A DNA stretch of 64,000 nucleotides from Rhodospirillaceae bacterium (GTDB taxonomy: Bacteria > Pseudomonadota > Alphaproteobacteria > Rhodospirillales > Rhodospirillaceae). The stretch spans positions 124,001 to 188,000 of the forward strand of contig JAVJSV010000012.1 of assembly GCA_040219235.1 (NCBI GenBank). The letters run 5' to 3'. The notes under the pieces were generated by a model. It made no database searches. It had not been told where the DNA came from and was given only the letters and a program-made list of their open reading frames with translations. Shown piece after piece: positions 1-64,000 of this stretch; the stretch's first letter is position 1; the number at the start of each line of letters is the position of its first letter. Made by a program: the position numbers and the translations under genes.

Positions 1-1007
1 AACAGCAAAAACCCGAGCACCATACAGATCCCGGCAAAGGCCAAGCCGCGCCCGCGTCCCACCCAGCGCGCGATGTAGCCCCAGGCCGGAACGGTGATCA
101 GCGCAAACCCCTGCATGATCACAATCAGCAGTAAAAAGTTCTGCGGCATTTTTAAAATGTAGGCCAAGTAAAAGGGTTGCGCCGCGGCCCACAACTGCAC
201 ACTGATTTGCAGAAAGAAATTCCCCATCACCATACGAGCAAAGGGCTTGTTGCGTTGAAACAGGCGCAGAGTCTTTGCCCAGTTGATTGGCGCTGGTGGT
301 TTTATCCCTTCCTTCACCGAGAACAGACAGGCGGCTACGGTCACCGGCAACAACACCAGCACCACGATCGCAATCAAAAACATAATCTCTTGATAGGGCA
401 CATTGCCTTGGCCGTTGAAGGCCAAGATGCGGTCGAGCCGGTCTGGCACATCGACGCTGCCATCCATCGCCCAGCCGAAAACGCTTTGTTTAAGCGTTGC
501 GCTTTGTGGGCTGAGAAAAAAGAACGGAATTAAAAGGCACAGAAAAACGCCAAAGGTGTTGAACAGCCCGAGGAAGACATTAATGCGCGTGCGTTGCTTG
601 TAGTCATTGTTCAGTTCTGCTCCCCAGGCCTGATGGGGAATAAACACCATGGTCCAAGATACATAAACAAACACCACAGCCACTTGCAGACCCAGCGTCG
701 TCATGTCGTCTGACGGGACAAACAGATTCCATACCGCCAGCATCAGCAGTGGTGCGCCTGCCAAAATCCACGGCCGCCGTCGCCCTAACCGCGACGTGGT
801 GCGGTCCGAGAGAAACCCGATCAATGGGTCAGATACCGCATCCACCAAGCGCGCAAAAATCAGGGCCGCTCCAACCGCGGCCACATCAAACCCCAAGTCT
901 TGCGCATAGAAGCTGGGCAGAAACAGAACCAAGGGGACGAACGCCACCGTCACCGGGGTCAGGGGCGAGGCAAACGCGGCCAGCCGCCACATATTTTGTT
1001 TTTCCAT
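1..1007 (-). CDS. GPH-family (MelB-like) sugar/glycoside:cation symporter, MFS_2, partial
   Basis: Inner-membrane transporter of the glycoside-pentoside-hexuronide:cation symporter family. The reverse strand reads from ATG at 1007 for 335 codons and runs off the left edge, so the C-terminus is missing. The N-terminal part carries the family signature DPLIGFLSDRT followed by the basic loop SRLGRRRPW, and several hydrophobic helices are visible. It lies 47 bases downstream of the P450 gene on the same strand and is probably the third gene of the nitrilase-P450 operon, where it would import (or export) the compound those enzymes process. Members usually have about 450 residues and 12 helices. 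The substrate cannot be read from sequence, and family members are not restricted to sugars. Confidence 0.8.
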   Translation of the reverse strand, partial: MEKQNMWRLAAFASPLTPVTVAFVPLVLFLPSFYAQDLGFDVAAVGAALIFARLVDAVSDPLIGFLSDRTTSRLGRRRPWILAGAPLLMLAVWNLFVPSDDMTTLGLQVAVVFVYVSWTMVFIPHQAWGAELNNDYKQRTRINVFLGLFNTFGVFLCLLIPFFFLSPQSATLKQSVFGWAMDGSVDVPDRLDRILAFNGQGNVPYQEIMFLIAIVVLVLLPVTVAACLFSVKEGIKPPAPINWAKTLRLFQRNKPFARMVMGNFFLQISVQLWAAAQPFYLAYILKMPQNFLLLIVIMQGFALITVPAWGYIARWVGRGRGLAFAGICMVLGFLL

Positions 1008-1054
1008 TCTGCCGTCCCCATAAGTTCTGTGATCAGCGCATAGCTGTGAAACGT

Positions 1055-2320
1055 TCAGCCTATTGCGTCAAACGTGATGTGCATACTCGTCAGGCCGCGC
1101 AGAATAAAACTCGGCGCGTGTTCTGGGGCAGAATGGTTGGGGTCCAAAGCGATGTTATCCAGGCGTGTTAACAGGGCCGTGATGGCAATCTCCAATTCCT
1201 TGCGCGCCAACATCTGTCCGATGCAGCGGTGAATGCCATGACTAAAGGCTAAATGCCTGTTCGCGTTTTTACGGGTCACATCCAGTTTTGCGGCCGCTGC
1301 AAATTTCTTGTCGTCTCGATTGGCTGCGCCGTAGGCCACATAGATCTTTGCGCCTTTGGGAATGTTGTATTCACCTAACACCGTGTCCTGTGTCGCCGTT
1401 CTAAACAGACCCTGAACCGGGCTTTCCAGCCGTAAGGACTCTTCGACGAAATTGGGGACCAAAGATAAATCATCGCGCAACATTTGCTGTTGGTCCGGAT
1501 GTTCAATCAAAAGCAACATCGACTTGGCCAAGTGATTACGTGTGGTTTCGTTGCCAGCCACCAACAGCTGCTGAATGATGGCCAGCAGTTCTTCCGTGCT
1601 GAGGGAGCTGCCATCGTCATGTGTCGCGGCGACCAGCTCTGATAAAATGTCCGTTGCGGGGGTCTGCTTTTTCTCGGCGATGCGCTCCACAAAGTAATGT
1701 TGGTACTCAATAATCAGTCGGGTGCATTCCAGCTTGCGCTCGGGGCTCAGCATGATCCCCAAGGTTTCAATAATCGCATCCGTCCAGATTTTAAACTTAT
1801 CCAAATCAGACTGCGGCGCGCCCAGCTGATCCGCAATCACACCCAGCGGCAACGGCACCGCGAACGCTGTAAAAAAGTCGCAGCGACCCTGATTGATAAA
1901 ACCATCAATCAGCTGTTGGGTGTGATGGGTCAGGTAGTCTTCCATGCGTCGCACAATCGGGCCGGTGAAAGTCCGGTCCACCAGCTTGCGATAAAACGTG
2001 TGGCTCGGCGGGTCGACCTGGCTCAGCACATCGTTGACGATGTAGCCGTCTTTCTTGAACAGCGCATCGCTTTCAGACGTGTCTGGTCCTCCGACATCGG
2101 TGCGCATATCAATTTCGGACGAGAACACCTCCCAGTTGGTCAGCGCCTCCACCGCCAAGTCGTAATCGGCGATCATCCATAGGTCTGTTGCGGCGTCGTA
2201 ATGCACAGCTTCTTGTGCGTGCATCGCTTTGTAATAAGGGTAAGGACATTGCTGCACAGCCGGGTCGGCAATGGTGAGGGCGTCCAGGGGTTTTGTTTCT
2301 TCGGTCATGCCGCCGCTCAT
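1055..2320 (-). CDS. Cytochrome P450
   Basis: Soluble bacterial P450 monooxygenase of 421 aa, the usual length for the class I type. Diagnostic motifs are all present: the I-helix oxygen-activation motif AGNETTR, the K-helix ExxR in EESLRLESP, and the heme loop FSHGIHRCIG with the thiolate ligand at about Cys366. There is no N-terminal membrane anchor. The start ATG (2320) overlaps the stop of the upstream nitrilase gene in an ATGA arrangement, indicating translational coupling; Met5 (2308) is an alternative start. No ferredoxin or ferredoxin reductase gene lies in the window, so electron partners must be elsewhere. The substrate is unknown; the context suggests hydroxylation or dealkylation of the same compound the nitrilase-like protein acts on. 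Confidence 0.93.
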   Translation of the reverse strand: MSGGMTEETKPLDALTIADPAVQQCPYPYYKAMHAQEAVHYDAATDLWMIADYDLAVEALTNWEVFSSEIDMRTDVGGPDTSESDALFKKDGYIVNDVLSQVDPPSHTFYRKLVDRTFTGPIVRRMEDYLTHHTQQLIDGFINQGRCDFFTAFAVPLPLGVIADQLGAPQSDLDKFKIWTDAIIETLGIMLSPERKLECTRLIIEYQHYFVERIAEKKQTPATDILSELVAATHDDGSSLSTEELLAIIQQLLVAGNETTRNHLAKSMLLLIEHPDQQQMLRDDLSLVPNFVEESLRLESPVQGLFRTATQDTVLGEYNIPKGAKIYVAYGAANRDDKKFAAAAKLDVTRKNANRHLAFSHGIHRCIGQMLARKELEIAITALLTRLDNIALDPNHSAPEHAPSFILRGLTSMHITFDAIG

Positions 2321-4227
2321 GATAGTGATCCCGGTGCAGGTTTTAAGATACCGGCGTCGCGCAAACGCTCAATGTGTGCTTTCACCAACACCGGGCCTTC
2401 GCTGCCCACCTCCATCGGTGTTTCAAGAAAACAATCCAATGGAAAGCCAGGGTAATCTTTGTAGGCTTGCACAATGGCATCCGGATTAAAGCGGGCCAGA
2501 GCATTCTCATGGGCTGAGGCCCGGGCGCGGCGCAACGCGCCAAGATCAATCCGACCGACCTGGGGAATGATCCCAGGTCCATCCGCATGGGTCGCCAAGT
2601 TACCGTTAAAATCAATCAGGCTGGAGTGGCCTCGGTTCATCCCGGTAATTGCCATACCCGGCGCAAATTGTTCGCTGCCGGCATTCGCGCAGGCGACATA
2701 GGTCATGTTCTCAGAAGCATGGGCCCGCTTGGCCGACCACCACGCTGGCACCCGCTCGCTGTGAATTTCCGAGGTCGGGTTGCAAATCACTTCAGCACCT
2801 TTCAGCGCCATCATTCGCCACAGCTCTGGCCAGTTCGAATCAAAACAAATGGCCGTGCCCAAAACACCAATGTCGGTGTCGACCACTGGGATCAGCGCGT
2901 CAAACCCGTAGCGTTCCACATAGTCTGTGTAGATGTTGCCCGGGGTGGTGATGTTCAGGATGCCATTCAGGTCGGCGCATTGCAGCTTGCGATAACGCAG
3001 AATGATCTCACCCTGCGGTGAGATGATGATCGACGTGTTGAAATACCGTCGCGGCCACTCGGGGTCATATTCCAAAACTGCGCCGCAGAGGTAAACGCCT
3101 GTGTCTTTGGCGAAGGCGGCCAATGTGTCGGTTTCCGGGCCGGGCACCCGAATGCCCATCTTCTCCCAGTAATCCAAATCGCCCGGGGTCGAGCCCTGTA
3201 AAAAGAACTCCGGAAAAATCACCAGGCGTGTGGTTGGCCGCGCGGCAAACATGCGCGCCAGCCCCAAACCTCGCGCCATATTGTCGGCAATGGCTTCGTC
3301 CCGATCATGCGGACCAGTGGCAAACCGCTCATGGGTTTGCATTAGCAACACATCGTAGACCGGTGCTGCTGCGGCATCGTTCTCCGTCGGATGCGCTATC
3401 GGTGTTGCGGCCACCTGCTCATAAGCTTTGGCGTAAAGCGCGGTGCGCAGTTGCGCCGGAAAGTTGATCCAGGGTTCGCTGCGCCGGGTGCGTAAAGACG
3501 AAATGTCCATCACGGCAGAAGCCGGTGACTCTGTGGAAGACGCCATCAGTGCGCCGGAATGATTCCAAACTTCTGCCAGCCCGGTAATCGGCTCACCGGG
3601 AATAAGCTGATGGGCGTCATCGACAACACCTGACAACGCCGCGCTGGTCATCGCCACAATACTTTCCCAGCACCGCGCACCGCGCGACATGTGGCGGGCG
3701 TTGGTGCGGTGGTTGGCGATCTCGATGGTCGGGTTCAAAATAATTTCTGCCCCTTTAAACAGGCAGGCCCGTACATACTCCGGATGGGTAACGTCGTCTT
3801 TAGGCAGGCAGGCGAGATCACCGTGGGGTGTGGTCAATACGGCAAACTCAAAGGCCTCTTTTTGATCAGACACCATTTGATCAGATACGAGGGTCTGGGT
3901 CAGCGCGATCTCGCCCGTTGGATCAATGATAAATCCCGTGTGCCCGTCGCCAAACCGGTCAGAAGCCGCGATATAAACGCCCAACTCTACTGCCGCCGCT
4001 TTCAGCTCAGCCAGCGGCGGGTTCTCGCATGATTCTGCCACCTCACCGAAGCCACCGCTCAGCACATAGGCGGGCAGCACGATCACTTTGAGGCCCGGCG
4101 TGGTGATGGCCAGTGTTCGCGCCGCTTGCGCCGCACGAGCCGCATTCAGGGTCAGGTGATGGTCAACATGTCCGCTGACGGCCTGTAGCGGCAGCCCGGC
4201 GATGGTGTAGTGCAGGGGATTGGTCAT
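2317..4227 (-). CDS. Double-domain carbon-nitrogen hydrolase (nitrilase superfamily) with a degenerate N-terminal domain
   Basis: A 636-aa protein made of two nitrilase-superfamily domains in tandem (about residues 8-245 and 290-610); single-domain members are normally 260-340 aa. The C-terminal domain has the full Glu-Lys-Cys triad: Glu340 in IFPEFFLQG, Lys414 in RYRKLQ and Cys461 in TAICFDSNWPE. The N-terminal domain keeps the fold markers (GAEIILNPT) but the position expected for the first Glu is Ala53 (VLPAYVLSGG), no clear catalytic Lys is seen, and the motif around Cys140 is lengthened, so it is probably non-catalytic. It is the first gene of a minus-strand unit with the P450 and transporter, and is divergent from an IclR regulator. 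It should hydrolyse an amide or nitrile; the exact substrate is unknown. Confidence 0.88.
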   Translation of the reverse strand: MTNPLHYTIAGLPLQAVSGHVDHHLTLNAARAAQAARTLAITTPGLKVIVLPAYVLSGGFGEVAESCENPPLAELKAAAVELGVYIAASDRFGDGHTGFIIDPTGEIALTQTLVSDQMVSDQKEAFEFAVLTTPHGDLACLPKDDVTHPEYVRACLFKGAEIILNPTIEIANHRTNARHMSRGARCWESIVAMTSAALSGVVDDAHQLIPGEPITGLAEVWNHSGALMASSTESPASAVMDISSLRTRRSEPWINFPAQLRTALYAKAYEQVAATPIAHPTENDAAAAPVYDVLLMQTHERFATGPHDRDEAIADNMARGLGLARMFAARPTTRLVIFPEFFLQGSTPGDLDYWEKMGIRVPGPETDTLAAFAKDTGVYLCGAVLEYDPEWPRRYFNTSIIISPQGEIILRYRKLQCADLNGILNITTPGNIYTDYVERYGFDALIPVVDTDIGVLGTAICFDSNWPELWRMMALKGAEVICNPTSEIHSERVPAWWSAKRAHASENMTYVACANAGSEQFAPGMAITGMNRGHSSLIDFNGNLATHADGPGIIPQVGRIDLGALRRARASAHENALARFNPDAIVQAYKDYPGFPLDCFLETPMEVGSEGPVLVKAHIERLRDAGILKPAPGSLS

Positions 4228-4305
4228 AGGTCTCTCTCTTGATGCTCAACGTTCATACAGAGGAGACCGCGTTCAATAAGGCATTGCCATACCCCCGCTC
4301 ATATG

Positions 4306-4322
4306 GTTCGCATTGCGAACCG
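4306..4322. promoter_or_regulatory. Perfect palindrome in the IclR/nitrilase intergenic region, probable IclR-type operator
   Basis: The sequence GGTTCGCATTGCGAACC is two perfect 8-bp half-sites around a single central base. It sits in the 123-bp gap between the divergent nitrilase gene (start 4227) and IclR gene (start 4351), 29 bases before the regulator start. IclR-family proteins commonly bind short palindromes of this size in the gap beside their own gene. Binding by the neighbouring regulator is inferred from position and symmetry. Confidence 0.6.
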
Positions 4323-4350
4323 TTAATTTTCGAGAGGTCGAATAGGGGCT

Positions 4351-5112
4351 ATGGCTGATCGTGTTCGATCTCTCAAGCGTGGGCTCGATATCCTCACGGC
4401 GCTCAATGCGTACAATGGCGCAACGCTGCCATTTCTGGCGAAGTCTACGGGCCTGAACCGCGGCACCGTGTACCGCATGCTTCTGACCCTTCAAGACGAG
4501 GGTTTTGTGCGTCGTGATACAGAGGAGCGCTATTGGTTGTGCGGCAAGGTGCAAGCCTTGGCTGACGGCTATCACGATGAACAGTGGATTGATGACATTG
4601 TCAGGCCAGCCATCAAAGAGGTGGGGCAATCCTTGTTGTGGCCCGTTTCACTTGTCACGCCGTCCGGCTTGTCCATGCTGGTCAGAATCACGACGGATCA
4701 TGACAGTCCGCTTGCTGTTCATCACGTCCCGACGGGGTGGCGCAATCCCATTGCGGGCAGTGCGTCGGGTCAGGTTTATCTCGCCTACTGTGATGATGCC
4801 CAGCGGGAAACCGTGCTTGATCTGGTGTGCACGTCCTCTAAAGATCCGCGAGATCAAGTTGCTCAAAATCGCACACAGTTCGACGTGATTATGAAGATGG
4901 TCCGGCACAAAGGTTTTGCTTACGCCAACCTCCAAGGCCGCGAATTTGCCTACGCTTTGCCGGTTCTGACTCAAAATAGGTATCTCGCCAGTTTGGTCAT
5001 CCGTGTGCTCGAGAACGCACTGCGTCCCGCCGAGGTGATTGAAAAAATTATCCCGAAACTTAAAAAGACAGCTCTTCAGATTGGCGAAGAGTTCAGCGCG
5101 ATGGTGTCTTAG
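4351..5112 (+). CDS. IclR-family transcriptional regulator
   Basis: A 253-aa regulator with an N-terminal winged helix-turn-helix (about residues 5-65: RSLKRGLDILTAL, then the recognition region TGLNRGTVYRMLLTLQDEGF) and a C-terminal IclR effector-binding domain (about 75-250). The length is typical. It is transcribed divergently from the nitrilase-P450-transporter unit with the palindrome at 4306-4322 between them, the usual arrangement for a local regulator responding to the substrate or product of the pathway. Whether it represses or activates cannot be told from sequence. Its 3' end overlaps the convergent SDR gene by 4 bases. Confidence 0.92.
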   Translation: MADRVRSLKRGLDILTALNAYNGATLPFLAKSTGLNRGTVYRMLLTLQDEGFVRRDTEERYWLCGKVQALADGYHDEQWIDDIVRPAIKEVGQSLLWPVSLVTPSGLSMLVRITTDHDSPLAVHHVPTGWRNPIAGSASGQVYLAYCDDAQRETVLDLVCTSSKDPRDQVAQNRTQFDVIMKMVRHKGFAYANLQGREFAYALPVLTQNRYLASLVIRVLENALRPAEVIEKIIPKLKKTALQIGEEFSAMVS

Positions 5113-6041
5113 AGGCTCAGCGTCCCGATACTTCGGAACGTCAAAGCCAAGTATAGAGTAACGAACCAGAGGACGACCAAACCAATTGTGAAAAAGGGCT
5201 TCCTCAGCCCGCGCCGCGCGCGCTGCTGTTCTTGAGCCGTCGAAGGCTGTGCCGCTAAAACTTCATCCATAGAGCGGGCCGCTGGGGCATAAAGACCCTT
5301 AAAATTTTGTGGCCTCGCCGGATCCGCCTGCTGAATCGAAGCAAGCCCCGAACCTTTGATCATCCACCGTGGGACTGTAAAAGTCTTTTGTCCAGGAATA
5401 TCAAGCCACTGCCGAAGTTTGAGAATAATTTCCTTGAGGCTCAGAACATTCGGCCCCACCGGCTCTATCATCTTGCGGCTAAACGACGACGCCTCTGCCA
5501 ATTCGCAGATAATGCCAACCAAGTCTTCCATGCAGATGGGTTGATAGCGTTCCTCACCGCTGCCCGGGATCAGCGCCGCGCCCGGCCCGACCGCCAGGGT
5601 TTGTAGCAGGGAGCTTCCTTCGAAAGTTCCACCAAAAACACTCCGGGCGTAGATCAGAGTGGGTCGCACAATCACCCAGTTCAGATCAGACGTTTTCAAG
5701 CTGTCCTCTAGGGCTGATGGGGCTCCATCCACATGAACAAAGCGCATAACACCGCGTTCCAGGCAGGCGTTCAGAAGGGTGTCTGGAGTTTTAGCCAAGC
5801 CCGTGCAGTGAACGACTGCGTCCACACCCGCTAAAAAATCTCGCCACTGATCAGCAGTTTTCAGTTTCGCCACATCCGCGCGATGAGACACAAAACGCGG
5901 ATGGCTTGCCAGCGATGGAGGTGTTTTGCCGCGATGCAGCCCAACCACGGTGTGACGCCGCTCCAGCAAGGCCGCCACCACGTGGCGCCCAATGAAGCCG
6001 GTCGCGCCGATCACCAAGAGCTTAGCCATGGGAGGAGTCAT
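5109..6041 (-). CDS. NAD(P)-dependent epimerase/dehydratase-like SDR with C-terminal membrane helix
   Basis: A 310-aa atypical short-chain dehydrogenase with a Rossmann motif at the N-terminus (GATGFIGRHVV, about residues 12-22) and an NDUFA9/epimerase-like body. The classic YxxxK pair is not obvious; TLIYARS is the nearest region. A single hydrophobic helix near residues 283-302 (GLVVLWFVTLYLALTF) suggests membrane attachment by the C-terminus. It is the last gene of the rph-rdgB-hemW-SDR run, starting 6 bases after the hemW stop. Two closely spaced starts exist (6041 and 6029). The substrate is unknown; a quinone- or lipid-related reductase role is possible but not shown. Confidence 0.7.
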   Translation of the reverse strand: MTPPMAKLLVIGATGFIGRHVVAALLERRHTVVGLHRGKTPPSLASHPRFVSHRADVAKLKTADQWRDFLAGVDAVVHCTGLAKTPDTLLNACLERGVMRFVHVDGAPSALEDSLKTSDLNWVIVRPTLIYARSVFGGTFEGSSLLQTLAVGPGAALIPGSGEERYQPICMEDLVGIICELAEASSFSRKMIEPVGPNVLSLKEIILKLRQWLDIPGQKTFTVPRWMIKGSGLASIQQADPARPQNFKGLYAPAARSMDEVLAAQPSTAQEQQRARRGLRKPFFTIGLVVLWFVTLYLALTFRSIGTLSL

Positions 6042-6047
6042 CCCTGC

Positions 6048-7229
6048 TCATGATAGCAATTCCTGCACAATCCCGTTCAATACCAGTCGTCCACGCCGTG
6101 TTGTTCGAAGTATATCTGAAGATAACTGTATAAGCTTCTCAGATTCCATCATCTTCAGGCTCTCTTCAGAGATTACTTTAAATCGAGGCACACCTGTAAC
6201 ACGTTCCAAGTGACCCAAATCCAGACCTTCGTCTAGCCGCAACCCCATTAACACCATTTCTATGGCCCGGTCTTCTTGTCCGATTGCGGTCTCGCTCTGT
6301 GTCCCATGGCCATCAGACGCCACGCGTTTCAGCCATTGTGCCGGGGGTTTAAGACGCTGGGTTGCATAGAGTGCGTCGCCAACCTGAACCCGGCCATGCG
6401 CTCCGGGGCCAATCCCGGCGTAGGCTCCGCCCTTCCACACGTGGACATTATGCCGGCTGGCATCTCCAGTTCGGGCATGATTGGACACCTCATAGGAGTG
6501 AAGCCCGGCGGCTGCCAGCAGGTCCTGAGTCAGGTCGAACAACTCAGAGCCGCTATTTTCATCCGGCAAGGTAAACGCCCCTCGCTCGTAGTCTTTCTTG
6601 AACGGTGTCTGGTCTTCAATGGTCAGCTGATAACACGATAAATGCCCACCGCCTGCCGAAATCAGCAGGTCGAGGGCCCCTGAAAGTTCTGTCTGCCACT
6701 GCTCAGACGTCTGATCAGGGCGGGCATAAATCAGGTCGAACGACAACCGGTCGAAAATGGACCCTGCTAAGGTCACGGCGGCCTTCGCCTCTGCGGCGGA
6801 GTGCTTACGCCCCAGAAATTTGAGTTGCGCGTCATTCAGGCTCTGAACCCCCAGCGACAGGCGGTTGACCCCGGCGTCGCGAAAGGCGGCAAAGCGTGCG
6901 GCATCCACCGTTCCGGGATTGGCCTCCAACGTGACCTCTAAGTCAGGTTCAGAAGACCAAGACGCTTTAGCGGCCTCTATGATGGCGCGCGTGGTCTCCG
7001 CATCCATCAGAGAGGGTGTGCCGCCACCGAAGAAAATGGACTCTAATCTGACATCAGAGGTGCGCGCCGCCTCAAAAGCCAGTTCGGTTAACAGGGCCTC
7101 ACGCCATTCCGCATGGTCAACGGTATCGACAACATGGCTGTTAAAGTCACAGTAAGGGCATTTGGACACGCAAAACGGCCAATGCACATAAAGCGCTATT
7201 CCGGGTGTGGTGCCGGGCGGACTGCTCAT
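6048..7229 (-). CDS. hemW: HemW, radical SAM heme chaperone (formerly called HemN-like coproporphyrinogen oxidase)
   Basis: A 393-aa radical SAM protein. The 4Fe-4S/SAM binding motif CxxxCxxC appears as CVSKCPYC near residue 20, preceded by YVHWPFC, and the glycine-rich SAM motif FFGGGTPSL follows. HemW rather than true HemN is indicated by the length (below 400 aa, HemN is about 450) and by the position beside rdgB and rph, a common alphaproteobacterial neighbourhood. HemW binds heme and delivers it to respiratory proteins. It starts 7 bases after the rdgB stop, so it is probably co-transcribed. Confidence 0.93.
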   Translation of the reverse strand: MSSPPGTTPGIALYVHWPFCVSKCPYCDFNSHVVDTVDHAEWREALLTELAFEAARTSDVRLESIFFGGGTPSLMDAETTRAIIEAAKASWSSEPDLEVTLEANPGTVDAARFAAFRDAGVNRLSLGVQSLNDAQLKFLGRKHSAAEAKAAVTLAGSIFDRLSFDLIYARPDQTSEQWQTELSGALDLLISAGGGHLSCYQLTIEDQTPFKKDYERGAFTLPDENSGSELFDLTQDLLAAAGLHSYEVSNHARTGDASRHNVHVWKGGAYAGIGPGAHGRVQVGDALYATQRLKPPAQWLKRVASDGHGTQSETAIGQEDRAIEMVLMGLRLDEGLDLGHLERVTGVPRFKVISEESLKMMESEKLIQLSSDILRTTRRGRLVLNGIVQELLS

Positions 7230-7236
7230 AAGAGGG

Positions 7237-7836
7237 TCATGCGAAACAGGCAGCCACTAGCTTAGCGAAGGCGTCTGCGCGATGGCTCATCTGGTGTTTT
7301 TTGTCCGGGTCCATCTCGGCAAAGGTGATGCTGTGGCCCTCAGGTATAAAAATGGGGTCATATCCGAAGCCCAAATCGCCGCGTTTTGGAAAGACCAGGC
7401 TGCCATGAACGGTGCCTTCGAAGGTTTCACAATGACCATCGGGCCAGGCCAGAGTGAGAGCGCAGACAAAATGGGCTGAGCGGTCAGTCGCGTCCTCCAA
7501 TTCTGCTTCTATACGCTCCATCGCCACATCAAAGTCTTTGGACGGCCCTGCCCAGCGGGCCGAGTATATGCCCGGGGCGCCGCCTAAAGCCGACACTGCC
7601 AAACCGGAATCATCGGCGAGGGCGACGCTTTTGGAAGCCTTAGCCGCCGCGAGGGCTTTAAGCTCTGCATTGGCTTTGAAGGTGGTCCCTGTTTCCTCTG
7701 GTTCTGGTAAATCCAGCTCGCTAGCCGAAATAACGTCTGCGGAATAGGGCGCAAGCAGCTCTCTTATCTCGCGCACTTTGCCTGCATTGTGGCTGGCCAC
7801 AACAAGTCGCCCGCCCTCGAAACACCGATTGCTCAC
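7237..7836 (-). CDS. rdgB: RdgB/HAM1 non-canonical purine NTP pyrophosphatase (XTP/dITP diphosphatase)
   Basis: House-cleaning enzyme that hydrolyses XTP, dITP and ITP to the monophosphates. Family motifs: [11 protein letters not shown] at the N-terminus, DDSGL with the metal/catalytic acids, [13 protein letters not shown], and FGYDPIF plus HRADAF near the C-terminus. I prefer the GTG at 7836: it has an AGGAG ribosome site (7846-7850) 9 bases upstream, begins 16 bases after the rph stop, and gives 199 aa, the normal length. An upstream ATG at 7878 would overlap rph and add 14 residues without family similarity. Confidence 0.95.
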
Positions 7837-7852
7837 ACTTATCAACTCCTGG

Positions 7853-8584
7853 TCAAACCTGAACCGTAATAGCGTCAAGCGCGGCTTGCTGCATCTTCAC
7901 AAGATCGGCGCAGCCGGTTTGGGCCAAGTCCAACAGGTTTTGAAACTCAGCGGCCGTAAAGGGATGTTCTTCTGCGGTGCCCTGAATCTCAACGATCTTA
8001 CCGGATCCTGTCAGCACAAAATTAGCGTCGGCCTGCGCCTTTGAGTCCTCGGCATAATCCAAATCCAGCACAGGTGTTCCCTGATATAAACCGCAGGATA
8101 TGGCGGCCACAGGTTCCGTGAAGGGCATCTCGATCATCACGCCTAGATCAATCATGCGCGTAAAAGCTTGGTGCAGCGCCAGATAAGCGCCGGTGATCGA
8201 GGCTGTTCGCGTGCCGCCGTCGGCTTGGATTACGTCACAATCAACCCGCACCTGGACCTCGCCAAAGCCATCCATTTTAACGACAGACCGAAGCGCCCGG
8301 CCAATCAAACGCTGAATTTCCTGCGTGCGACCCGATTGACGGCCTTTGGCGGCTTCCCGGTCCATGCGCGTGTTCGTGGCCCGGGGCAGCATGCCATACT
8401 CAGCGGTGATCCAGCCTTTTCCGCTGCCCCGCATCCAGCCGGGCACTTGTGTTTCAACGCTGGCCGCGCACAACACGTGTGTATCGCCAAACTTCACCAA
8501 GCAAGACCCTTCAGCATGTTTGGCAAAACCTAATTCAAAAGTGACCTGTCTCAGGTCTGAAGGTGAGCGGCCAGAAGGGCGCAT
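7853..8584 (-). CDS. rph: Ribonuclease PH
   Basis: A 243-aa phosphorolytic 3'-exoribonuclease that trims tRNA 3' ends. The N-terminus [12 protein letters not shown] and the motifs [21 protein letters not shown] and [15 protein letters not shown] are characteristic, including the phosphate-binding arginines. Length matches the family (about 238-245 aa). It is the first gene of the minus-strand run with rdgB, hemW and an SDR, and is divergent from the frameshifted cyclotransferase gene and hrcA. Confidence 0.97.
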
Positions 8585-8690
8585 AAAGTGTCTCCTTAAT
8601 ATCGCCCAGGAGTGGCGCGATGGGATGAGGGGAGGTATACGCTCTCCATACCCGGTGCTCTAGGGGTAGAACAAGGCCCTGGATTGCAAC

Positions 8691-9088
8691 ATGGCACGAT
8701 CTGAACCCATTCATCAGCTGGCGATGTACGGCCCCTGCTTCGGACCGGTCAACCGGGGTATATCAAATTTAAGCTCGAGCGCCGGTTGCGCAAAATCGGG
8801 ATCAGTGCCGTTTCTGGCACCTTATATGACGCTGGTGGTTATCCTGCTCTGGTCCCTGGTCCTGGCAAGGTCGTGGTTGAAGTGTTCCGAAGTCTGGATC
8901 CGAAAGTCCTTGAAGACTTAGATCGTTATGAAGGCTTCAATCAGGACCGGCCGCATCAGTCCCTGTATCGGCGCGTTCTTCTTGACCTTCCGGACGATTG
9001 GGGATCGGCGTGGTGTTACGTTTACAATCGCCCAGTCCGTGCCTTGCCCATCATCAGATCAGGTGATTGGTTGGCAAGGCACATTTAA
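8691..9088 (+). pseudogene. Gamma-glutamylcyclotransferase-family gene interrupted by an apparent single-base frameshift
   Basis: The N-terminal family motif (HQLAMYG, normally xxLAVYGTL) is read from ATG 8691. The rest (SGTLYDAGGYPALVPG and the catalytic-glutamate region LDRYEGF) is in a different frame, open from 8705 to the stop at 9086-9088. The two halves join in a sensible order if one base is added in the CCCC run at 8732-8735, giving a protein of about 132 aa, normal for GGCT/GGACT-like enzymes. So either this copy is a recent pseudogene, or the sequence lacks a base here. An internal ATG at 8786 would give 100 aa lacking the first strand and glycine-rich loop. It precedes hrcA by 52 bases. 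Family members release 5-oxoproline from gamma-glutamyl compounds. Confidence 0.75.
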
Positions 9089-9140
9089 TTCACATGACCC
9101 TTCATTGACGGGTGCCACAGCCTTCCTTACATACCCGGAC

Positions 9141-10226
9141 ATGGAACGCAGCTTTTCATCCTTAATCAGTGCTGGAACTGAGCCTCTATTGGAGCTCAAC
9201 GCCCGCTCGCGAGAAGTCTTTCGGCATATCGTTGATGCTTATGTTGAGACGGGCGAGCCAATTGGATCGCGCACCATCGCGCGAAAGTTGGATGATTCTT
9301 TATCCGCGGCCACCATTCGCAACGTCATGTCTGATCTGGAACTGGCGGGTCTCTTGTTTGCGCCCCATACGTCTGCCGGTCGTTTGCCAACGGAAGCAGG
9401 TTTAAGGCTATTCGTTTCCGGTCTTTTGCAGGTCGGCGGCCTGGACTCTGATGAGCGCAAGCAAATCGAAGCCCAATGCGCCAGCGCAGGTAAAAGTGTG
9501 CAAGATGTCCTGGAAGGCGCCTCGGCTACGTTATCCGGTCTCAGCCGTCAGGCAGGTTTGGTGATGTCGCCGAAATCTGAGGATTCGCTCAAGCATATTG
9601 AATTTGTCAGCCTGGGTCCGGGGCGAGCCTTGGTGGTGATGATTTCTGAGTCTGGCCTGGTGGAAAACCGGGTCATTGAAGTGCCCGATGGGTTGCCCCC
9701 CTCTGCCCTTATTGAAGCCGGTAATTTCCTGTCGGCGCGTCTTCGCGGTCAAACCCTAACGGAGACCCGTGGTAAAATTCTGACGGATCTAGAACAGCAC
9801 CGCGCCCAGTTGGATGAACTGACGTCTAAGCTGGTGGCTGACGGATTGGCGACATGGTCCGGTGATCAGTCTTCCGGGGGTTCTCTTATCATTCGGGGAC
9901 AAGCCAACCTGCTCAACGATGTGACAGCGCTGGAAGATTTGGAACGCGTGCGCCATTTATTTGAGGTGCTGGAGACGCGCGAACAGATGATCCGCCTGGT
10001 CGATCTGGTCGGCGAGGCGCAAGGCGTCCAGATTTACATTGGGGCAGAGAATGAACTGTTTAATCTTGCCGGGTGTTCAATGGTGGTTGCACCCTTTAAG
10101 AACGGCAGGGAACAGATCGTTGGTGCGGTGGGGGTCATAGGGCCGACACGCATCAATTACGCACGCATCATTCCGATGGTGGATTACACGGCTAAGGTGG
10201 TCGGTCGTCTCCTCGGACAATCCTAA
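9141..10226 (+). CDS. hrcA: HrcA heat-inducible transcription repressor
   Basis: A 361-aa repressor of class I heat-shock genes which binds CIRCE elements. The N-terminal winged helix is recognisable (SREVFRHIVDAYVETGEPIGS, then SAATIRNVMSDLELAGLL and APHTSAGRLPTEAGLR), and the GAF-like/insert domains follow, ending with VVAPFKNGREQIVGAVGVIGPTR and a Y-A-R-I-IP-VDYTA tail. I chose ATG 9141 because the family N-terminus begins here; the frame is open further upstream but overlaps the cyclotransferase gene. grpE follows 26 bases later, the classic hrcA-grpE pair. I see no CIRCE inverted repeat upstream of this gene or of dnaK, so its targets are probably elsewhere (for example groESL). Confidence 0.95.
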   Translation: MERSFSSLISAGTEPLLELNARSREVFRHIVDAYVETGEPIGSRTIARKLDDSLSAATIRNVMSDLELAGLLFAPHTSAGRLPTEAGLRLFVSGLLQVGGLDSDERKQIEAQCASAGKSVQDVLEGASATLSGLSRQAGLVMSPKSEDSLKHIEFVSLGPGRALVVMISESGLVENRVIEVPDGLPPSALIEAGNFLSARLRGQTLTETRGKILTDLEQHRAQLDELTSKLVADGLATWSGDQSSGGSLIIRGQANLLNDVTALEDLERVRHLFEVLETREQMIRLVDLVGEAQGVQIYIGAENELFNLAGCSMVVAPFKNGREQIVGAVGVIGPTRINYARIIPMVDYTAKVVGRLLGQS

Positions 10227-10252
10227 AAATAGACTACACAGGACTCTCGACT

Positions 10253-10972
10253 ATGTCTGATACCAACGATAACGCTCAAAACCCAACGTCAGAGGAAGGC
10301 CGACCGCAACAGAACGAAGCGGCTTTTGAGACGACGCCCGCGGCAGCTGCGCCTACTGCCGCCGAAGTTGCTGCAGAAGAGTTTGCTGCAGAAGCTGCTT
10401 CAAATGCTGGCCAGGCTGAAGATGCGCCACCGACACCGGAAGAGCGTATTGCGCAATTGGAAGCGGCCTTGGCCGATGCACACCGCAATCGCTTGCTGGC
10501 CCTTGCCGAGGCTGAAAATGCAGGCAAACGCGCTGACAGACGTATTTCAGACAATGCCAAATATGCAACGTCGAACATTTGTAAGGCGATCCTGCAAGTT
10601 GCTGACAATCTCGAGCGCGCCTTGTTGGCCGCCCCCGAAGAGTTGCGCGTCGGCAATGACGTTGTGAAAAACCTCGCTGTGGGGGTGGAGATGACCGGCA
10701 AGGAACTGGCGACCGTTTTGGAATCACAAAATGTCAAAAAGTTTGTCTCTCTGAACCAGCCGTTTGACGCCAACCTTCATCAAGCCATGCAGGAGGTTGA
10801 GCGCACAGATGTGCCGTCCGGCACGGTCGTGCAAGTGGTCCAGGACGGCTACATGATGGCGGATCGCCTGTTGCGCCCGGCCATGGTTGTGGTTTCAAAA
10901 GGGGGCCCAAAGCGCGCCGCCCCTGAGGATGCTGCTGCGGATAACAACGCAGGCGTTGATAAATCGGTCTAA
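10253..10972 (+). CDS. grpE: GrpE nucleotide exchange factor
   Basis: A 239-aa co-chaperone that releases ADP from DnaK. An acidic, alanine-rich disordered N-terminus (about residues 1-60) leads into the long coiled coil (EERIAQLEAALADAHRNRLLALAEAENAGKR) and the beta domain with NQPFDANLHQAMQEV and VVQDGYMMADRLLRPAMVVVSK. Slightly longer than the E. coli protein (197 aa) because of the acidic extensions at both ends, common in alphaproteobacteria. It follows hrcA by 26 bases and is likely co-transcribed with it; its partners dnaK and dnaJ lie 7 kb downstream. Confidence 0.96.
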   Translation: MSDTNDNAQNPTSEEGRPQQNEAAFETTPAAAAPTAAEVAAEEFAAEAASNAGQAEDAPPTPEERIAQLEAALADAHRNRLLALAEAENAGKRADRRISDNAKYATSNICKAILQVADNLERALLAAPEELRVGNDVVKNLAVGVEMTGKELATVLESQNVKKFVSLNQPFDANLHQAMQEVERTDVPSGTVVQVVQDGYMMADRLLRPAMVVVSKGGPKRAAPEDAAADNNAGVDKSV

Positions 10973-10992
10973 CCGATAAGCTGGTCTAACCG
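10963..10992 (+). repeat. Repeat and small hairpin at the grpE stop codon
   Basis: GGTCTAACCG occurs twice, at 10966-10975 (spanning the grpE TAA) and 10983-10992. The first copy forms a 6-bp stem with a 3-base loop (10963-10977). A T-run follows some 25 bases later, at about 11007, too far away for a standard intrinsic terminator. It may be a weak transcript end; function uncertain. Confidence 0.35.
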
Positions 10993-11110
10993 TAAGTCAC
11001 GATCGTATTTTTCTGGTTAGCCACGACGTGTGCTTGAACTGCCGGGAACGCCGTGTCACGACTCTGGTATAAGTTTCTAAGTAGGACTTAGGCTATCAGG
11101 GAGTGGCAGT

Positions 11111-12367
11111 ATGCAGATCACACGTGGGCGCGTGGTTATCGGGTTTATCGCAACGTTGGGGTTGATTGCCCCAGTTACGGCTGAGCCACTTGATCAGACG
11201 GTTGGCCAAATCTTAAGGGTCGACCTTAATAGCCTTGCTGAACCGAATCCCGAGTATGAGGGCCGTCCGCGCGAAATGAATTTTTCGCGCCCGCGCGAGC
11301 GCACTCCTGAAGACAAGCCCATTGTGCCGGAAGGATTTCGCGTCGCCCTGTATGCAGAAGGGTTGGTGCATGCCAGAAATATGGCGGTCGCGCCCAACGG
11401 CGATGTCTTTATTGCTGAGCCGCGGGCAAATCGCATTACCGTTCTGAGAGATTCCGATCAAGATGGGGTCGCAGATGAAATCTTCACGTATATTGATAAC
11501 CTCAACATGCCCCATGGCATTGCGTTCATTCAGGACGCGGTCTTAATTGCCGATAAGGTTGGCGTTCGCAAATACCCCTACAGCGCAGACGGAACCGTCA
11601 CCCCGTCCTCTAGCCAATTACTCACGCCGTTGGGCGCGCTGGGCGATCCCGAGACACGTTTTCACTGGTCCCGCAATGTAGCCGTGCATCCAGATGGAAG
11701 CCGTTTTTACGTCGGTGTCGGGTCTGCCAGCAATCTTGATGAAGACCCGGAGCCCTACGCCACCATTCAGGAATTCCCTATGAGCGGCGGGCCGGGCCGG
11801 ACATTTGCATCTGGGATTCGTGTTCCGACCGAAGTCAAATTTTATCCGGGAACGGAAGACCTTTATACTGTTGTCAACGAGCGTGACCGGCAGGGCAATG
11901 AATTGGTGCCGGATTACTTTACGCGGGTGCCAGATGGTGCGTTCTTCGGCTGGCCGTACAGTTATATGGGCTCTAACCCGCAACCGGGTTTTGCCGACCG
12001 GCGCCCGGATTTGGTGGCCGCAGCGATTGCACCGGACGTGCCTTTTCTCTCCCATTCAGCGGCAATTGATCTTGAGTTCTATACCGGCGCACAGTTTCCT
12101 GAGGCCTATCGCGGCGGCGCTTTTGTAACCCTGCACGGATCGTGGAATGCGAGCCAGCCGCGCGGCTACTCGCTGGTGTATGTGCCGTTCAGTGACGGAA
12201 AACCAATTGGTGAGTACCAGGTTTTTGCGGTTGGTTTTTGGAATGGCGACGCTGAAAACAGCCAGGTCTGGGGCCGCCCCGCCGGTGTAGTGATGCTGTC
12301 CGATGGCAGTGTGTTGTTATCCGATGATGTGGGCCAGACGGTGTGGAGAATCACCTATGTGGAATAG
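11111..12367 (+). CDS. Exported sorbosone/glucose dehydrogenase-like beta-propeller protein, copy 1
   Basis: A 418-aa protein with a signal peptide (about residues 1-24, cleavage after VTA) and a six-bladed propeller of the PQQ-dependent sorbosone/soluble glucose dehydrogenase family. Signature stretches: NMAVAPNGDVFIAEP, DSDQDGVAD (calcium-loop-like), MPHGIAF, WSRNVAVHPDGSRFYVGVGS, VVNERD, GWPYSYMGSNPQP, HGSWNASQPRGY and VWGRPAGV. It would oxidise a sugar or alcohol in the periplasm and pass electrons to the respiratory chain. No PQQ synthesis genes are in the window. The gene is followed by a paralog whose start overlaps it by 11 bases. It is the first gene of a six-gene plus-strand unit. 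The cofactor and substrate are inferred from family only. Confidence 0.87.
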   Translation: MQITRGRVVIGFIATLGLIAPVTAEPLDQTVGQILRVDLNSLAEPNPEYEGRPREMNFSRPRERTPEDKPIVPEGFRVALYAEGLVHARNMAVAPNGDVFIAEPRANRITVLRDSDQDGVADEIFTYIDNLNMPHGIAFIQDAVLIADKVGVRKYPYSADGTVTPSSSQLLTPLGALGDPETRFHWSRNVAVHPDGSRFYVGVGSASNLDEDPEPYATIQEFPMSGGPGRTFASGIRVPTEVKFYPGTEDLYTVVNERDRQGNELVPDYFTRVPDGAFFGWPYSYMGSNPQPGFADRRPDLVAAAIAPDVPFLSHSAAIDLEFYTGAQFPEAYRGGAFVTLHGSWNASQPRGYSLVYVPFSDGKPIGEYQVFAVGFWNGDAENSQVWGRPAGVVMLSDGSVLLSDDVGQTVWRITYVE

Positions 12368-13601
12368 GCTCGGTTATTTTTTGGCAATCGGAGTTCTGTT
12401 TGGTACAAATTCTGTAACGGCTCAGGAGTTGTTTGAGCAGGAACCCGGAACCGTTATTTCGATTGATATCAACGCGCTGCCTCAACCCTATTCACCCCCA
12501 AGCCCCGCTAACCCACCACGGACGCTTCCGAAACCGGCCCGTGCCCTGCCGACCACGCTGCCTGGTTTCAGCGTCAACGCTTTTGCCTCTAGCCTCAAAG
12601 ATGCGCGCAACCTTAAAGTGGCTCCCGATGGCACGGTGTTTCTCAGCGAACCCAGAATTGGCCAGATCACACTGTTGCGGGATACCGACAACGATGGCCG
12701 CGCTGATGTTGTGACGGCTTTTGCGGACGGCTTTAGAAACCCCCACGGTATTGCGATCGGCAACGGCTTTATTTTGATCGGTGATCTCAATGGCGTTTGG
12801 CGGCTGCCCTATGCTGAGGGCGACACCAAAGCATCGGTTGACCCTGTGCAGGTTACCAAACGCGGCGCGCTAGGAGATCCTGGCGGGCATTCCACGCGAA
12901 ACGTGGTTCTGCACCCCGACGGGTCGCGCTTTTATGTGGCGATCGGCAGTCGTGGTAATATTGCAGAAGAGCCCGAGCCTCGCGCTACCATCCAAGAGTT
13001 CCAGATCGACGGGTCAGTGCAGCGCACCTTTGCCAGTGGGCTACGCAATCCGGTTGGTATGGCTTTCTATCCCGGCAGTTCGGATCTCTATACTGTTGTC
13101 AATGAGCGCGATGGTCTCCACGACGAGTTGGTGCCTGAGTATATGACCCGTGTGATCGACGGCGGTTTTTACGGCTGGCCTTACAGTTACATGGGGTCAA
13201 ACCCTCAGCCCAACTTTGCGGATAAGCGGCCGGACTTGGTTGAAGCCACCATCGTTCCGGACACGCTGTTCCGGTCGCATTCTGCCCCCATTGGGTTGGT
13301 GTTTTACACCGGCACTCAGTTTCCGGCTGAATATCAGGGCGGTGCCTTCGTGACCCTTCGCGGGTCGTGGAATGCTGCTCAGCCGCGCGGCTATAACGTT
13401 GTGTATGTGCCTGTCGAAGACGGAGTCAGTCAAAATCAATACACGGTGTTTGCCTCCGGTCTTTGGGCCAAAGGTGAGGACAGAGCGGAGGTTTGGGGAC
13501 GGCCAACCGGTATCACCATGACGCCGGAGGGCTCGCTTCTGTTTGCCGATGACGTGAGTCAAACCGTATGGCGGGTAACTTACGACGGCGCAGCACCATG
13601 A
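12357..13601 (+). CDS. Exported sorbosone/glucose dehydrogenase-like beta-propeller protein, copy 2
   Basis: A 414-aa paralog of the preceding protein with its own signal peptide (about 1-23, cleavage near VTA/QE) and the same propeller motifs (NLKVAPDGTVFLSEP, DTDNDGRAD, NPHGIAIG, STRNVVLHPDGSRFYVAIGS, VVNERD, GWPYSYMGSNPQP, VWGRPTGI). I start it at ATG 12357, inside the end of copy 1, because the signal peptide begins there; upstream codons in the same frame belong to an unrelated reading of copy 1. One notable difference: the conserved HGSWN of copy 1 reads RGSWN here. Proline-rich linker around residues 40-60. Its stop overlaps the start of the first ASCH gene (ATGA). Probably a recent duplication with divergence in specificity. 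Confidence 0.85.
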   Translation: MWNRLGYFLAIGVLFGTNSVTAQELFEQEPGTVISIDINALPQPYSPPSPANPPRTLPKPARALPTTLPGFSVNAFASSLKDARNLKVAPDGTVFLSEPRIGQITLLRDTDNDGRADVVTAFADGFRNPHGIAIGNGFILIGDLNGVWRLPYAEGDTKASVDPVQVTKRGALGDPGGHSTRNVVLHPDGSRFYVAIGSRGNIAEEPEPRATIQEFQIDGSVQRTFASGLRNPVGMAFYPGSSDLYTVVNERDGLHDELVPEYMTRVIDGGFYGWPYSYMGSNPQPNFADKRPDLVEATIVPDTLFRSHSAPIGLVFYTGTQFPAEYQGGAFVTLRGSWNAAQPRGYNVVYVPVEDGVSQNQYTVFASGLWAKGEDRAEVWGRPTGITMTPEGSLLFADDVSQTVWRVTYDGAAP

Positions 13602-14065
13602 AAAAATCACCCACCACAGACTCATTTTGGGCTCAGGCGCAGACAACGGGTGTGGTTTCAGGTGATGACTATTGGGTGCGCCGGATCGGCGCCAATAAAT
13701 TTGTCGTCGACAGTATTTTGTCGCTTGTTTTGGACGGTGAGAAATGCGGCACATTCGGCTTGAAGTGGCTGCACGAGCGCCAGCCTGAAACCGCGCCCGT
13801 CTTAAATGGCTATGCCGTATTGGTTAATATGGATGAAGCCCCAAAGGCCATTATCAAAACAACAAAGATCACACCTGTTGCCTATAAGGATATCACAGAG
13901 GAACATCTGGTGATCGAAGGGCCTGGTGCCCGCGCCCTTGACCGGTGGCGCGATATTCACTGGCCCTATTGGCAAGAATTATTAAAGCCCTATGACCTTC
14001 AACCAACCCAAGAGATGCTGGTGATGGTTGAACACTTCGATTTGGTCTTTCCAAAACGGGCCTAG
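13598..14065 (+). CDS. ASCH-domain protein, copy 1 (cytoplasmic)
   Basis: A 155-aa protein consisting essentially of one ASCH domain (FW at 10-11, WVRRIG at 26-31, GEKCGTF at 47-53, AIIKTT at 84-89, ITEEHLVIEG at 99-108, WRDIHWPYW). ASCH is a PUA-like fold; the best-known member, E. coli YqfB, is an N4-acetylcytidine amidohydrolase with a Lys-Thr-Glu catalytic set. By eye, the equivalents Lys49, Thr52 and Glu107 are all present, so a deacetylase-type activity on a modified nucleoside is possible but unproven. Start ATG 13598 overlaps the preceding stop (ATGA), implying coupling. A GNAT gene begins 4 bases after its stop. Confidence 0.78.
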   Translation: MKKSPTTDSFWAQAQTTGVVSGDDYWVRRIGANKFVVDSILSLVLDGEKCGTFGLKWLHERQPETAPVLNGYAVLVNMDEAPKAIIKTTKITPVAYKDITEEHLVIEGPGARALDRWRDIHWPYWQELLKPYDLQPTQEMLVMVEHFDLVFPKRA

Positions 14066-14069
14066 TTCA

Positions 14070-14933
14070 ATGCCGACTCTCAGGGCTTTAACCCCAGACG
14101 ATACTCAAGTTTTGCACGTGTTCCTGGAACGGCATCGCCAATCCTCGATGTTGTTGCGCTCCAATGTGGTGCATGGCGGCTTGGTGTACGCCGGCCTACA
14201 CCACCAGGGTCACTATGCCGGGTCATTTGAGGGTGATGTTTTAACGGATGTTGCGGCCCACTATTGGAACGGTAACGTTATTCTGCAAGCGCCTAAGCGG
14301 CCTTTAGAGGTCGCGCAGGCTGTGGTTAAAAATTCCGGGCGGGCCGTGAATGGGGTTCTAGGTCCCTGGTTCCAGGTTCAGGCGGTCGAACCCCATCTTG
14401 ATCTTGATCGCAGCCGGCTGGGTAAGATTGTACCGGAGCATCTCTACGCGTTGCAGCTCTCAGATCTCAAAGTGCCGTCTCAACTCGCGTCAGGGAATGT
14501 TCGCCACCGATTGGCGCATAAAGATGATTTGCCTACGCTGGTGGCGTGGCGGCGAATATATGATCGCATCACTATGGGATTTCCAGAACACGCCATAAGC
14601 GACATGCGAAATGCAGACATGCTTGGTCTTATGATTGAAGATCAACGTCTTTGGGTTCTCGTGAAAGACGGCATGCTGGTCAGCATGACCGGTTTCAACG
14701 CCATACTGCCAGATACGGTCCAGGTGGGAGGCGTATTCACCCCTGAACAGCATCGTGGGCATGGTTATGCGCGATCAGCGGTCGCGGCCTCGCTGCTCGA
14801 TGCGCGAGACGCTGGGGCAACAGAAGCATTATTATTTACGGAAATGGATAACTATCCAGCACAGAAAGCTTATGAAGCACTCGGTTTCGTAAACGTTGGC
14901 GACTACGGTATGATTGTTCTTGATCCATGCTAA
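14070..14933 (+). CDS. GNAT-family N-acetyltransferase
   Basis: A 287-aa protein with a C-terminal GNAT domain: the acetyl-CoA pyrophosphate loop is QHRGHGYA (motif A, Q/RxxGxG/A) after the VGGVFT strand, and the later motif B region is YPAQKAYEALGF. The first 150 residues form a divergent domain, possibly a second degenerate GNAT fold as in other two-domain members. I start at ATG 14070, 4 bases after the ASCH copy 1 stop; an upstream in-frame ATG (14028) lies inside that gene and adds nothing recognisable. Lying between ASCH genes, it might acetylate the same molecule or pathway the ASCH proteins act on; that is a guess from context. Confidence 0.82.
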   Translation: MPTLRALTPDDTQVLHVFLERHRQSSMLLRSNVVHGGLVYAGLHHQGHYAGSFEGDVLTDVAAHYWNGNVILQAPKRPLEVAQAVVKNSGRAVNGVLGPWFQVQAVEPHLDLDRSRLGKIVPEHLYALQLSDLKVPSQLASGNVRHRLAHKDDLPTLVAWRRIYDRITMGFPEHAISDMRNADMLGLMIEDQRLWVLVKDGMLVSMTGFNAILPDTVQVGGVFTPEQHRGHGYARSAVAASLLDARDAGATEALLFTEMDNYPAQKAYEALGFVNVGDYGMIVLDPC

Positions 14934-14959
14934 AATTTGGAGCCGCAAAGGAGAATTAA

Positions 14960-15466
14960 ATGACTCGAAGCATTGTTATGGGCGGCGGTGGTGCGGCGAC
15001 ACCGGACCACGCAAAACTAGACCCCTTCTGGGAAGACGTAAAAGGTACTGTGCCTGGTTTAGGCGAAGATCATCAAGTGCGGTCTCTTGGGATTGATGAA
15101 GAAACAACGGGTATGATCTTGGAGTTCATTAAAGCAAAAACCAAGGTTGCAACGTTCAGTTTGCCTTGGGTTATGGCTGCTGAAAAGCACCCTGAAACAA
15201 AACCCGGAACGCCCGTTATCCTCACAGGATACGATGGAACACCGCGCGCTGTCGTGCGCATCACCAGTATTCGCGAAACGACTTTTGGTGAGATTGGGCC
15301 GGAAGAAACCAAGCTAGATGGTCCGCCCGTGCAAGACCCTGACGTTTGGTTGCCGCTGCATCGGGACTATTGGAACGGCTTGCTATCGCAGTATGGAAAA
15401 AAATGTTCAGACGATATGCCCGTCTTGGTCGAGCCTTTTGAACTCTTGTATTTTAAAGAGGTATGA
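14960..15466 (+). CDS. ASCH-domain protein, copy 2 (cytoplasmic)
   Basis: A 168-aa paralog of ASCH copy 1 with a glycine-rich N-terminal tail (MGGGGAA) before the domain. Shared landmarks: FW at 23-24, VRSLG at 40-44, KVATFSLPW at 62-70, GTPRAVVRIT at 93-102, LDGPP at 119-123 and W-x3-H-x2-YW near the end. Lys62 and Thr65 match the YqfB-type catalytic residues, but the third position is Asp120 instead of Glu. A good ribosome site (AAAGGAG) precedes ATG 14960, which lies 26 bases after the GNAT stop. The stop overlaps the start of the third ASCH gene by 4 bases. Biochemical role unknown. Confidence 0.75.
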   Translation: MTRSIVMGGGGAATPDHAKLDPFWEDVKGTVPGLGEDHQVRSLGIDEETTGMILEFIKAKTKVATFSLPWVMAAEKHPETKPGTPVILTGYDGTPRAVVRITSIRETTFGEIGPEETKLDGPPVQDPDVWLPLHRDYWNGLLSQYGKKCSDDMPVLVEPFELLYFKEV

Positions 15467-15981
15467 ACATGCTGCACATTGTTGGAATATTCTTGATTAT
15501 CTTATTTCCGAGTATCGCTTCTGCGACATCGGTCAATGAATTTTGGCAAGCGTGCTTGCCTGAAATTTCGACGCCCCCAGAAGACGGCTACTATCGCGTC
15601 CGCTCAATCGGCAGCACACCGGAGGCGACGGAAACCATCACCAAACTCATTCTTGCCGGTGATAAAACTGGTACGTTTACGTCTCCATGGATGTATGAAG
15701 GTGACCAGTCCATCACACCTGTGATCAGTGGTTATTCAGTCCTGACAGATTCTACTGGTACACCCCGTGCCGTGCTGCGCACAACGTCTTTGCTTACGCT
15801 GCCGTTCAATCAGATCACCGAAAAAGAAACAGCTTTGGATGGTCCGGCTATACGCTCCCTAGATGTCTGGCAGCCGATACATGTTCGGTTCTTCACCAGT
15901 GAACTTGCGACGCGCGGCAAAGCTTTTGTGGAAGACATGCCGGTGAGTGTCGAAAAATTTGAGGTGGTGTGCACGGGTTAA
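15463..15981 (+). CDS. ASCH-domain protein, copy 3, with signal peptide (exported)
   Basis: A 172-aa ASCH paralog preceded by a hydrophobic segment IVGIFLIILFP (residues 6-16) and a consensus signal peptidase site near ASA/TS (about residue 21). The n-region lacks Lys or Arg, so export is likely but not certain. Domain landmarks: FW at 27-28, RVRSIG at 45-50, GDKTGTF at 66-72 with Lys68 and Thr71, GTPRAVLRTT at 99-108 and LDGPA at 125-129 with Asp126 in place of the YqfB Glu. It overlaps copy 2 by 4 bases (ATGA); Met3 (15469) is an alternative start. An exported ASCH domain is unusual because characterised members act on RNA or nucleosides in the cytoplasm. Confidence 0.75.
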   Translation: MNMLHIVGIFLIILFPSIASATSVNEFWQACLPEISTPPEDGYYRVRSIGSTPEATETITKLILAGDKTGTFTSPWMYEGDQSITPVISGYSVLTDSTGTPRAVLRTTSLLTLPFNQITEKETALDGPAIRSLDVWQPIHVRFFTSELATRGKAFVEDMPVSVEKFEVVCTG

Positions 15982-16373
15982 GGACTGTGCTGTAAAATAC
16001 ACTCCGCTTCGATTTCCACCAGCCAGTCTTTGACCAAGAGTTCCTTCACAACCACCATGGTTGCGGCTGGTTTTATGGACGCAAAGACCTCCCCGTGCGC
16101 GCGTCCGACCTCTTGCCAGTCCTCTGCATGGACCAAGTAAATGCGTGTTCTAACAACATCTTCCATGCGCCCGCCGAGATTCGTTATGGCGTGGGCAATG
16201 ATCTCCAGGCAGCGCTTGGCTTGGCCATACGCGTCGCCTGGGTTGGCTGTTGTTCCATCCGTAGCAATAGGGCCGGTGCCTGAAACCACGATCGTATGAC
16301 CAACGCGCACAGCACGGCAGAACCCAATTGAGGTTTCGTAAGGAGAGCCGGATGTTGTTGATGTGCGACTCAT
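15978..16373 (-). CDS. RidA/YjgF/YER057c/UK114-family protein
   Basis: A 131-aa protein of the RidA superfamily, whose best-known member deaminates reactive enamine/imine intermediates from PLP enzymes. Family features: FCRAVRVGHTIVVSGT, AYGQAKRCLEIIAHAITNLGG, DVVRTRIYLV and the terminal strand WLVEIEAECI. The arginine of VVRTRIYL corresponds to a conserved surface position; whether the RidA catalytic arginine is present cannot be settled by eye. It is probably an RidA-like subfamily rather than archetypal RidA. It converges with ASCH copy 3 (4-base overlap of the 3' ends) and follows alkB on the minus strand by 23 bases. Confidence 0.85.
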   Translation of the reverse strand: MSRTSTTSGSPYETSIGFCRAVRVGHTIVVSGTGPIATDGTTANPGDAYGQAKRCLEIIAHAITNLGGRMEDVVRTRIYLVHAEDWQEVGRAHGEVFASIKPAATMVVVKELLVKDWLVEIEAECILQHSP

Positions 16374-16396
16374 AATAAACCTCTATTAATTTCCCT

Positions 16397-17032
16397 CTAT
16401 AGGGCACGTCGAAACGTCAGGCTGACGCGCCCGTCAAGACCGGCAAGCGGGCTGGTCCCGGGATAAATTTTCCGGATGCCATGAAACCGCATGCGGCTCT
16501 CCCCGCCCATGATGATGACGTCGCCGCTTTCAACCAGCACAGTGTGCGGCTTGTCCGATCTTTTCAATCCGCCGATCAGAAAATCTGCCGCCGCCCCCAA
16601 ACACACGGTAACAATTGGATATGAAAAATCGGCCTCGTCCTTATCTTGATGCAGGCCCATTTTTGCCCGGTTTTCGTAATGGTTGATCAGGCAGGCATCG
16701 GGCTGAAATCCGGCTACACCGGTTTTTGCCAGAACGGTTTTGAGCGTCTCAATAAACAGCTCAGGCATGAGCGGCCATGGTTTTCCGGATTTGGGATTTG
16801 TCGTGGTGTAGCGATATCCCTGTCTGTCGCTCCACCATCCCACGCGTCCGCAGTTGGTCATTCTGGCTGATGTCTGGTATCCGCTTCGCACTTCAGCAGC
16901 ATCGGACGGCGCTTCAGCCCATATCTCTTGAACGGCCTCTAAGAGCTGTGCCTGCGTTCTTTTATCAATCGCCAGCGATTTAATCTGAAATCCGCTCGGG
17001 AGCGGGTTGAAACCGGGTAAAGCGTGCTGCAT
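16397..17032 (-). CDS. alkB: AlkB alpha-ketoglutarate-dependent DNA/RNA repair dioxygenase
   Basis: A 211-aa Fe(II)/2-oxoglutarate dioxygenase that reverses 1-methyladenine and 3-methylcytosine damage. Iron ligands are visible as HxD in GLHQDKDE and the distal His in RMRFHGI; the 2OG/substrate arginines are in RVSLTFRRA (RxNxTFR-like, Ser in place of Asn). NHYENRAKMGLHQD is typical of bacterial AlkB. I choose ATG 17032 (MQHALPGFNPLP), which gives the usual length; the frame is open 43 codons further but that would overlap the upstream methyltransferase gene. It is the middle gene of a minus-strand trio (methyltransferase, alkB, RidA-like). No ada gene lies beside it. Confidence 0.9.
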   Translation of the reverse strand: MQHALPGFNPLPSGFQIKSLAIDKRTQAQLLEAVQEIWAEAPSDAAEVRSGYQTSARMTNCGRVGWWSDRQGYRYTTTNPKSGKPWPLMPELFIETLKTVLAKTGVAGFQPDACLINHYENRAKMGLHQDKDEADFSYPIVTVCLGAAADFLIGGLKRSDKPHTVLVESGDVIIMGGESRMRFHGIRKIYPGTSPLAGLDGRVSLTFRRAL

Positions 17033-17060
17033 GAGGGTCCGGAAGCAATTAGGAGTTCTG

Positions 17061-17900
17061 TTATTGATTAGGGGCGCGCTGTTTCTCGATGTCTTCCGGG
17101 CTATATCCTTTCGATAGCCACAGACGGTTGTAGTCGTCTTCCGTGCCTCTAAAAATTTCATCTAAATAGCGGGGCGCGATACCAAAGCAGTCCAGGTCTT
17201 CACTGGTTGTGGTTTTGCAAAGCGTTGTTAGAAAGCCGCCGTTCTCTAATGCCCGCACGAGGCGTGCTACGATGGCTTGTTTATACCACCGCGCAGATTT
17301 TGGCCGGCAGAGATAGAGTTTTCTGTATCCCACCAAAATTGGAGTGAAGCGTTCTTTATAGCGCTCAAGGTAGCGCAACGCAGACCAGGTCACCTGAGGA
17401 TATTCAGGCGCAAAAAAGTCATCAAGAACAACAATGCCATCGTCAGACAACGCCAAATGAGACAGCTCAAGATCGGCCTCAACGGCGGGGCCGGTGTGTT
17501 CGCCATCAATATGGATCCACCGTGCACTGCCACGGTCTAAATCTATGTCTGACAAGGCGAGTAAACTGGATCTTGCTTCAATCAAATTAACGGCCAAATT
17601 GACCGCGTTCTTGGTGTCCATCCCGGCTTTGTTTAGGGATTCCAGAATGTGATCCGTCTGAAGTTTTATATCGATCAACGCTAGCTTTTCACCGGCATCC
17701 GGGGCCAGAAAGGCCGCCAGAATGGCGGCAGATTTGCCCCTGAAAACCCCGATTTCCATAAGATGCCCGGGCACTTTAAAATCAATCTGGGTGCGCAGTA
17801 AGGTGGCCCAAATCCAGAAGGTTTCCATCGGGCACCACCCGGACAGAGCGGGGAACTGATCTGCGAGGTGTGCGATTCGGGCGTCCAGTTGGTTGGTCAT
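17061..17900 (-). CDS. Class I SAM-dependent methyltransferase (Methyltransf_24 / TylF-like)
   Basis: A 279-aa protein with a Rossmann methyltransferase core: SAM-binding loop MEIGVFRGKSAA (about residues 66-77), then an acidic strand RWIHIDGEHTG and ALSDDGIVVLDDFF, features of the cephalosporin hydroxylase/macrocin O-methyltransferase-like family (metal-dependent sugar O-methyltransferases). I start at ATG 17900, preceded by GGAAACAG; the frame extends 26 codons further with no recognisable content. Likely acts on a sugar or polysaccharide; the neighbours (alkB, RidA-like) do not point to the substrate. The gene is divergent from dnaK and begins 241 bases from the dnaK start. Confidence 0.8.
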   Translation of the reverse strand: MTNQLDARIAHLADQFPALSGWCPMETFWIWATLLRTQIDFKVPGHLMEIGVFRGKSAAILAAFLAPDAGEKLALIDIKLQTDHILESLNKAGMDTKNAVNLAVNLIEARSSLLALSDIDLDRGSARWIHIDGEHTGPAVEADLELSHLALSDDGIVVLDDFFAPEYPQVTWSALRYLERYKERFTPILVGYRKLYLCRPKSARWYKQAIVARLVRALENGGFLTTLCKTTTSEDLDCFGIAPRYLDEIFRGTEDDYNRLWLSKGYSPEDIEKQRAPNQ

Positions 17901-17978
17901 AACTCTGTTTCCTGAGCCGGGGCTTATTCTGAGGGCAAAAGTTAACACGTTACAGAGTGAAAAATTATCATTCTGCAT

Positions 17979-18008
17979 GTTGCGAGGTATTCCCGGACCC
18001 CCTATATA
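17979..18008 (+). promoter_or_regulatory. Probable dnaK promoter, heat-shock-like
   Basis: TTGCGA (17980-17985) and TATATA (18003-18008) are 17 bases apart, acceptable spacing for a vegetative promoter. The same stretch also resembles a sigma-32 site: GTTGCGA, then 13 bases, then CCCCTATA, compared with CTTGAAA...CCCCATNT. Transcription would start near 18015, leaving a leader of about 125 bases before the dnaK ATG. Overlapping vegetative and heat-shock promoters fit a chaperone gene. Assigned by eye. Confidence 0.5.
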
Positions 18009-18054
18009 CCCCTCGACCCTGGCGGGGAAAGCAGGTCTCCTGAATTAGATCAGC

Positions 18055-18117
18055 ATATCCCCTCAGAATGACCTTTGGGGGATATCCCACGGCGCCGCAT
18101 TTGGGCCGGGGATATCC
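18055..18117 (+). repeat. Repeated GGGGATATCC motifs in the dnaK 5' leader
   Basis: ATATCCCC at 18055-18062 is the inverse of GGGGATAT at 18078-18085, allowing an 8-bp stem with a 15-base loop. A further direct copy, GGGGATATCC, lies at 18108-18117, so it can compete for the same partner strand. The motifs end 24 bases before the dnaK ATG and about 12 before its ribosome site (AAGGA). Alternative pairing could tune dnaK translation or mRNA stability with temperature; alternatively they are protein binding sites. Confidence 0.5.
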
Positions 18118-18141
18118 GCCTCAATAAGAAGGAAGAAAATT

Positions 18142-20052
18142 ATGGGTAAAGTTATTGGTATTGACCTCGGGACAACCAACTCCTGCGTCGCCGTTATGGA
18201 CGGCTCTGACCCCCGGGTGATTGAAAACGCTGAGGGTGTGCGCACCACACCATCGATGGTCGCGTTCACGGAATCAGGAGAGCGCCTTGTTGGGCAGCCG
18301 GCCAAGCGCCAGGCTGTTACCAACCCTGAGAATACCCTTTTTGCTATTAAGCGACTGATCGGTCGTCGTTTTGATGATCCCACCGTTAAAAAAGACCAGG
18401 CCCTGGTCCCTTATTCCATTATCAAGGGTGAAAACGGCGATGCCTGGGTTTCCGCTGGAAAAGAGAAGTATGCGCCTTCTCAGGTTTCAGCCTTTATTTT
18501 GCAAAAAATGAAAGAAACCGCTGAGAGCTATCTTGGCGAATCTGTAACTGAAGCCGTGATTACGGTCCCAGCCTATTTTAATGATAGCCAACGTCAGGCC
18601 ACTAAAGATGCGGGTAAAATTGCTGGCCTAGATGTTCTACGCATTATCAACGAGCCGACTGCCGCTGCCTTAGCCTATGGAATGGACAAGGAAGCTTCGG
18701 GCATCATCGCGGTTTATGACCTTGGTGGCGGTACGTTTGACGTATCTGTTTTGGAAATCGGCGATGGCGTCTTTGAAGTTAAATCAACCAACGGCGATAC
18801 ATTCCTCGGTGGTGAAGACTTTGATGCCCGGATCATTGAGTACCTTGCAGAAGAGTTCAAAAAAGAAAACGGTATAGATCTCCGCAAGGACAAATTGGCG
18901 CTGCAACGTCTTAAAGAAGGCGCTGAAAAGGCTAAAATCGAACTCTCCAGTTCGGGTCAAACAGAAGTCAACCTGCCGTTCATCACTGCAGATGCCTCTG
19001 GACCTCAGCACTTAAATATCAAGCTCACCCGGGCGAAGTACGAAGCCCTGGTTGATGACCTGGTTCAGCGGACCATTGAGCCCTGTAAGAAAGCTCTTAA
19101 AGATGCTGGCCTTAAGCCAAACGAGATCAATGAGGTGATCCTGGTCGGTGGTATGACCCGCATGCCCAAGGTTCAGGCCGCAGTGAAAGAGTTCTTTGGT
19201 CGCGAACCCCATAAGGGTGTTAACCCCGACGAAGTTGTTGCTCTTGGCGCCGCCATTCAAGCGGGTGTTCTTAAGGGTGACGTTAAAGACGTCCTACTGC
19301 TTGATGTGACGCCGTTGTCGCTCGGCATCGAAACGCTTGGTGGTGTGTTCACGCGTTTGATCGATCGCAACACCACGGTGCCAACACGAAAGAGCCAGAC
19401 ATTCTCGACGGCAGAAGACAATCAGCAGGCTGTGACCATTCGCGTGTTCCAAGGGGAGCGCGAGATGGCGTCAGACAACAAACTACTGGGTCAGTTTGAT
19501 CTTATGGGAATTCCGCCGTCACCGCGCGGTGTACCTCAGATTGAGGTCACATTCGATATTGATGCCAACGGCTTGGTCAACGTCTCAGCTAAAGATAAAG
19601 CCACGGGCAAAGAGCAGCAGATTCGCATTCAAGCCTCAGGTGGCTTGTCAGACAGCGATATTGATCAGATGGTCAAAGATGCTGAAATGCACGCGGATGA
19701 AGATAAAAAGAAACGCGAGTCTGTTGATGCTCGCAACCAAGCAGATGGTCTGATTCACTCAACAGAAAAGACTCTGAAAGAACACGGAGACAAAGTTGAC
19801 GCGTCTGACAAGGGTGAAATTGAAACAGCCCTCCAAGCCTTGAAAGACTCGCTCGACTCAGACGATGTGGAAGACATCAAAGCCAAAACAGAAGCCTTGA
19901 TGCAGGCATCTATGAAACTTGGTCAGGCCATGTATGAAAGTGAACAAGCCGCAGCCGGCGAAGACGGTGGCGATGGCGGCGATGCTTCACCGGACGATGC
20001 GGAAATTGTCGATGCAGACTTTGAAGAAGTCGACGACAAAGACAAAAGCTGA
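18142..20052 (+). CDS. dnaK: Molecular chaperone DnaK (Hsp70)
   Basis: A 636-aa Hsp70 of standard length. ATPase domain begins [21 protein letters not shown]; phosphate loop [12 protein letters not shown]; adenosine-binding [12 protein letters not shown]; linker [19 protein letters not shown]; substrate-binding domain and lid follow, ending in the acidic tail ([13 protein letters not shown]) carrying the conserved EEVD-like terminus of bacterial DnaK. The ribosome site AAGGA lies 8 bases before ATG. It works with DnaJ (next gene) and GrpE (10253). A promoter with heat-shock character and a repeat-rich leader precede it. Confidence 0.99.
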
Positions 20053-20114
20053 CGCACCGTTTGTCTAAACATTCTCTTGGGATGTCCCCATGATGGTCCC
20101 ACCTTCAAACCACC

Positions 20115-20149
20115 TTACCGGTCCAGCTGGAAATCAGCTGGGCCGGTAA
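20115..20149 (+). terminator. Strong stem-loop between dnaK and dnaJ
   Basis: A 15-bp stem (one G-U pair) around a 5-base GAAAT loop: arms at 20115-20129 and 20135-20149. No T-run follows, so it is more likely a partial attenuator or an RNA-processing/stability element than a full intrinsic terminator. Similar hairpins between dnaK and dnaJ in other bacteria give more dnaK than dnaJ mRNA. The dnaJ ribosome site GGCGGAGG lies 12 bases beyond it. Confidence 0.65.
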
Positions 20150-20173
20150 ACTTCCCAAGTGGCGGAGGCCTTA

Positions 20174-21319
20174 ATGGCAAAACGCGACTATTATGATGTG
20201 CTTGGCGCGAGTAAGACCGCGTCCGGCGATGAGCTTAAAAAAACGTACCGCAAGCTCGCTATGAAATATCACCCGGACCGTAATCCGGGAGACAAAGAAG
20301 CTGAGCAAAAATTTAAAGACCTCAATGAAGCTTACGAAGTCCTAAAGGACGAGCAAAAACGCGCCGCCTACGACCAGTATGGTCATGCTGCTTTTGAGCA
20401 TGGCGGTGGTCCCGGTGCGGGCCGCGGCGGGTTCAGCGGTGGTTTTGGCGGTGGGTTCTCTGACATTTTCGACGAAATGTTTGGCGATATGATGGGTGGC
20501 CGCCGTGGCCGGGGTCAAACCCAGTCCAGGGGCCAAGATCTTCGCTACAACATGGAAGTCAGCCTGGAAGATGCATACCAGGGTAAAAAGGCGACCATTA
20601 CCGTTCCGTCTTCTACAACCTGTGCGTCATGTGATGGCAGCGGCGGCAAGGATGGTGCAAAACCAGACACCTGCTCATCGTGTGGCGGTGCAGGTAAAGT
20701 AAGAAGTCAGCAAGGCTTCTTTACGGTTGAGCGCTCCTGTCCCACTTGCGGCGGTGCGGGGCGCGTGATCAAAAATCCATGCGGAAGCTGCCGCGGCACT
20801 GGCCGAACGCGCAAAGACAAAACACTCGAGGTGACTATTCCACCGGGTGTTGAAGATGGCACCCGCATCCGCCTCGCCGGAGAAGGAGAAGCCGGACTAA
20901 ACGGAGCCCCAGCCGGAGATCTGTATATTTTTCTTGGCCTCAAGCCACACCGTTTGTTCCAGCGTGATGGCGCAAATCTTTATATGCGCGTGCCAATCTC
21001 AATGACGATTGCGGCCTTAGGCGGGGAAGTTGAAGTTCCGACCATTGAAGGCAGCAAGGTTCGGGTTTCAATTCCCCAAGGATGCCAAAACGGGCACCAG
21101 TTCCGTTTGCGTGGCAAGGGCATGAATGTGCTGCGGTCGACGGCCCGAGGAGACATGTTCCTCGAAGCAGCGGTTGAAGTTCCCGTCAATCTGACAAAGA
21201 AACAAAAAGAACTTCTACGTGAGTTTGAAAAAGACAGCGACCAGAAAACCTATAGTCCTGAGGCTCAAGGCTTTTTTGATAAGATCAAAGACTTTTTTGA
21301 AGACCTGACTGAGAAGTAA
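20174..21319 (+). CDS. dnaJ: Co-chaperone DnaJ (Hsp40)
   Basis: A 381-aa type I DnaJ. The J domain starts [10 protein letters not shown] and contains the essential HPD ([10 protein letters not shown]). A G/F-rich linker follows (residues about 75-115), then four zinc-finger CxxCxGxG repeats ([32 protein letters not shown]) and the C-terminal substrate domain ([17 protein letters not shown]). I start at ATG 20174 because MAKRDYY is the family N-terminus and GGCGGAGG lies just upstream; an in-frame ATG 15 bases earlier would sit before that ribosome site. It delivers clients to DnaK. Confidence 0.98.
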
Positions 21320-21324
21320 GGGCG

Positions 21325-21963
21325 TTACAGTTTACCGCGCAGTCTTTGCGACCACGTTAATTTCTGTGGCGCCGCTTCTTTGCCGTCCAGGTAGCTCCAA
21401 AAAAATGACATGGTATATTTTACGTCTCGTGAGGGACTCACGCCCCGATGCAAGTGTGTCCAATAAGGCGGAAACACAACAACCTTGCCTGCTTCCGGTT
21501 GAATTTTGTGGCCCTGATGCAAAAACTCAGTTGCGCCCTCTATTTTTACATCAGACAAATACAGCAAACACGCAAGCACCCGCTCAGCAGTGTCCATACC
21601 TGCATTGTCTGCATGCCAGGCAAACCCCTGTCCCGGATCAACCCGTTCAATGCGGGGGTAGCGGCACCCGACGCGTCCCGATGAAAGATGTTCAGAAAGC
21701 GCTGGAAAGGCGGTTGCATACTTGGCAACGGCCTTCGCGACGGCCGCGTGGGTCTGAACAACCACATCTTTCCATTCGTCCATCGTGTCATTGAGAAACA
21801 GAATTGTACCGGTGCGTCCCGGGTCTTCTCGTCTCTCTGATTTACCAACTGTCGAAGGATGCTTGCGAGGATCCGCCTCAAAGCGGTCAATCAGCATCTG
21901 GCAATACTCTGGCCCAAGCATGTTAGGATATTCTTGGATAAAAGAGGGATGAGCGTGTGACAC
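21325..21963 (-). CDS. 2OG-Fe(II) oxygenase, prolyl 4-hydroxylase-like
   Basis: A 212-aa dioxygenase of the P4Hc type. The iron-binding His-x-Asp is in FAWHADN (about residues 115-121) and the distal His in WTHLHRGV; the 2OG-binding basic residue is in SPSRDVKYTMSFF. It starts with GTG (21963); no ATG of suitable position exists upstream, and internal Met15 would remove the first strand. Convergent with dnaJ (5 bases between stops). The neighbouring GT41 and methyltransferase genes suggest a role in protein or glycan modification, but bacterial members hydroxylate varied substrates including free amino acids. Confidence 0.83.
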   Translation of the reverse strand: MSHAHPSFIQEYPNMLGPEYCQMLIDRFEADPRKHPSTVGKSERREDPGRTGTILFLNDTMDEWKDVVVQTHAAVAKAVAKYATAFPALSEHLSSGRVGCRYPRIERVDPGQGFAWHADNAGMDTAERVLACLLYLSDVKIEGATEFLHQGHKIQPEAGKVVVFPPYWTHLHRGVSPSRDVKYTMSFFWSYLDGKEAAPQKLTWSQRLRGKL

Positions 21964-22033
21964 GTAGGATTACCATTGTGAAAGACCGTGAAACGAATTC
22001 ACACCCTATCTTTTTATAGCGTAGTGTTGAAGC

Positions 22034-23653
22034 ATGATTGGTTTCTTCTCCCGGCTTTTCAGTTCTAAATCTGTCGCTTCACGTGACCTCACGGATGAGA
22101 CCGAGGCAGCGTTAAACACAACACTTACAAGGCTCTCGTCACTGGTGCCATCTGCTGCCGCTGAAGGACCGGCGGCGCAAGCAGCACTGGCAGACGCTTT
22201 GTATGATGCGGGCGCAACAGCCCTTGAGGTTGGATACCCGGGGCTGGCCGCCACTGCTCTTTCACAGGCGCAAAACCTTGGGTGTGGTGAGCGCTATCTT
22301 GATTACAACTTGGCGCTTGCTTACAGCCGGAGTGGTCAAGCCAAGCAGGCCCACGAAAGTTTTAAAACAGCTTTTTTTGGTTCTTTAAACGATGAAAAAG
22401 GCGACGGCTACTACCTTAGAAACCTTCACGCCGTTGAAGGCGTAACGCTCAAGCAACTCTATGAAGACGCCGGTATTTGGGCGCAACGGTATGCAACAGG
22501 GCTCATACCGTACCGCCATGAAAAACGTCCTCCCCCTGGCCGTGCCAAGCTGCGGGCCAAGATGCGGGCCAAGCTGAGGGTGGGGCTCTTGTCCGGGCGC
22601 TTCTGCCGCCATGCCGTTGGTTTTCTGACCCTGGCCGGTCTTGAAAAAGTTGATCCCTCTAAACTCGAATTTTTTCTCTACGCCAATGGGTCCCCAGAAG
22701 ACGACTACACACAGCGTTTCAAAACAATTGCCGCGCAATGGCATGACATCACTGAATTAGACGATGCCGCAGCGGCCAAACTTATTCACGATCATAAATT
22801 GGATATTCTGATTGATATGGCCGGACATTCCGGTGGCTCCCGCATGGGGGTTGTCATGCGCAAGCCAGCGCCTGTTCAAGCGAAATGGGCAGGTGGTCAA
22901 CATGGCACCACGGGCGTTTCCGCGCTGGATTATTTTATAACCGATGAAATTGAAACTCCAACGCATCATGATCCGTATTTTCATGAAACGCCGGTACGTC
23001 TGCCCAATGCCTATGCCTGTTATACGCCACCGCCTGATGCGCCGGATGTCGCGTCTTTACCGACCCTAAAAAATGGTCACCTGACGTTCGGCTGCTTCAA
23101 CAATATCGCCAAACTGAGCGATGCAACCATTGCCACATGGGTAGAAATTTTAAATCAGGTTCCGGCCAGCCGTTTAATTCTTAAACATTCTGCATTGTCG
23201 GAACAAATTACGAGAGACCGCATCGCGGCGCAATTTTCCTCTTATGGCCTGTCGCCTTTGCGGCTTGATTTGAGAACGCCCACAGATCAACAGGCCCATT
23301 TGGCGGCCTATGCGGATGTCGATATTGCGCTTGATCCGTTTCCCTGGAGCGGTTGCGTCACCACCTGCGAAAGCCTGTGGATGGGGGTGCCAGTGCTAAC
23401 ACTCCTAGGAGATGCGTTTTGCCACCGTCATTCCGCGAGCTTCCTCACAGCGGTGGGTTTGGAAGACTGGGTCGCTAAAGATAAAAAGGAGTACATTGAA
23501 AAAGCTATTAGTTTTGCAGCAGATAAACAGTTGTTGCTCGGTCTTAGATCATGCCTAAGGCAAAGCATTAATCTATCTCCACTATGTTGTTCGGGTAGAT
23601 TTGCTATCAACTTAACTCAAGTTTTGTATCAGATAGCCGATGGAGAGCTTTGA
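22034..23653 (+). CDS. GT41-family glycosyltransferase, O-GlcNAc-transferase (SPINDLY/OGT)-like
   Basis: A 539-aa protein with a short TPR-like helical N-terminus (about residues 20-130) and a C-terminal GT41 catalytic domain in two Rossmann lobes. Recognisable features: RVGLLSGRFCRHAVGFL, DILIDMAGHSGGSRMGVVMRKPAPVQAKWAGGQHGTTG, LTFGCFNNIAKLSD, and ALDPFPWSGCVTTCESLWMGVPVLTL with the sugar-nucleotide region. Members transfer GlcNAc or fucose to Ser/Thr of proteins. It is cytoplasmic, with no signal peptide. The N-terminus contains repeated RAKLRAKMRAKLR at about 176-188. It is followed by an FkbM methyltransferase; a second GT41 gene sits at the right edge of the window. Confidence 0.88.
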   Translation: MIGFFSRLFSSKSVASRDLTDETEAALNTTLTRLSSLVPSAAAEGPAAQAALADALYDAGATALEVGYPGLAATALSQAQNLGCGERYLDYNLALAYSRSGQAKQAHESFKTAFFGSLNDEKGDGYYLRNLHAVEGVTLKQLYEDAGIWAQRYATGLIPYRHEKRPPPGRAKLRAKMRAKLRVGLLSGRFCRHAVGFLTLAGLEKVDPSKLEFFLYANGSPEDDYTQRFKTIAAQWHDITELDDAAAAKLIHDHKLDILIDMAGHSGGSRMGVVMRKPAPVQAKWAGGQHGTTGVSALDYFITDEIETPTHHDPYFHETPVRLPNAYACYTPPPDAPDVASLPTLKNGHLTFGCFNNIAKLSDATIATWVEILNQVPASRLILKHSALSEQITRDRIAAQFSSYGLSPLRLDLRTPTDQQAHLAAYADVDIALDPFPWSGCVTTCESLWMGVPVLTLLGDAFCHRHSASFLTAVGLEDWVAKDKKEYIEKAISFAADKQLLLGLRSCLRQSINLSPLCCSGRFAINLTQVLYQIADGEL

Positions 23654-23671
23654 CGTGATATGTAATTTGAA

Positions 23672-24364
23672 ATGAATATCATTACAAAAATGTGGCGTCG
23701 TCTAATTAGGCCAAGAATCATAAGCCAAAACGGAGTCATATTAGATGTTAGCTCTCGTAATATATCGCCTGAACTTAGACAGATCATATACATGGGCGGA
23801 TATGAGAGACAGGAAATAGATATTCTTTCTAAAACGCTAAGTCCTAATGATCGACTTCTTGATATTGGCGCAGGTATTGGCCTCACTGCAGTATGGGCTG
23901 CTATGCATTTAGCACGGCCAGGTAGCGTAACAGTCGTTGAAGCATCTCCGATGTTAATAGAACTCATAGATAAAAATGCCAGGTTAAACAATGTTGGACT
24001 GGTCATAAATTGGTTTGCCGTAACTTCTAATATCGGAGAGGTTGAGTTCAATATTACGCCTCATTTTTGGTCGTCTTCGACCCTGCCACGTCATAATGCT
24101 ACTTCAATTGTGGTTCCATCGACAAAAATAGAAAATTTGATCGAGGAGTGTCAGCCATCATACTTGATGATTGATATAGAGGGCGGGGAATATGAGGCAA
24201 TTATCGACAGCACCCTGGATGGTGTCGATAAGATTTGTATAGAAATCCATCCACATTATATTGGAGAAGAAAAATCTATCGAGTTGATAACGCATATTCT
24301 TGATATAGGGTTTACAGCGAATAAGGCTCTTTGTGCAAATAACGTTTATTTTTTTTCCAGATGA
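23672..24364 (+). CDS. FkbM-family methyltransferase in an AT-rich segment
   Basis: A 230-aa SAM-dependent methyltransferase: SAM loop LLDIGAGIGLTAVWAA (about residues 63-78), VTVVEASP, and the FkbM hallmark LMIDIEGGEYEAI near 165-177. FkbM enzymes O-methylate sugars or glycans. The gene is markedly richer in A+T than all its neighbours, with many ATA, TTA and AAT codons, which suggests recent acquisition from a different genome. It starts 18 bases after the GT41 stop and converges with another methyltransferase gene (3 bases between stops). Probably modifies the glycan made by the GT41 enzyme. Confidence 0.85.
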   Translation: MNIITKMWRRLIRPRIISQNGVILDVSSRNISPELRQIIYMGGYERQEIDILSKTLSPNDRLLDIGAGIGLTAVWAAMHLARPGSVTVVEASPMLIELIDKNARLNNVGLVINWFAVTSNIGEVEFNITPHFWSSSTLPRHNATSIVVPSTKIENLIEECQPSYLMIDIEGGEYEAIIDSTLDGVDKICIEIHPHYIGEEKSIELITHILDIGFTANKALCANNVYFFSR

Positions 24365-24367
24365 TCA

Positions 24368-25096
24368 TCATTGTTCCTTGGGTCTATTGAAAAAGAGATC
24401 TCCAGCTCTTTCTACCCAATCTAAATACAAATCTGGGTGAACGGTCGAAAGCAGATCAAGATTTTCTGTAATCGCATTTTTTACGCTGGGCCATCGCGAT
24501 ATTTTTTCTTCCTTTAAATAGACAATGACGTTTTGTTTTAACCACCAAAGTATCTGCGTATCGCCCCAGAACATCGGCCTAATAAGGTCCAAAGCTACGA
24601 AGTGCTTTTGGGAGAACTTGTGAGCCCAATAAGATTGCCATTGTTCATTCACATGTCCGTTGCCCCCCTGAAAGGGAATGGCCGCTGAAAACAAAATAAT
24701 ATTTCCATGCCGGACTAAACTGTCGACAAATACGTCGGCGACTGCTTTGGGTAGATGCTCAGCAACTTCCAGGCTGATCACCAGGTCAAATTGTTGGCCG
24801 AGGTCCAGAGGGCTTTCCAAGGACTGAGAAAGGAAGCAGGATTGTGGAATCAGCAATTCACTTGGGTTTATCCACGGCCCATCTACGCCCAGGATGGTAT
24901 CGGCCCCCAACTCCTTGGCGGCCTGCAGCCATGCCCCGTGCCCGCACCCGATATCAAGCACGGAGGATGGTGAAAAGGTTTGGAATACGGAGGACAGAAT
25001 TTTCCGCGCCGATGCCAGCCTGGCATTGGCGTTGGCGTCTAGCATCGCATTATAGCCGCTCGGGTCACTGGGCGTTGAGTCTAGGTTTTGAGTCAT
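24368..25096 (-). CDS. Class I SAM-dependent methyltransferase (Methyltransf_23-like)
   Basis: A 242-aa protein with the SAM-binding signature VLDIGCGHGAWLQAAKELG (about residues 44-62), an acidic post-I motif ILGVDGP, and LVISLEVAEHLP as motif II. This pattern fits sugar or polysaccharide methyltransferases and ubiquinone-type methyltransferases; the placement beside FkbM and GT41 genes favours a glycan role. Transcribed on its own, divergent from dapB with 95 bases between starts. Confidence 0.83.
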   Translation of the reverse strand: MTQNLDSTPSDPSGYNAMLDANANARLASARKILSSVFQTFSPSSVLDIGCGHGAWLQAAKELGADTILGVDGPWINPSELLIPQSCFLSQSLESPLDLGQQFDLVISLEVAEHLPKAVADVFVDSLVRHGNIILFSAAIPFQGGNGHVNEQWQSYWAHKFSQKHFVALDLIRPMFWGDTQILWWLKQNVIVYLKEEKISRWPSVKNAITENLDLLSTVHPDLYLDWVERAGDLFFNRPKEQ

Positions 25097-25191
25097 GTCT
25101 TTAGTATAGAGACACAGTCGCCCAAGAAAAGCTCGGAGACCTGTGCTACCTTATCAGCACGATCCTAGCGTTTAACCGGAGAGTTTTCATT

Positions 25192-25995
25192 ATGACTGTC
25201 GCCATAGGTGTTGTGGGCTGCGCCGGTCGTATGGGGCGTGCTGTACTCCAAGAAATCCTGGCCACGGATGGGTGTGCGGTTTCAGGCGGCACAGAAACGC
25301 AAAGCGATTACATCGGCAAAGATATCGGAGACTTAATTGGTGCCGGGGCAACAGGCGCTTATATCACGGATGATGCCCATGCGCTTTTCTCAATCTCGGA
25401 TGTGGTGATAGATTTTACCGTTCCGGCGGCAACCCGCGGGCATGCCCAAGCCGCCCTGGAAACAGGAACGGGCCTTGTGGTTGGAACCACGGGTCTGAGT
25501 GAGGGGGATCAAAAGACAATTCAGTCTGCGTCACAAAAAGCTCCCGTGGTTCAGGCGTCCAATTTTTCTGTCGGGGTGAATCTGCTTTTTGCTTTAACCA
25601 AGCGCGTCGCGGCAACGCTGGGTCCGGACTACGACATAGAGATTGTCGAAATGCATCATCGCCATAAAGTTGATGCTCCATCTGGGACCGCTCTCAGTTT
25701 AGGCGAGGCGGCTGCGGCAGGCCGGGACGTGGTATTGTCAGATGTCGCCCGTTACGCGCGCGAGGGTCAGACGGGTGCGCGCCCTGTGGGAGAAATCGGA
25801 TTTGCGACCTTACGCGGCGGTGGCGTGGTCGGCGATCACACGGCGATTTTTGCCAATGAGGTCGAGCGCCTTGAACTCACCCATAAAGCTGGTTCACGCG
25901 GTATTTTTGCCGGTGGAGCGGTAAGGGCAGCGCTCTGGCTGCAAGGCCGCGCGTCAGGGCTGTATTCCATGTCCGACGTGCTAGATCTGAACTGA
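25192..25995 (+). CDS. dapB: 4-hydroxy-tetrahydrodipicolinate reductase
   Basis: A 267-aa enzyme of the lysine/diaminopimelate pathway, reducing HTPA with NAD(P)H. The dinucleotide loop GVVGCAGRMGRAV begins at residue 6, and the catalytic/substrate motif EMHHRHKVDAPSGTAL lies at about 155-170 (His pair and Lys). Length is standard. nth starts 9 bases after its stop, a linkage seen in many alphaproteobacteria. Confidence 0.98.
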   Translation: MTVAIGVVGCAGRMGRAVLQEILATDGCAVSGGTETQSDYIGKDIGDLIGAGATGAYITDDAHALFSISDVVIDFTVPAATRGHAQAALETGTGLVVGTTGLSEGDQKTIQSASQKAPVVQASNFSVGVNLLFALTKRVAATLGPDYDIEIVEMHHRHKVDAPSGTALSLGEAAAAGRDVVLSDVARYAREGQTGARPVGEIGFATLRGGGVVGDHTAIFANEVERLELTHKAGSRGIFAGGAVRAALWLQGRASGLYSMSDVLDLN

Positions 25996-26004
25996 AACCA
26001 GGAC

Positions 26005-26688
26005 ATGCGCGTTAAAGACATCCCAGAATTTTACGCGCGCCTAAGGGCGTTGGACCCTGAACCCAAAGGCGAACTCAACTACGTCAATCCTTATACTTTA
26101 CTGGTTGCTGTTGTCATGTCTGCTCAGGCGACAGATGTGGGGGTCAATAAGGCAACGGGCCCCTTGTTTAAGGTGGCAGATACGCCGGAAAAAATGGTTC
26201 AGCTCGGAGAAGCCAAGCTTAAGGACTATATAAAAACCATTGGTCTTTATAACGCAAAAGCGAAGAACGTTATCGCACTGTCTCAAATCCTTATCGATCA
26301 ATACGACAGCACCGTTCCTGAAGATCGTGAAACGCTGGAAACGCTTCCTGGTGTTGGCCGCAAAACCGCTAATGTTGTGCTCAACATTGCATTTGGGCAT
26401 CCAACCATCGCAGTCGACACACATCTTTTTCGCATCGGTAACCGCACCGGCATTGCACCGGGTAAAACACCGTTAGAGGTCGAGCTCAAACTGGAAAAGC
26501 GAACGCCGCCAGAATTTATGCAACACGCACATCACTGGCTGATCCTGCATGGACGTTATTTGTGTAAGGCCAGAAAACCAGATTGTTGGCGCTGTCCTGT
26601 GGAAGACTTGTGTAAGTTCAAACCGAAAACACCTGCCCCGGATGAGTCCACAAAAAAGACATCCAAGACAAAGCGGGTCAAACCCTGA
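26005..26688 (+). CDS. nth: Endonuclease III
   Basis: A 227-aa DNA glycosylase/AP lyase for oxidised pyrimidines. The helix-hairpin-helix LPGVGRKTANVVLN contains the catalytic Lys, and the essential Asp is in PTIAVDTHLFR. The 4Fe-4S cluster ligands follow the C-x6-C-x2-C-x5-C rule in CKARKPDCWRCPVEDLC. A lysine/threonine-rich tail of about 20 residues extends beyond the E. coli protein. Starts 9 bases after dapB, probably the same transcript. Confidence 0.98.
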   Translation: MRVKDIPEFYARLRALDPEPKGELNYVNPYTLLVAVVMSAQATDVGVNKATGPLFKVADTPEKMVQLGEAKLKDYIKTIGLYNAKAKNVIALSQILIDQYDSTVPEDRETLETLPGVGRKTANVVLNIAFGHPTIAVDTHLFRIGNRTGIAPGKTPLEVELKLEKRTPPEFMQHAHHWLILHGRYLCKARKPDCWRCPVEDLCKFKPKTPAPDESTKKTSKTKRVKP

Positions 26689-26709
26689 ACATCAGAGTTT
26701 GCTCGCAGA

Positions 26710-27390
26710 TTATCTTTTGTCGGCATCTATCACATCAATGGTGCCTTGCACCCGACCACCAGAGGCAATGGAAATGTTATTGTAGTTAATGCTGCCTTTA
26801 ACATGTCCGGATTCAGCGACTTCCAAAGTCAGGCGCGCGCGCAATGTGCCATCGAAGGTGCCAGCAATATAGGCGTGATCGACTTCAGCTTCGCCTTTAA
26901 ATAATCCGCCTTCTGAGACTTCCAATGTCACTGCATCAGACATGTTGGCTTCTACAGTGCCTTGAACAACAAGAGTTTCACAGGCTGAAATGTCACCGCT
27001 GACAGAGATGGACTTCCCAACCACAAGGCGTTTTCCATCCTCATCTCCAGAAGAGTCTGATCTCTCAGACGGCAAGCGAGAGGGGTTTGGGATGTCGACA
27101 ACCTTTCTCGGAATTTCCGGGCGGTAAGAGGAACTAGGAGGGTTCGACATAGGCGAGTCCTTCTTAAAGGGTTTCAAAGGTGGTGAAATACTTTTGGTAT
27201 TGTCACCAAGAGGCAAAGAGCCAACTTCAGCCGAAGTTTCTAAGCTATCATCAGCCTCAACGTTGTTTGTTGAATCACCTTTGTTGCCATTGTTTTGTAT
27301 AAATTTTTTATCAGATTCCGTCTTTGAGTCTGGCACGGTTTTATCTGAAGCATCCGACTTTTTTTTGCCGAACATGAATCCCAACCCCAT
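26710..27390 (-). CDS. Bactofilin (polymer-forming cytoskeletal protein)
   Basis: A 226-aa protein with a long polar, serine/lysine-rich N-terminal region (about 1-120) and a bactofilin beta-helix domain (about 120-222: GKSISVSGDISACETLVVQGTVEA, then repeated VEVSEGG/GHVKG turns, VQGTIDVI at the end). Bactofilins assemble into filaments at the membrane and guide local cell-wall growth. The N-terminal extension is longer than in most family members (100-180 aa in all). Two starts are possible, 27390 or Met6 (27375). No M23 peptidase gene, a frequent partner, is adjacent. Confidence 0.9.
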   Translation of the reverse strand: MGLGFMFGKKKSDASDKTVPDSKTESDKKFIQNNGNKGDSTNNVEADDSLETSAEVGSLPLGDNTKSISPPLKPFKKDSPMSNPPSSSYRPEIPRKVVDIPNPSRLPSERSDSSGDEDGKRLVVGKSISVSGDISACETLVVQGTVEANMSDAVTLEVSEGGLFKGEAEVDHAYIAGTFDGTLRARLTLEVAESGHVKGSINYNNISIASGGRVQGTIDVIDADKR

Positions 27391-27456
27391 TTATCATTAA
27401 CTGTCTTGTTTTTCATTACGATCACCGATATCGCACGGTGTGCTATCAAAATGTCA

Positions 27457-28116
27457 TTACGTTACTTTAAATTTATAAAACATATGTACCATGGCCGAAG
27501 CCCCGATCACAGGCGCGATGATGTTGACCACGGGTATTGTAAACAGGAAAGCGGTCGTTGCTCCAGTGAGCCATATAGTAGTTTTATGTTTTTTATAGAG
27601 AGTTGTTGCGCTCTCTTGGTCCAGCTGTCGCAGCGCAACAATCTCAAAAAACTCACGCCCAAGTAGGTAGCCGTTGACCCCGTAGTAGGCGACCAAATTG
27701 ACTCCTGGGATAAGATAAAAGGGAAGAGCCAGGAGATTTAAAACGACAGTTAACAGGATGAGCCGTAATGAAGTCTTTGCGATTTGAGGCCAAGATAATG
27801 AGCGTGGGGGGCCAGCATTGGGGTAATGACGCTGTTCTACAGCGTCTGCCACATCTTCTAGCAGCACAGAAATAAGAGCGCTCACAATCCCAGGGAAGAG
27901 AATCAGCGCGAGCACAAATGCAGCCAACCCGCCCAGAACGTCGACAGTTGTTTCAACCCATCCAATCTCAAAAACCGCCGTATTTGCTATGGTCCAGCCG
28001 ATGCCAATGAACAAAAGGCCAAAAATCAGGATGGTGCTAAGCACGCTCTTCCCTATCACCGAGCGAATACGGGGATCCGATAACTGTCCAATTGCCCTGG
28101 AAAAGGCGCGAATCAT
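27457..28116 (-). CDS. EI24/CysZ-like integral membrane protein
   Basis: A 219-aa membrane protein of the EI24 domain family with about four to five hydrophobic helices (residues 22-45, 60-90, 118-150, 180-205) and the family stretch GYLLGREFFEIVALRQLD. CysZ in E. coli, of the same superfamily, is a sulfate transporter, but most alphaproteobacterial members are uncharacterised. It is divergent from the PfkB kinase gene and stands alone, 66 bases upstream of the bactofilin start on the same strand. Confidence 0.8.
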   Translation of the reverse strand: MIRAFSRAIGQLSDPRIRSVIGKSVLSTILIFGLLFIGIGWTIANTAVFEIGWVETTVDVLGGLAAFVLALILFPGIVSALISVLLEDVADAVEQRHYPNAGPPRSLSWPQIAKTSLRLILLTVVLNLLALPFYLIPGVNLVAYYGVNGYLLGREFFEIVALRQLDQESATTLYKKHKTTIWLTGATTAFLFTIPVVNIIAPVIGASAMVHMFYKFKVT

Positions 28117-28141
28117 AAAAAAGTCCTTTGCGCTTGGTTGC

Positions 28142-28169
28142 TTGTGTCCATAAAACTCGCCGCTATACT
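28142..28169 (+). promoter_or_regulatory. Probable vegetative promoter for the PfkB kinase gene
   Basis: TTGTGT (28142-28147) and TATACT (28164-28169) are separated by 16 bases, in the gap between two divergent genes. Transcription would begin near 28176, about 40 bases before the kinase ATG at 28215. Confidence 0.45.
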
Positions 28170-28214
28170 GCGCCGCAATCCAGCAGGTTAGCTAATTTAA
28201 GGCACGGAGTCCCA

Positions 28215-29207
28215 ATGTCAGAAGCTCGTTTTGACGTGGTCGGTATCGGCAGTGCAATCGTCGATATTCTCGCCCACACAGAAGATTCGTTTTTATCCAA
28301 CCATGACGCCACGAAAGGCACCATGCTATGGGTCGAGGAAGATCAATCTGACGCTTTATACAATGATATCGGCCCGGCTATTGAGGCGTCTGGCGGTTCA
28401 GCGGCGAACACGATGGCCGGAATTGCCTCTTTTGGCGGAAAACCGGCGTTTATCGGAAAAACCAAGCAAGATCAGCTGGGGGCTATTTTTGCCCATGATA
28501 TTCGTGCGGTTGGGGTTCATTATGAAACTGAACCCTTAAAAGATGGGCTTGCTTCGGCACGTTGCATCATTTTGGTGACTCCAGACGCACAGCGCACAAT
28601 GTTTACTTATTTGGGCGCCAGCGGGTCACTTTCTGCTTCTGATATGGACTCAGACCTTATTGCCGCCTCGAAAGTGCTGTACATTGAAGGGTATCAATGG
28701 GATTTGCCTGAGACAAAGAAGGCGATCATTGAAGCCTGTAAGGTTGTTGGCCGGGCCGGCGGCAAGGTTGCGCTTACGCTCTCTGATCCCTTTGTAGTTG
28801 AGCGTCATCGCAATGATCTCTTCGATCTCGTGAACGAACACGTCGATATCCTGTTTGCAAATGAACAGGAAATCACGACGCTGTTTCGCTCCAACAGTTT
28901 TGATGAGGCGGTGGAGGCTATAGATGGTCGTGTTGAAATTGCGGCGTTAACACGCGGTGAAGACGGCGCTGTTACGGTCACAAAGGATAAGCTTATTCAA
29001 ACACCCGCGGCTCCTGTAAAAAAGGTCGTCGACACTACGGGAGCCGGTGACTTATACGCTGCCGGTTTCTTGTTTGGCTATACCCGTGGTGATGATTTGA
29101 AAACGTGTGCCAGTCTTGGTGCCCTGGCTGCCGGAGAAGTGATCTCCCATATGGGTGCCCGGCCTGAAATGTCTCTTAAAGACCTTGCTGCTAAGAACGG
29201 TTTCTAA
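28215..29207 (+). CDS. PfkB-family kinase, adenosine-kinase-like
   Basis: A 330-aa sugar/nucleoside kinase of the ribokinase fold. The N-terminal region DVVGIGSAIVDI, the second signature SGGSAANTMAGIASFGG and the ATP/anion-hole motif DTTGAGDLYAAGFLFG with the catalytic Asp are present. This subtype in alphaproteobacteria is usually annotated as adenosine kinase, but the substrate was not verified. I start at ATG 28215, where the family sequence begins; the frame is open 29 codons upstream but that would include the promoter. typA follows 42 bases later. Confidence 0.88.
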   Translation: MSEARFDVVGIGSAIVDILAHTEDSFLSNHDATKGTMLWVEEDQSDALYNDIGPAIEASGGSAANTMAGIASFGGKPAFIGKTKQDQLGAIFAHDIRAVGVHYETEPLKDGLASARCIILVTPDAQRTMFTYLGASGSLSASDMDSDLIAASKVLYIEGYQWDLPETKKAIIEACKVVGRAGGKVALTLSDPFVVERHRNDLFDLVNEHVDILFANEQEITTLFRSNSFDEAVEAIDGRVEIAALTRGEDGAVTVTKDKLIQTPAAPVKKVVDTTGAGDLYAAGFLFGYTRGDDLKTCASLGALAAGEVISHMGARPEMSLKDLAAKNGF

Positions 29208-29249
29208 TCATCTCTTTTATTCATCTCTTTTAACTCCTGGATTTATTTT

Positions 29250-31073
29250 ATGTCGCTTCGCAACATTGCGATTATCGCGCACGTCGACCACGGCAAAACA
29301 ACTCTCGTGGATGCTCTCTTTCGCCAGTCCGGCATGGTTCGCGAGAATCAACGCGTCGAAGAACGCGCCATGGATTCCGGTGAGCTTGAAAAAGAACGCG
29401 GCATTACCATTCTTGCTAAATGCACCTCTGTTACGTGGCGCAATACCAAAATCAATATTGTTGATACGCCAGGCCATGCCGACTTTGGTGGCGAAGTGGA
29501 GCGTATTCTGTCTATGGTTGACGGCACTGTATTGCTGGTGGATGCGGCAGAGGGCCCCTTGCCGCAAACCAAGTTCGTGGTTTCAAAAGCGCTTGAACTC
29601 GGCATGCGCCCTATTGTTGTAATTAACAAAGTCGATCGGGGAGATGCCCGCCCGCAAGAAGTACTCAACGAAGTGTTCGATATGTTTGACGCGTTAGGCG
29701 CAGATGAACACCAGCTTGATTTTCCGGTTCTCTATGCGGTGGGCCGTGATGGCTGGGCCGTTGAAGACCTTGAAAAAGACACGGGCGTTAATCTTACACC
29801 TCTGTTCGATCTCATTGTTTCGCATGTGCCCTCGCCCAAGCATGATACGGAAGCCCCGTTCACCATGTTGGCGACAACGCTCGAAGCTGACCCCTACCTG
29901 GGACGTATTCTAACAGGCCGCATTGCGACGGGCCGTGCCAAAGTCAATATGCCGATCAAAGTGTTAGATCGGGATGGCACGAAATTAGAGGATGGCCGCG
30001 CGACCAAGCTTCTCGCGTTCCGTGGCCTGGAGCGTATTCCCGTCGAGAGTGCTGATGCCGGTGACATTGTGGCCATTGCCGGTCTCAGCATCGCAACTGT
30101 TGCCCACACCTTATGTGCTCCAGAGGTAAAGGTGCCGTTAGACTCACGGCCGGTTGATCCACCGACTTTGGCCATGACGTTTTCCGTCAACGACTCTCCC
30201 TTGGCCGGGCGGGAAGGTAAGAAAGTAACCAGTCGTCAGATTGGTGAGCGTCTGTTCAGCGAAGCCGAGGGGAATGTAGCGATCAAGGTGACGGAAGCGG
30301 CGAGTCGTGATGCTTTCGAAGTTGCCGGTCGTGGCGAACTGCAACTCGGCGTGCTGATCGAAATTATGCGGCGTGAAGGGTTCGAGCTTTCTGTCTCGCG
30401 GCCACGTGTGTTGTTCAAAACGTCCGAAGACGGCAAAAAAGAAGAACCCATTGAAGAAGTCGTCATTGATGTTGATGAAGAGTTCTCGGGCGCTGTGGTT
30501 GAAGCCATGTCAGAGCGCAAAGCTGAAATGACGGCCATGAAGCCGTCTGGCGTGGGCAAAGTACGCATTACGTTCTTAGCGCCGTCCCGCGGGTTAATTG
30601 GTTATCATGGACAATTCCTGACTGACACGCGCGGCACCGGCATTATGAACCGTCTCTATCATGCTTACGCGCCGTACAAGGGCCCAATCGCAACCCGTCG
30701 TGAAGGGGTTTTGATCTCTAATTCTGACGGTGAATCAGTGGCCTATGCGCTGTTTAATCTTTTGGATCGTGGCCCTCAGTTCATTCCGCCAGGCGTGAAG
30801 GTCTATCGCGGGATGATTATCGGTGAACATAATCGCGACAATGACTTGGAAATTAATCCGCTCAAAGCCAAGCAGCTCACCAACATTCGGGCAGCTGGTA
30901 AAGATGATGCCATCAAGCTTCCACCACCGCGTCAGATGTCGCTGGAACAAGCGCTTGCTTATATCCAAGACGATGAGCTGGTCGAAGTCACTCCAGAGAG
31001 CATTCGGTTGCGCAAGCAGTATCTGGATCCGAATGACCGTAAGAAGATGGCCAGCAAGGCGAACGCAGCGTAA
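29250..31073 (+). CDS. typA: TypA/BipA ribosome-associated translational GTPase
   Basis: A 607-aa GTPase of normal length. G1 motif AHVDHGKTTL, G2 around ERGITI, G3 DTPGHADFGGE and G4 NKVDR are all visible; elongation-factor-like domains follow, including GRGELQLGVLIEIMRREGFE and the specific C-terminal domain (LIGYHGQFLTDTRGTGIM). TypA binds ribosomes under stress and supports 50S assembly. The ampG-like gene starts 9 bases after its stop. Confidence 0.98.
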   Translation: MSLRNIAIIAHVDHGKTTLVDALFRQSGMVRENQRVEERAMDSGELEKERGITILAKCTSVTWRNTKINIVDTPGHADFGGEVERILSMVDGTVLLVDAAEGPLPQTKFVVSKALELGMRPIVVINKVDRGDARPQEVLNEVFDMFDALGADEHQLDFPVLYAVGRDGWAVEDLEKDTGVNLTPLFDLIVSHVPSPKHDTEAPFTMLATTLEADPYLGRILTGRIATGRAKVNMPIKVLDRDGTKLEDGRATKLLAFRGLERIPVESADAGDIVAIAGLSIATVAHTLCAPEVKVPLDSRPVDPPTLAMTFSVNDSPLAGREGKKVTSRQIGERLFSEAEGNVAIKVTEAASRDAFEVAGRGELQLGVLIEIMRREGFELSVSRPRVLFKTSEDGKKEEPIEEVVIDVDEEFSGAVVEAMSERKAEMTAMKPSGVGKVRITFLAPSRGLIGYHGQFLTDTRGTGIMNRLYHAYAPYKGPIATRREGVLISNSDGESVAYALFNLLDRGPQFIPPGVKVYRGMIIGEHNRDNDLEINPLKAKQLTNIRAAGKDDAIKLPPPRQMSLEQALAYIQDDELVEVTPESIRLRKQYLDPNDRKKMASKANAA

Positions 31074-31082
31074 CGTTAGCGC

Positions 31083-32402
31083 ATGGGTTTACCCGCACTC
31101 AATGATTGGATTACGGCTAGCCGCGTCTATCTTCAGCGACGGGTAATCGTTATTTTTCTGATGGGTTTTTCAGCGGGGCTGCCCTTTGCTCTGATGTTTA
31201 GCACACTCACGGCCTGGTTATCTGATGCTGGCATCGATAAGACGTCCATCGGATTGTTTGTTCTCACCGGGGCGGCGTTTACGCTCAAATTTCTGTGGGC
31301 GCCTCTGGTGGACCGCCTCCCGTTGCCGATTGTAACTCGTATCTTTGGACAACGTCGAAGCTGGCTCTTTCTGGCGCAGTTTGTGTGTGTTGTCAGTTTA
31401 ATTGGTATCGCGATTTCAGACCCGGCCACGCGTTTAGTGATTACAGTGCTCTGGACCGTGGTTCTTGCTTTTGCATCGGCGACCCAAGATATCGTTATTG
31501 ATGCTTATCGCATCGAGACCCTCCGCGAAGATGAACAAGGGGCTGGGGCCGCTGCGTATCAAGTTGGCTATCGTTTTGCTATGATCTGTTCAGGGGCTGG
31601 TGCGCTCCTACTGGCGGATATCGTAAGCTGGTCGGTAAGTTATTTTGTTATGGCGGTTCTCATGAGTGTTGGGCTTTTCACCACACTCCTTAGTCCTGAG
31701 CCCAGCCGTCCAACCTCTCCGGATATATCTCACCTTAACCGCATGGACCGCTATGCTGTGTGGTTTAGAGAGTCTGTGATCTCTCCATTTCTGGACTTTC
31801 TCACGCGACCTGCCTGGCTGCCCATTCTTCTGTTTATTGTGTTTTACAAATATGCCGATGGTATTTGGGCCGCGATGGCCAATCCATTTTACTTAGAGCT
31901 TGGATTTACCAAAACTCAGATTGCTTTGGTCTCTAAGACCTATGGTGTCGCGATGACGATTATAGGTGTCATTCTTGGCGGCGTCATGGTTGTCCGCTTT
32001 GGTATTCTTCGTTCTGTGTTATTTGGTGCAGTAACGATGGCGTTGACCAACTTACTCTATGCTGGGTTGGCCCTTGCGGGCCCCTCTGTGCCTGTCTTGA
32101 TGGCTGTGATTTCTGTTGAGAACCTGACCAATGGTATTGGTGGAACCGTGTTCATCGCGTATCTCTCTAGCCTTTGCAATTTGGCTTACACGGCAACGCA
32201 GTACGCACTGCTAAGTTCGTTTATGAATGTCGCGCGTACATTTCTAGCGTCCGGAGGCGGGTGGTTGGCAGATCAGGTCGACTGGTTCACATTCTTCATT
32301 CTTACAACGGCAGCTGGTATACCTGGCGTTGTCTTGCTTCTGTATCTCATGAAGCGATTTCCTAATCATACGGAAACCGCGCGTCAAACACACCCGCAGT
32401 AG
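31083..32402 (+). CDS. ampG: AmpG-like muropeptide MFS permease
   Basis: A 439-aa inner-membrane transporter with about 12 hydrophobic helices. The N-terminal stretch GFSAGLPFALMFSTLTAWLSDAGIDKTSIGLF and FLWAPLVDRLPLP, plus GQRRSWLFLAQ, are typical of AmpG, which imports GlcNAc-anhydroMurNAc peptides for wall recycling. Recycling enzymes are not adjacent; a Bax-like glucosaminidase lies at 46970. It converges with the histidine kinase gene (4 bases between stops). Could be another PAT-family member, but AmpG is the closest by motif. Confidence 0.82.
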   Translation: MGLPALNDWITASRVYLQRRVIVIFLMGFSAGLPFALMFSTLTAWLSDAGIDKTSIGLFVLTGAAFTLKFLWAPLVDRLPLPIVTRIFGQRRSWLFLAQFVCVVSLIGIAISDPATRLVITVLWTVVLAFASATQDIVIDAYRIETLREDEQGAGAAAYQVGYRFAMICSGAGALLLADIVSWSVSYFVMAVLMSVGLFTTLLSPEPSRPTSPDISHLNRMDRYAVWFRESVISPFLDFLTRPAWLPILLFIVFYKYADGIWAAMANPFYLELGFTKTQIALVSKTYGVAMTIIGVILGGVMVVRFGILRSVLFGAVTMALTNLLYAGLALAGPSVPVLMAVISVENLTNGIGGTVFIAYLSSLCNLAYTATQYALLSSFMNVARTFLASGGGWLADQVDWFTFFILTTAAGIPGVVLLLYLMKRFPNHTETARQTHPQ

Positions 32403-32406
32403 TCAA

Positions 32407-33843
32407 CTAAGCAGCGGTCGCCGAAGAGTGCTTACGACTCAACGGCAAATCAGCGGGTTTTGCAATTGGCAGATAAACTGAAAATGTAGATCCGTCACCT
32501 ACTTTACTGTCGATAACCAGGTGTCCACGATGGCGTTTTGTAATGTGTTTCACAATCGCAAGTCCAAGCCCTGTGCCGCCAAGCTCCCGTGATCGGGCGG
32601 TATCAATTCTATAAAATCGTTCTGTAAGACGCGGTATATGTTCTCGTGAAATTCCTGGTCCGAAGTCACGTACGGCTACCACAACCCATGGCCCGCCACT
32701 TGACCCAAGCGGGGCTTTCGTCTGTTCTGTAACCGTCACGTTTATATAGTCCGCATCGCCGCCGTACTTGATGGCGTTTAATATAAGATTCTGAAATATC
32801 TGTGTCAGTTCGTCAGCATCAGCAATGACGTCTCGCACGGGCGCTTCTGTGTCAATCTGAAGCGCAACACCGCGTTCTTTGGCCTGGCCACTCAACAGCT
32901 CGCAGGTTGTGTGGACAATCTCGATCACATCAACGGAGTCCGTCGGTCGGGTGTGTTCCTTCAACTCAATACGTGACAAAGACAGCAGGTCTTCGATTAA
33001 CCGGGCCATTAACGTTGCTTGTTTGAGCATAATATCGAGAAAGCGTTGCCGGGCCTCTGGATCGTCTTTGGCGGGGCCGCGCAAAGTTTCTATAAAACCC
33101 AATACGCTGGCCAAGGGTGTGCGAAGTTCATGACTGGCATTCGCGACAAAGTCTGCGCGCATGCGATCCATTTTCACGCGCTCGGTCATATCGTGCAGCT
33201 GAACAATTGCTGCTGAACCATCGGAGGGCGCCTCTGGCAGTGCGCTAATGACGCAGCCGAAGCTGCGTTCAACCGGGGCTGGCAGGGTAAACTGTGCTTG
33301 CCCAGAGGCACCGGTTCTTAAAGATCTGTCTGTCGCGTCAAGAATACGCGGATCACGAATAACTGTTGCGAGATCGCCCCCGGCAATTGCCCGGCCAAAC
33401 AAATCTTCGGCCGCCATATTGGCACCAATAACCTGCCGCTCTGCGTCAATGATCAGAAGCGGGTCAGGGAAACTATCCAGAATGGCTTTGCGTGAATGCG
33501 CGAGTGACTCCGCTGCATCTCGCCGATCTTCCCAAGACTTTTGTAAAGAGGCCAGGGCTGTCGCTAGTCGGCGCGCCGCTTCCGATCGCATAAACCTTGG
33601 TGGTTGGGCGGTTGGGTCTTCTATCAGGCGCTCGGCGTGACGGATCAGTTTTTCGAAATCGCTCAGAAGCGTGAAGCAAAGAGAAACGGTTAGGCCGAAG
33701 ACGACGGCTCCGGCCAGAAAAGCTTCCCATGCTGGAAGGCGGTCGATGGTCGTGAGCAAGCCCAAGACAAACCAGCCGGGCAAACTGATGATAACGGTCC
33801 AGCCTAAAACGCGTCTCACAGGCGCGAGAGGAAGGTTATTCAT
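32407..33843 (-). CDS. phoR: PhoR-like sensor histidine kinase
   Basis: A 478-aa membrane histidine kinase: two N-terminal helices (about residues 11-30 and 38-60) with almost no periplasmic loop, a PAS-like domain (about 115-215), HisKA with phospho-acceptor His238 in ANASHELRTPL, and a HATPase domain with N box NLILNAIKYGG, G1 FGPGIS and G2 GGTGLGLAIVKH. This is the PhoR layout, sensing phosphate status through the Pst complex. No phoB, pst or phoU gene is in the window. The start ATG overlaps the maeB stop by 4 bases, tying it to malic enzyme expression. The name is tentative because the partner regulator is missing. Confidence 0.8.
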   Translation of the reverse strand: MNNLPLAPVRRVLGWTVIISLPGWFVLGLLTTIDRLPAWEAFLAGAVVFGLTVSLCFTLLSDFEKLIRHAERLIEDPTAQPPRFMRSEAARRLATALASLQKSWEDRRDAAESLAHSRKAILDSFPDPLLIIDAERQVIGANMAAEDLFGRAIAGGDLATVIRDPRILDATDRSLRTGASGQAQFTLPAPVERSFGCVISALPEAPSDGSAAIVQLHDMTERVKMDRMRADFVANASHELRTPLASVLGFIETLRGPAKDDPEARQRFLDIMLKQATLMARLIEDLLSLSRIELKEHTRPTDSVDVIEIVHTTCELLSGQAKERGVALQIDTEAPVRDVIADADELTQIFQNLILNAIKYGGDADYINVTVTEQTKAPLGSSGGPWVVVAVRDFGPGISREHIPRLTERFYRIDTARSRELGGTGLGLAIVKHITKRHRGHLVIDSKVGDGSTFSVYLPIAKPADLPLSRKHSSATAA

Positions 33844-36125
33844 ATTAGGGTTTCTGTCTTAGCCGCATTATGAGCCCCCATTAGAGCCATTTGTACTATA
33901 TCTGAAACGGTCGCATTCATTGACACGATTTGAGCCGGTTTTTCTAATCCCATTAAAATAGGGCCAACCTTCGTTCCCAATCCGTAAAAGCCGATGAGCT
34001 GTGTTGAAATATTTGCCGCGTGAAGGCCCGGCATTAATAGAATGTTGGCCGGTCCAGAAAGGCGGCAAAACGGATAAAGCTGATCTCGGTGAGGATTAAG
34101 AGCCGTATCAACACCCATTTCACCGTCAAATTCAAAGTCGGCTTTTTCTTGTTCTAACAGCGTAACAGCTTCTCGAAGTCTTTCTGCGATGCCGCCCGGA
34201 GGGCTGCCAAAGTTCGAATAAGATAGGAAGGCGACACGTGGTTCGTGCCCCATAGATCGCGCAAAGGCTGCTGTTTGAAGGGCCATTTGTGCCAGATCTT
34301 CTGGTTCAGGCCGCTCGTTGACTGCCGTATCGGCAATAAACAAAGTCCGGCCTTTGCCAATGAGCAAGGTTAGTGCAAACACCAGCTCCCCGGCGCGCGA
34401 GGGGATAACACGTCGCACTTCGTCTAAAGCTGTGTGATAGGGACGGGTTAATCCGGTCACCATGGCATCCGCATGTCCGGCGTTGACCATGCAGGCGGCA
34501 AAAACATTTCGATCCTGATTGACCATTCTCTGACAATCCCTGAGCAAAGATCCTTTTCGCTGTAGCCGCGCGTACAAGCTTTGCAAATAGGTTTCGTTGT
34601 GTTCAGATTCCTTTGCGTTGGTAATCATGATGCCGTCCAGGTCATCTGATTTGATGCCCATTTCAACCATGGCCGCTTCAACTTTCCGGCGACGGGCAAC
34701 AAGTATCGCTTCGCCATATCCGCTGTTTCTGTAAGTTATCGCGGCACGAATTGCACGTTCATCTTCGCCTTCGGCAAATACCATACGTTTTTGCTTCCGC
34801 GTGACTTCTGCGGCAATGACTTGGAGACTTGTTACTGTTGGATCCAACCGCGCGGATAACTCAGTCTTGTAGGTCTCCAAATCATCTATTTGACGACGGG
34901 CCACGCCGGACTGCATTGCTGCGTGGGCAACTGCGGGCGGCACAGCTGCGATAAGACGAGGGTCAAATGGAACGGGTATAATGTAGTCGCGGCCATATTT
35001 GAGTTTCCGGCCAGAATAGGCTGCTGCAACCTCATCAGGGACATCTTCTCGGGCCAAATCTGCTAGGGCTCGCGCCGCAGCAATTTTCATTTCATCATTG
35101 ATCGTGGTGGCGCGAACGTCCAACGCTCCTCTGAATATAAAAGGAAAGCCAAGAACATTATTAATCTGGTTTGGATAGTCTGAGCGGCCAGTTGCCATGA
35201 TTACATCATCACGCACCTGGGCTACGTCCTCCGGCGTTATCTCCGGGTCGGGGTTCGCCATTGCAAAAATGATCGGATTTGGGGCCATGGATTTTACCAT
35301 CTCTGGCGTTACGGCCCCTTTAACCGATAATCCAAAGAAGGCATCAGCACCCTCCATGGCGTCAGCTAGATTGCGTTTATCAGTCTCAACGGCATGGGCT
35401 GATTTCCACTGGTTCATGCCCTCTTGACGGCCTTTGTAGATTACGCCTTTTGAATCGCACATGATGACATTGTTGCTGGCAACGCCCATCGCTTTAACCA
35501 GTTCAATACAAGCCGTCGCAGCCGCGCCGGCCCCGTTAACCACGATTTTTATGTCTTCGAGGTTTCTGCCGGTTAGGTCGCAGGCATTAAAAAGTCCGGC
35601 TGCCGCAATAATAGAAGTGCCGTGTTGGTCGTCGTGGAAAACGGGAATATCCATCAACTCACGCAAGCGCTGCTCAATAATGAAGCACTCAGGTGCTTTA
35701 ATATCCTCAAGATTGATCCCACCAAAGGATGGCCCCAGGAACCGCACACTGTTGATAAATTCATCGACATCACGTGTGTCGATTTCCAGATCAATGCCAT
35801 CGACGTCGGCAAAGCGCTTAAACAGCACAGCCTTGCCTTCCATGACGGGCTTCGAGGCCAGGGCCCCCAAATCCCCTAGGCCCAGCACAGCAGTGCCGTT
35901 AGAGATCACGGCAACCAAATTACCTTTTGCTGTATAATCGTAGGCTTTAGACGGATCAGCGGCAATTTCCCGGCATGGCGCGGCAACGCCAGGTGAGTAA
36001 GCCAAAGCCAAATCTCGTTGAGTGGTCAACGGTTTGGTTGCCTGAATTTCAATTTTCCCCGGTCGTCCAGAGGCATGCATTTGCAAAGAATCAAGATCTA
36101 AGCTGCGTGTTGCGGAATCACTCAT
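33840..36125 (-). CDS. maeB: NADP-dependent malic enzyme with C-terminal phosphotransacetylase-like domain
   Basis: A 761-aa two-domain enzyme, the usual MaeB layout. The malic enzyme half (about 1-430) shows LALAYSPGVAAPC, the catalytic Lys region GDLGALASKPVMEGKAVLFKRF, metal ligands in HDDQHGTSII, and the NADP loop VVNGAGAAATACIELVK. The C-terminal half (about 435-761) resembles phosphotransacetylase (FAEGEDERAIRAA, DAMVTGLTRPYHTAL, LLMPGLHAANI) and is regulatory in MaeB proteins, sensing acetyl-CoA. It decarboxylates malate to pyruvate and NADPH. It is divergent from mutS (200 bases between starts) and coupled to the downstream kinase gene. Confidence 0.96.
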   Translation of the reverse strand: MSDSATRSLDLDSLQMHASGRPGKIEIQATKPLTTQRDLALAYSPGVAAPCREIAADPSKAYDYTAKGNLVAVISNGTAVLGLGDLGALASKPVMEGKAVLFKRFADVDGIDLEIDTRDVDEFINSVRFLGPSFGGINLEDIKAPECFIIEQRLRELMDIPVFHDDQHGTSIIAAAGLFNACDLTGRNLEDIKIVVNGAGAAATACIELVKAMGVASNNVIMCDSKGVIYKGRQEGMNQWKSAHAVETDKRNLADAMEGADAFFGLSVKGAVTPEMVKSMAPNPIIFAMANPDPEITPEDVAQVRDDVIMATGRSDYPNQINNVLGFPFIFRGALDVRATTINDEMKIAAARALADLAREDVPDEVAAAYSGRKLKYGRDYIIPVPFDPRLIAAVPPAVAHAAMQSGVARRQIDDLETYKTELSARLDPTVTSLQVIAAEVTRKQKRMVFAEGEDERAIRAAITYRNSGYGEAILVARRRKVEAAMVEMGIKSDDLDGIMITNAKESEHNETYLQSLYARLQRKGSLLRDCQRMVNQDRNVFAACMVNAGHADAMVTGLTRPYHTALDEVRRVIPSRAGELVFALTLLIGKGRTLFIADTAVNERPEPEDLAQMALQTAAFARSMGHEPRVAFLSYSNFGSPPGGIAERLREAVTLLEQEKADFEFDGEMGVDTALNPHRDQLYPFCRLSGPANILLMPGLHAANISTQLIGFYGLGTKVGPILMGLEKPAQIVSMNATVSDIVQMALMGAHNAAKTETLI

Positions 36126-36325
36126 AAAATAACTATCCAGTATTTGAGGGTCTAATTACCCGCCACCTTAATAAAGCCCATGGATATAGACATGTGCAAG
36201 GGAACAAGCTGAGGTTCATGCAGGTGTCATGACGTAATGGAGAACGTTTTCTGTCTCGTTCGACTGAGGTAGTGTGCTTATGCTGTACCCAATGACACTC
36301 ATCCAAAGCTGAATCGGTCAAACTT

Positions 36326-39058
36326 ATGTCTTCTTCTCCGCTTAAATCTAAGGCGGCGACACCTATGATGACGCAATATCTTTCAATTAAGAAAGACTAC
36401 CCAGAGGCGCTGCTGTTTTACCGCATGGGTGACTTCTACGAATTATTTTTTGAAGATGCCAAAGAAGCGGCCTCCGCGCTTGATATTGCGCTGACAAAAC
36501 GTGGTCAGCACGCTGGAGAGGATATCCCAATGTGTGGCGTGCCTGTGCATTCACATGAAGGATATCTCTCTAAACTTATTCGCAAAGGGTTCAAGGTTGC
36601 CGTATGCGAGCAGATGGAAGCTCCTGAAGAGGCCAAGAAGCGCGGGGCAAAATCTGTCGTTAAGCGAGACGTGGTCAGGCTTATAACGCCCGGGACAATC
36701 ACTGAAGATTCCTTGCTCGATGCCCGCGAGCATAATGCGCTTGCGGCGATTGCCCGCGCCGGTGGTGAAATCGGCCTGGCCTGGGTGGATGTTTCTACGG
36801 GTGATCTGGAGCTGCAGCCACTTGATTTGGAACGAATTTCGGCTGCGTTGGCCCGGATTGGTCCAGGTGAAATTCTGATTTCAGATCAACTGAGAGATGA
36901 CGCTGATCTTTTCGCAGTTATCGAAGATTGGTCAGATGTTCTGACCGTTTTACCAACCGTTCGGTTTAACTCAGACAATGCGCGTCGCCGTTTAGAAAAT
37001 CTCTACGCGGTGAATAGTTTAGACTCCTTCGGAGCTTTTGGTCGCGCTGAGGTGGCCGCTGCCGGATCCTTGGCAGATTACATCGACTTAACGCAAAAGG
37101 GCAAAGTGCCTCGTCTTAAAACGCCGCGTCAGTTTCTTGCGGGACATGCCATGGAAATAGACGCTGCAACCCGGCGCAACCTAGAGCTTACCCGCACGTT
37201 GACCGGTGAGCGCAATGGCAGCTTACTCTCGGTCATTGATGCGACACGCACAGGTCCAGGGGCTCGCCTGCTCGCCTCTCGTCTTGCCGCACCATCAACA
37301 GACCCTGATGTTGTTGCGTTGCGACTTGATCAAGTTGAGTTGTCGATCAATGCGCCGGCTCAGCGTTTAATGATCCGTGACAGGCTTAAGGCGACGCCGG
37401 ATATGGAACGCGCCTTAACGCGTCTCACGCTTGATCGTGGTAGCCCGCGTGACTTGGCGGCCATTCGAGATGCATTAGCCAGCATTCCAGACCTTAAAGA
37501 AGCGCTCACCAAAGCCGCAGAAAATGTCGATGGTATTTCGCCAAATTCTTTTGCCTCAGTGGTTGAGAAACTTGGACATCATGACGTTTTGGTAGACCGC
37601 CTGTCTCGGGCGCTGGCTGATGACCTGCCTTTGCTTGCCCGTGATGGTGGGTTTATCCGTTCCGGATATGAGAGCGCCCTTGATGAATTGAAAGAGCTCC
37701 GCGACAACAGCCGCAAAAGTGTTGCAGGTTTACAGACGCGTTATGTTGAGGAAACCAATATCCAAACACTTAAAGTGCGGCACAACAATGTGCTGGGATA
37801 TTATGTGGAAGTCCCAGCGCGTCATGGTGATGCTTTGCTGGCGGCAACCAAAACAGAAGCCAGCGCGGACTCAACGGTAGGCCGCACAGCTTTCATCCAT
37901 CGCCAAACCATGGCCAACGCCATGCGCTTTTCAACACTGGAACTTGGAGACCTGGAAGACCGTATTCGCTCTGCGGCAGATAAAGCTTTGGCGCTTGAAC
38001 TTGAGTTGTTCAAAACGCTCGTTGTCGAAGTGTTAAGCCGGAGCAATGAGGTTGCTTTAGCGGCTGAAGCTTTAGCTGAAATTGATGTTTCAACGGGCTT
38101 GGCGCAGGTTGCTGTTGAGCGGCGATATTCCCGGCCGCGTGTCGAAACCGGGACAACATTTAAAATTGAGGACGGGCGTCACCCGGTGGTTGAGGCGGCA
38201 CTGTCACAGTCCTCTGAGGCCGGGTTTGTCGCAAATGGCTGCGACCTCGGCGGTGCGGCTCATAACGGACCAGGCCGGGTATGGCTTATCACCGGACCGA
38301 ACATGGCCGGGAAATCGACGTTCTTGCGGCAAAACGCCCTTATCGCAATTCTCGCTCAAATGGGATCTTACGTTCCTGCGGGATCTGCCCGTATTGGCAT
38401 TGTTGACCGGTTATTCTCACGGGTTGGCGCTGCCGATGATTTGGCCCGCGGACGATCAACATTTATGGTTGAGATGGTTGAAACAGCCGCCATTTTGAAT
38501 CAGGCAACCGAGAGATCGTTGGTTATTCTGGATGAAATTGGTCGTGGCACATCAACGTTTGACGGCTTGTCTATCGCGTGGTCGACGTTGGAATACTTGC
38601 ACGAAGCCAATGCCTGCCGTGCGTTGTTTGCCACGCACTATCATGAGTTAAACGCGCTGACGTCCAAGCTGACCGACTTAGCCCCTTATCACATGACGGT
38701 TAGAGACTGGCAGGGCGACATCGTGTTTCTGCACGAAGTTGCACCGGGTTCGGCAGACCGGTCCTATGGTATTCATGTTGCGAAGCTCGCCGGATTGCCG
38801 CCGTCTGTTATTTCCCGCGCGCAAGATGTTCTTAAGCAGCTTGAAAGTGGAGAGTCTGCAGGTAAGGCTGGACGGTTGGCCGAAGACTTGCCTCTCTTTG
38901 CCCTAAACCGGGACGAGAGAAAAGAACACCAATCTCCTCGAGGCCCCTCAGCCGTTGAGAAGGCTTTATCAGATGTGACGCCAGATGATCTTTCGCCACG
39001 AGATGCGCTAGAGACTCTCTACAACTTGCAATCTCTGCTGGGGGGAAGCGACTCTTAA
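36326..39058 (+). CDS. mutS: DNA mismatch repair protein MutS
   Basis: A 910-aa MutS1 protein. The mismatch-binding GDFYELF (Phe-x-Glu) is near residue 37, connector and lever domains follow, and the ATPase has Walker [10 protein letters not shown], Walker [16 protein letters not shown] and the ATHYHEL switch. A C-terminal extension of the type that mediates tetramerisation is present. Starts with ATG 36326, 200 bases from the maeB start; the gap contains no convincing gene. glnD and murJ follow on the same strand. Confidence 0.98.
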
Positions 39059-39124
39059 CCCAGAATCGGTGATATACTAGATGCTGTCTAATTGTCGACC
39101 CACGCCCCAAAATAGGAGGCTCGT

Positions 39125-39511
39125 ATGGCTTTTAACTTTAATGACGATAAACCAACCTCACCCGCTATCGCCCGTATTCTGAATTTCATGGGCTGGACCA
39201 GCATTGTTGGCTGCGCCTGCGGCGTGATGTTGGCGTTTTCTGGATATTCCTGGGTCAATGATATGTATGCCATGGCGGGTTCCGGCGCGGCAATCATTTT
39301 AGGAATACTGTTTATCGGCCAAGCAAAAACGTTAGAGGCTTTAACCATACTGAATGCGCGCATGAAATCGCGCTTTGCGTTAGAGGGGCTTACCGGGTCT
39401 GCGGCATTAGGTGAGTCAATCAGTAAACCGGTAATCATTCCGCAGAAAAAAGAGCGCGTGGTTAAAATATCTGCTGATGATGCCCGCCGGTCTGGCGTGA
39501 CGCCGAGATAA
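39125..39511 (+). CDS. Small hypothetical membrane protein between mutS and glnD
   Basis: I do not recognise this 128-aa protein. It has two hydrophobic helices (about residues 24-41 and 48-66) joined by a short loop (SWVND), a polar N-terminus of 20 residues and a charged C-terminal half of about 60 residues (KKERVVKISADDARRSGV). It is clearly translated: a full AGGAGG ribosome site (39114-39119) precedes ATG, and codon use matches its neighbours. It is positioned 66 bases after mutS and 36 before glnD, so it is probably co-expressed with them. Topology suggests both termini in the cytoplasm. Confidence 0.7.
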   Translation: MAFNFNDDKPTSPAIARILNFMGWTSIVGCACGVMLAFSGYSWVNDMYAMAGSGAAIILGILFIGQAKTLEALTILNARMKSRFALEGLTGSAALGESISKPVIIPQKKERVVKISADDARRSGVTPR

Positions 39512-39547
39512 GCCAAGCGTTTCAGATGACCTTGAGGCAATTTTAAA

Positions 39548-42334
39548 GTGACCGCCATTCGTTCGCCGCGTGACCTTATTCACCGCCGTGCTTTGCAGGG
39601 CCGTTTATTAGAACGCGTCTCTAAAGACACGCCTGACTCTGAGGTGCGCCCGATTTTGATGGAGGAACTAAAATCAGCTTTAGAGGCTGGTCGTTCTGAG
39701 ATCCGTCGTCGATTAGAGCATGGCGACAGCACGGGTTCAGATACCGTCGCGGAGCTGTCTTACCTGACCGATCAAATTCTCCGTATTCTTTATGATTTTG
39801 CGACGTCCCGTGTTTTTAAACGTGGCGTGCCAACCACAGGTGAGAAGCTCAGCTTGCTCGCTGTTGGCGGATATGGCCGGGGAGAACTCGCTCCAGGGTC
39901 TGATCTCGATTTGCTTTTTCTCCTTCCCTACAAGAAGACACCGTTTACCGAAAATCTTGTCGAATACATGCTCTATGTTCTGTGGGATTTGGGCTTCAAA
40001 GTGGGGCACGCTGTTAGGACCGTGGCAGAAAACATCAAGCAAGCCATCTCTGATATGACCATCCGAACAGCACTTTTGGAAGCTAGGTGGATATGGGGGG
40101 ATCAGGCGCTTGCCAATGAGTTGAAAGAGAAATTCCAGTCAGATGTGGTGGATGGAACCAGCATGGCCTTTATTGAGGCGAAGTTGGCTGAGCGGGATCA
40201 ACGCCATGAACGCCTGGGCGATAGTCGCTACTTGCTTGAGCCAAATATAAAAGAAGACAAGGGTGGCCTACGTGATCTGCATACTTTGTATTGGATTGCG
40301 CGTTATCTGTACGGGGCTGCTAGCATTCAAGATTTGGTTGATCGCGAACTGATTCATGAGGATGCTGCAGCTAGATTTTATAAGGCCTATGACTTTTTAT
40401 GGACTGTTCGGTGTCATATTCATTACCTGACAGGCCGGGCAGATAACAGATTGACGTTTGATTTGCAGCCGCAGTTGGCAGAGCGCATGGGATACACCGA
40501 CCATGCTGGCGGATCATCTGTTGAGCGCTTCATGAAGCATTACTTTCTAATCGCCAAAGATGTCGGCGATCTAACCCGTATTTTCGCCGCCGTGCTTGAA
40601 GAAAAAGAACGGCGTAAACCAATGTTCCAACTTCCGGCGGCCCTGCGGCGTAAAACGCTGGAAGGCTTTGTGGTCGAAAGCGGCAGAATTACGGTTGAGG
40701 AGGAGGATGCCTTTGCCAAAGACCCCGTTAAACTTATCCGCATCTTTCACGTCGCACAGGAGCACGGTTTAGATCTTCATCCCCGTGCCCTGGAACTCAT
40801 CACACGCAATCTTCATTTGGTCTCAGATCTTCGGGAAGACCCGGAAGCAAATAAACTGTTTGTCGAGATTATGACGTTTAAGCGTGGGCCTGAAGCCATG
40901 TTGCGTTTGCTCAATGAAGCGGGCGTTTTTGGCCGCTTTGTTCCAGATTTTGGCCGTGTTGTCGCGCAGATGCAGTTCGATATGTATCATGTGTACACCA
41001 CCGATGAGCATACGATCCGCGCGATCGGAATTCTCAGCCGTATTGAAAACAAAAAACTCATTGATGAGCTTCCTGTTGCCAGTGAAGTCATTGGAAAAAT
41101 TCAGTCTCGTCGTGCTCTTTATGTCGCCGTTTTACTTCATGATATCGCCAAAGGCCGAGGCGGAGACCACTCAGAGCTGGGCGCAGAAATTGCACTGACT
41201 CTTTGTCCGCGGTTTGGCTTAACCGATGAAGAGACTGAAACAGTTAGTTGGCTGACACGGTATCATCTGTTGTTGAGTAACACAGCCTTTAAGCGTGATC
41301 TTGATGACCCAAAAACAATTATAGACTTCTGTCGTGTCGTCCAATCTCCAGAGCGGCTCAAGCTGCTGTTGGTTTTAACGTGCGCAGACATTAGAGCGGT
41401 CGGCCCAAAAGTCTGGAATGAATGGAAAGCGACGCTACTGCGCGATCTTTACGGTCGTGCGGATGAACGCATGTCTGACGGGCATTCTACAGCAACGTTA
41501 GATTTTCGTGTGAGTGCAGCGCGAGACGCCCTGTCTGAGCGCTTATCAGACTGGTCGGCCTCAGATCGAGAAGCTTTTGTGACCTCAGGCTTACCGTCCT
41601 ACTGGGTCAGTTATGATACGGATACGCATGAACGCCACGCGCGCTTTATTCGTGGCGCTGAACTCGGCGGTCAAAAAATTGCAGTTTCTTTTACCCTCGA
41701 TCGGTCCCGTGGTGTTTCTGAAATGTTGATTTATACACCTGACCACCCGGGCTTATTTTCGAAAATTGCGGGTGCTTTATCACTCTCTAATGTTTCGATT
41801 GTAGATGCAAAAATTCTTACCCTGTCCAATGGCATGGCATTAGATACGTTCACGGTGCAAGATTTTAACCGCACAGCTATCACCTCTGAGACGAAAATCA
41901 ATCGCATAAAATCGCGGGTGGTTGCCGCCTTGGAAGGCCGTTTGCGCTTGGACAAAGAATTACAAAAGGCGACTGACGGGTTATCAAATCGAATAAAGGC
42001 CTTAGAGGCCCCCCCCCGAGTGATCATAGATAATACGGCGTCAAAGCTCTTCAGTGTTATCGAAATTAACGGTCATGACCGGCAGGGTCTTCTGTTCGAT
42101 ATCACAAAAGCGATTTCAGAATTGGCCCTTCAAATTGGCTCAGCCCACATCTCAACCTATGGCGAGCGGGTCGTTGATGTGTTTTACGTTAAAGATATCT
42201 TTGGCATGAAAGTTGAGAACGAGAGTAAAATTCGACAAATCCGAGATGTTTTGGGACAGGCCATTGGTGTTCCGGAAGAATTCTCAGTCAAACGCCCGAC
42301 TTTATCCCAACCACAGACGGAAGCGGCGGAGTAA
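39548..42334 (+). CDS. glnD: GlnD bifunctional uridylyltransferase/uridylyl-removing enzyme
   Basis: A 928-aa nitrogen sensor that uridylylates PII proteins. The nucleotidyltransferase motif is GGYGRGELAPGSDLDLLFLLP (about residues 97-117, with the two metal Asp), the HD hydrolase domain has LLHDIAKGRGGDHSE, and two ACT domains bind glutamine at the C-terminus (YTPDHPGLFSKIAGAL and NGHDRQGLLFDITKAI). It begins with GTG at 39548; no better ATG fits the family N-terminus. A run of nine C at 42009-42017 lies in the linker between the ACT domains. Confidence 0.97.
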   Translation: MTAIRSPRDLIHRRALQGRLLERVSKDTPDSEVRPILMEELKSALEAGRSEIRRRLEHGDSTGSDTVAELSYLTDQILRILYDFATSRVFKRGVPTTGEKLSLLAVGGYGRGELAPGSDLDLLFLLPYKKTPFTENLVEYMLYVLWDLGFKVGHAVRTVAENIKQAISDMTIRTALLEARWIWGDQALANELKEKFQSDVVDGTSMAFIEAKLAERDQRHERLGDSRYLLEPNIKEDKGGLRDLHTLYWIARYLYGAASIQDLVDRELIHEDAAARFYKAYDFLWTVRCHIHYLTGRADNRLTFDLQPQLAERMGYTDHAGGSSVERFMKHYFLIAKDVGDLTRIFAAVLEEKERRKPMFQLPAALRRKTLEGFVVESGRITVEEEDAFAKDPVKLIRIFHVAQEHGLDLHPRALELITRNLHLVSDLREDPEANKLFVEIMTFKRGPEAMLRLLNEAGVFGRFVPDFGRVVAQMQFDMYHVYTTDEHTIRAIGILSRIENKKLIDELPVASEVIGKIQSRRALYVAVLLHDIAKGRGGDHSELGAEIALTLCPRFGLTDEETETVSWLTRYHLLLSNTAFKRDLDDPKTIIDFCRVVQSPERLKLLLVLTCADIRAVGPKVWNEWKATLLRDLYGRADERMSDGHSTATLDFRVSAARDALSERLSDWSASDREAFVTSGLPSYWVSYDTDTHERHARFIRGAELGGQKIAVSFTLDRSRGVSEMLIYTPDHPGLFSKIAGALSLSNVSIVDAKILTLSNGMALDTFTVQDFNRTAITSETKINRIKSRVVAALEGRLRLDKELQKATDGLSNRIKALEAPPRVIIDNTASKLFSVIEINGHDRQGLLFDITKAISELALQIGSAHISTYGERVVDVFYVKDIFGMKVENESKIRQIRDVLGQAIGVPEEFSVKRPTLSQPQTEAAE
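42009..42017 (+). repeat. Nine-base C tract inside glnD
   Basis: Nine consecutive C encode the Ala-Pro-Pro-Arg linker between the two ACT domains of GlnD. Loss or gain of one base would remove the last ACT domain while leaving the transferase and HD domains intact. It is the longest G/C homopolymer I noticed in the window. Confidence 0.8.
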
Positions 42335-42413
42335 CGTTCTGTCGGACTAGGGCTATATTTCTGCCATATCTCCGCCGTCTCTATGCCAATCCCGGTGAGT
42401 AAGTTAAACCTCT

Positions 42414-44030
42414 ATGATGTCTTCTCGCCTCTCTCTTTTTCGGGCCTTTGCCACGGTCAGTGGAATGACCCTGATCAGCCGGATTACCGGGCTGATGCGC
42501 GATATTTTGATCGCAGGTGTACTCGGAGCCGGATTGGCTGCTGATGCTTTTTTGATCGCGTTTCAATTCCCAAATCTGTTTCGTCGTCTTTTTGCGGAAG
42601 GTGCTTTTTCTGCTGGATTTGTGCCAATTTTCTCTGAAGTTTTTGAGAAAGAGGGCCACGAAAAAGCCCGGCGTTTTGCCGAAGACTCCTTTGCCGTTCT
42701 GGCCACAGTCTTGTTTTGCTTTGTGCTTCTGATGATGATCGCCATGCCGATCGCGCTGTTTGCGATAGCCCCCGGCTTTGGCAACATTCCGGGACAAATG
42801 GAACGCGCGACGGAACTGGCCCGCATCTCATTTCCGTATCTTCTGTTTATATCCCTGGTGTCGTTGCAGTCCGGTGTTTTGAATGCTTTAGATCGTTTTG
42901 CGGCCGCGGCTGTAACACCCGTTCTGCTCAATCTGACACTGATCTCTGCAGTCGCTTTTGCTCTTGCGTCAGGGGTTGATACCTCTGAAGCGCTTGCATG
43001 GGGCGTTGCCATTGCCGGTGTCATTCAATTTGCCTGGTTGGCATGGCGTGTGCGTGTTGCAGGCATGCCGCTTGGTCTTGTGCGTCCCCGGTTAACGCCA
43101 CGGGTGCGGCAACTGCTTCGACGTATTCTACCCGTTGTCTTCGGTGCCAGTCTGTACCAACTCAATCTGCTGGTGGATAAGATCATCGCAACCCTCGTTG
43201 CAGTGGGGGCTGTGTCCTGGCTTTACCTCGCAGATCGTGTCAATCAGCTCCCTCTTGGCGTGATTGGTGTGGGCATTGGTGTTGCGTTGTTACCTATGCT
43301 CTCGCGATCTATCCAAAGCGATAACGCTGCAGAGGCTCTGAAGGCACAAAATAGAGCCGTTGAAATTAGTTTGATTCTCACACTGCCGGCCGCTGTTGGT
43401 ATTCTGATTCTAGCGCACCCTATTGCGGCCGTTCTTTATGAGCGTGGGGCCTTTACCGCATCAGACCGCCAAGCCGTTGGGTCTGCTTTGGCGGCGTTCG
43501 CTCTGGGTCTTCCCGCCTATGTTCTTATCAAAGCGTTGGCCCCCGGATTTTTTAGCCGTCAAGATACAGCGACGCCGGTCAAGATTTCTGCAGCGGCTAT
43601 GTTGGTTAACATTGTCTTGAATTTGCTTCTCATGAAATCCTTAGGGCATGTTGGTATTGCCTTAGCAACGGCTGTGTCTGCATGGCTGAACGCTGCGTTA
43701 CTCGGCGGTATATTAATGCGTCGCGGCCATTTTATTGTCGATCAGCGGCTTGCCAAGCGGATGCCACGTATCTTGATCTCAAGTCTGGTAATGGGCTTTG
43801 CTGTGTGGGCTGGTCTTGCTTTGGTGCAAAATCAGCTGGGCACCGTTTTCGGAAGCCCAGGCAAGCAAGCTGGTTCTGAGGTCTTGCGAATCCTTAGCCT
43901 TATGAGTTTAGTAGGCGTGGGGGTTGCTGTGTATGGGACCATTCTTTTGAGCAGTGGTGGCGCGGCGCTAGCTGATCTTAAGGGGCTGCGCCGTTCCAGT
44001 CTAAAACAAGACTCTTCACCGCCAACTTGA
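42414..44030 (+). CDS. murJ: MurJ lipid II flippase
   Basis: A 538-aa polytopic membrane protein of the MOP superfamily with about 14 helices. The N-terminal stretch SGMTLISRITGLMRDILIAGVLGAG and NLFRRLFAEGAFSAGFVPIF are near-universal in MurJ; charged cavity residues (Arg in these loops) are retained. It moves lipid II to the periplasmic face for peptidoglycan synthesis. It follows glnD by 79 bases, as in many alphaproteobacteria. Two adjacent ATG codons occur at the start; the stop TGA lies in the first of three 12-bp repeats. Confidence 0.97.
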   Translation: MMSSRLSLFRAFATVSGMTLISRITGLMRDILIAGVLGAGLAADAFLIAFQFPNLFRRLFAEGAFSAGFVPIFSEVFEKEGHEKARRFAEDSFAVLATVLFCFVLLMMIAMPIALFAIAPGFGNIPGQMERATELARISFPYLLFISLVSLQSGVLNALDRFAAAAVTPVLLNLTLISAVAFALASGVDTSEALAWGVAIAGVIQFAWLAWRVRVAGMPLGLVRPRLTPRVRQLLRRILPVVFGASLYQLNLLVDKIIATLVAVGAVSWLYLADRVNQLPLGVIGVGIGVALLPMLSRSIQSDNAAEALKAQNRAVEISLILTLPAAVGILILAHPIAAVLYERGAFTASDRQAVGSALAAFALGLPAYVLIKALAPGFFSRQDTATPVKISAAAMLVNIVLNLLLMKSLGHVGIALATAVSAWLNAALLGGILMRRGHFIVDQRLAKRMPRILISSLVMGFAVWAGLALVQNQLGTVFGSPGKQAGSEVLRILSLMSLVGVGVAVYGTILLSSGGAALADLKGLRRSSLKQDSSPPT

Positions 44031-44057
44031 CCCCCAACTTGACCCCCAACTTGACCC
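44022..44057 (+). repeat. Three perfect 12-bp tandem repeats over the murJ stop
   Basis: CCAACTTGACCC occurs three times in a row with no mismatch (44022-44033, 44034-44045, 44046-44057). The murJ TGA is in copy 1, and the same frame would meet a TGA in each copy. Each unit contains TTGACC, close to the -35 consensus TTGACA. Confidence 0.9.
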
Positions 44058-44066
44058 ATTGATACT
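44039..44066 (+). promoter_or_regulatory. Possible trpS promoter built from the 12-bp repeats
   Basis: TTGACC of repeat copy 2 (44039-44044) is 16 bases from GATACT (44061-44066); TTGACC of copy 3 (44051-44056) is 17 bases from TATCCC (44074-44079). Either pair would start transcription 20-40 bases before the trpS ATG at 44105. Both -10 hexamers are imperfect, so this is tentative. Confidence 0.4.
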
Positions 44067-44104
44067 GCTAGGCTATCCCCGCGCGTCACTAAACTTGTAG
44101 CAAT

Positions 44105-45130
44105 ATGGCCTGCCTTATGACGTTTCCAACCAATCGTATTCTTTCCGGCATTCAGCCAACTGGCAAAATGCACTTAGGCAACTATCTCGGCGCCTTGAAG
44201 AACTGGGATGCGATGCAGTGCGACTACGAGTGTCTGTTTTGCATCGTAGATTTACATGCGATTACAGTTTGGCCAGAGCTTGGGACTCTGGCGGACACCA
44301 GTCGTGAGTTTGCGGCCTGCATGATCGCTCTTGGAATTCATCCGGAAGATAACGCCTTGTTTGTGCAAAGCCATGTGCCAGCACATAGCCAATTGGCCTG
44401 GGTGTTCAATTGTGTCGCGCGACTGGGCTGGCTGAACCGCATGACCCAGTTTAAAGACAAGGCGGGCAAAAATAAGGAAAAAGCATCGTCTGGGTTGATG
44501 GTGTATCCCAACCTCATGGCCGCAGATATTCTGGTGTATAAGGCCAGCCACGTTCCTGTCGGCGAGGACCAAAAGCAGCATCTGGAATTGGCGCGGGATA
44601 TTGCTCAAAAATTTAATGTCGATACTGGCAAAGAAGTGTTTCCTATGCCAGAACCGGTGATTCAAGGCCCGGCGACCCGTGTTATGAGCCTGCGCGATGG
44701 CACTCGAAAGATGTCCAAGTCCGAACCGTCAGATATGTCACGCATCAATCTAACCGACACGGCTGATGTCATTGCAGATAAAATTAAGCGCGCCAAGACG
44801 GACCCAGATGTTTTGCCAGACACCCCTGCCGGATTAGAAGGTCGTCCTGAAGCGGCTAACCTGATCAATATTTATGCCGCTCTTGGCGGTTACTCTGTCG
44901 AACAGGTCGTGATGGAATTTTCTGGCCAGGGGTTTGGTTCTTTTAAATCTAAATTCGCGGATCTCGCGATTGCCAAACTCGAACCCATCAGTGTTGAAAC
45001 CAATAAGCTCATGGCTGATCCGGCTGAGATTGACAGAATACTCAAGCTTGGTGCGGACAAGGCAAACGCCTTGGCCGAGCCTGTGTTGGCAGAAGCGTAT
45101 GCCGCGATTGGGTTCTCACCCCGCGTCTAA
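44105..45130 (+). CDS. trpS: Tryptophanyl-tRNA synthetase
   Basis: A 341-aa class I aminoacyl-tRNA synthetase charging tRNA-Trp. The HIGH-equivalent is HLGNY in PTGKMHLGNYLGA and the KMSKS loop is intact (RKMSKSEPS). Length is standard. ATG 44105 and Met5 (44117) are both possible starts; the family sequence begins right after the second. It follows murJ, a widespread alphaproteobacterial order. Confidence 0.98.
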   Translation: MACLMTFPTNRILSGIQPTGKMHLGNYLGALKNWDAMQCDYECLFCIVDLHAITVWPELGTLADTSREFAACMIALGIHPEDNALFVQSHVPAHSQLAWVFNCVARLGWLNRMTQFKDKAGKNKEKASSGLMVYPNLMAADILVYKASHVPVGEDQKQHLELARDIAQKFNVDTGKEVFPMPEPVIQGPATRVMSLRDGTRKMSKSEPSDMSRINLTDTADVIADKIKRAKTDPDVLPDTPAGLEGRPEAANLINIYAALGGYSVEQVVMEFSGQGFGSFKSKFADLAIAKLEPISVETNKLMADPAEIDRILKLGADKANALAEPVLAEAYAAIGFSPRV

Positions 45131-45154
45131 ATACGCTATTTATACCACCGCTGT

Positions 45155-45748
45155 TTAGACAATCGCGCAAACCTCGTCGAATTCAAATCTTGGACCGCGC
45201 GGGTAGACTTCTTTGTCGTCACCGTATCCTACATTACAAATGAAGTTCACTTTGAATCGTCCATCCGGGAAGAAGGTGCTATTGACTATATCAGCATCAA
45301 AACCAGACATTGGGCCGCAATCGAGCCCAAGGGCGCGAGCCGCCATCATCAAATAGGCCCCTTGTAAACTGCCATTGCGGAAGGCGGTCTCATGAATCAG
45401 GTCATCATTGCCTGTAAACCAAGCTCTGGCATCCGTGTGCGGGAAGAGCTTTGGCAGATGCTCATAGAATTCCATGTCATAGGCAATAATTACGGTGAGC
45501 GGTGCAGACATGGTTTTGGCCAAGTTGCCCTCTGACAATGCTGGTTTTAATTTATCTTTACCTTCAGAAGAAGCGACGAACACGAAGCGTCCTGGCGAGC
45601 AATTGGCTGAGGTGGGTGCCATTTTCATGAGATCAAAAACGCGGCGCATCAAATCTTCAGGAACCGGTTTTTGGTGCCAGCTGTTTTGTGTGCGGGCCTC
45701 CATGAAAAGAAGATTCAGGCCAGCCTGATCAATTTGTGCGCGTGACAT
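45155..45748 (-). CDS. Nitroreductase-family protein, RutE/HadB-like
   Basis: A 197-aa FMN-dependent reductase. The family layout is visible: FMN-phosphate region around ARTQNSWHQKPVP, MAPTSANCSPGRFVFV, and the C-terminal AYLMMAARALGLDCGPMSGFD. This subtype corresponds to RutE, a malonic semialdehyde reductase of pyrimidine degradation, but no other rut gene is nearby, so a general quinone/nitro/aldehyde reductase role is as likely. Converges with trpS (24 bases between stops) and is divergent from the polysaccharide deacetylase gene. Confidence 0.88.
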   Translation of the reverse strand: MSRAQIDQAGLNLLFMEARTQNSWHQKPVPEDLMRRVFDLMKMAPTSANCSPGRFVFVASSEGKDKLKPALSEGNLAKTMSAPLTVIIAYDMEFYEHLPKLFPHTDARAWFTGNDDLIHETAFRNGSLQGAYLMMAARALGLDCGPMSGFDADIVNSTFFPDGRFKVNFICNVGYGDDKEVYPRGPRFEFDEVCAIV

Positions 45749-45778
45749 TATGTACCTCTTATCTCTGTCTGGTAATAT

Positions 45779-46927
45779 ATGGCCATGGATCTATTGCTTA
45801 TCAAATTTATTCGCCGCATGTCACTGCTTACCAATTGGTTAGTGCCAAGCACGCTTTGCTTAGTGCTATGCGCCCCGTGGTTAACGTTGTGCACTTATTC
45901 TGCTCTCGCTGAAACGATCGCACATGACGTGAAGCGCCAACCCTCAGCGGTTGTCTTGATGTACCATCGGTTTGGTGAAGATCAATTTCCTTCAACAAAT
46001 ACAACAGTCGATCAACTTGGAGACCATATCTCGGCCTTGCAGGAAGGCGGGCATACTGTTGTGCCACTTGATCTTGTGGTTGCGGCTCTTCAGGGTAAAG
46101 CGACACTCCCAGATAAAGCGATCGCAATTACGGTTGATGACGCTTATCGATCCTTTTTGGATATTGCGTGGCCCAGGTTTAAGGCTGCAGGGTTTCCGGT
46201 CACGCTGTTTGTTGCCACCGAAGGCGTGGAACAGGGTTACAAAGATCTATTAACCTGGGATGAAATAAGAAATTTAAAGGCTGACGGTGTCGGGATTGGC
46301 GCTCACAGTCACGGTCATGGACACTATCCGGCATTGAGTGCGGACGCGGTGACTCAAGATCTCAATGACATGTCTGCGGCCTTTGAGTCTGCCCTAGGGG
46401 ATGTGCCTGACTTATTTGCGTTTCCGTACGGTGAAGCGGGGTTGCTTGATATCAGCACCGTGGAGTTTGCAGGTTTTACTGCTGCGTTTGGGCAGCATTC
46501 GGGGGCAATGGGGGTCAACAATGACCGGCACTATCTGCCCCGGTTTGCTTTGAATGAAAATTTTGGCGGCCCCGACAGGTTTCGTCTGGTTATCGATACA
46601 CTCCCGTTGCCGGTTACCCAGGTGTTTCCGCCAGATCCGATTCTTAAAAAAAATCCCCCTGACATTTTTTTTGAAGTCTCTTCTGTGCTTTCGAATTTGT
46701 CCGACGTGAGTTGTTTTGGTCCTTTCGGCGTCAACGTCGAGGCCGTGGTTAAAGAAAATCAGATTCAAGTTCTATCGGACCGCCCTTTTCCTAAAGGGCG
46801 CGTGCGCGTGAATTGTACGTTGAAATCAAATGCTCCCGAAACAGCCGGGCGCTGGTATTGGTTTGGTTGGCAAATGATTTCAGAATTCTCGACAGAAGGT
46901 ACGGATATCCACCAGCGCTATCGTTAG
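45779..46927 (+). CDS. Exported polysaccharide deacetylase (NodB domain, CE4)
   Basis: A 382-aa protein with a signal peptide/anchor in the first 45 residues (cleavage near ALA/ET; Met14 could be the true start) and a NodB domain (about 58-260). Metal-site motifs: ITVDDAYRSF with the Asp pair and GAHSHGHGHYP with the two His. VVLMYHRFG at the start of the domain is typical of chitooligosaccharide/PGA-type deacetylases. The last 110 residues form an unassigned domain. It probably removes acetyl groups from cell-wall or surface polysaccharide in the periplasm. Stands alone. Confidence 0.87.
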   Translation: MAMDLLLIKFIRRMSLLTNWLVPSTLCLVLCAPWLTLCTYSALAETIAHDVKRQPSAVVLMYHRFGEDQFPSTNTTVDQLGDHISALQEGGHTVVPLDLVVAALQGKATLPDKAIAITVDDAYRSFLDIAWPRFKAAGFPVTLFVATEGVEQGYKDLLTWDEIRNLKADGVGIGAHSHGHGHYPALSADAVTQDLNDMSAAFESALGDVPDLFAFPYGEAGLLDISTVEFAGFTAAFGQHSGAMGVNNDRHYLPRFALNENFGGPDRFRLVIDTLPLPVTQVFPPDPILKKNPPDIFFEVSSVLSNLSDVSCFGPFGVNVEAVVKENQIQVLSDRPFPKGRVRVNCTLKSNAPETAGRWYWFGWQMISEFSTEGTDIHQRYR

Positions 46928-46969
46928 CGAATGATGCACACATTAATGCCTGGCGAGAGGACGGGAACC

Positions 46970-47986
46970 CTAGTTCCGTGCCAGCGCTTTCATGGTTTCG
47001 GGCGTCGCGAGTTGGGCATTGTCGAGCGGGCGTAAACCGTTTACTCGCATAATGGCATGCAATGATTTTACATACGCTGGTCCACGCTCAGAGTAGCGCG
47101 TGAGGGTTTCGGCCAGTTTCCAGCCGTCTAAAACCTGTTCATTTGATAGCATTAGGGCGCGCTCTTCTCGAAATTTTGTATACGCCCAGTGCGTATTCAA
47201 GTTTCGTGCGTAAGACATAACGGAGTCGAGCGGTGTCTCAAAAGCCCGAACCGCATACTCTTGGCCACCGCGCTGCTGTTTTGGAACAATACCCTCGAAT
47301 TCGTTCCACACCCATTGTCCGAACAGGGCGTTGCCCTGCCGGGCAAAACGCGACGTACCCCAGGCACTTTCTTCAACGGCTTGGGCCAATGCTAAAGACG
47401 TTGGAATGGGAGCAACGCGTAATTTGAGAACGTCTGCGAGTTCTATAAGAGAAATATTCTCTTCCGTTAAATCTATGTGGTACTTCTCCGCTAACTCATC
47501 AATCCATGCGACGTCCTCGGTGCTTACATCCTTTTCACCAGCGCCGTCGGGCCCTAAGACATCAATGATCTTTAATAAACGTTGACGGTCCGCAGCAATC
47601 TCCTCATTCGCTGTTAGGATGAGCGGCAACACAGATCTAAAAAATAGACGCTTTCGCCGATCTATGACTCGCATCTCTGTTAGGCCCTGAGGCACAGCTG
47701 AGATGATGATTCGTGGCACATCTGCCGCGTCAGTGCGCACCCGGTCGAGGGTATAGCCAATGCCTTCAAATGTTTTCTCAAGATTATTGATCGCTAAGGC
47801 GTCGCCTGATACTACGAGGGTACTCTCAGGTAATATGCCTACGGTATCTGGATATTGCCCAAGGGCAATGAGCAGCAGTGCCGCAACGAAAACGACCTCG
47901 CACTCAAGCAAATATTTGCGAAGTCCGTATGCGGTTGCTCTAGCGCCGCTCATGATAGTAAGTGCAAAGGACGAAGGTGTTGCCAT
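46970..47986 (-). CDS. Bax-like glucosaminidase-domain membrane protein
   Basis: A 338-aa protein with one N-terminal membrane helix (about residues 30-46) and a C-terminal mannosyl-glycoprotein endo-beta-N-acetylglucosaminidase-type domain (about 195-330). SLALAQAVEESAWGTSRFARQGNALFGQW contains the catalytic Glu, and NTHWAYTKFREER follows. E. coli Bax has this arrangement. It likely cleaves peptidoglycan GlcNAc linkages in the periplasm while anchored in the inner membrane. Monocistronic, with its stop 43 bases from the deacetylase stop (convergent). Confidence 0.85.
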   Translation of the reverse strand: MATPSSFALTIMSGARATAYGLRKYLLECEVVFVAALLLIALGQYPDTVGILPESTLVVSGDALAINNLEKTFEGIGYTLDRVRTDAADVPRIIISAVPQGLTEMRVIDRRKRLFFRSVLPLILTANEEIAADRQRLLKIIDVLGPDGAGEKDVSTEDVAWIDELAEKYHIDLTEENISLIELADVLKLRVAPIPTSLALAQAVEESAWGTSRFARQGNALFGQWVWNEFEGIVPKQQRGGQEYAVRAFETPLDSVMSYARNLNTHWAYTKFREERALMLSNEQVLDGWKLAETLTRYSERGPAYVKSLHAIMRVNGLRPLDNAQLATPETMKALARN

Positions 47987-48033
47987 ACGACACGGTGCCT
48001 AAAACACTTTTGTTAGAGGGTTACCCCCCTAGC

Positions 48034-48600
48034 TTACAATACGGCTTCCACTTGGACCACCTCAGGTACGTAATGACGCAACATATTTTCAATACCTGAT
48101 TTCAATGTCATGGTTGAGCTTGGGCAGCCAGCGCAGGCCCCGCGCATGTGCAGGTAAACTGTGCCTTCTTTAAATCCCTTGTAAATGATATCGCCGCCAT
48201 CTTGGGCGACAGCAGGACGAACGCGTGTTTCGATCAATTCTTTAATTTGATCAATCACCTCTGGATCCACGTTTTCATCTGCAAAAGTGTCATCCTCATC
48301 GACACCTGAGGCGCCCTCTAAAAACAGAGATTGTCCAGTGGTGTAGTGATCCATGATGGCACCCAGGACCAACGGCTTGATGACCTGCCAATCCATATCA
48401 TCCGACTTTGTAATGGTGATGAAATCAGAGCCAAAGAACACAGCAGAAACGCCGTCCAATTCGAAAATGCGTTTAGCGAGTGGCGAGTTTTGTGCGTCCT
48501 CAGCCGAGGTGAAATCCGCCACGCCTGTTTCCATGACAGGCTTCCCCGGCAGGAACTTTAGCGTTGCTGGATTGGGGGTCTGCTCCGTTTGAATAAACAT
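48034..48600 (-). CDS. NifU/Nfu-type iron-sulfur cluster scaffold
   Basis: A 188-aa Fe-S carrier. It has the Nfu N-terminal domain (FIQTEQTPNPATLKFLPG, about 1-90) and the NifU C-terminal domain with the cluster-binding CxxC in RGACAGCPSSTMTLKSG. This two-domain form is the alphaproteobacterial/mitochondrial NFU1 type. It passes 4Fe-4S clusters to target enzymes. Monocistronic; about 100 bases separate it from the neighbouring stress-protein gene. Confidence 0.95.
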   Translation of the reverse strand: MFIQTEQTPNPATLKFLPGKPVMETGVADFTSAEDAQNSPLAKRIFELDGVSAVFFGSDFITITKSDDMDWQVIKPLVLGAIMDHYTTGQSLFLEGASGVDEDDTFADENVDPEVIDQIKELIETRVRPAVAQDGGDIIYKGFKEGTVYLHMRGACAGCPSSTMTLKSGIENMLRHYVPEVVQVEAVL

Positions 48601-48704
48601 CGCGCATCATCCTAACTTAGAATAAGAAACATAACCTCTAATTAGGACTAAATAGGTCCAGTATCAAGGGGGCTGATGAAATCGGGCGCAGCTGTTGGAA
48701 AGGC

Positions 48705-49214
48705 TTACGTGAGCGCGTCGATTTCTTCTGCGGAGAGATTCCCGGGCACTATGGTGACGGGCAACGTGAGTTTACCGGCCAATTTACCAGAAAGAGCGGT
48801 GACCAGTGGTCCAGGCCCATCGTCTCCGGTGCCTGCGCCCAATACCAATACGGAAATCTCATCTTGTTCTTTGAGTACGGTGAGCAATTGCTCGTTGGTG
48901 TCGCCTTCGCGGAGATAGAGCCCAGGCATATGGCCGGTTTGGCGCTGCACATCTGCGGCGACACGCTGCAGCAACTTCTCTGCCTCGGACCGGGCTTCTG
49001 TTTCCATGAGATCAGAGATGCTTGAGAAATGATGAAAGTCTGTTGGCTCAACGGCATGAAAAAGTGCGACATGTCCGTTGGTATGAAGAGCTCTGCGACA
49101 GGCAAAACGGAGAGCCGCACTCATCTCTGCAGAAGAGTCCACCACCAATAGAAACGTCCTGGGACGCTCTTTACCCTCTTTGGTTTCCGGTCCGGTATCA
49201 CGCTCATCGACCAT
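48705..49214 (-). CDS. Universal stress protein (UspA family)
   Basis: A 169-aa Usp-fold protein: FLLVVDSSAEMSAALRFACRRA at the start of the domain, VALFHAV, then the ATP-binding-type loop VLGAGTGDDGPGPLVTALSG (GxGxxG-like) and LPVTIVPG. I start at ATG 49214 because the frame upstream lies in the neighbouring gene. It is the third gene of a minus-strand unit with the TauE/SafE exporter and the TIGR02186 protein (7 bases after the latter). Its role, if any, in that transport unit is unknown. Confidence 0.82.
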   Translation of the reverse strand: MVDERDTGPETKEGKERPRTFLLVVDSSAEMSAALRFACRRALHTNGHVALFHAVEPTDFHHFSSISDLMETEARSEAEKLLQRVAADVQRQTGHMPGLYLREGDTNEQLLTVLKEQDEISVLVLGAGTGDDGPGPLVTALSGKLAGKLTLPVTIVPGNLSAEEIDALT

Positions 49215-49221
49215 GATCTGC

Positions 49222-50007
49222 CTATGTTCTTCTGAAAGCAGCCTCAGCTGCCCAGCCTGCCAAAATAGCAAAGACGATGGCAAATATGCCGTATAGGGGT
49301 GAAAAATTATGGGCGAAGTCATACACTTCAGCGCCAATGCCAGTTTTAGAAATGATCAAAGGCACAAATTCGCCGCTCACCACATCACCATCTCTGAACA
49401 GATAAATCCCAACTTCATAAGCTCCTGTTGGCACATTGGCCGGAAAGTGCAGTTGGGCTCTAAACAGTCTATTCGCAAGTAGCGATATGCTCCCTGCTTC
49501 CTTACTGTAAAGGCCGCGGTCGACGTTTAGTCGTATGAGCGCCTCACTATACGCGTCTTTAACAGCTAACGGTTGCCTCACATCTTCAAATTTCAGTTTG
49601 AGATTTTCCACACCAATTTCATAAAGGGCGCGTATGCGCTCTGAGGTAAATGTTGAAATGTCTCTATTGCTGGCCACGTTATAAAATGAAGGCACGTCAC
49701 GTAATTCAATCGCCTCGGTATTGGCCCAAATTGGCCCAAACCTCTCCTTCTTGCGAAGTGTCACGTCCTTGGCCGGACCGCGCACAACAATAACAACATC
49801 ACCAGGACCATCCGTAGCCCCAAACAATAGAACGTCTGTGCCCGTAAATCCTGTTGTAATGGCGACCAGATGGTTAGAGAGGTCGGCAACCAAGGGTACA
49901 GCCTGGGCATGCGCCTGATGCGTGCCGATCATCGCGCAGAATAAGAGAGAGATGAGATGTCCCAGCCTAAACTGTTGTCTAAACTTTTGTCTCAGTCGCC
50001 GCTTCAC
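49222..50007 (-). CDS. TIGR02186-family exported membrane protein
   Basis: A 261-aa alphaproteobacterial protein with an N-terminal signal peptide (about 1-35, HLISLLFCAMIGTHQAHAQA), a periplasmic beta-rich domain (about 38-230; DLSNHLVAITTGFTGTDVLLFGA, VVIVVRGP, FPANVPTGAYEVGIYLFRDG) and one C-terminal helix (about 237-256). Family members are nearly always next to a TauE/SafE exporter gene, as here (stop/start overlap of 4 bases), so it is presumably an accessory of that transporter. Molecular function unknown. Confidence 0.85.
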   Translation of the reverse strand: MKRRLRQKFRQQFRLGHLISLLFCAMIGTHQAHAQAVPLVADLSNHLVAITTGFTGTDVLLFGATDGPGDVVIVVRGPAKDVTLRKKERFGPIWANTEAIELRDVPSFYNVASNRDISTFTSERIRALYEIGVENLKLKFEDVRQPLAVKDAYSEALIRLNVDRGLYSKEAGSISLLANRLFRAQLHFPANVPTGAYEVGIYLFRDGDVVSGEFVPLIISKTGIGAEVYDFAHNFSPLYGIFAIVFAILAGWAAEAAFRRT

Positions 50008-50936
50008 TCGCCTGCACCTCCGAACGAGAAAGGTTCAGTCGGTGTGACCACCAAATCGAAAGCTAGCTTCAGGCAGACCCCAAGAACGATAAGGGCCAGC
50101 AGGACACGAAGTTGTTCTCCCCGGAGCTTGGCCCCCATGCGGGCCCCGATTTGTGCGCCAATAACGCCGCCAATCAGCAGGAGCAGCGCTAAAACCACAT
50201 CCACAGTTTGGTTCACAGTGGCTTGCAGGAACGTTGTGTTGGCCGTGACAAAAATAATTTGAAAAAGAGACGTCCCAATCACAACTTGTGTTGGCATGCC
50301 GAGCAAGTAAATCATCGCCGGCACCATCACAAAGCCACCACCGACGCCCATGATGGCAGCGAGAATCCCGACGACAAATCCGATGCCGAGCGGCAAGAGT
50401 GCAGAAATATAAAGTTTTGATTTTCTAAAGCGCATCTTAAACGGAAGACCGTGAATCCAGGTGTGGCGTCCAGGGCCACGTGCCGAGCTTGCAGGGCGTC
50501 CTGCTGGTGCTTTGCGTTGTCGCACGATGGCATTCATACTTTCGTAGAACATCAGTCCGCCAATAACGCCCAGGAAAATCACATAACAGAGTGAGATCAC
50601 CAATTCGATCTGGCCGAGTCCGCGCAATACGGAGAATAATGCGACCCCGATACCAGAGCCGATAAACCCGCCGACGGTCAGAACAGCTCCCATGCGGAAA
50701 TCCACATTGCCGCGCCGCCAATGGGCGAGCACACCAGACACCGAACTTGCGACAATTTGATTGGCTTCCGTGCCCACAGCCACGGCGGGGGGAACGCCAA
50801 TGAAAAACAGAAGCGGGGTCATGAGAAAGCCGCCACCCACCCCAAACAGGCCAGACAATAATCCGACGACCCCACCCATACCGAGAATGAGGAACACGTT
50901 CACCGACATTTCGGCGATGGGGAGGTATATCTGCAT
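50004..50936 (-). CDS. TauE/SafE (TSUP) family sulfite/organosulfonate-type exporter
   Basis: A 310-aa inner-membrane protein with the duplicated TSUP motif GLLSGLFGVGGGFLMTPLL near residue 25 and GILAAIMGVGGGFVMVPAM near 205, about eight helices in all. Family members export sulfite, sulfonates or related anions. A polar loop of about 40 residues (RQRKAPAGRPASSARGPGRH) separates the two halves. First gene of the unit with the TIGR02186 protein and a universal stress protein. Substrate not inferable from sequence. The start could be residue 1 or Met10. Confidence 0.88.
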   Translation of the reverse strand: MQIYLPIAEMSVNVFLILGMGGVVGLLSGLFGVGGGFLMTPLLFFIGVPPAVAVGTEANQIVASSVSGVLAHWRRGNVDFRMGAVLTVGGFIGSGIGVALFSVLRGLGQIELVISLCYVIFLGVIGGLMFYESMNAIVRQRKAPAGRPASSARGPGRHTWIHGLPFKMRFRKSKLYISALLPLGIGFVVGILAAIMGVGGGFVMVPAMIYLLGMPTQVVIGTSLFQIIFVTANTTFLQATVNQTVDVVLALLLLIGGVIGAQIGARMGAKLRGEQLRVLLALIVLGVCLKLAFDLVVTPTEPFSFGGAGE

Positions 50937-51068
50937 GCCGGCTGTCCGGCCCCTCCAAACGGAAAAAATGAATTAGGACAAGGCTTTGTAGGGCTCGGAT
51001 CGCTCCTTATCAAGGAAAAAGGCGAGCCAGATCGGCGGAGATTAGAAGATTGTGAGTTTAAAAGTGTC

Positions 51069-52046
51069 TTAGTCTTCGACCGGACCAGAACGTGCGAGGG
51101 TCTTTAAATACCAGTCGTAAGTCTTGGCAATCCCGTCTTCCAGCCTCGTTGAGGGCGTCCACCCCAAGTCATTGATACGTTGTGAGTTCATCAGTTTTCG
51201 GGGCATGCCATCGGGTTTGGTCGCGTCATTTGTCAACTGGCCTTTAAAGCCAACAACCTTGGCAACCGTTTCAGCAACCTCTTGGATCGCGATATCTTCT
51301 CCGTATCCCACGTTGATGATGTCTTCAGATGAGTAATTTTCCATCAGGAATACACAGGCATTGGCAAAATCGTCGACATATAAAAACTCGCGACGTGGCG
51401 TGCCGGTGCCCCAAATCTCAAAACTCTCGGCCCCGGTCGTTTTAGCCAAATGGGCTTTCACAATAAGGGCCGATAAAACATGGCTTTCGTTCAGGTCAAA
51501 ATTATCGCCTGGGCCATATAGATTTGTTGGCATGCACGATATGTAATCGTGGCCATATTGGCGCCGGTAAGCCTGTGCCATCATGATCCCAGCAATTTTG
51601 GAGATGGCGTACCACTGATTTGTCGGCTCAAGTGGCCCTGTTAGAAAAGCGTTTTCTGTCATTGGCTGTGGCGCCAGACGCGGATAGATACAGCTTGATC
51701 CTAAAAATACCATGCGGTTTACATCCGCCGCGTGAGCTGCAGAAAACACGTTGGTCTCGATTTGAATGTTATCCATCAAAAACTCGACCGGATAAGAGTC
51801 GTTGGCCAGAATACCGCCGACCCTGGCTGCGGCCATAAAAATCGCATCGGGTTTCGACTTAGCAAGCCAGTCTGTAACATCATCCTGACGTGTCAAATCC
51901 AGGTCGGTATGTGAGATCGTTAGGACCTCGCACTCAAAGTGCTGCAAACGCCGAACGATAGCTGCGCCCACCATGCCTGTATGGCCCGCCACCCATATTC
52001 GTTTTCCAGTGAGGGAGTAATGAAGATCAGGCATGTTTAAAGTCAA
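51069..52046 (-). CDS. fcl: GDP-L-fucose synthase
   Basis: A 325-aa SDR epimerase/reductase that converts GDP-4-keto-6-deoxymannose to GDP-L-fucose. NADP loop [16 protein letters not shown] at the N-terminus, catalytic Ser in FLGSSCIYP and YxxxK in WYAISKIAG are present, and the substrate region [12 protein letters not shown] is typical. It overlaps gmd by 4 bases; the two enzymes work in sequence. Supplies fucose for surface polysaccharide or glycoprotein. Confidence 0.97.
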
Positions 52047-53110
52047 TCGTCCGGCTGAAAGCGACGCGCTTCATCTTGAAGCGTTTTTAAATCGCTCTGC
52101 ACCATCTCTTTGACCATATCCCGAAAGGAGGTGGTGTGCTTCCATCCGAGTTTCTGTTCAGCTTTTGTAGGGTCGCCCAGCAACAGCTCGACCTCTGTTG
52201 GCCGGAAATACCGGGGGTCAATTTCCACTAACACGTCGCCGGAGGCCGCATCGAGACCTTTTTCATCGACACCTTTGCCCTGCCACGTGATGGTGCGGCC
52301 AATTTCGGCAAAGGCCAATTCAACGAAAGACCTTACGGTGTGGGTTTCTCCGGTGGCCAGAACATAGTCGTCAGGTTCGGCTTGCTGCACAATGCGCCAC
52401 ATGCCTTCAACATAGTCTCGGGCATGTCCCCAATCGCGTTTGGCATCAATGTTGCCCAGGTAAAGTATATTTTGCTGACCGAGTTCTATGGCCGCGACCG
52501 CCCGGGTAATTTTGCGTGTTACAAAAGTTTCACCTCGAATGGGGCTCTCGTGATTAAAGAGAATGCCGTTGGAGGCATGAAAACCATACGCTTCTCTGTA
52601 ATTCACGGTAATCCAATAGGCATAAAGCTTGGCCACGGCATAGGGCGATCGTGGATAAAACGGTGTCGTCTCGGTTTGCGGTGTTTCTTGTACTTTGCCG
52701 TACAATTCTGATGTGGACGCCTGATAGAAGCGGGTGTTCTTCATGCCAAGAATACGCATCGCTTCAAGCAGGCGCAGTGTCCCCATCGCATCTGAGTTTG
52801 CGGTATACTCTGGCGTTTCAAAAGAGACCTGCACATGACTCTGAGCGGCCAGATTGTATATCTCGTCTGGCTGTACTTCCTGCACCAACCTGATCAGGTT
52901 GGTGGCGTCGGTCAGATCGCCGTAATGCAGAAAAAACTGAACCCCTGATTTATGGAAATCTTGGTACAGATGATCAATTCTGCTGGTGTTAAATGAAGAA
53001 GACCTGCGTTTAACCCCATGCACCGTATAGCCCTTATCGAGCAAAAGTTCGGCGAGGTAAGCACCGTCTTGTCCAGTCACACCGGTGATCAGGGCTATTT
53101 TATTCGACAT
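52043..53110 (-). CDS. gmd: GDP-mannose 4,6-dehydratase
   Basis: A 355-aa extended [19 protein letters not shown] near residue 10, [17 protein letters not shown] (GMD-specific), catalytic Thr/Glu in ASTSELYGK and YxxxK in [12 protein letters not shown]. Produces GDP-4-keto-6-deoxy-D-mannose for Fcl. First gene of the gmd-fcl pair; divergent from the NeuD-like acetyltransferase gene with a 196-base gap. Confidence 0.98.
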
Positions 53111-53224
53111 GAATATTCCATTGGGCTTTTAAGAAACATCTGATCATAGGCGTGGGGTCCAGCCTCGGGCAAGGGATCGCTGTGGTGCTCAGGCTGTTAC
53201 CAGAGTTTCATTTCATTACAGAGT

Positions 53225-53253
53225 TTGCGAAAGTGTGTTTTACCTCATATAGG
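53225..53253 (+). promoter_or_regulatory. Probable promoter for the NeuD/CapD-like genes
   Basis: TTGCGA (53225-53230) and TATAGG (53248-53253) are 17 bases apart in the gmd/neuD-like intergenic region. The predicted start near 53260 falls in the 17-base tandem repeat that follows immediately. Confidence 0.4.
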
Positions 53254-53287
53254 CCAGCAGACGTTTATAGCCAGTAGAGGTTTATAG
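53254..53287 (+). repeat. Two 17-bp tandem repeats in the leader of the NeuD-like gene
   Basis: CCAGCAGACGTTTATAG (53254-53270) is followed directly by CCAGTAGAGGTTTATAG (53271-53287), 15 of 17 bases identical. The pair lies between the likely promoter and the ATG at 53307, so it would be part of the mRNA leader. Confidence 0.75.
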
Positions 53288-53306
53288 ATTGTGAAGTGTA
53301 CATAAA

Positions 53307-53978
53307 ATGAACAAGCCTGCTGAGGCTCCAAAACTCTTCTTTATCGGTGCCCGGGGGCATGCCCGTGTACTCCTCTATATTCTTCAGCAACAAGGTGTGA
53401 AAATTGAGGGCCTGACAGACTTAGATCTCAGCCTCAAAGGCACGGATGTCTATGGTGTGCCAGTGTTGGGCGATGACGATATTCTCAAATCTTATGAGCC
53501 CGTAAACATTAAATTGGTCAATGCGGTCGGCAATGCGCCGCGCTCAGGACGGTCGGGCTTACACGTCCGACGGGCGCTCTTTGAGCGGTTCAAGTCTAAA
53601 GGCTATGGCTTTGCTACGATCATCAGCGATGACGCCCTGGTGTCTGATCGCGCCACCTTAGACGAAGGGGTTCAGGCGGTGACGCGCTCACTTGTGCATC
53701 CCGGTGTAAAGGTCGGGCAAAATACCATCTTGAATACGGGCGCAAGTCTTGACCACGATTGTTGGGTTGGGGCGCACAGTCATATTGCCCCTTGGGCGGT
53801 GTTATGTGGTGGCGTCACCGTCGGCACGGAGTGTCACATTGGGGCGCGATCCGTATTGATCCCCGGAATAAAGGTCGGGGATGGGGCTGTTGTTGGTGCT
53901 GGCGCCGTTGTCACCAGCGATGTTGCCGCTGGAGAGACCGTCGTCGGCAATCCCGCACAGCCGATTTCTGTCAAATAA
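53307..53978 (+). CDS. NeuD/PglD-family sugar O- or N-acetyltransferase
   Basis: A 223-aa left-handed beta-helix acetyltransferase. The N-terminal Rossmann-like domain begins LFFIGARGHARVLLYIL (about 10-26, PglD-N type), and the hexapeptide repeats run from about 105 to 215 with the catalytic His in LDHDCWVGAHSHIAPW and the acetyl-CoA region GAVVTSDVAAGETVVGNPA. In PglD-type pathways it acetylates the 4-amino sugar produced by PglF and PglE. The following gene is a PglF/CapD-type dehydratase, in keeping with N,N'-diacetylbacillosamine or a related sugar. Confidence 0.87.
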   Translation: MNKPAEAPKLFFIGARGHARVLLYILQQQGVKIEGLTDLDLSLKGTDVYGVPVLGDDDILKSYEPVNIKLVNAVGNAPRSGRSGLHVRRALFERFKSKGYGFATIISDDALVSDRATLDEGVQAVTRSLVHPGVKVGQNTILNTGASLDHDCWVGAHSHIAPWAVLCGGVTVGTECHIGARSVLIPGIKVGDGAVVGAGAVVTSDVAAGETVVGNPAQPISVK

Positions 53979-54069
53979 GGATAGATTTAACCATCGATCA
54001 GAGCGTGGTGAATCTCGGACGAGTCAGGTATCTTGTCCGCCCCGTACAAAAGGACGGCAGAATCTTTCT

Positions 54070-56016
54070 GTGAAATCTCTCAGCAGCATATTTACCCAGC
54101 CGCGCAATCTTATTGTGCTGATGCACGATACAGCCATGGCCTTCATTGCCCTGGGCATTGCTTTTTTTCTGCGCCTGGGGCCTGGCATGTTCGATCAGAT
54201 GGGGGTCGTACTCCAGCTTTCTGCGGTCTATGCAGCCCTCGCTCTGGTTGTGTATCTGTTTACCGGATTGTACCGTCACGTCTGGGCCTACGTTTCCTTC
54301 GCTGATGGCGTAAATATTGTCCGCTCAGCGACATTGGTTGCTCTCGCATTTCTTCCTCTGATGTTTCTGTTTACCCGGCTGGAGGATTTGCCCCGGTCGG
54401 TTCCGATTATTGGCTGGTTTGTCCTGGTTGTGATTCTGGCTGGCCCGCGTCTCGCCTTTCGTCTGATTAAGGACCGCCGTTTTGGATTTTTTGGCACCGT
54501 CCATGCGGTGCCAACACCCGTACTACTCATTGGAGCTGGCGACGACGCAGCGCATTTTATGCGTGCGACCAAACTGGATCCTCAGAGCCAGTATCTTGTT
54601 GTTGGTTTGGTGACGGCAACGCCGACCCGTGTGGGTCAAATCATGCACGGGGCCGAAGTGCTTGGGCAGGACAATGATATCGAAGTCATCATTGAACGCC
54701 TGACATCGCGCGGGTTAAGACCCAAACGCCTGATCCTGGCGCGGCCAGAAAATCAGCGCGATATTCTGGGCGAGCTCCTGCGGGTCTCTCAAGACACTAA
54801 TATTCCTCTGGCCAAGCTGCCGCCTGTGACGGATGTCCGCAGCTATGATGAGCCAGATTTTGCGCCCCGGCCCATTCTGCTTGAAGATCTTCTTGGGCGC
54901 CCACCGCGCAGCCTAGACCGGGACGCCATGCAGGCATTGATCAAAAGCAAGCGCATCCTCATTACCGGGGCTGGTGGGTCTATCGGATCTGAACTGGTGC
55001 GCCAGATTGCCGCGGCGGGCCCCCTCAACGTGGCGCTGCTCGATCATGGAGAATTTAACCTCTACACGATTGAGATGGAGACACGAATCAATTGGCCAGC
55101 CCTGGATATCCAGCCGATCATTGCGGATGTGCGTGATAGCATTCGTATCAATTCTGTTATTGGCACGTTTAAGCCAGATATCGTGTTTCACGCTGCCGCC
55201 CTAAAACATGTTCCCATGGTTGAGCATAATCCCTTGGAAGGGCTTGCGACCAATGTGATTGGGACCCGCATTGTTGCGGATGCCTGTCAGGTCCACGGTG
55301 TGCCGGAGATGGTCTTGATTTCTACAGACAAGGCCGTGAACCCGTCGAACGTGATGGGCGGCGGCAAACGCCTCGCGGAGATGTATTGTCAGGCTGTAGA
55401 TATCGATGGTCAGGGAACGCGCTACATTACGGTCCGGTTTGGTAACGTGCTGGGGTCGACGGGCTCGGTCGTGCCGTTGTTCCAGAAACAATTAGCCGCT
55501 GGCGGGCCGTTGACGGTGACCCACCCTGATATTCAGCGCTACTTCATGACGGTTGAAGAAGCTGTTGAGCTGGTGCTTCAAGCCGCTGCGTTAGGTCCCA
55601 GCCGCGACGATAAAGGTGGAACCTACGTTCTTGATATGGGCACGCCCGTAAAAATCATGGACTTGGCGCGTCAGGTGATTCGCCTGGCCGGTAAAATCCC
55701 AGAGACTGAGATCAAAATTGAAATCACTGGCCGGCGGCCCGGCGAAAAACTCACCGAAGAGCTTTTCCATGAGGATGAGCCCCCAGTCCCAACCGATATG
55801 GATGGGATTCTCATTGCCCGCTCAAGGTCTCAATCGACATCCTTTACTGAACTGGCCTCAAAAATGGACCAATTGGCCGAGGCATGTGCCGCGCAGAATG
55901 AGCGGGCAGCGATGAAGATCCTCTTTGAGTTGGTGCCCGAGTTGAACCGTGAAATCCCAATGCCAGAGTCCCTCAGCAGCCCTGCTCCGCCGCCAAAGCT
56001 AAAATTGGCCACGTAG
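54070..56016 (+). CDS. Membrane nucleotide-sugar 4,6-dehydratase, CapD/PglF/WbpM-like
   Basis: A 648-aa protein: four N-terminal membrane helices (about residues 10-130), a first Rossmann-like domain (VLLIGAGDDAAHFM), then the catalytic SDR domain beginning ILITGAGGSIGSELVRQIA (about 295) with HAAALKHVPMVEHNP and the TDKAVNPSNVMGGGKRLAEMY active-site region. It makes UDP-4-keto-6-deoxy-GlcNAc. I choose GTG 54070 because the residues after it match the usual N-terminus (helix 1 with HD); the frame is open 63 codons upstream but that overlaps the NeuD-like gene. It follows that gene by 91 bases. Confidence 0.9.
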   Translation: MKSLSSIFTQPRNLIVLMHDTAMAFIALGIAFFLRLGPGMFDQMGVVLQLSAVYAALALVVYLFTGLYRHVWAYVSFADGVNIVRSATLVALAFLPLMFLFTRLEDLPRSVPIIGWFVLVVILAGPRLAFRLIKDRRFGFFGTVHAVPTPVLLIGAGDDAAHFMRATKLDPQSQYLVVGLVTATPTRVGQIMHGAEVLGQDNDIEVIIERLTSRGLRPKRLILARPENQRDILGELLRVSQDTNIPLAKLPPVTDVRSYDEPDFAPRPILLEDLLGRPPRSLDRDAMQALIKSKRILITGAGGSIGSELVRQIAAAGPLNVALLDHGEFNLYTIEMETRINWPALDIQPIIADVRDSIRINSVIGTFKPDIVFHAAALKHVPMVEHNPLEGLATNVIGTRIVADACQVHGVPEMVLISTDKAVNPSNVMGGGKRLAEMYCQAVDIDGQGTRYITVRFGNVLGSTGSVVPLFQKQLAAGGPLTVTHPDIQRYFMTVEEAVELVLQAAALGPSRDDKGGTYVLDMGTPVKIMDLARQVIRLAGKIPETEIKIEITGRRPGEKLTEELFHEDEPPVPTDMDGILIARSRSQSTSFTELASKMDQLAEACAAQNERAAMKILFELVPELNREIPMPESLSSPAPPPKLKLAT

Positions 56017-56021
56017 TCTTT

Positions 56022-56041
56022 GAACGGCGTATAAGCCGTTT
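56022..56041 (+). terminator. Weak intrinsic terminator after the CapD-like gene
   Basis: AACGGC (56023-56028) and GCCGTT (56035-56040) form a 6-bp stem around a 6-base loop, followed by a short T-run then CCC. It lies 6 bases after the stop at 56016, a plausible end of the NeuD/CapD transcript. Confidence 0.4.
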
Positions 56042-56117
56042 TCCCGGCTGTGCAGGCATGTTAAACCCCGTCTCTCCGTTGCTCTAAAATTCGCTCCCAA
56101 TCAATTCCGAGGTCTCC

Positions 56118-57695
56118 ATGTCTGCTCCCGCCGTTCGTCGCGCTTTACTCTCAGTTTCCGACAAATCGGGCCTTGTGGAGTTTGCCAAGTTTCTGGCGGA
56201 GAAAGGCGTGGAACTGGTTTCAACCGGCGGCACCGCGAAAGCCATCGCAGAGGCGGGGTTGGCCGTTCGCGAAGTGTCAGACCTGACCGGGTTTCCTGAA
56301 ATGCTGGATGGCCGGGTGAAAACCCTTCATCCCAATGTACATGGCGGGCTGCTGGGTGTGCGTGGCAATGCAGAGCACGAAGCGACCATGGCTGAGCACA
56401 AGATCTCTCCCATCGACTTGATTGTCGTTAATTTGTATCCCTTTGAAAAAACAGTTGCCGCAGGTGCCGATTTTGCGACCTGCATCGAGAACATCGACAT
56501 CGGTGGGCCCGCCATGATCCGCTCCGCTGCAAAAAACCATGCCGGGGTTGCCGTTGTGGTGGACCCGCAGGACTACGCCCAGGTCAAAGCAGATATGGCG
56601 GCCAACGGCGGTGCAGTGTCTGAAGATTTGCGCACGATTCTTGCCGCGCGTGCCTTCTCAAGAACGGCGGCCTATGACAGTGCCATCTCAACCTGGTTTG
56701 CTGATCAACTGGGTGAAACGTTCCCCCGGTGGCTGTCGACCACTGGCACAAAGAAGCAGGATTTGCGCTACGGTGAAAACCCACACCAAGAAGCCGCGCT
56801 TTACTTAACGGGCGATTCACGGCCCGGCGTTGCCACAGCGCAGCAGGTTCAGGGCAAAGAGCTGAGTTATAACAACATCAATGATACGGACGCGGCCTTT
56901 GAATTGGTGGCTGAGTTTGAACAACCAGCCGTTGCGATCATCAAGCATGCCAATCCGTGTGGCGTCGCGGTTGCCGGTGATTGTCTGTCAGCCTATGCCA
57001 AAGCACTGGCCTGCGACCCTGTGTCCGCATTTGGAGGCATTGTCGCGCTCAACCGTCCGCTTGACGAAGCGCTGGCGCTGAAGATCACCGAGCTGTTTAC
57101 GGAAGTCGTGATTGCACCAGAGGCCGATGATGCGGCCAAGAAAGTGTTTTCAAAGAAAAAGAATTTACGTCTTCTGTTGACCGGCAGCATGCCGGATGTG
57201 TCTGCACCCGCCCGGATGATCAAGCCCGTTGCCGGCGGTTTATTGGCCCAAACCAAAGACACAGGCCATATCCGTTCAGGTGATCTCAAGGTCGTGACAG
57301 CGGTCAAGCCGTCAGAACATCAGATTGATGACATGCTGTTCGCCTTTACCATCGCGAAACACGTTAAATCCAACACCATTGTCTACGCCAAAGACGGCGC
57401 CACAGTGGGTATTGGTGCCGGGCAGATGAGCCGGGTTGACTCCGCGCGTATCGCTGCGGCCAAAGCGCGTGATGCCGCCGCTGAAGCGGGTTTAGATACG
57501 CCAGCAACCGTTGGTTCTGTTGTGGCGTCTGATGCGTTTTTCCCGTTCACCGATGGCTTGCTCGCAGCTGTTGAGGCGGGGGCGACCGCGGTCATTCAGC
57601 CTGGTGGGTCTATTCGCGATGATGAGGTTATTGCCGCGGCGGATGAAAAAGGTCTGGCGATGGTCTTTACGGGCATGCGCCACTTTAGGCACTAA
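56118..57695 (+). CDS. purH: Bifunctional AICAR transformylase/IMP cyclohydrolase
   Basis: A 525-aa enzyme catalysing the last two steps of IMP synthesis. The N-terminal IMP cyclohydrolase (about 1-195) starts [20 protein letters not shown] with STGGTAKAI and [12 protein letters not shown]; the C-terminal transformylase has [13 protein letters not shown], the catalytic Lys-His in [10 protein letters not shown] and [11 protein letters not shown]. Standard length. It stands between polysaccharide genes without functional link, and converges with an MFS gene (11 bases between stops). Confidence 0.98.
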
Positions 57696-57706
57696 GGCGT
57701 TGATGC

Positions 57707-58993
57707 TTAGACCGTTTGCTTGGGTTCTTTGACAGTCTGTAAAAGTATCAAGCCAACAATAAGAAACACCAATATTGTCGCCATTCCAATACGCTGACTC
57801 CCGGCCAGCGCCGTAACGCCTCCTACGGCAAAAGGTCCGACAAAGCTGGTGACTTTTCCAGAGACGGCATACAAGCCAAACATCTCACCCCGCATTGCAG
57901 GAGGAGCGAGCCGCGCCATGAAGGTTCTGCTTGCGGCTTGCACGGGTCCAAAGAACGTACTCATGATCAGTGCCGCAATCCAAAACTGCGGCACGGTTTG
58001 TGCGATGAGAACGCCGATGGCCGATAGAGTAAGGGCGGATAAACTGATCGTCAGAGTCAGCTTGGATCCATAACGATCATCAACCCAGCCAAACACAGCG
58101 GCTCCTAAACCGGCGGTCACATTGAGGGCGATGCCAAAAATAATAATGTCTTCGAGCGTCATCCCAAAGGTGCCAGCCGCGTAAATGCCGCCGAACGCAA
58201 ACATGGTGTTGACGCCGTCAATGTAAACCATACGTGCGATGAGAAAGCGGAAACTGTTGGCGTTTTGTTTCACATTACGCAGCGTCGCGATCAGAGTTGA
58301 TATCCCCTGTTTTATGGCCGCTGTAAGTGGGACCTGCGTGCTGGGCGTGTCGGGCGTAAAAGCAAACAACGGCCACGTAAACAACGCGATCCAAACAGCG
58401 GTTAGTAAGAGCGTTGCGCGAACATGCTCAGCGTCGTTTGTATCCAGGTTAAACGGGGCTGGATCCGCCTGAATAAATCCAACTAAGGCCAAAACCAGGC
58501 ATATCAATCCACCCGCATAGCCAAGACCCCACGCCAGCCCTGAAACGCGACCTAAGCGATCGGGTGTTGTCAGGCTTGGAAGCATGGTGTTGTAGAAAAC
58601 CAACCCAACTTCAAAGCCGACCGTGCCAAATACCACCAGGGTCAGGGCCAGGGGAATGGAGTCTGTTCCCGGCTTGGCAAACCACAGCGCGGCTGTGGCC
58701 ACCACGCACATCAGTGTAAAAAAAGCCAGCCAGGGCTTTCTGCGACCCGTATGGTCTGCAATCGCGCCGGAGATCGGGCTCGTCAGCGCAATAATCACGC
58801 CAGCAATTCCAGTGGCTAACCCCCAGAGGGACGTGCCTGTTGTTGGATCTGGCGCAATGGCTTGGGTGAAATAAGCTGAAAAGACAAATGTGGAAACGAC
58901 GGTTGTGAAGCCTGAGTTTCCAAAATCAAAAAAGGCCCAAGCCCACAACCCTTTCTGAGAGGTCTTGGGGGTCTGAGGAGTAATGGCTGTCAT
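57707..58993 (-). CDS. MFS transporter, UMF1/Atg22-like family
   Basis: A 428-aa transporter with about 12 helices. The signature WAWAFFDFGNSGFTTVVSTFVFSAYF at residues 17-42 and ADHTGRRKPWLAFF fit the bacterial UMF1 family related to yeast Atg22 amino-acid effluxers; substrates of bacterial members are unknown. It overlaps the Gfo/Idh oxidoreductase gene by 4 bases and is the last gene of the aminotransferase-oxidoreductase-MFS unit, so it may move a product or precursor of that pathway. Confidence 0.86.
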   Translation of the reverse strand: MTAITPQTPKTSQKGLWAWAFFDFGNSGFTTVVSTFVFSAYFTQAIAPDPTTGTSLWGLATGIAGVIIALTSPISGAIADHTGRRKPWLAFFTLMCVVATAALWFAKPGTDSIPLALTLVVFGTVGFEVGLVFYNTMLPSLTTPDRLGRVSGLAWGLGYAGGLICLVLALVGFIQADPAPFNLDTNDAEHVRATLLLTAVWIALFTWPLFAFTPDTPSTQVPLTAAIKQGISTLIATLRNVKQNANSFRFLIARMVYIDGVNTMFAFGGIYAAGTFGMTLEDIIIFGIALNVTAGLGAAVFGWVDDRYGSKLTLTISLSALTLSAIGVLIAQTVPQFWIAALIMSTFFGPVQAASRTFMARLAPPAMRGEMFGLYAVSGKVTSFVGPFAVGGVTALAGSQRIGMATILVFLIVGLILLQTVKEPKQTV

Positions 58994-59913
58994 AACAAAC
59001 CGGCGTGCTGCCGGATTTTATTGGCCAAGTGCAAGGCTTGCGCCCCCTCTGCGCCCGAGGCTATAAGGCTGTCTTGATTTTGAGTGAGTTGGGCAAACGC
59101 CCGCAGTTGCGCCCGCAAGGCATCACGATCATCCACCTTAACTTCTGTTTCCGTGCTGCTTTGAATTTCAACAACCGTCTTCGCCGCAAAGTCGATCCGG
59201 TATTGCGACGTGCCAACGCCTATTTGTAAATCTCTATGCTGTGTTTTTGCCGCCCGGCTGACTTGGAACTGCGCGGTCGATTGATCATCAAATATAAGAT
59301 GCGTCGTAATATCTTCTGTCGTCGCGCCGGGTGCAACGCTGATAGAGGCAACGTCTGACTCTAAAAACAACGTCATGAGGTCCAGATCGTGAATCATCAG
59401 ATCAAGAACAGCATCCACATCGTAGTTTCGCGGTGATGGTAAATGAAGTCTGCGCGCACTGAAGCTGGAAACAGCATGCCCGTCTTTTATTTTATCACGC
59501 AGAACACGGCGCAGCGTCAGAATCGTTGGATTAAACCGTTCGATATGGCCGATTGCCAGCGCAGCGCCGCCAGCGCCAGCAGCCTTAATAATGGCCTGTG
59601 CTTCATCATCATCAACAGCAATGGGTTTTTCAATCAGGCAGGCGATACCAGCTTCCAGCAATGGGACTGCGACTGCGCGGTGGTGTCGCGTTGATACAGC
59701 GATAACGGCCATATCAATCTGTCCAACCAAATCGTTTATGTTGCTGATGGCTTTACAGGTGAAGTCTTGCGCAACCTGTTTTGCAACATCGGTCTGTTGA
59801 TCACTCACAGCGACCAGGTCAACCACCTCGACGTCGGCGCAGGCTCTGGCATGATGCATCCCCATGCGCCCTAAGCCGATGACGGCGACCCTAGGCGTGG
59901 TGTTCGTATTCAT
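58990..59913 (-). CDS. Gfo/Idh/MocA-family oxidoreductase, WbpB/WlbA-like
   Basis: A 307-aa NAD-dependent sugar dehydrogenase. Rossmann loop VIGLGRMGMHHARACAD near residue 10, conserved CLIEKPIAVD and GHIERFNPTI, features of the UDP-GlcNAcA 3-dehydrogenase (WlbA/WbpB) subfamily. That enzyme works directly with a WbpE-type aminotransferase, and such a gene lies just upstream (13-base gap). Together they would install a 3-amino group on UDP-GlcNAcA. The C-terminal domain is of the short type. Subfamily call is by motif and neighbour only. Confidence 0.82.
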   Translation of the reverse strand: MNTNTTPRVAVIGLGRMGMHHARACADVEVVDLVAVSDQQTDVAKQVAQDFTCKAISNINDLVGQIDMAVIAVSTRHHRAVAVPLLEAGIACLIEKPIAVDDDEAQAIIKAAGAGGAALAIGHIERFNPTILTLRRVLRDKIKDGHAVSSFSARRLHLPSPRNYDVDAVLDLMIHDLDLMTLFLESDVASISVAPGATTEDITTHLIFDDQSTAQFQVSRAAKTQHRDLQIGVGTSQYRIDFAAKTVVEIQSSTETEVKVDDRDALRAQLRAFAQLTQNQDSLIASGAEGAQALHLANKIRQHAGLL

Positions 59914-59926
59914 AACACTCAGGCGC

Positions 59927-61066
59927 TTAGGTGTTTAAAGCTGCGCGGATGGCGGCAATCACCCGGTCTTGAGCCTCTGGCGTCAAGTAAGGGTGCATAG
60001 GTAGGCTGACGACCTGGGCCGCAATTTTTTCCGTAACGGGCAGCCCGTTTCCGGCAACTGGAAAGCCAGCATAAGGGTTATGGGTATGCAGGGGGTGTCT
60101 ATAAAACACCGCCGTGGGAATGTTGTCGGCAGACAAGCGTTCCACGATCAAATCACGCTGATCTGACACAATTGTATACTGCGCCCAGACGGACGTTGCG
60201 CCGTCAATCACCTGGGGTGTCTGAACGATGTCATGCAGACCGTCATGATATCTGTTTGCAACCGCGTTGCGTTTTTCGCATTCGTCGTCAAAAATTTTCA
60301 GCTTCTGCAATAAGACGGCGGCCTGAATGGAATCAAAGCGCGCTGTGAGTCCTAAAGACTCTGCTTTTACACTGCGGCCGCCATTGCCATGAACCCGCAT
60401 ATTTTTCATACGCTCATAGAGGGCCGTGTCGTCCGTTAGAACAGCACCACCGTCGCCATAGCACCCGAGGGGCTTGGAGGGGTAAAAGCTGGTGCCGGTC
60501 ACGCGCCCGAGGGACCCAACCGGAGAACCCTTGTAAGCGGCCCCAAAACTTTGGGCGCCATCATCAAGAATCCAAAGGCCGTGCTGTTCGGCAAATGCGC
60601 GTATTGGATCAAAATCAGCCGGCTGGCCAAAAAGGTCGACGGTCATAATGGCACGCACTGTTATGTTTGCACGCGCGGCGGCCTGTAACGCGGCTTCAAG
60701 GTTATCGGGATCCATGTTGAACGTGTGCGGATCAATATCCACGAACACGGGTGTTGCGCGGCGCAAGGCGATAACTTCAGCAGACGATGTAAATGTAAAA
60801 GAGGGCACCAAAACGCCATCGCCGGGGCCGATGTCCGCCGCCATTAAGGGCAGAACCAGGGCGTCCGTGCCGCTGGCGCAGGACAGGCAATGTTTGACGC
60901 CTGCGCGCTTGGCCATCTGATCTTCGACCTCTGCGACCTCCGGCCCCATAATAAAGGCGCCGTGCTCTAAAACACGGGCGATCGCGTCATCAATGTCCTG
61001 GGAAATGCGTGCCCGTTGGGCTTGAAGATCGATAAACGACAAGGGCGGGGACGTTGTATCGCGCAT
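59927..61066 (-). CDS. DegT/DnrJ/EryC1/StrS aminotransferase, WbpE-like
   Basis: A 379-aa PLP enzyme making amino sugars. FIDLQAQRARI at the N-terminus, SGTDALVLPLMA, DDGAQSFGAAYKG, and the PLP-lysine motif SFYPSKPLGCYGDGGAV are those of UDP-3-keto-sugar aminotransferases such as WbpE. The next gene on the strand is a WbpB-like dehydrogenase. WbpD-type acetyltransferase and WbpA dehydrogenase genes are not adjacent, although the NeuD-like protein at 53307 could be an acetyltransferase. A PglE-like role on a 4-keto sugar is the alternative. First gene of its unit. Confidence 0.88.
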   Translation of the reverse strand: MRDTTSPPLSFIDLQAQRARISQDIDDAIARVLEHGAFIMGPEVAEVEDQMAKRAGVKHCLSCASGTDALVLPLMAADIGPGDGVLVPSFTFTSSAEVIALRRATPVFVDIDPHTFNMDPDNLEAALQAAARANITVRAIMTVDLFGQPADFDPIRAFAEQHGLWILDDGAQSFGAAYKGSPVGSLGRVTGTSFYPSKPLGCYGDGGAVLTDDTALYERMKNMRVHGNGGRSVKAESLGLTARFDSIQAAVLLQKLKIFDDECEKRNAVANRYHDGLHDIVQTPQVIDGATSVWAQYTIVSDQRDLIVERLSADNIPTAVFYRHPLHTHNPYAGFPVAGNGLPVTEKIAAQVVSLPMHPYLTPEAQDRVIAAIRAALNT

Positions 61067-61232
61067 AAATCATACCTATCGGCGGGCAGAGTTGGCCACT
61101 ATACCTCAATGCGGGAACTATGCGGCCAAAAGAAGGCGCAACCTACAACTTCGGCCTGACTCTTGTAAACGCGGAGTTGATAACGAGTTTGGGTCCGCCA
61201 GTCTAAACCTGGACAATCTTGCGTCAGGACCG

Positions 61233-61288
61233 TTTACTGCGGGGCAGTATGCGTAAATCCTTTACTGCGGAGCAGTATGAGTAAATCA
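61233..61288 (+). repeat. 28-bp tandem duplication of the msbA-like translation start
   Basis: Copies at 61233-61260 and 61261-61288 match at 25 of 28 bases. Both contain TTTACTGCGG, a purine-rich ribosome-site segment and an ATG (61249 and 61277). The second copy holds the actual gene start; in the first the ribosome segment reads GGGG rather than GGAG. Duplication by slippage or unequal exchange seems the simplest origin. Confidence 0.9.
61249..61284 (+). CDS. Eleven-codon leader ORF overlapping the msbA-like start
   Basis: The first copy of the duplication starts an ORF MRKSFTAEQYE that ends with TAA at 61282-61284, eight bases inside the main gene, whose ATG is at 61277. It has its own GGGG(C) segment upstream. 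Ribosomes finishing it could re-initiate on the main start or block it. Whether it is translated is unknown; it may be only a by-product of the duplication. Confidence 0.35.
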   Translation: MRKSFTAEQYE

Positions 61289-63058
61289 GAGACATCAAAC
61301 CAAACGGGCCCGTTGCTGCGCCGACTGGTCAAAGAGGCCGTCGCGCCCTATGCCTCAAGGTTGGCCATGGCCGCCGTATTTATGGTCCTGGTCGCGGCCA
61401 TGACAGCGGCGCTGGCGTGGCTGATGGACCCTGTCGTCAATCGCGTGTTCGTCGAACGGCGCAGTGATTTATTATGGTCTGTTGGCGGGGCCGTTTTTGC
61501 GGTGTTTGCCATCAAAGGCGCCGCCACGTATGCCCAAACGATTCTGATGACGGGCGTCGGGCAGTCTGTGCTGATGGACATGCAGAACCGCCTGTTCCGG
61601 CACCTCATGACTCAAGACCTGGCGTTCTACCAAAGACACTCTACGGGCAGTCTGATTTCACGCTTCACCACCGATATTGGGATGATGCGTCAAGCCGTGT
61701 CCACGGCGCTTACGGGTCTTGGGAAAGACAGTCTCTCGGTCATTTTTTTGGTGGCGGTGATGTTCTATCAAGACTGGTTGTTGGCCACGATTGCCTTTGT
61801 CGTATTTCCCGCAACCGTCATCCCGATTACGCGGCTGGGGCGGCGCTTGCGCCACGTCACCGCCGACACCCAGGTTCAAACCGGTGGCCTGATGACCGTA
61901 TTACAGCAAACGTTTTCCGGAATGCGGTTGGTCAAGTCCTACCAATTGGAAGATTACGAGATCAAACAAGCCGCGGGTATGACCCGGTCCGTGCGTGACT
62001 TGGTCATGGGGGCTGAGCGGATCAAGGCCATCTCTAGTCCGCTGATGGAAACCGTTGGCGGTGTAGCGGTCACCATCGTCATTGTGTATGGCGGCTGGCG
62101 GGTCATCCAAGACACCACCACGCCGGGGGCCTTCTTTTCCTTTATCACGGCGTTGTTGATGGCCTACCGGCCAATGAAGGCCCTGGCAAATCTCAACTCT
62201 CAAATTCAAGAGGGCTTGGCTGGGGCAGAGCGTCTGTTCGCGCTACTTGATGAGCACTCAGACCTCAAAGAACAGGCACACGTAAAACCGCTCCAAATTA
62301 ACGGGGGCGGCATTCGCTTCAATAAAGTTTCGTTTTCCTATGAGGATCAAACGCAAGTCCTGCGTGAGCTTTCGCTAGAGGCTTTGCCAGGCAAGACGAC
62401 GGCGTTGGTTGGTCCGTCTGGCTCTGGCAAAACAACAATCCTTAATTTGATTCCACGGTTTTTTGATCCGGTCTCCGGGGCCGTTGAAATTGATTCCCAA
62501 GACATCAAAAGAGCAACGCTGACCTCAGTCCGGGCGTCAATTGCCCTGGTCACGCAAGACGTGCTTCTGTTTGATGACACCGTGGCAAACAATATTCGCT
62601 TTGGGAAACCCGATGCGACGCATGAAGAAATTGTGGCTGCGGCAAAAGCAGCGGACGCCGATGTGTTTATCACGGCCATGAAAAACGGCTATGAAACGCT
62701 GGTTGGTGAACGGGGTGAGTCCCTGTCAGGGGGGCAGCGTCAGCGCATTGCCATCGCCCGGGCGATTCTTAAAAATGCACCGATCTTATTGTTGGACGAG
62801 GCCACCAGTGCCCTCGACGCAGAGACTGAAACGCAAGTGCAGGCGGCCATGGACGCGCTCCGCAAAGATCGCACGACGGTGGTGATTGCGCACCGGTTGG
62901 CAACGGTCCAACACGCTGACTGCATTCATGTAGTGGTCGATGGCCAGGTTGTTGAAAGCGGTCGTCACGATGACCTGATCGCCCAGGATGGCGCGTATGC
63001 GCGTTTGTATCGTTTACAATTTGCGGCGTCAGATGCCGTCGATACAGCCGCAGCTTAG
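61277..63058 (+). CDS. msbA: MsbA-like ABC lipid A/lipid exporter
   Basis: A 593-aa half-transporter with an N-terminal six-helix membrane domain (about 20-320) and a C-terminal ATPase: Walker A GPSGSGKTT, Q loop LVTQDVLLFDD, ABC signature LSGGQRQR, Walker B ILLLDEATSALDAE and the switch His in VIAHRLATVQ. Length and motif order fit MsbA, which flips lipid A core or other lipids; other lipid/polysaccharide exporters of the same type cannot be excluded. An upstream tandem duplication of its start region is present. Converges with a GT41 gene (4-base overlap). Confidence 0.88.
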   Translation: MSKSETSNQTGPLLRRLVKEAVAPYASRLAMAAVFMVLVAAMTAALAWLMDPVVNRVFVERRSDLLWSVGGAVFAVFAIKGAATYAQTILMTGVGQSVLMDMQNRLFRHLMTQDLAFYQRHSTGSLISRFTTDIGMMRQAVSTALTGLGKDSLSVIFLVAVMFYQDWLLATIAFVVFPATVIPITRLGRRLRHVTADTQVQTGGLMTVLQQTFSGMRLVKSYQLEDYEIKQAAGMTRSVRDLVMGAERIKAISSPLMETVGGVAVTIVIVYGGWRVIQDTTTPGAFFSFITALLMAYRPMKALANLNSQIQEGLAGAERLFALLDEHSDLKEQAHVKPLQINGGGIRFNKVSFSYEDQTQVLRELSLEALPGKTTALVGPSGSGKTTILNLIPRFFDPVSGAVEIDSQDIKRATLTSVRASIALVTQDVLLFDDTVANNIRFGKPDATHEEIVAAAKAADADVFITAMKNGYETLVGERGESLSGGQRQRIAIARAILKNAPILLLDEATSALDAETETQVQAAMDALRKDRTTVVIAHRLATVQHADCIHVVVDGQVVESGRHDDLIAQDGAYARLYRLQFAASDAVDTAAA

Positions 63059-64000
63059 CGGCGCTCTAAAATCAGTTTCTCGAAAACGTCTGATATTTCA
63101 TCGATTGCAGACGTATCGTTAAATAATAGAGCTGAACTCGCAGCTATTTTATTTCGCACAGCCGTACGAAAAGGCAGATCATGCACAAGGCGATAGGCGG
63201 TCTCGACGTAACCTTGTGTACTGTTGACCACGCAGTCCAGGACATCCATTTTTCTGTAAAAGGCGAGGGTGTGTCGCCCCCTCATAAAGCGCCCTGGCCA
63301 ATGCACGATAGGTGTGCCGGTTGCTAAGCTTTCAAGGCTGGTTTTACCACCGGCCCAATGGGGGATATCCAATAAGACGTCTACACAGCGCAGCAGGGCG
63401 ATAAAGTCTTTGCTGGGAACGCGCTTTAACATTCTAACCCGGTCCATATTATCGCCGGCTTTTTGCGCCAGGCGAGACAGGAAAAGCTCATCGGCATGGT
63501 CGGTCAGCGACATAAAATAGAGTCTGGCTGCCGCATCCTTCTCGAGTAGTCCTGCGGCAATATCGTCGAAATCCGGGTGAATTTTATACAAGCTTTGCGC
63601 GCACAGATAAGCAGGTGCATCTGCGATCATTCCAAAGCTGCTTTTGTCCTGCACCATTTCTGGAACGGCGGGCGCTTTCACACAGACCGATAAACCATCA
63701 AGCGGTATCAACTGCTCGGTATAGTGTTCTTGAGCGTCCTGTGGCTCCATATCTGCAACAGACAGAAAGAAATCCATATTTGGAATGCCCGTCGTCACCG
63801 GGTGTCCCCACCCCATAACCTGCACTGGCGCAGACCGGGCGAAGGCCAAAAAGTACACCAGGTCTTCCATGCCAACTTCCGGGAAGTAAATCAGATCGGC
63901 GGCAACCTGAGCAATTTTCTCTCTGGCTTGGATCAGGTTATCTGGCAGATCAATGACCTCATCCGCAGCGCGCGCAAGAACAGGGGCCAAGGGGTCCTCA
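63055..64000 (-). CDS. GT41-family O-GlcNAc-transferase-like protein, C-terminal part (cut by right edge)
   Basis: The frame is open to the last base of the window, so the N-terminus lies beyond; 315 codons are visible. The C-terminal GT41 lobe is recognisable: DLIYFPEVGMEDLVYFLAFARSAPVQVMGWGHPVTTG, then DVLLDIPHWAGGKTSLESLATGTPIVHWPG with the nucleotide-sugar region. It is distinct from the GT41 gene at 22034. The 5' part probably contains TPR repeats. Likely acts on proteins or cell-surface acceptors; the neighbour is an MsbA-like exporter. Confidence 0.82.
   Translation of the reverse strand, partial: EDPLAPVLARAADEVIDLPDNLIQAREKIAQVAADLIYFPEVGMEDLVYFLAFARSAPVQVMGWGHPVTTGIPNMDFFLSVADMEPQDAQEHYTEQLIPLDGLSVCVKAPAVPEMVQDKSSFGMIADAPAYLCAQSLYKIHPDFDDIAAGLLEKDAAARLYFMSLTDHADELFLSRLAQKAGDNMDRVRMLKRVPSKDFIALLRCVDVLLDIPHWAGGKTSLESLATGTPIVHWPGRFMRGRHTLAFYRKMDVLDCVVNSTQGYVETAYRLVHDLPFRTAVRNKIAASSALLFNDTSAIDEISDVFEKLILERR

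Follow-up and report, generated by a model that had tools for sequence, protein, structure and literature searches.

Why are two exported dehydrogenases, three ASCH proteins and a GNAT acetyltransferase packed together between grpE and dnaK? The question is posed by a stretch of 64,000 nucleotides from a Rhodospirillaceae bacterium, referred to below as the window. The answer that we tentatively prefer, at slightly less than an even chance, is that the six genes form a vertically inherited accessory operon at the grpE-dnaK position, in which periplasmic PQQ-dependent oxidation would be accompanied by ligand binding or hydrolysis by the ASCH proteins, and not an N4-acetylcytidine cycle. Two new points are the soundest: ASCH3 is predicted to be exported and has a cysteine pair, and PQQ is apparently used without being made.

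Organization of the locus

All six genes are on the + strand. DH1 (11111-12367, 418 aa) encodes an exported, AA12/GSDH-like six-bladed beta-propeller and DH2 (12357-13601, 414 aa) its exported paralog. They are followed by ASCH1 (13598-14065, 155 aa), which has no signal sequence, by the GNAT acetyltransferase (14070-14933, 287 aa), which is tandem-GNAT-like with an additional N-terminal domain, by ASCH2 (14960-15466, 168 aa), also without a signal sequence, and by ASCH3 (15463-15981, 172 aa), where a Sec-type signal (approximately residues 1-22) precedes an ASCH domain containing Cys31 and Cys170. From DH1 to ASCH3 the junctions are, in order, an 11-base overlap, a 4-base overlap (ATGA), a 4-base gap, a 26-base gap and a 4-base overlap (ATGA). 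The ASCH domain (Pfam PF04266) scores above the cut-off in ASCH1, ASCH2 and ASCH3 (50.6, 34.7 and 58.3 bits), and a search of the window genome found no other ASCH genes. These genes and their five junctions had been described in a first-pass annotation of the window, with which the open reading frames, coordinates and Pfam matches all agree (DH1 being below the GSDH cut-off), and the tight same-strand packing backs its proposal of a single operon by sequence criteria.

The unit is flanked by hrcA-grpE on the left and by dnaK-dnaJ on the right, so that grpE (10253-10972, + strand) and dnaK (18142-20052, + strand) form the borders of a variable locus. Between the unit and dnaK lie a RidA-like, an AlkB-like and a methyltransferase gene on the - strand. 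Both this grpE/dnaK setting and the Sec-type signal of ASCH3 had been overlooked earlier.

Exported dehydrogenases and the supply of PQQ

DH1 and DH2 are 52% identical and both match DUF7133 in Pfam, while GSDH (PF07995, cut-off 25 bits) gives 40 bits for DH2 and 18.5 bits for DH1. A profile of the dehydrogenases of this locus matches the AA12 enzyme CcPDH (6jt5) with E=1.7e-21, and the nine PQQ-contacting residues of CcPDH (PMC6881789) were used as the reference for mapping the PQQ pocket. Each protein keeps eight of the nine. In DH1, the equivalent of Asn431 is Val; in DH2, the equivalent of His560 is Arg and the catalytic His178 is kept. Most dehydrogenases of the locus have retained all nine contacts. 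The catalytic His does not vary across 16 aligned proteins and 80 more, and the Arg430 equivalent is likewise invariant in 80 named relatives. The assignment of DH1 and DH2 as exported PQQ-type dehydrogenases is supported by their sequences. Periplasmic sugar oxidation had been proposed earlier; the export of the two proteins, their pocket (8/9) and the catalytic His stand, whereas the oxidation itself is something that we still infer. With PQQ taken from the environment, the two enzymes would oxidize a sugar or an aldehyde in the periplasm.

The source of the cofactor was examined through pqqE. No pqqE above the cut-off was found in the window genome, which is 99.85% complete, or in any genome with a dehydrogenase at grpE-dnaK; five other genomes of the family have a pqqE of more than 500 bits. 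As further quinoproteins are present (PF01011, in 7 of the 7 genomes of the genus) and pqqE is absent, the genus probably obtains PQQ by scavenging. Using PQQ without making it is common and can depend on import (PMC12124388). The TonB receptors beside the quinoproteins of the window genome were considered as PqqU orthologs and rejected, as their identity is 22-25% and key PQQ residues are not retained; no PQQ importer was identified among them. The locus marks a lineage that apparently uses PQQ, each genome encoding several quinoproteins, while lacking the biosynthetic genes.

The ASCH subfamily and the acetylation cycle

Pairwise identity among ASCH1, ASCH2 and ASCH3 is about 31%. They belong to a clade of 49 rows, drawn from the window family and one other, which stands apart from ordinary EGEGD-type ASCH proteins with 100/100 support and has EGP or DGP in place of the EGEGD motif of sampled ordinary YhfF/DUF984 members. 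Judged by their sequences, the three are anciently diverged paralogs of a lineage-specific YhfF-type ASCH subfamily.

The first-pass annotation had placed them in an acetylation/deacetylation or nucleoside cycle linked to periplasmic oxidation, with the GNAT acetylating and the ASCH proteins deacetylating a nucleoside-like ligand. A residue-by-residue comparison with YqfB, an N4-acetylcytidine amidohydrolase, is in part favorable to such a cycle. In the alignment, Lys49, Thr52 and Glu107 of ASCH1 take the positions of Lys21, Thr24 and Glu74 of YqfB. The same triad positions are filled by Lys68, Thr71 and Asp126 in ASCH3 and by Lys, Thr and Asp in ASCH2, and hence ASCH1 alone of the window copies has a true Glu. 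Across the clade the Lys21 and Thr24 columns are almost invariant, and the Glu74 column contains Glu or Asp, which rules out a loss of the catalytic Glu. The GNAT, too, is present, with a PF00583 match of 44.6 bits, the RGxGYAR acetyl-CoA motif and the GNAT fold. However, Arg26, which is essential in YqfB (oxyanion hole) and whose loss is inactivating (PMC6972931), is missing from all three proteins: its column is occupied by Gly, Ser or Thr, with Gly in ASCH1. Furthermore, ASCH3 is predicted to be extracytoplasmic, and the GNAT, for which similarity searches returned matches to general GNATs only, is an inconstant, generic, optional and loosely coupled member of the locus. Because Arg26 is missing and the GNAT is inconstant, we reject the acetyl-cycle model, which we regard as very unlikely. 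In the accessory operon that we prefer, the ASCH proteins might instead bind or hydrolyze a small heterocyclic or amide/lactone-like ligand by means of the Lys-x-x-Thr and acidic pocket.

A predicted periplasmic ASCH protein

To our knowledge, the ASCH/PUA-like fold has so far been an intracellular nucleic-acid or nucleoside domain, and our literature search found no paper on a secreted ASCH. Signal sequences of the ASCH3 branch (10 rows, support 94/93) were assessed by eye; they are hydrophobic and have mostly AxA-type ends, and by the same reading the ASCH3-type copy of genome G009 appears to be membrane-anchored. The Cys31/Cys170 pair is present in 9 of the 9 full-length members of the branch and in none of the other ASCH proteins examined, and this co-conservation suggests a Cys31-Cys170 disulfide. 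Given the Sec-type signal and the clade-restricted cysteine pair, ASCH3 is probably a periplasmic, disulfide-bonded ASCH. Its AlphaFold2 model has a pLDDT of 89, which is low only near the N-terminus, and the best PDB matches of this model are the DUF984-type ASCH proteins 3s9x and 1t62. ASCH3 might be pictured as working with the dehydrogenases in the periplasm, with ASCH1 and ASCH2 perhaps acting in the cytoplasm.

A more specific proposal is that a branch of the ASCH/PUA fold has relocated to the periplasm, where, stabilized by a disulfide, it serves PQQ dehydrogenases as an accessory and binds PQQ or the dehydrogenase product, in organisms that use PQQ and do not make it. The exported ASCH3 could, for example, bind or deliver PQQ in a PqqT-like role. 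Heterocycles are ligands of ASCH/PUA pockets, and the PQQ users considered here have no pqqE. ASCH3-type genes adjoin two kinds of PQQ enzyme, namely the six-bladed dehydrogenases and, in genome G029, an eight-bladed PF01011 quinoprotein (E=6e-212), 16 bases after which a standalone exported ASCH3-type gene begins. A precedent is PqqT itself, a periplasmic PQQ-binding protein in Methylobacterium (PMC12124388). However, the G029 quinoprotein is the single such neighbor outside grpE-dnaK, two ASCH copies of genus g6 adjoin a methyltransferase, the exported ASCH is missing from most dehydrogenase loci, and ASCH goes unmentioned in a PQQ chemical-proteomics paper. Taken together, these points make the proposal improbable. 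Were it true, the fold would gain a new place of action, in a branch that is exported, carries a cysteine pair and is found next to periplasmic quinoproteins, and its ligand would become a testable question.

Conservation of the locus among relatives

The locus was followed through 73 genomes of the family, including Roseospirillum parvum and marine 'Rhodospirillaceae' MAGs, and the order grpE-DH-(ASCH)n-(GNAT)-alkB-dnaK was found repeatedly in several genera. Dehydrogenases of the window type are present in 38 of the 73 genomes, a few of which have them solely elsewhere, and loci at grpE-dnaK with a dehydrogenase and no ASCH are common. The ASCH subfamily occurs in 18 genomes, all of which have a copy at grpE-dnaK. 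In 17 of these the ASCH adjoins a dehydrogenase and is 3' of it on the same strand, the two genes mostly overlapping by 1 base or standing no more than 14 bases apart, and in several genomes the dehydrogenase stop codon and the ASCH start codon have one base in common; the remaining genome, G028, has an ASCH without a dehydrogenase. The ASCH copy number differs between genomes; genus g2 has a fusion protein of about 350 aa with two ASCH domains, and g17 a similar one. The loci of G013 and G053 have a GNAT and no ASCH, and at several ASCH loci there is no GNAT. On the tree of neighboring genes, the minimum number of state changes is 3 for ASCH, 6 for GNAT and 1 for the exported ASCH3. Within the family, the grpE-dnaK position is conserved and the genes that it contains vary. 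The dehydrogenase-only loci, the ASCH-only locus of G028 and the changes in GNAT (at least six) and ASCH (at least three) show that the members of the locus are no obligate partners.

Such a pattern could result from positional co-inheritance only, with unrelated genes collected at a stable chaperone region and the dehydrogenases, ASCH proteins and GNAT doing separate jobs. Since grpE, alkB and dnaK, which are functionally unrelated, are linked equally stably, synteny alone is little proof of a common function. The many relatives with dehydrogenase-only loci, the ASCH-only genome, the two loci with GNAT and no ASCH, and an ASCH state that changes merely three times on the locus tree all favor this explanation. 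The first-pass annotation had also held that ASCH genes occurring mostly without dehydrogenases would speak against a link. At the locus they do not so occur (17 of 18 beside a dehydrogenase), but none of the four family copies outside grpE-dnaK is beside a dehydrogenase of the window family, and ASCH proteins sampled in other families of the class have no dehydrogenase of the window type nearby. Conversely, among the dehydrogenase loci of named genomes, 77 of 80 are without such an ASCH within 8 kb, and the other three are all at grpE-dnaK. What co-inheritance explains less well is the persistence of overlapping or nearly overlapping DH-ASCH junctions across genera and differing ASCH paralogs, and the exported ASCH3-type gene that closely follows a different PQQ quinoprotein in G029. 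A functional tie between the ASCH proteins and the dehydrogenases is plausible; co-inheritance alone is nearly as likely, a serious possibility that itself falls short of an even chance. In the preferred reading of a vertically inherited accessory operon, the six genes would probably be co-transcribed.

An upstream element and purifying constraint

A promoter-like element of 34 bases, GCTTGAACTG-N9-CCGTG-N2-ACGAYTCT, lies between grpE and DH1 (11032-11065, + strand) and is conserved within a fast-changing intergenic stretch. It occurs as a single copy upstream of DH1 in seven members of the genus and in G009, which are exactly the eight genomes with the window version of the locus. The remaining 65 genomes of the family contain none, and a reversed control pattern gave 2 stray matches. 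The element may resemble an ECF-type promoter (GAAC-N16-CGAC); a scan for sigma-70 promoters found no site on the + strand.

Across the genes of the unit pN/pS is 0.17-0.37, like that of RidA and AlkB and above that of dnaK, and the unit is under purifying constraint. As synonymous sites are near saturation, dN/dS values are rough. This constraint and the recurrence of a dehydrogenase followed by ASCH genes in 17 genomes indicate that the arrangement did not arise by chance.

Comparison with known systems

Operons of the (PIN)-GNAT-EVE type frequently contain an ASCH gene (PMC7641849), and ZmASCH is a nuclease that cuts single-stranded RNA (PMC5615036). By analogy, the ASCH proteins of the window could bind or cut RNA, or form a toxin-antitoxin-like module with the GNAT. 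GNAT and ASCH do share one operon here; however, none of the six proteins has an EVE, PIN or HTH domain, and the structural likeness of ASCH3 to ZmASCH, whose ribonuclease residues are Tyr47, Lys53 and Ser128, is weak (TM <=0.50). An exported ASCH is also at odds with an intracellular RNA target, and PADLOC gave no match at the locus, on which ground a defense system was rejected. We consider an RNA-directed role extremely unlikely.

Escherichia coli YqfB has the ASCH fold (9kyf, TMt 0.71) and shares with the window proteins Lys21, Thr24 and, as Glu or Asp, Glu74. It differs in its length (103 aa compared to 155-172 aa), in the essential Arg26 and in the predicted export of ASCH3. The YhfF/DUF984-type ASCH proteins (3s9x, 1t62) agree with the window proteins in fold and length (TM values reach 0.85; profile E=8.9e-28), whereas the window clade has E/D-G-P, lineage-specific tandem copies and one branch with an export signal and a cysteine pair.

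As for the dehydrogenases, E. coli YliI, a soluble aldose sugar dehydrogenase (2g8s), is likewise a periplasmic six-bladed quinoprotein in an organism that does not make PQQ, but it is farther from them in sequence (profile E=4.7e-5) than AA12. The AA12 pyranose dehydrogenase of Coprinopsis cinerea (6jt5) has equivalents here for its catalytic His363 and for Arg273, Arg430, Arg621, His539, Trp563 and Asn564; unlike that enzyme, DH1 and DH2 have no cytochrome domain.

At the grpE-dnaK interval of three relatives, two ASCH domains are fused in a single protein (L014:8697-9749, L020:8864-9904 and L018:3526-4536). The ASCH genes and the shortened dnaK of locus L010 in genome G003 contain apparent frameshifts, which are more likely to be assembly errors than signs of pseudogenes. 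On the minus strand of the window, the AlkB-like ORF shares about 100 bases (17061-17161) with the methyltransferase ORF; its start was probably placed too far upstream.

Predicted-exported ASCH3-type genes lie immediately 3' of a gene for a ~385-aa methyltransferase at L026:8892-10594 and L039:7667-9276. SBP_bac_5 genes occur near both pairs, and a TonB receptor is also found near that of L026.

Outside grpE-dnaK, an eight-bladed PQQ quinoprotein gene of G029 (PF01011 match, E=6e-212) is followed 16 bases downstream by a predicted-exported ASCH3-type gene (L021:6894-9377); the PQQ synthesis gene pqqE was not found in this genome. The window genome is also without pqqE, yet it encodes three PF01011-type quinoproteins (L140:5597-7585, L141:5339-7369 and L142:4084-6150). 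TonB-dependent receptor genes, whose products lack the key PQQ residues of PqqU, precede two of the three on the same strand.
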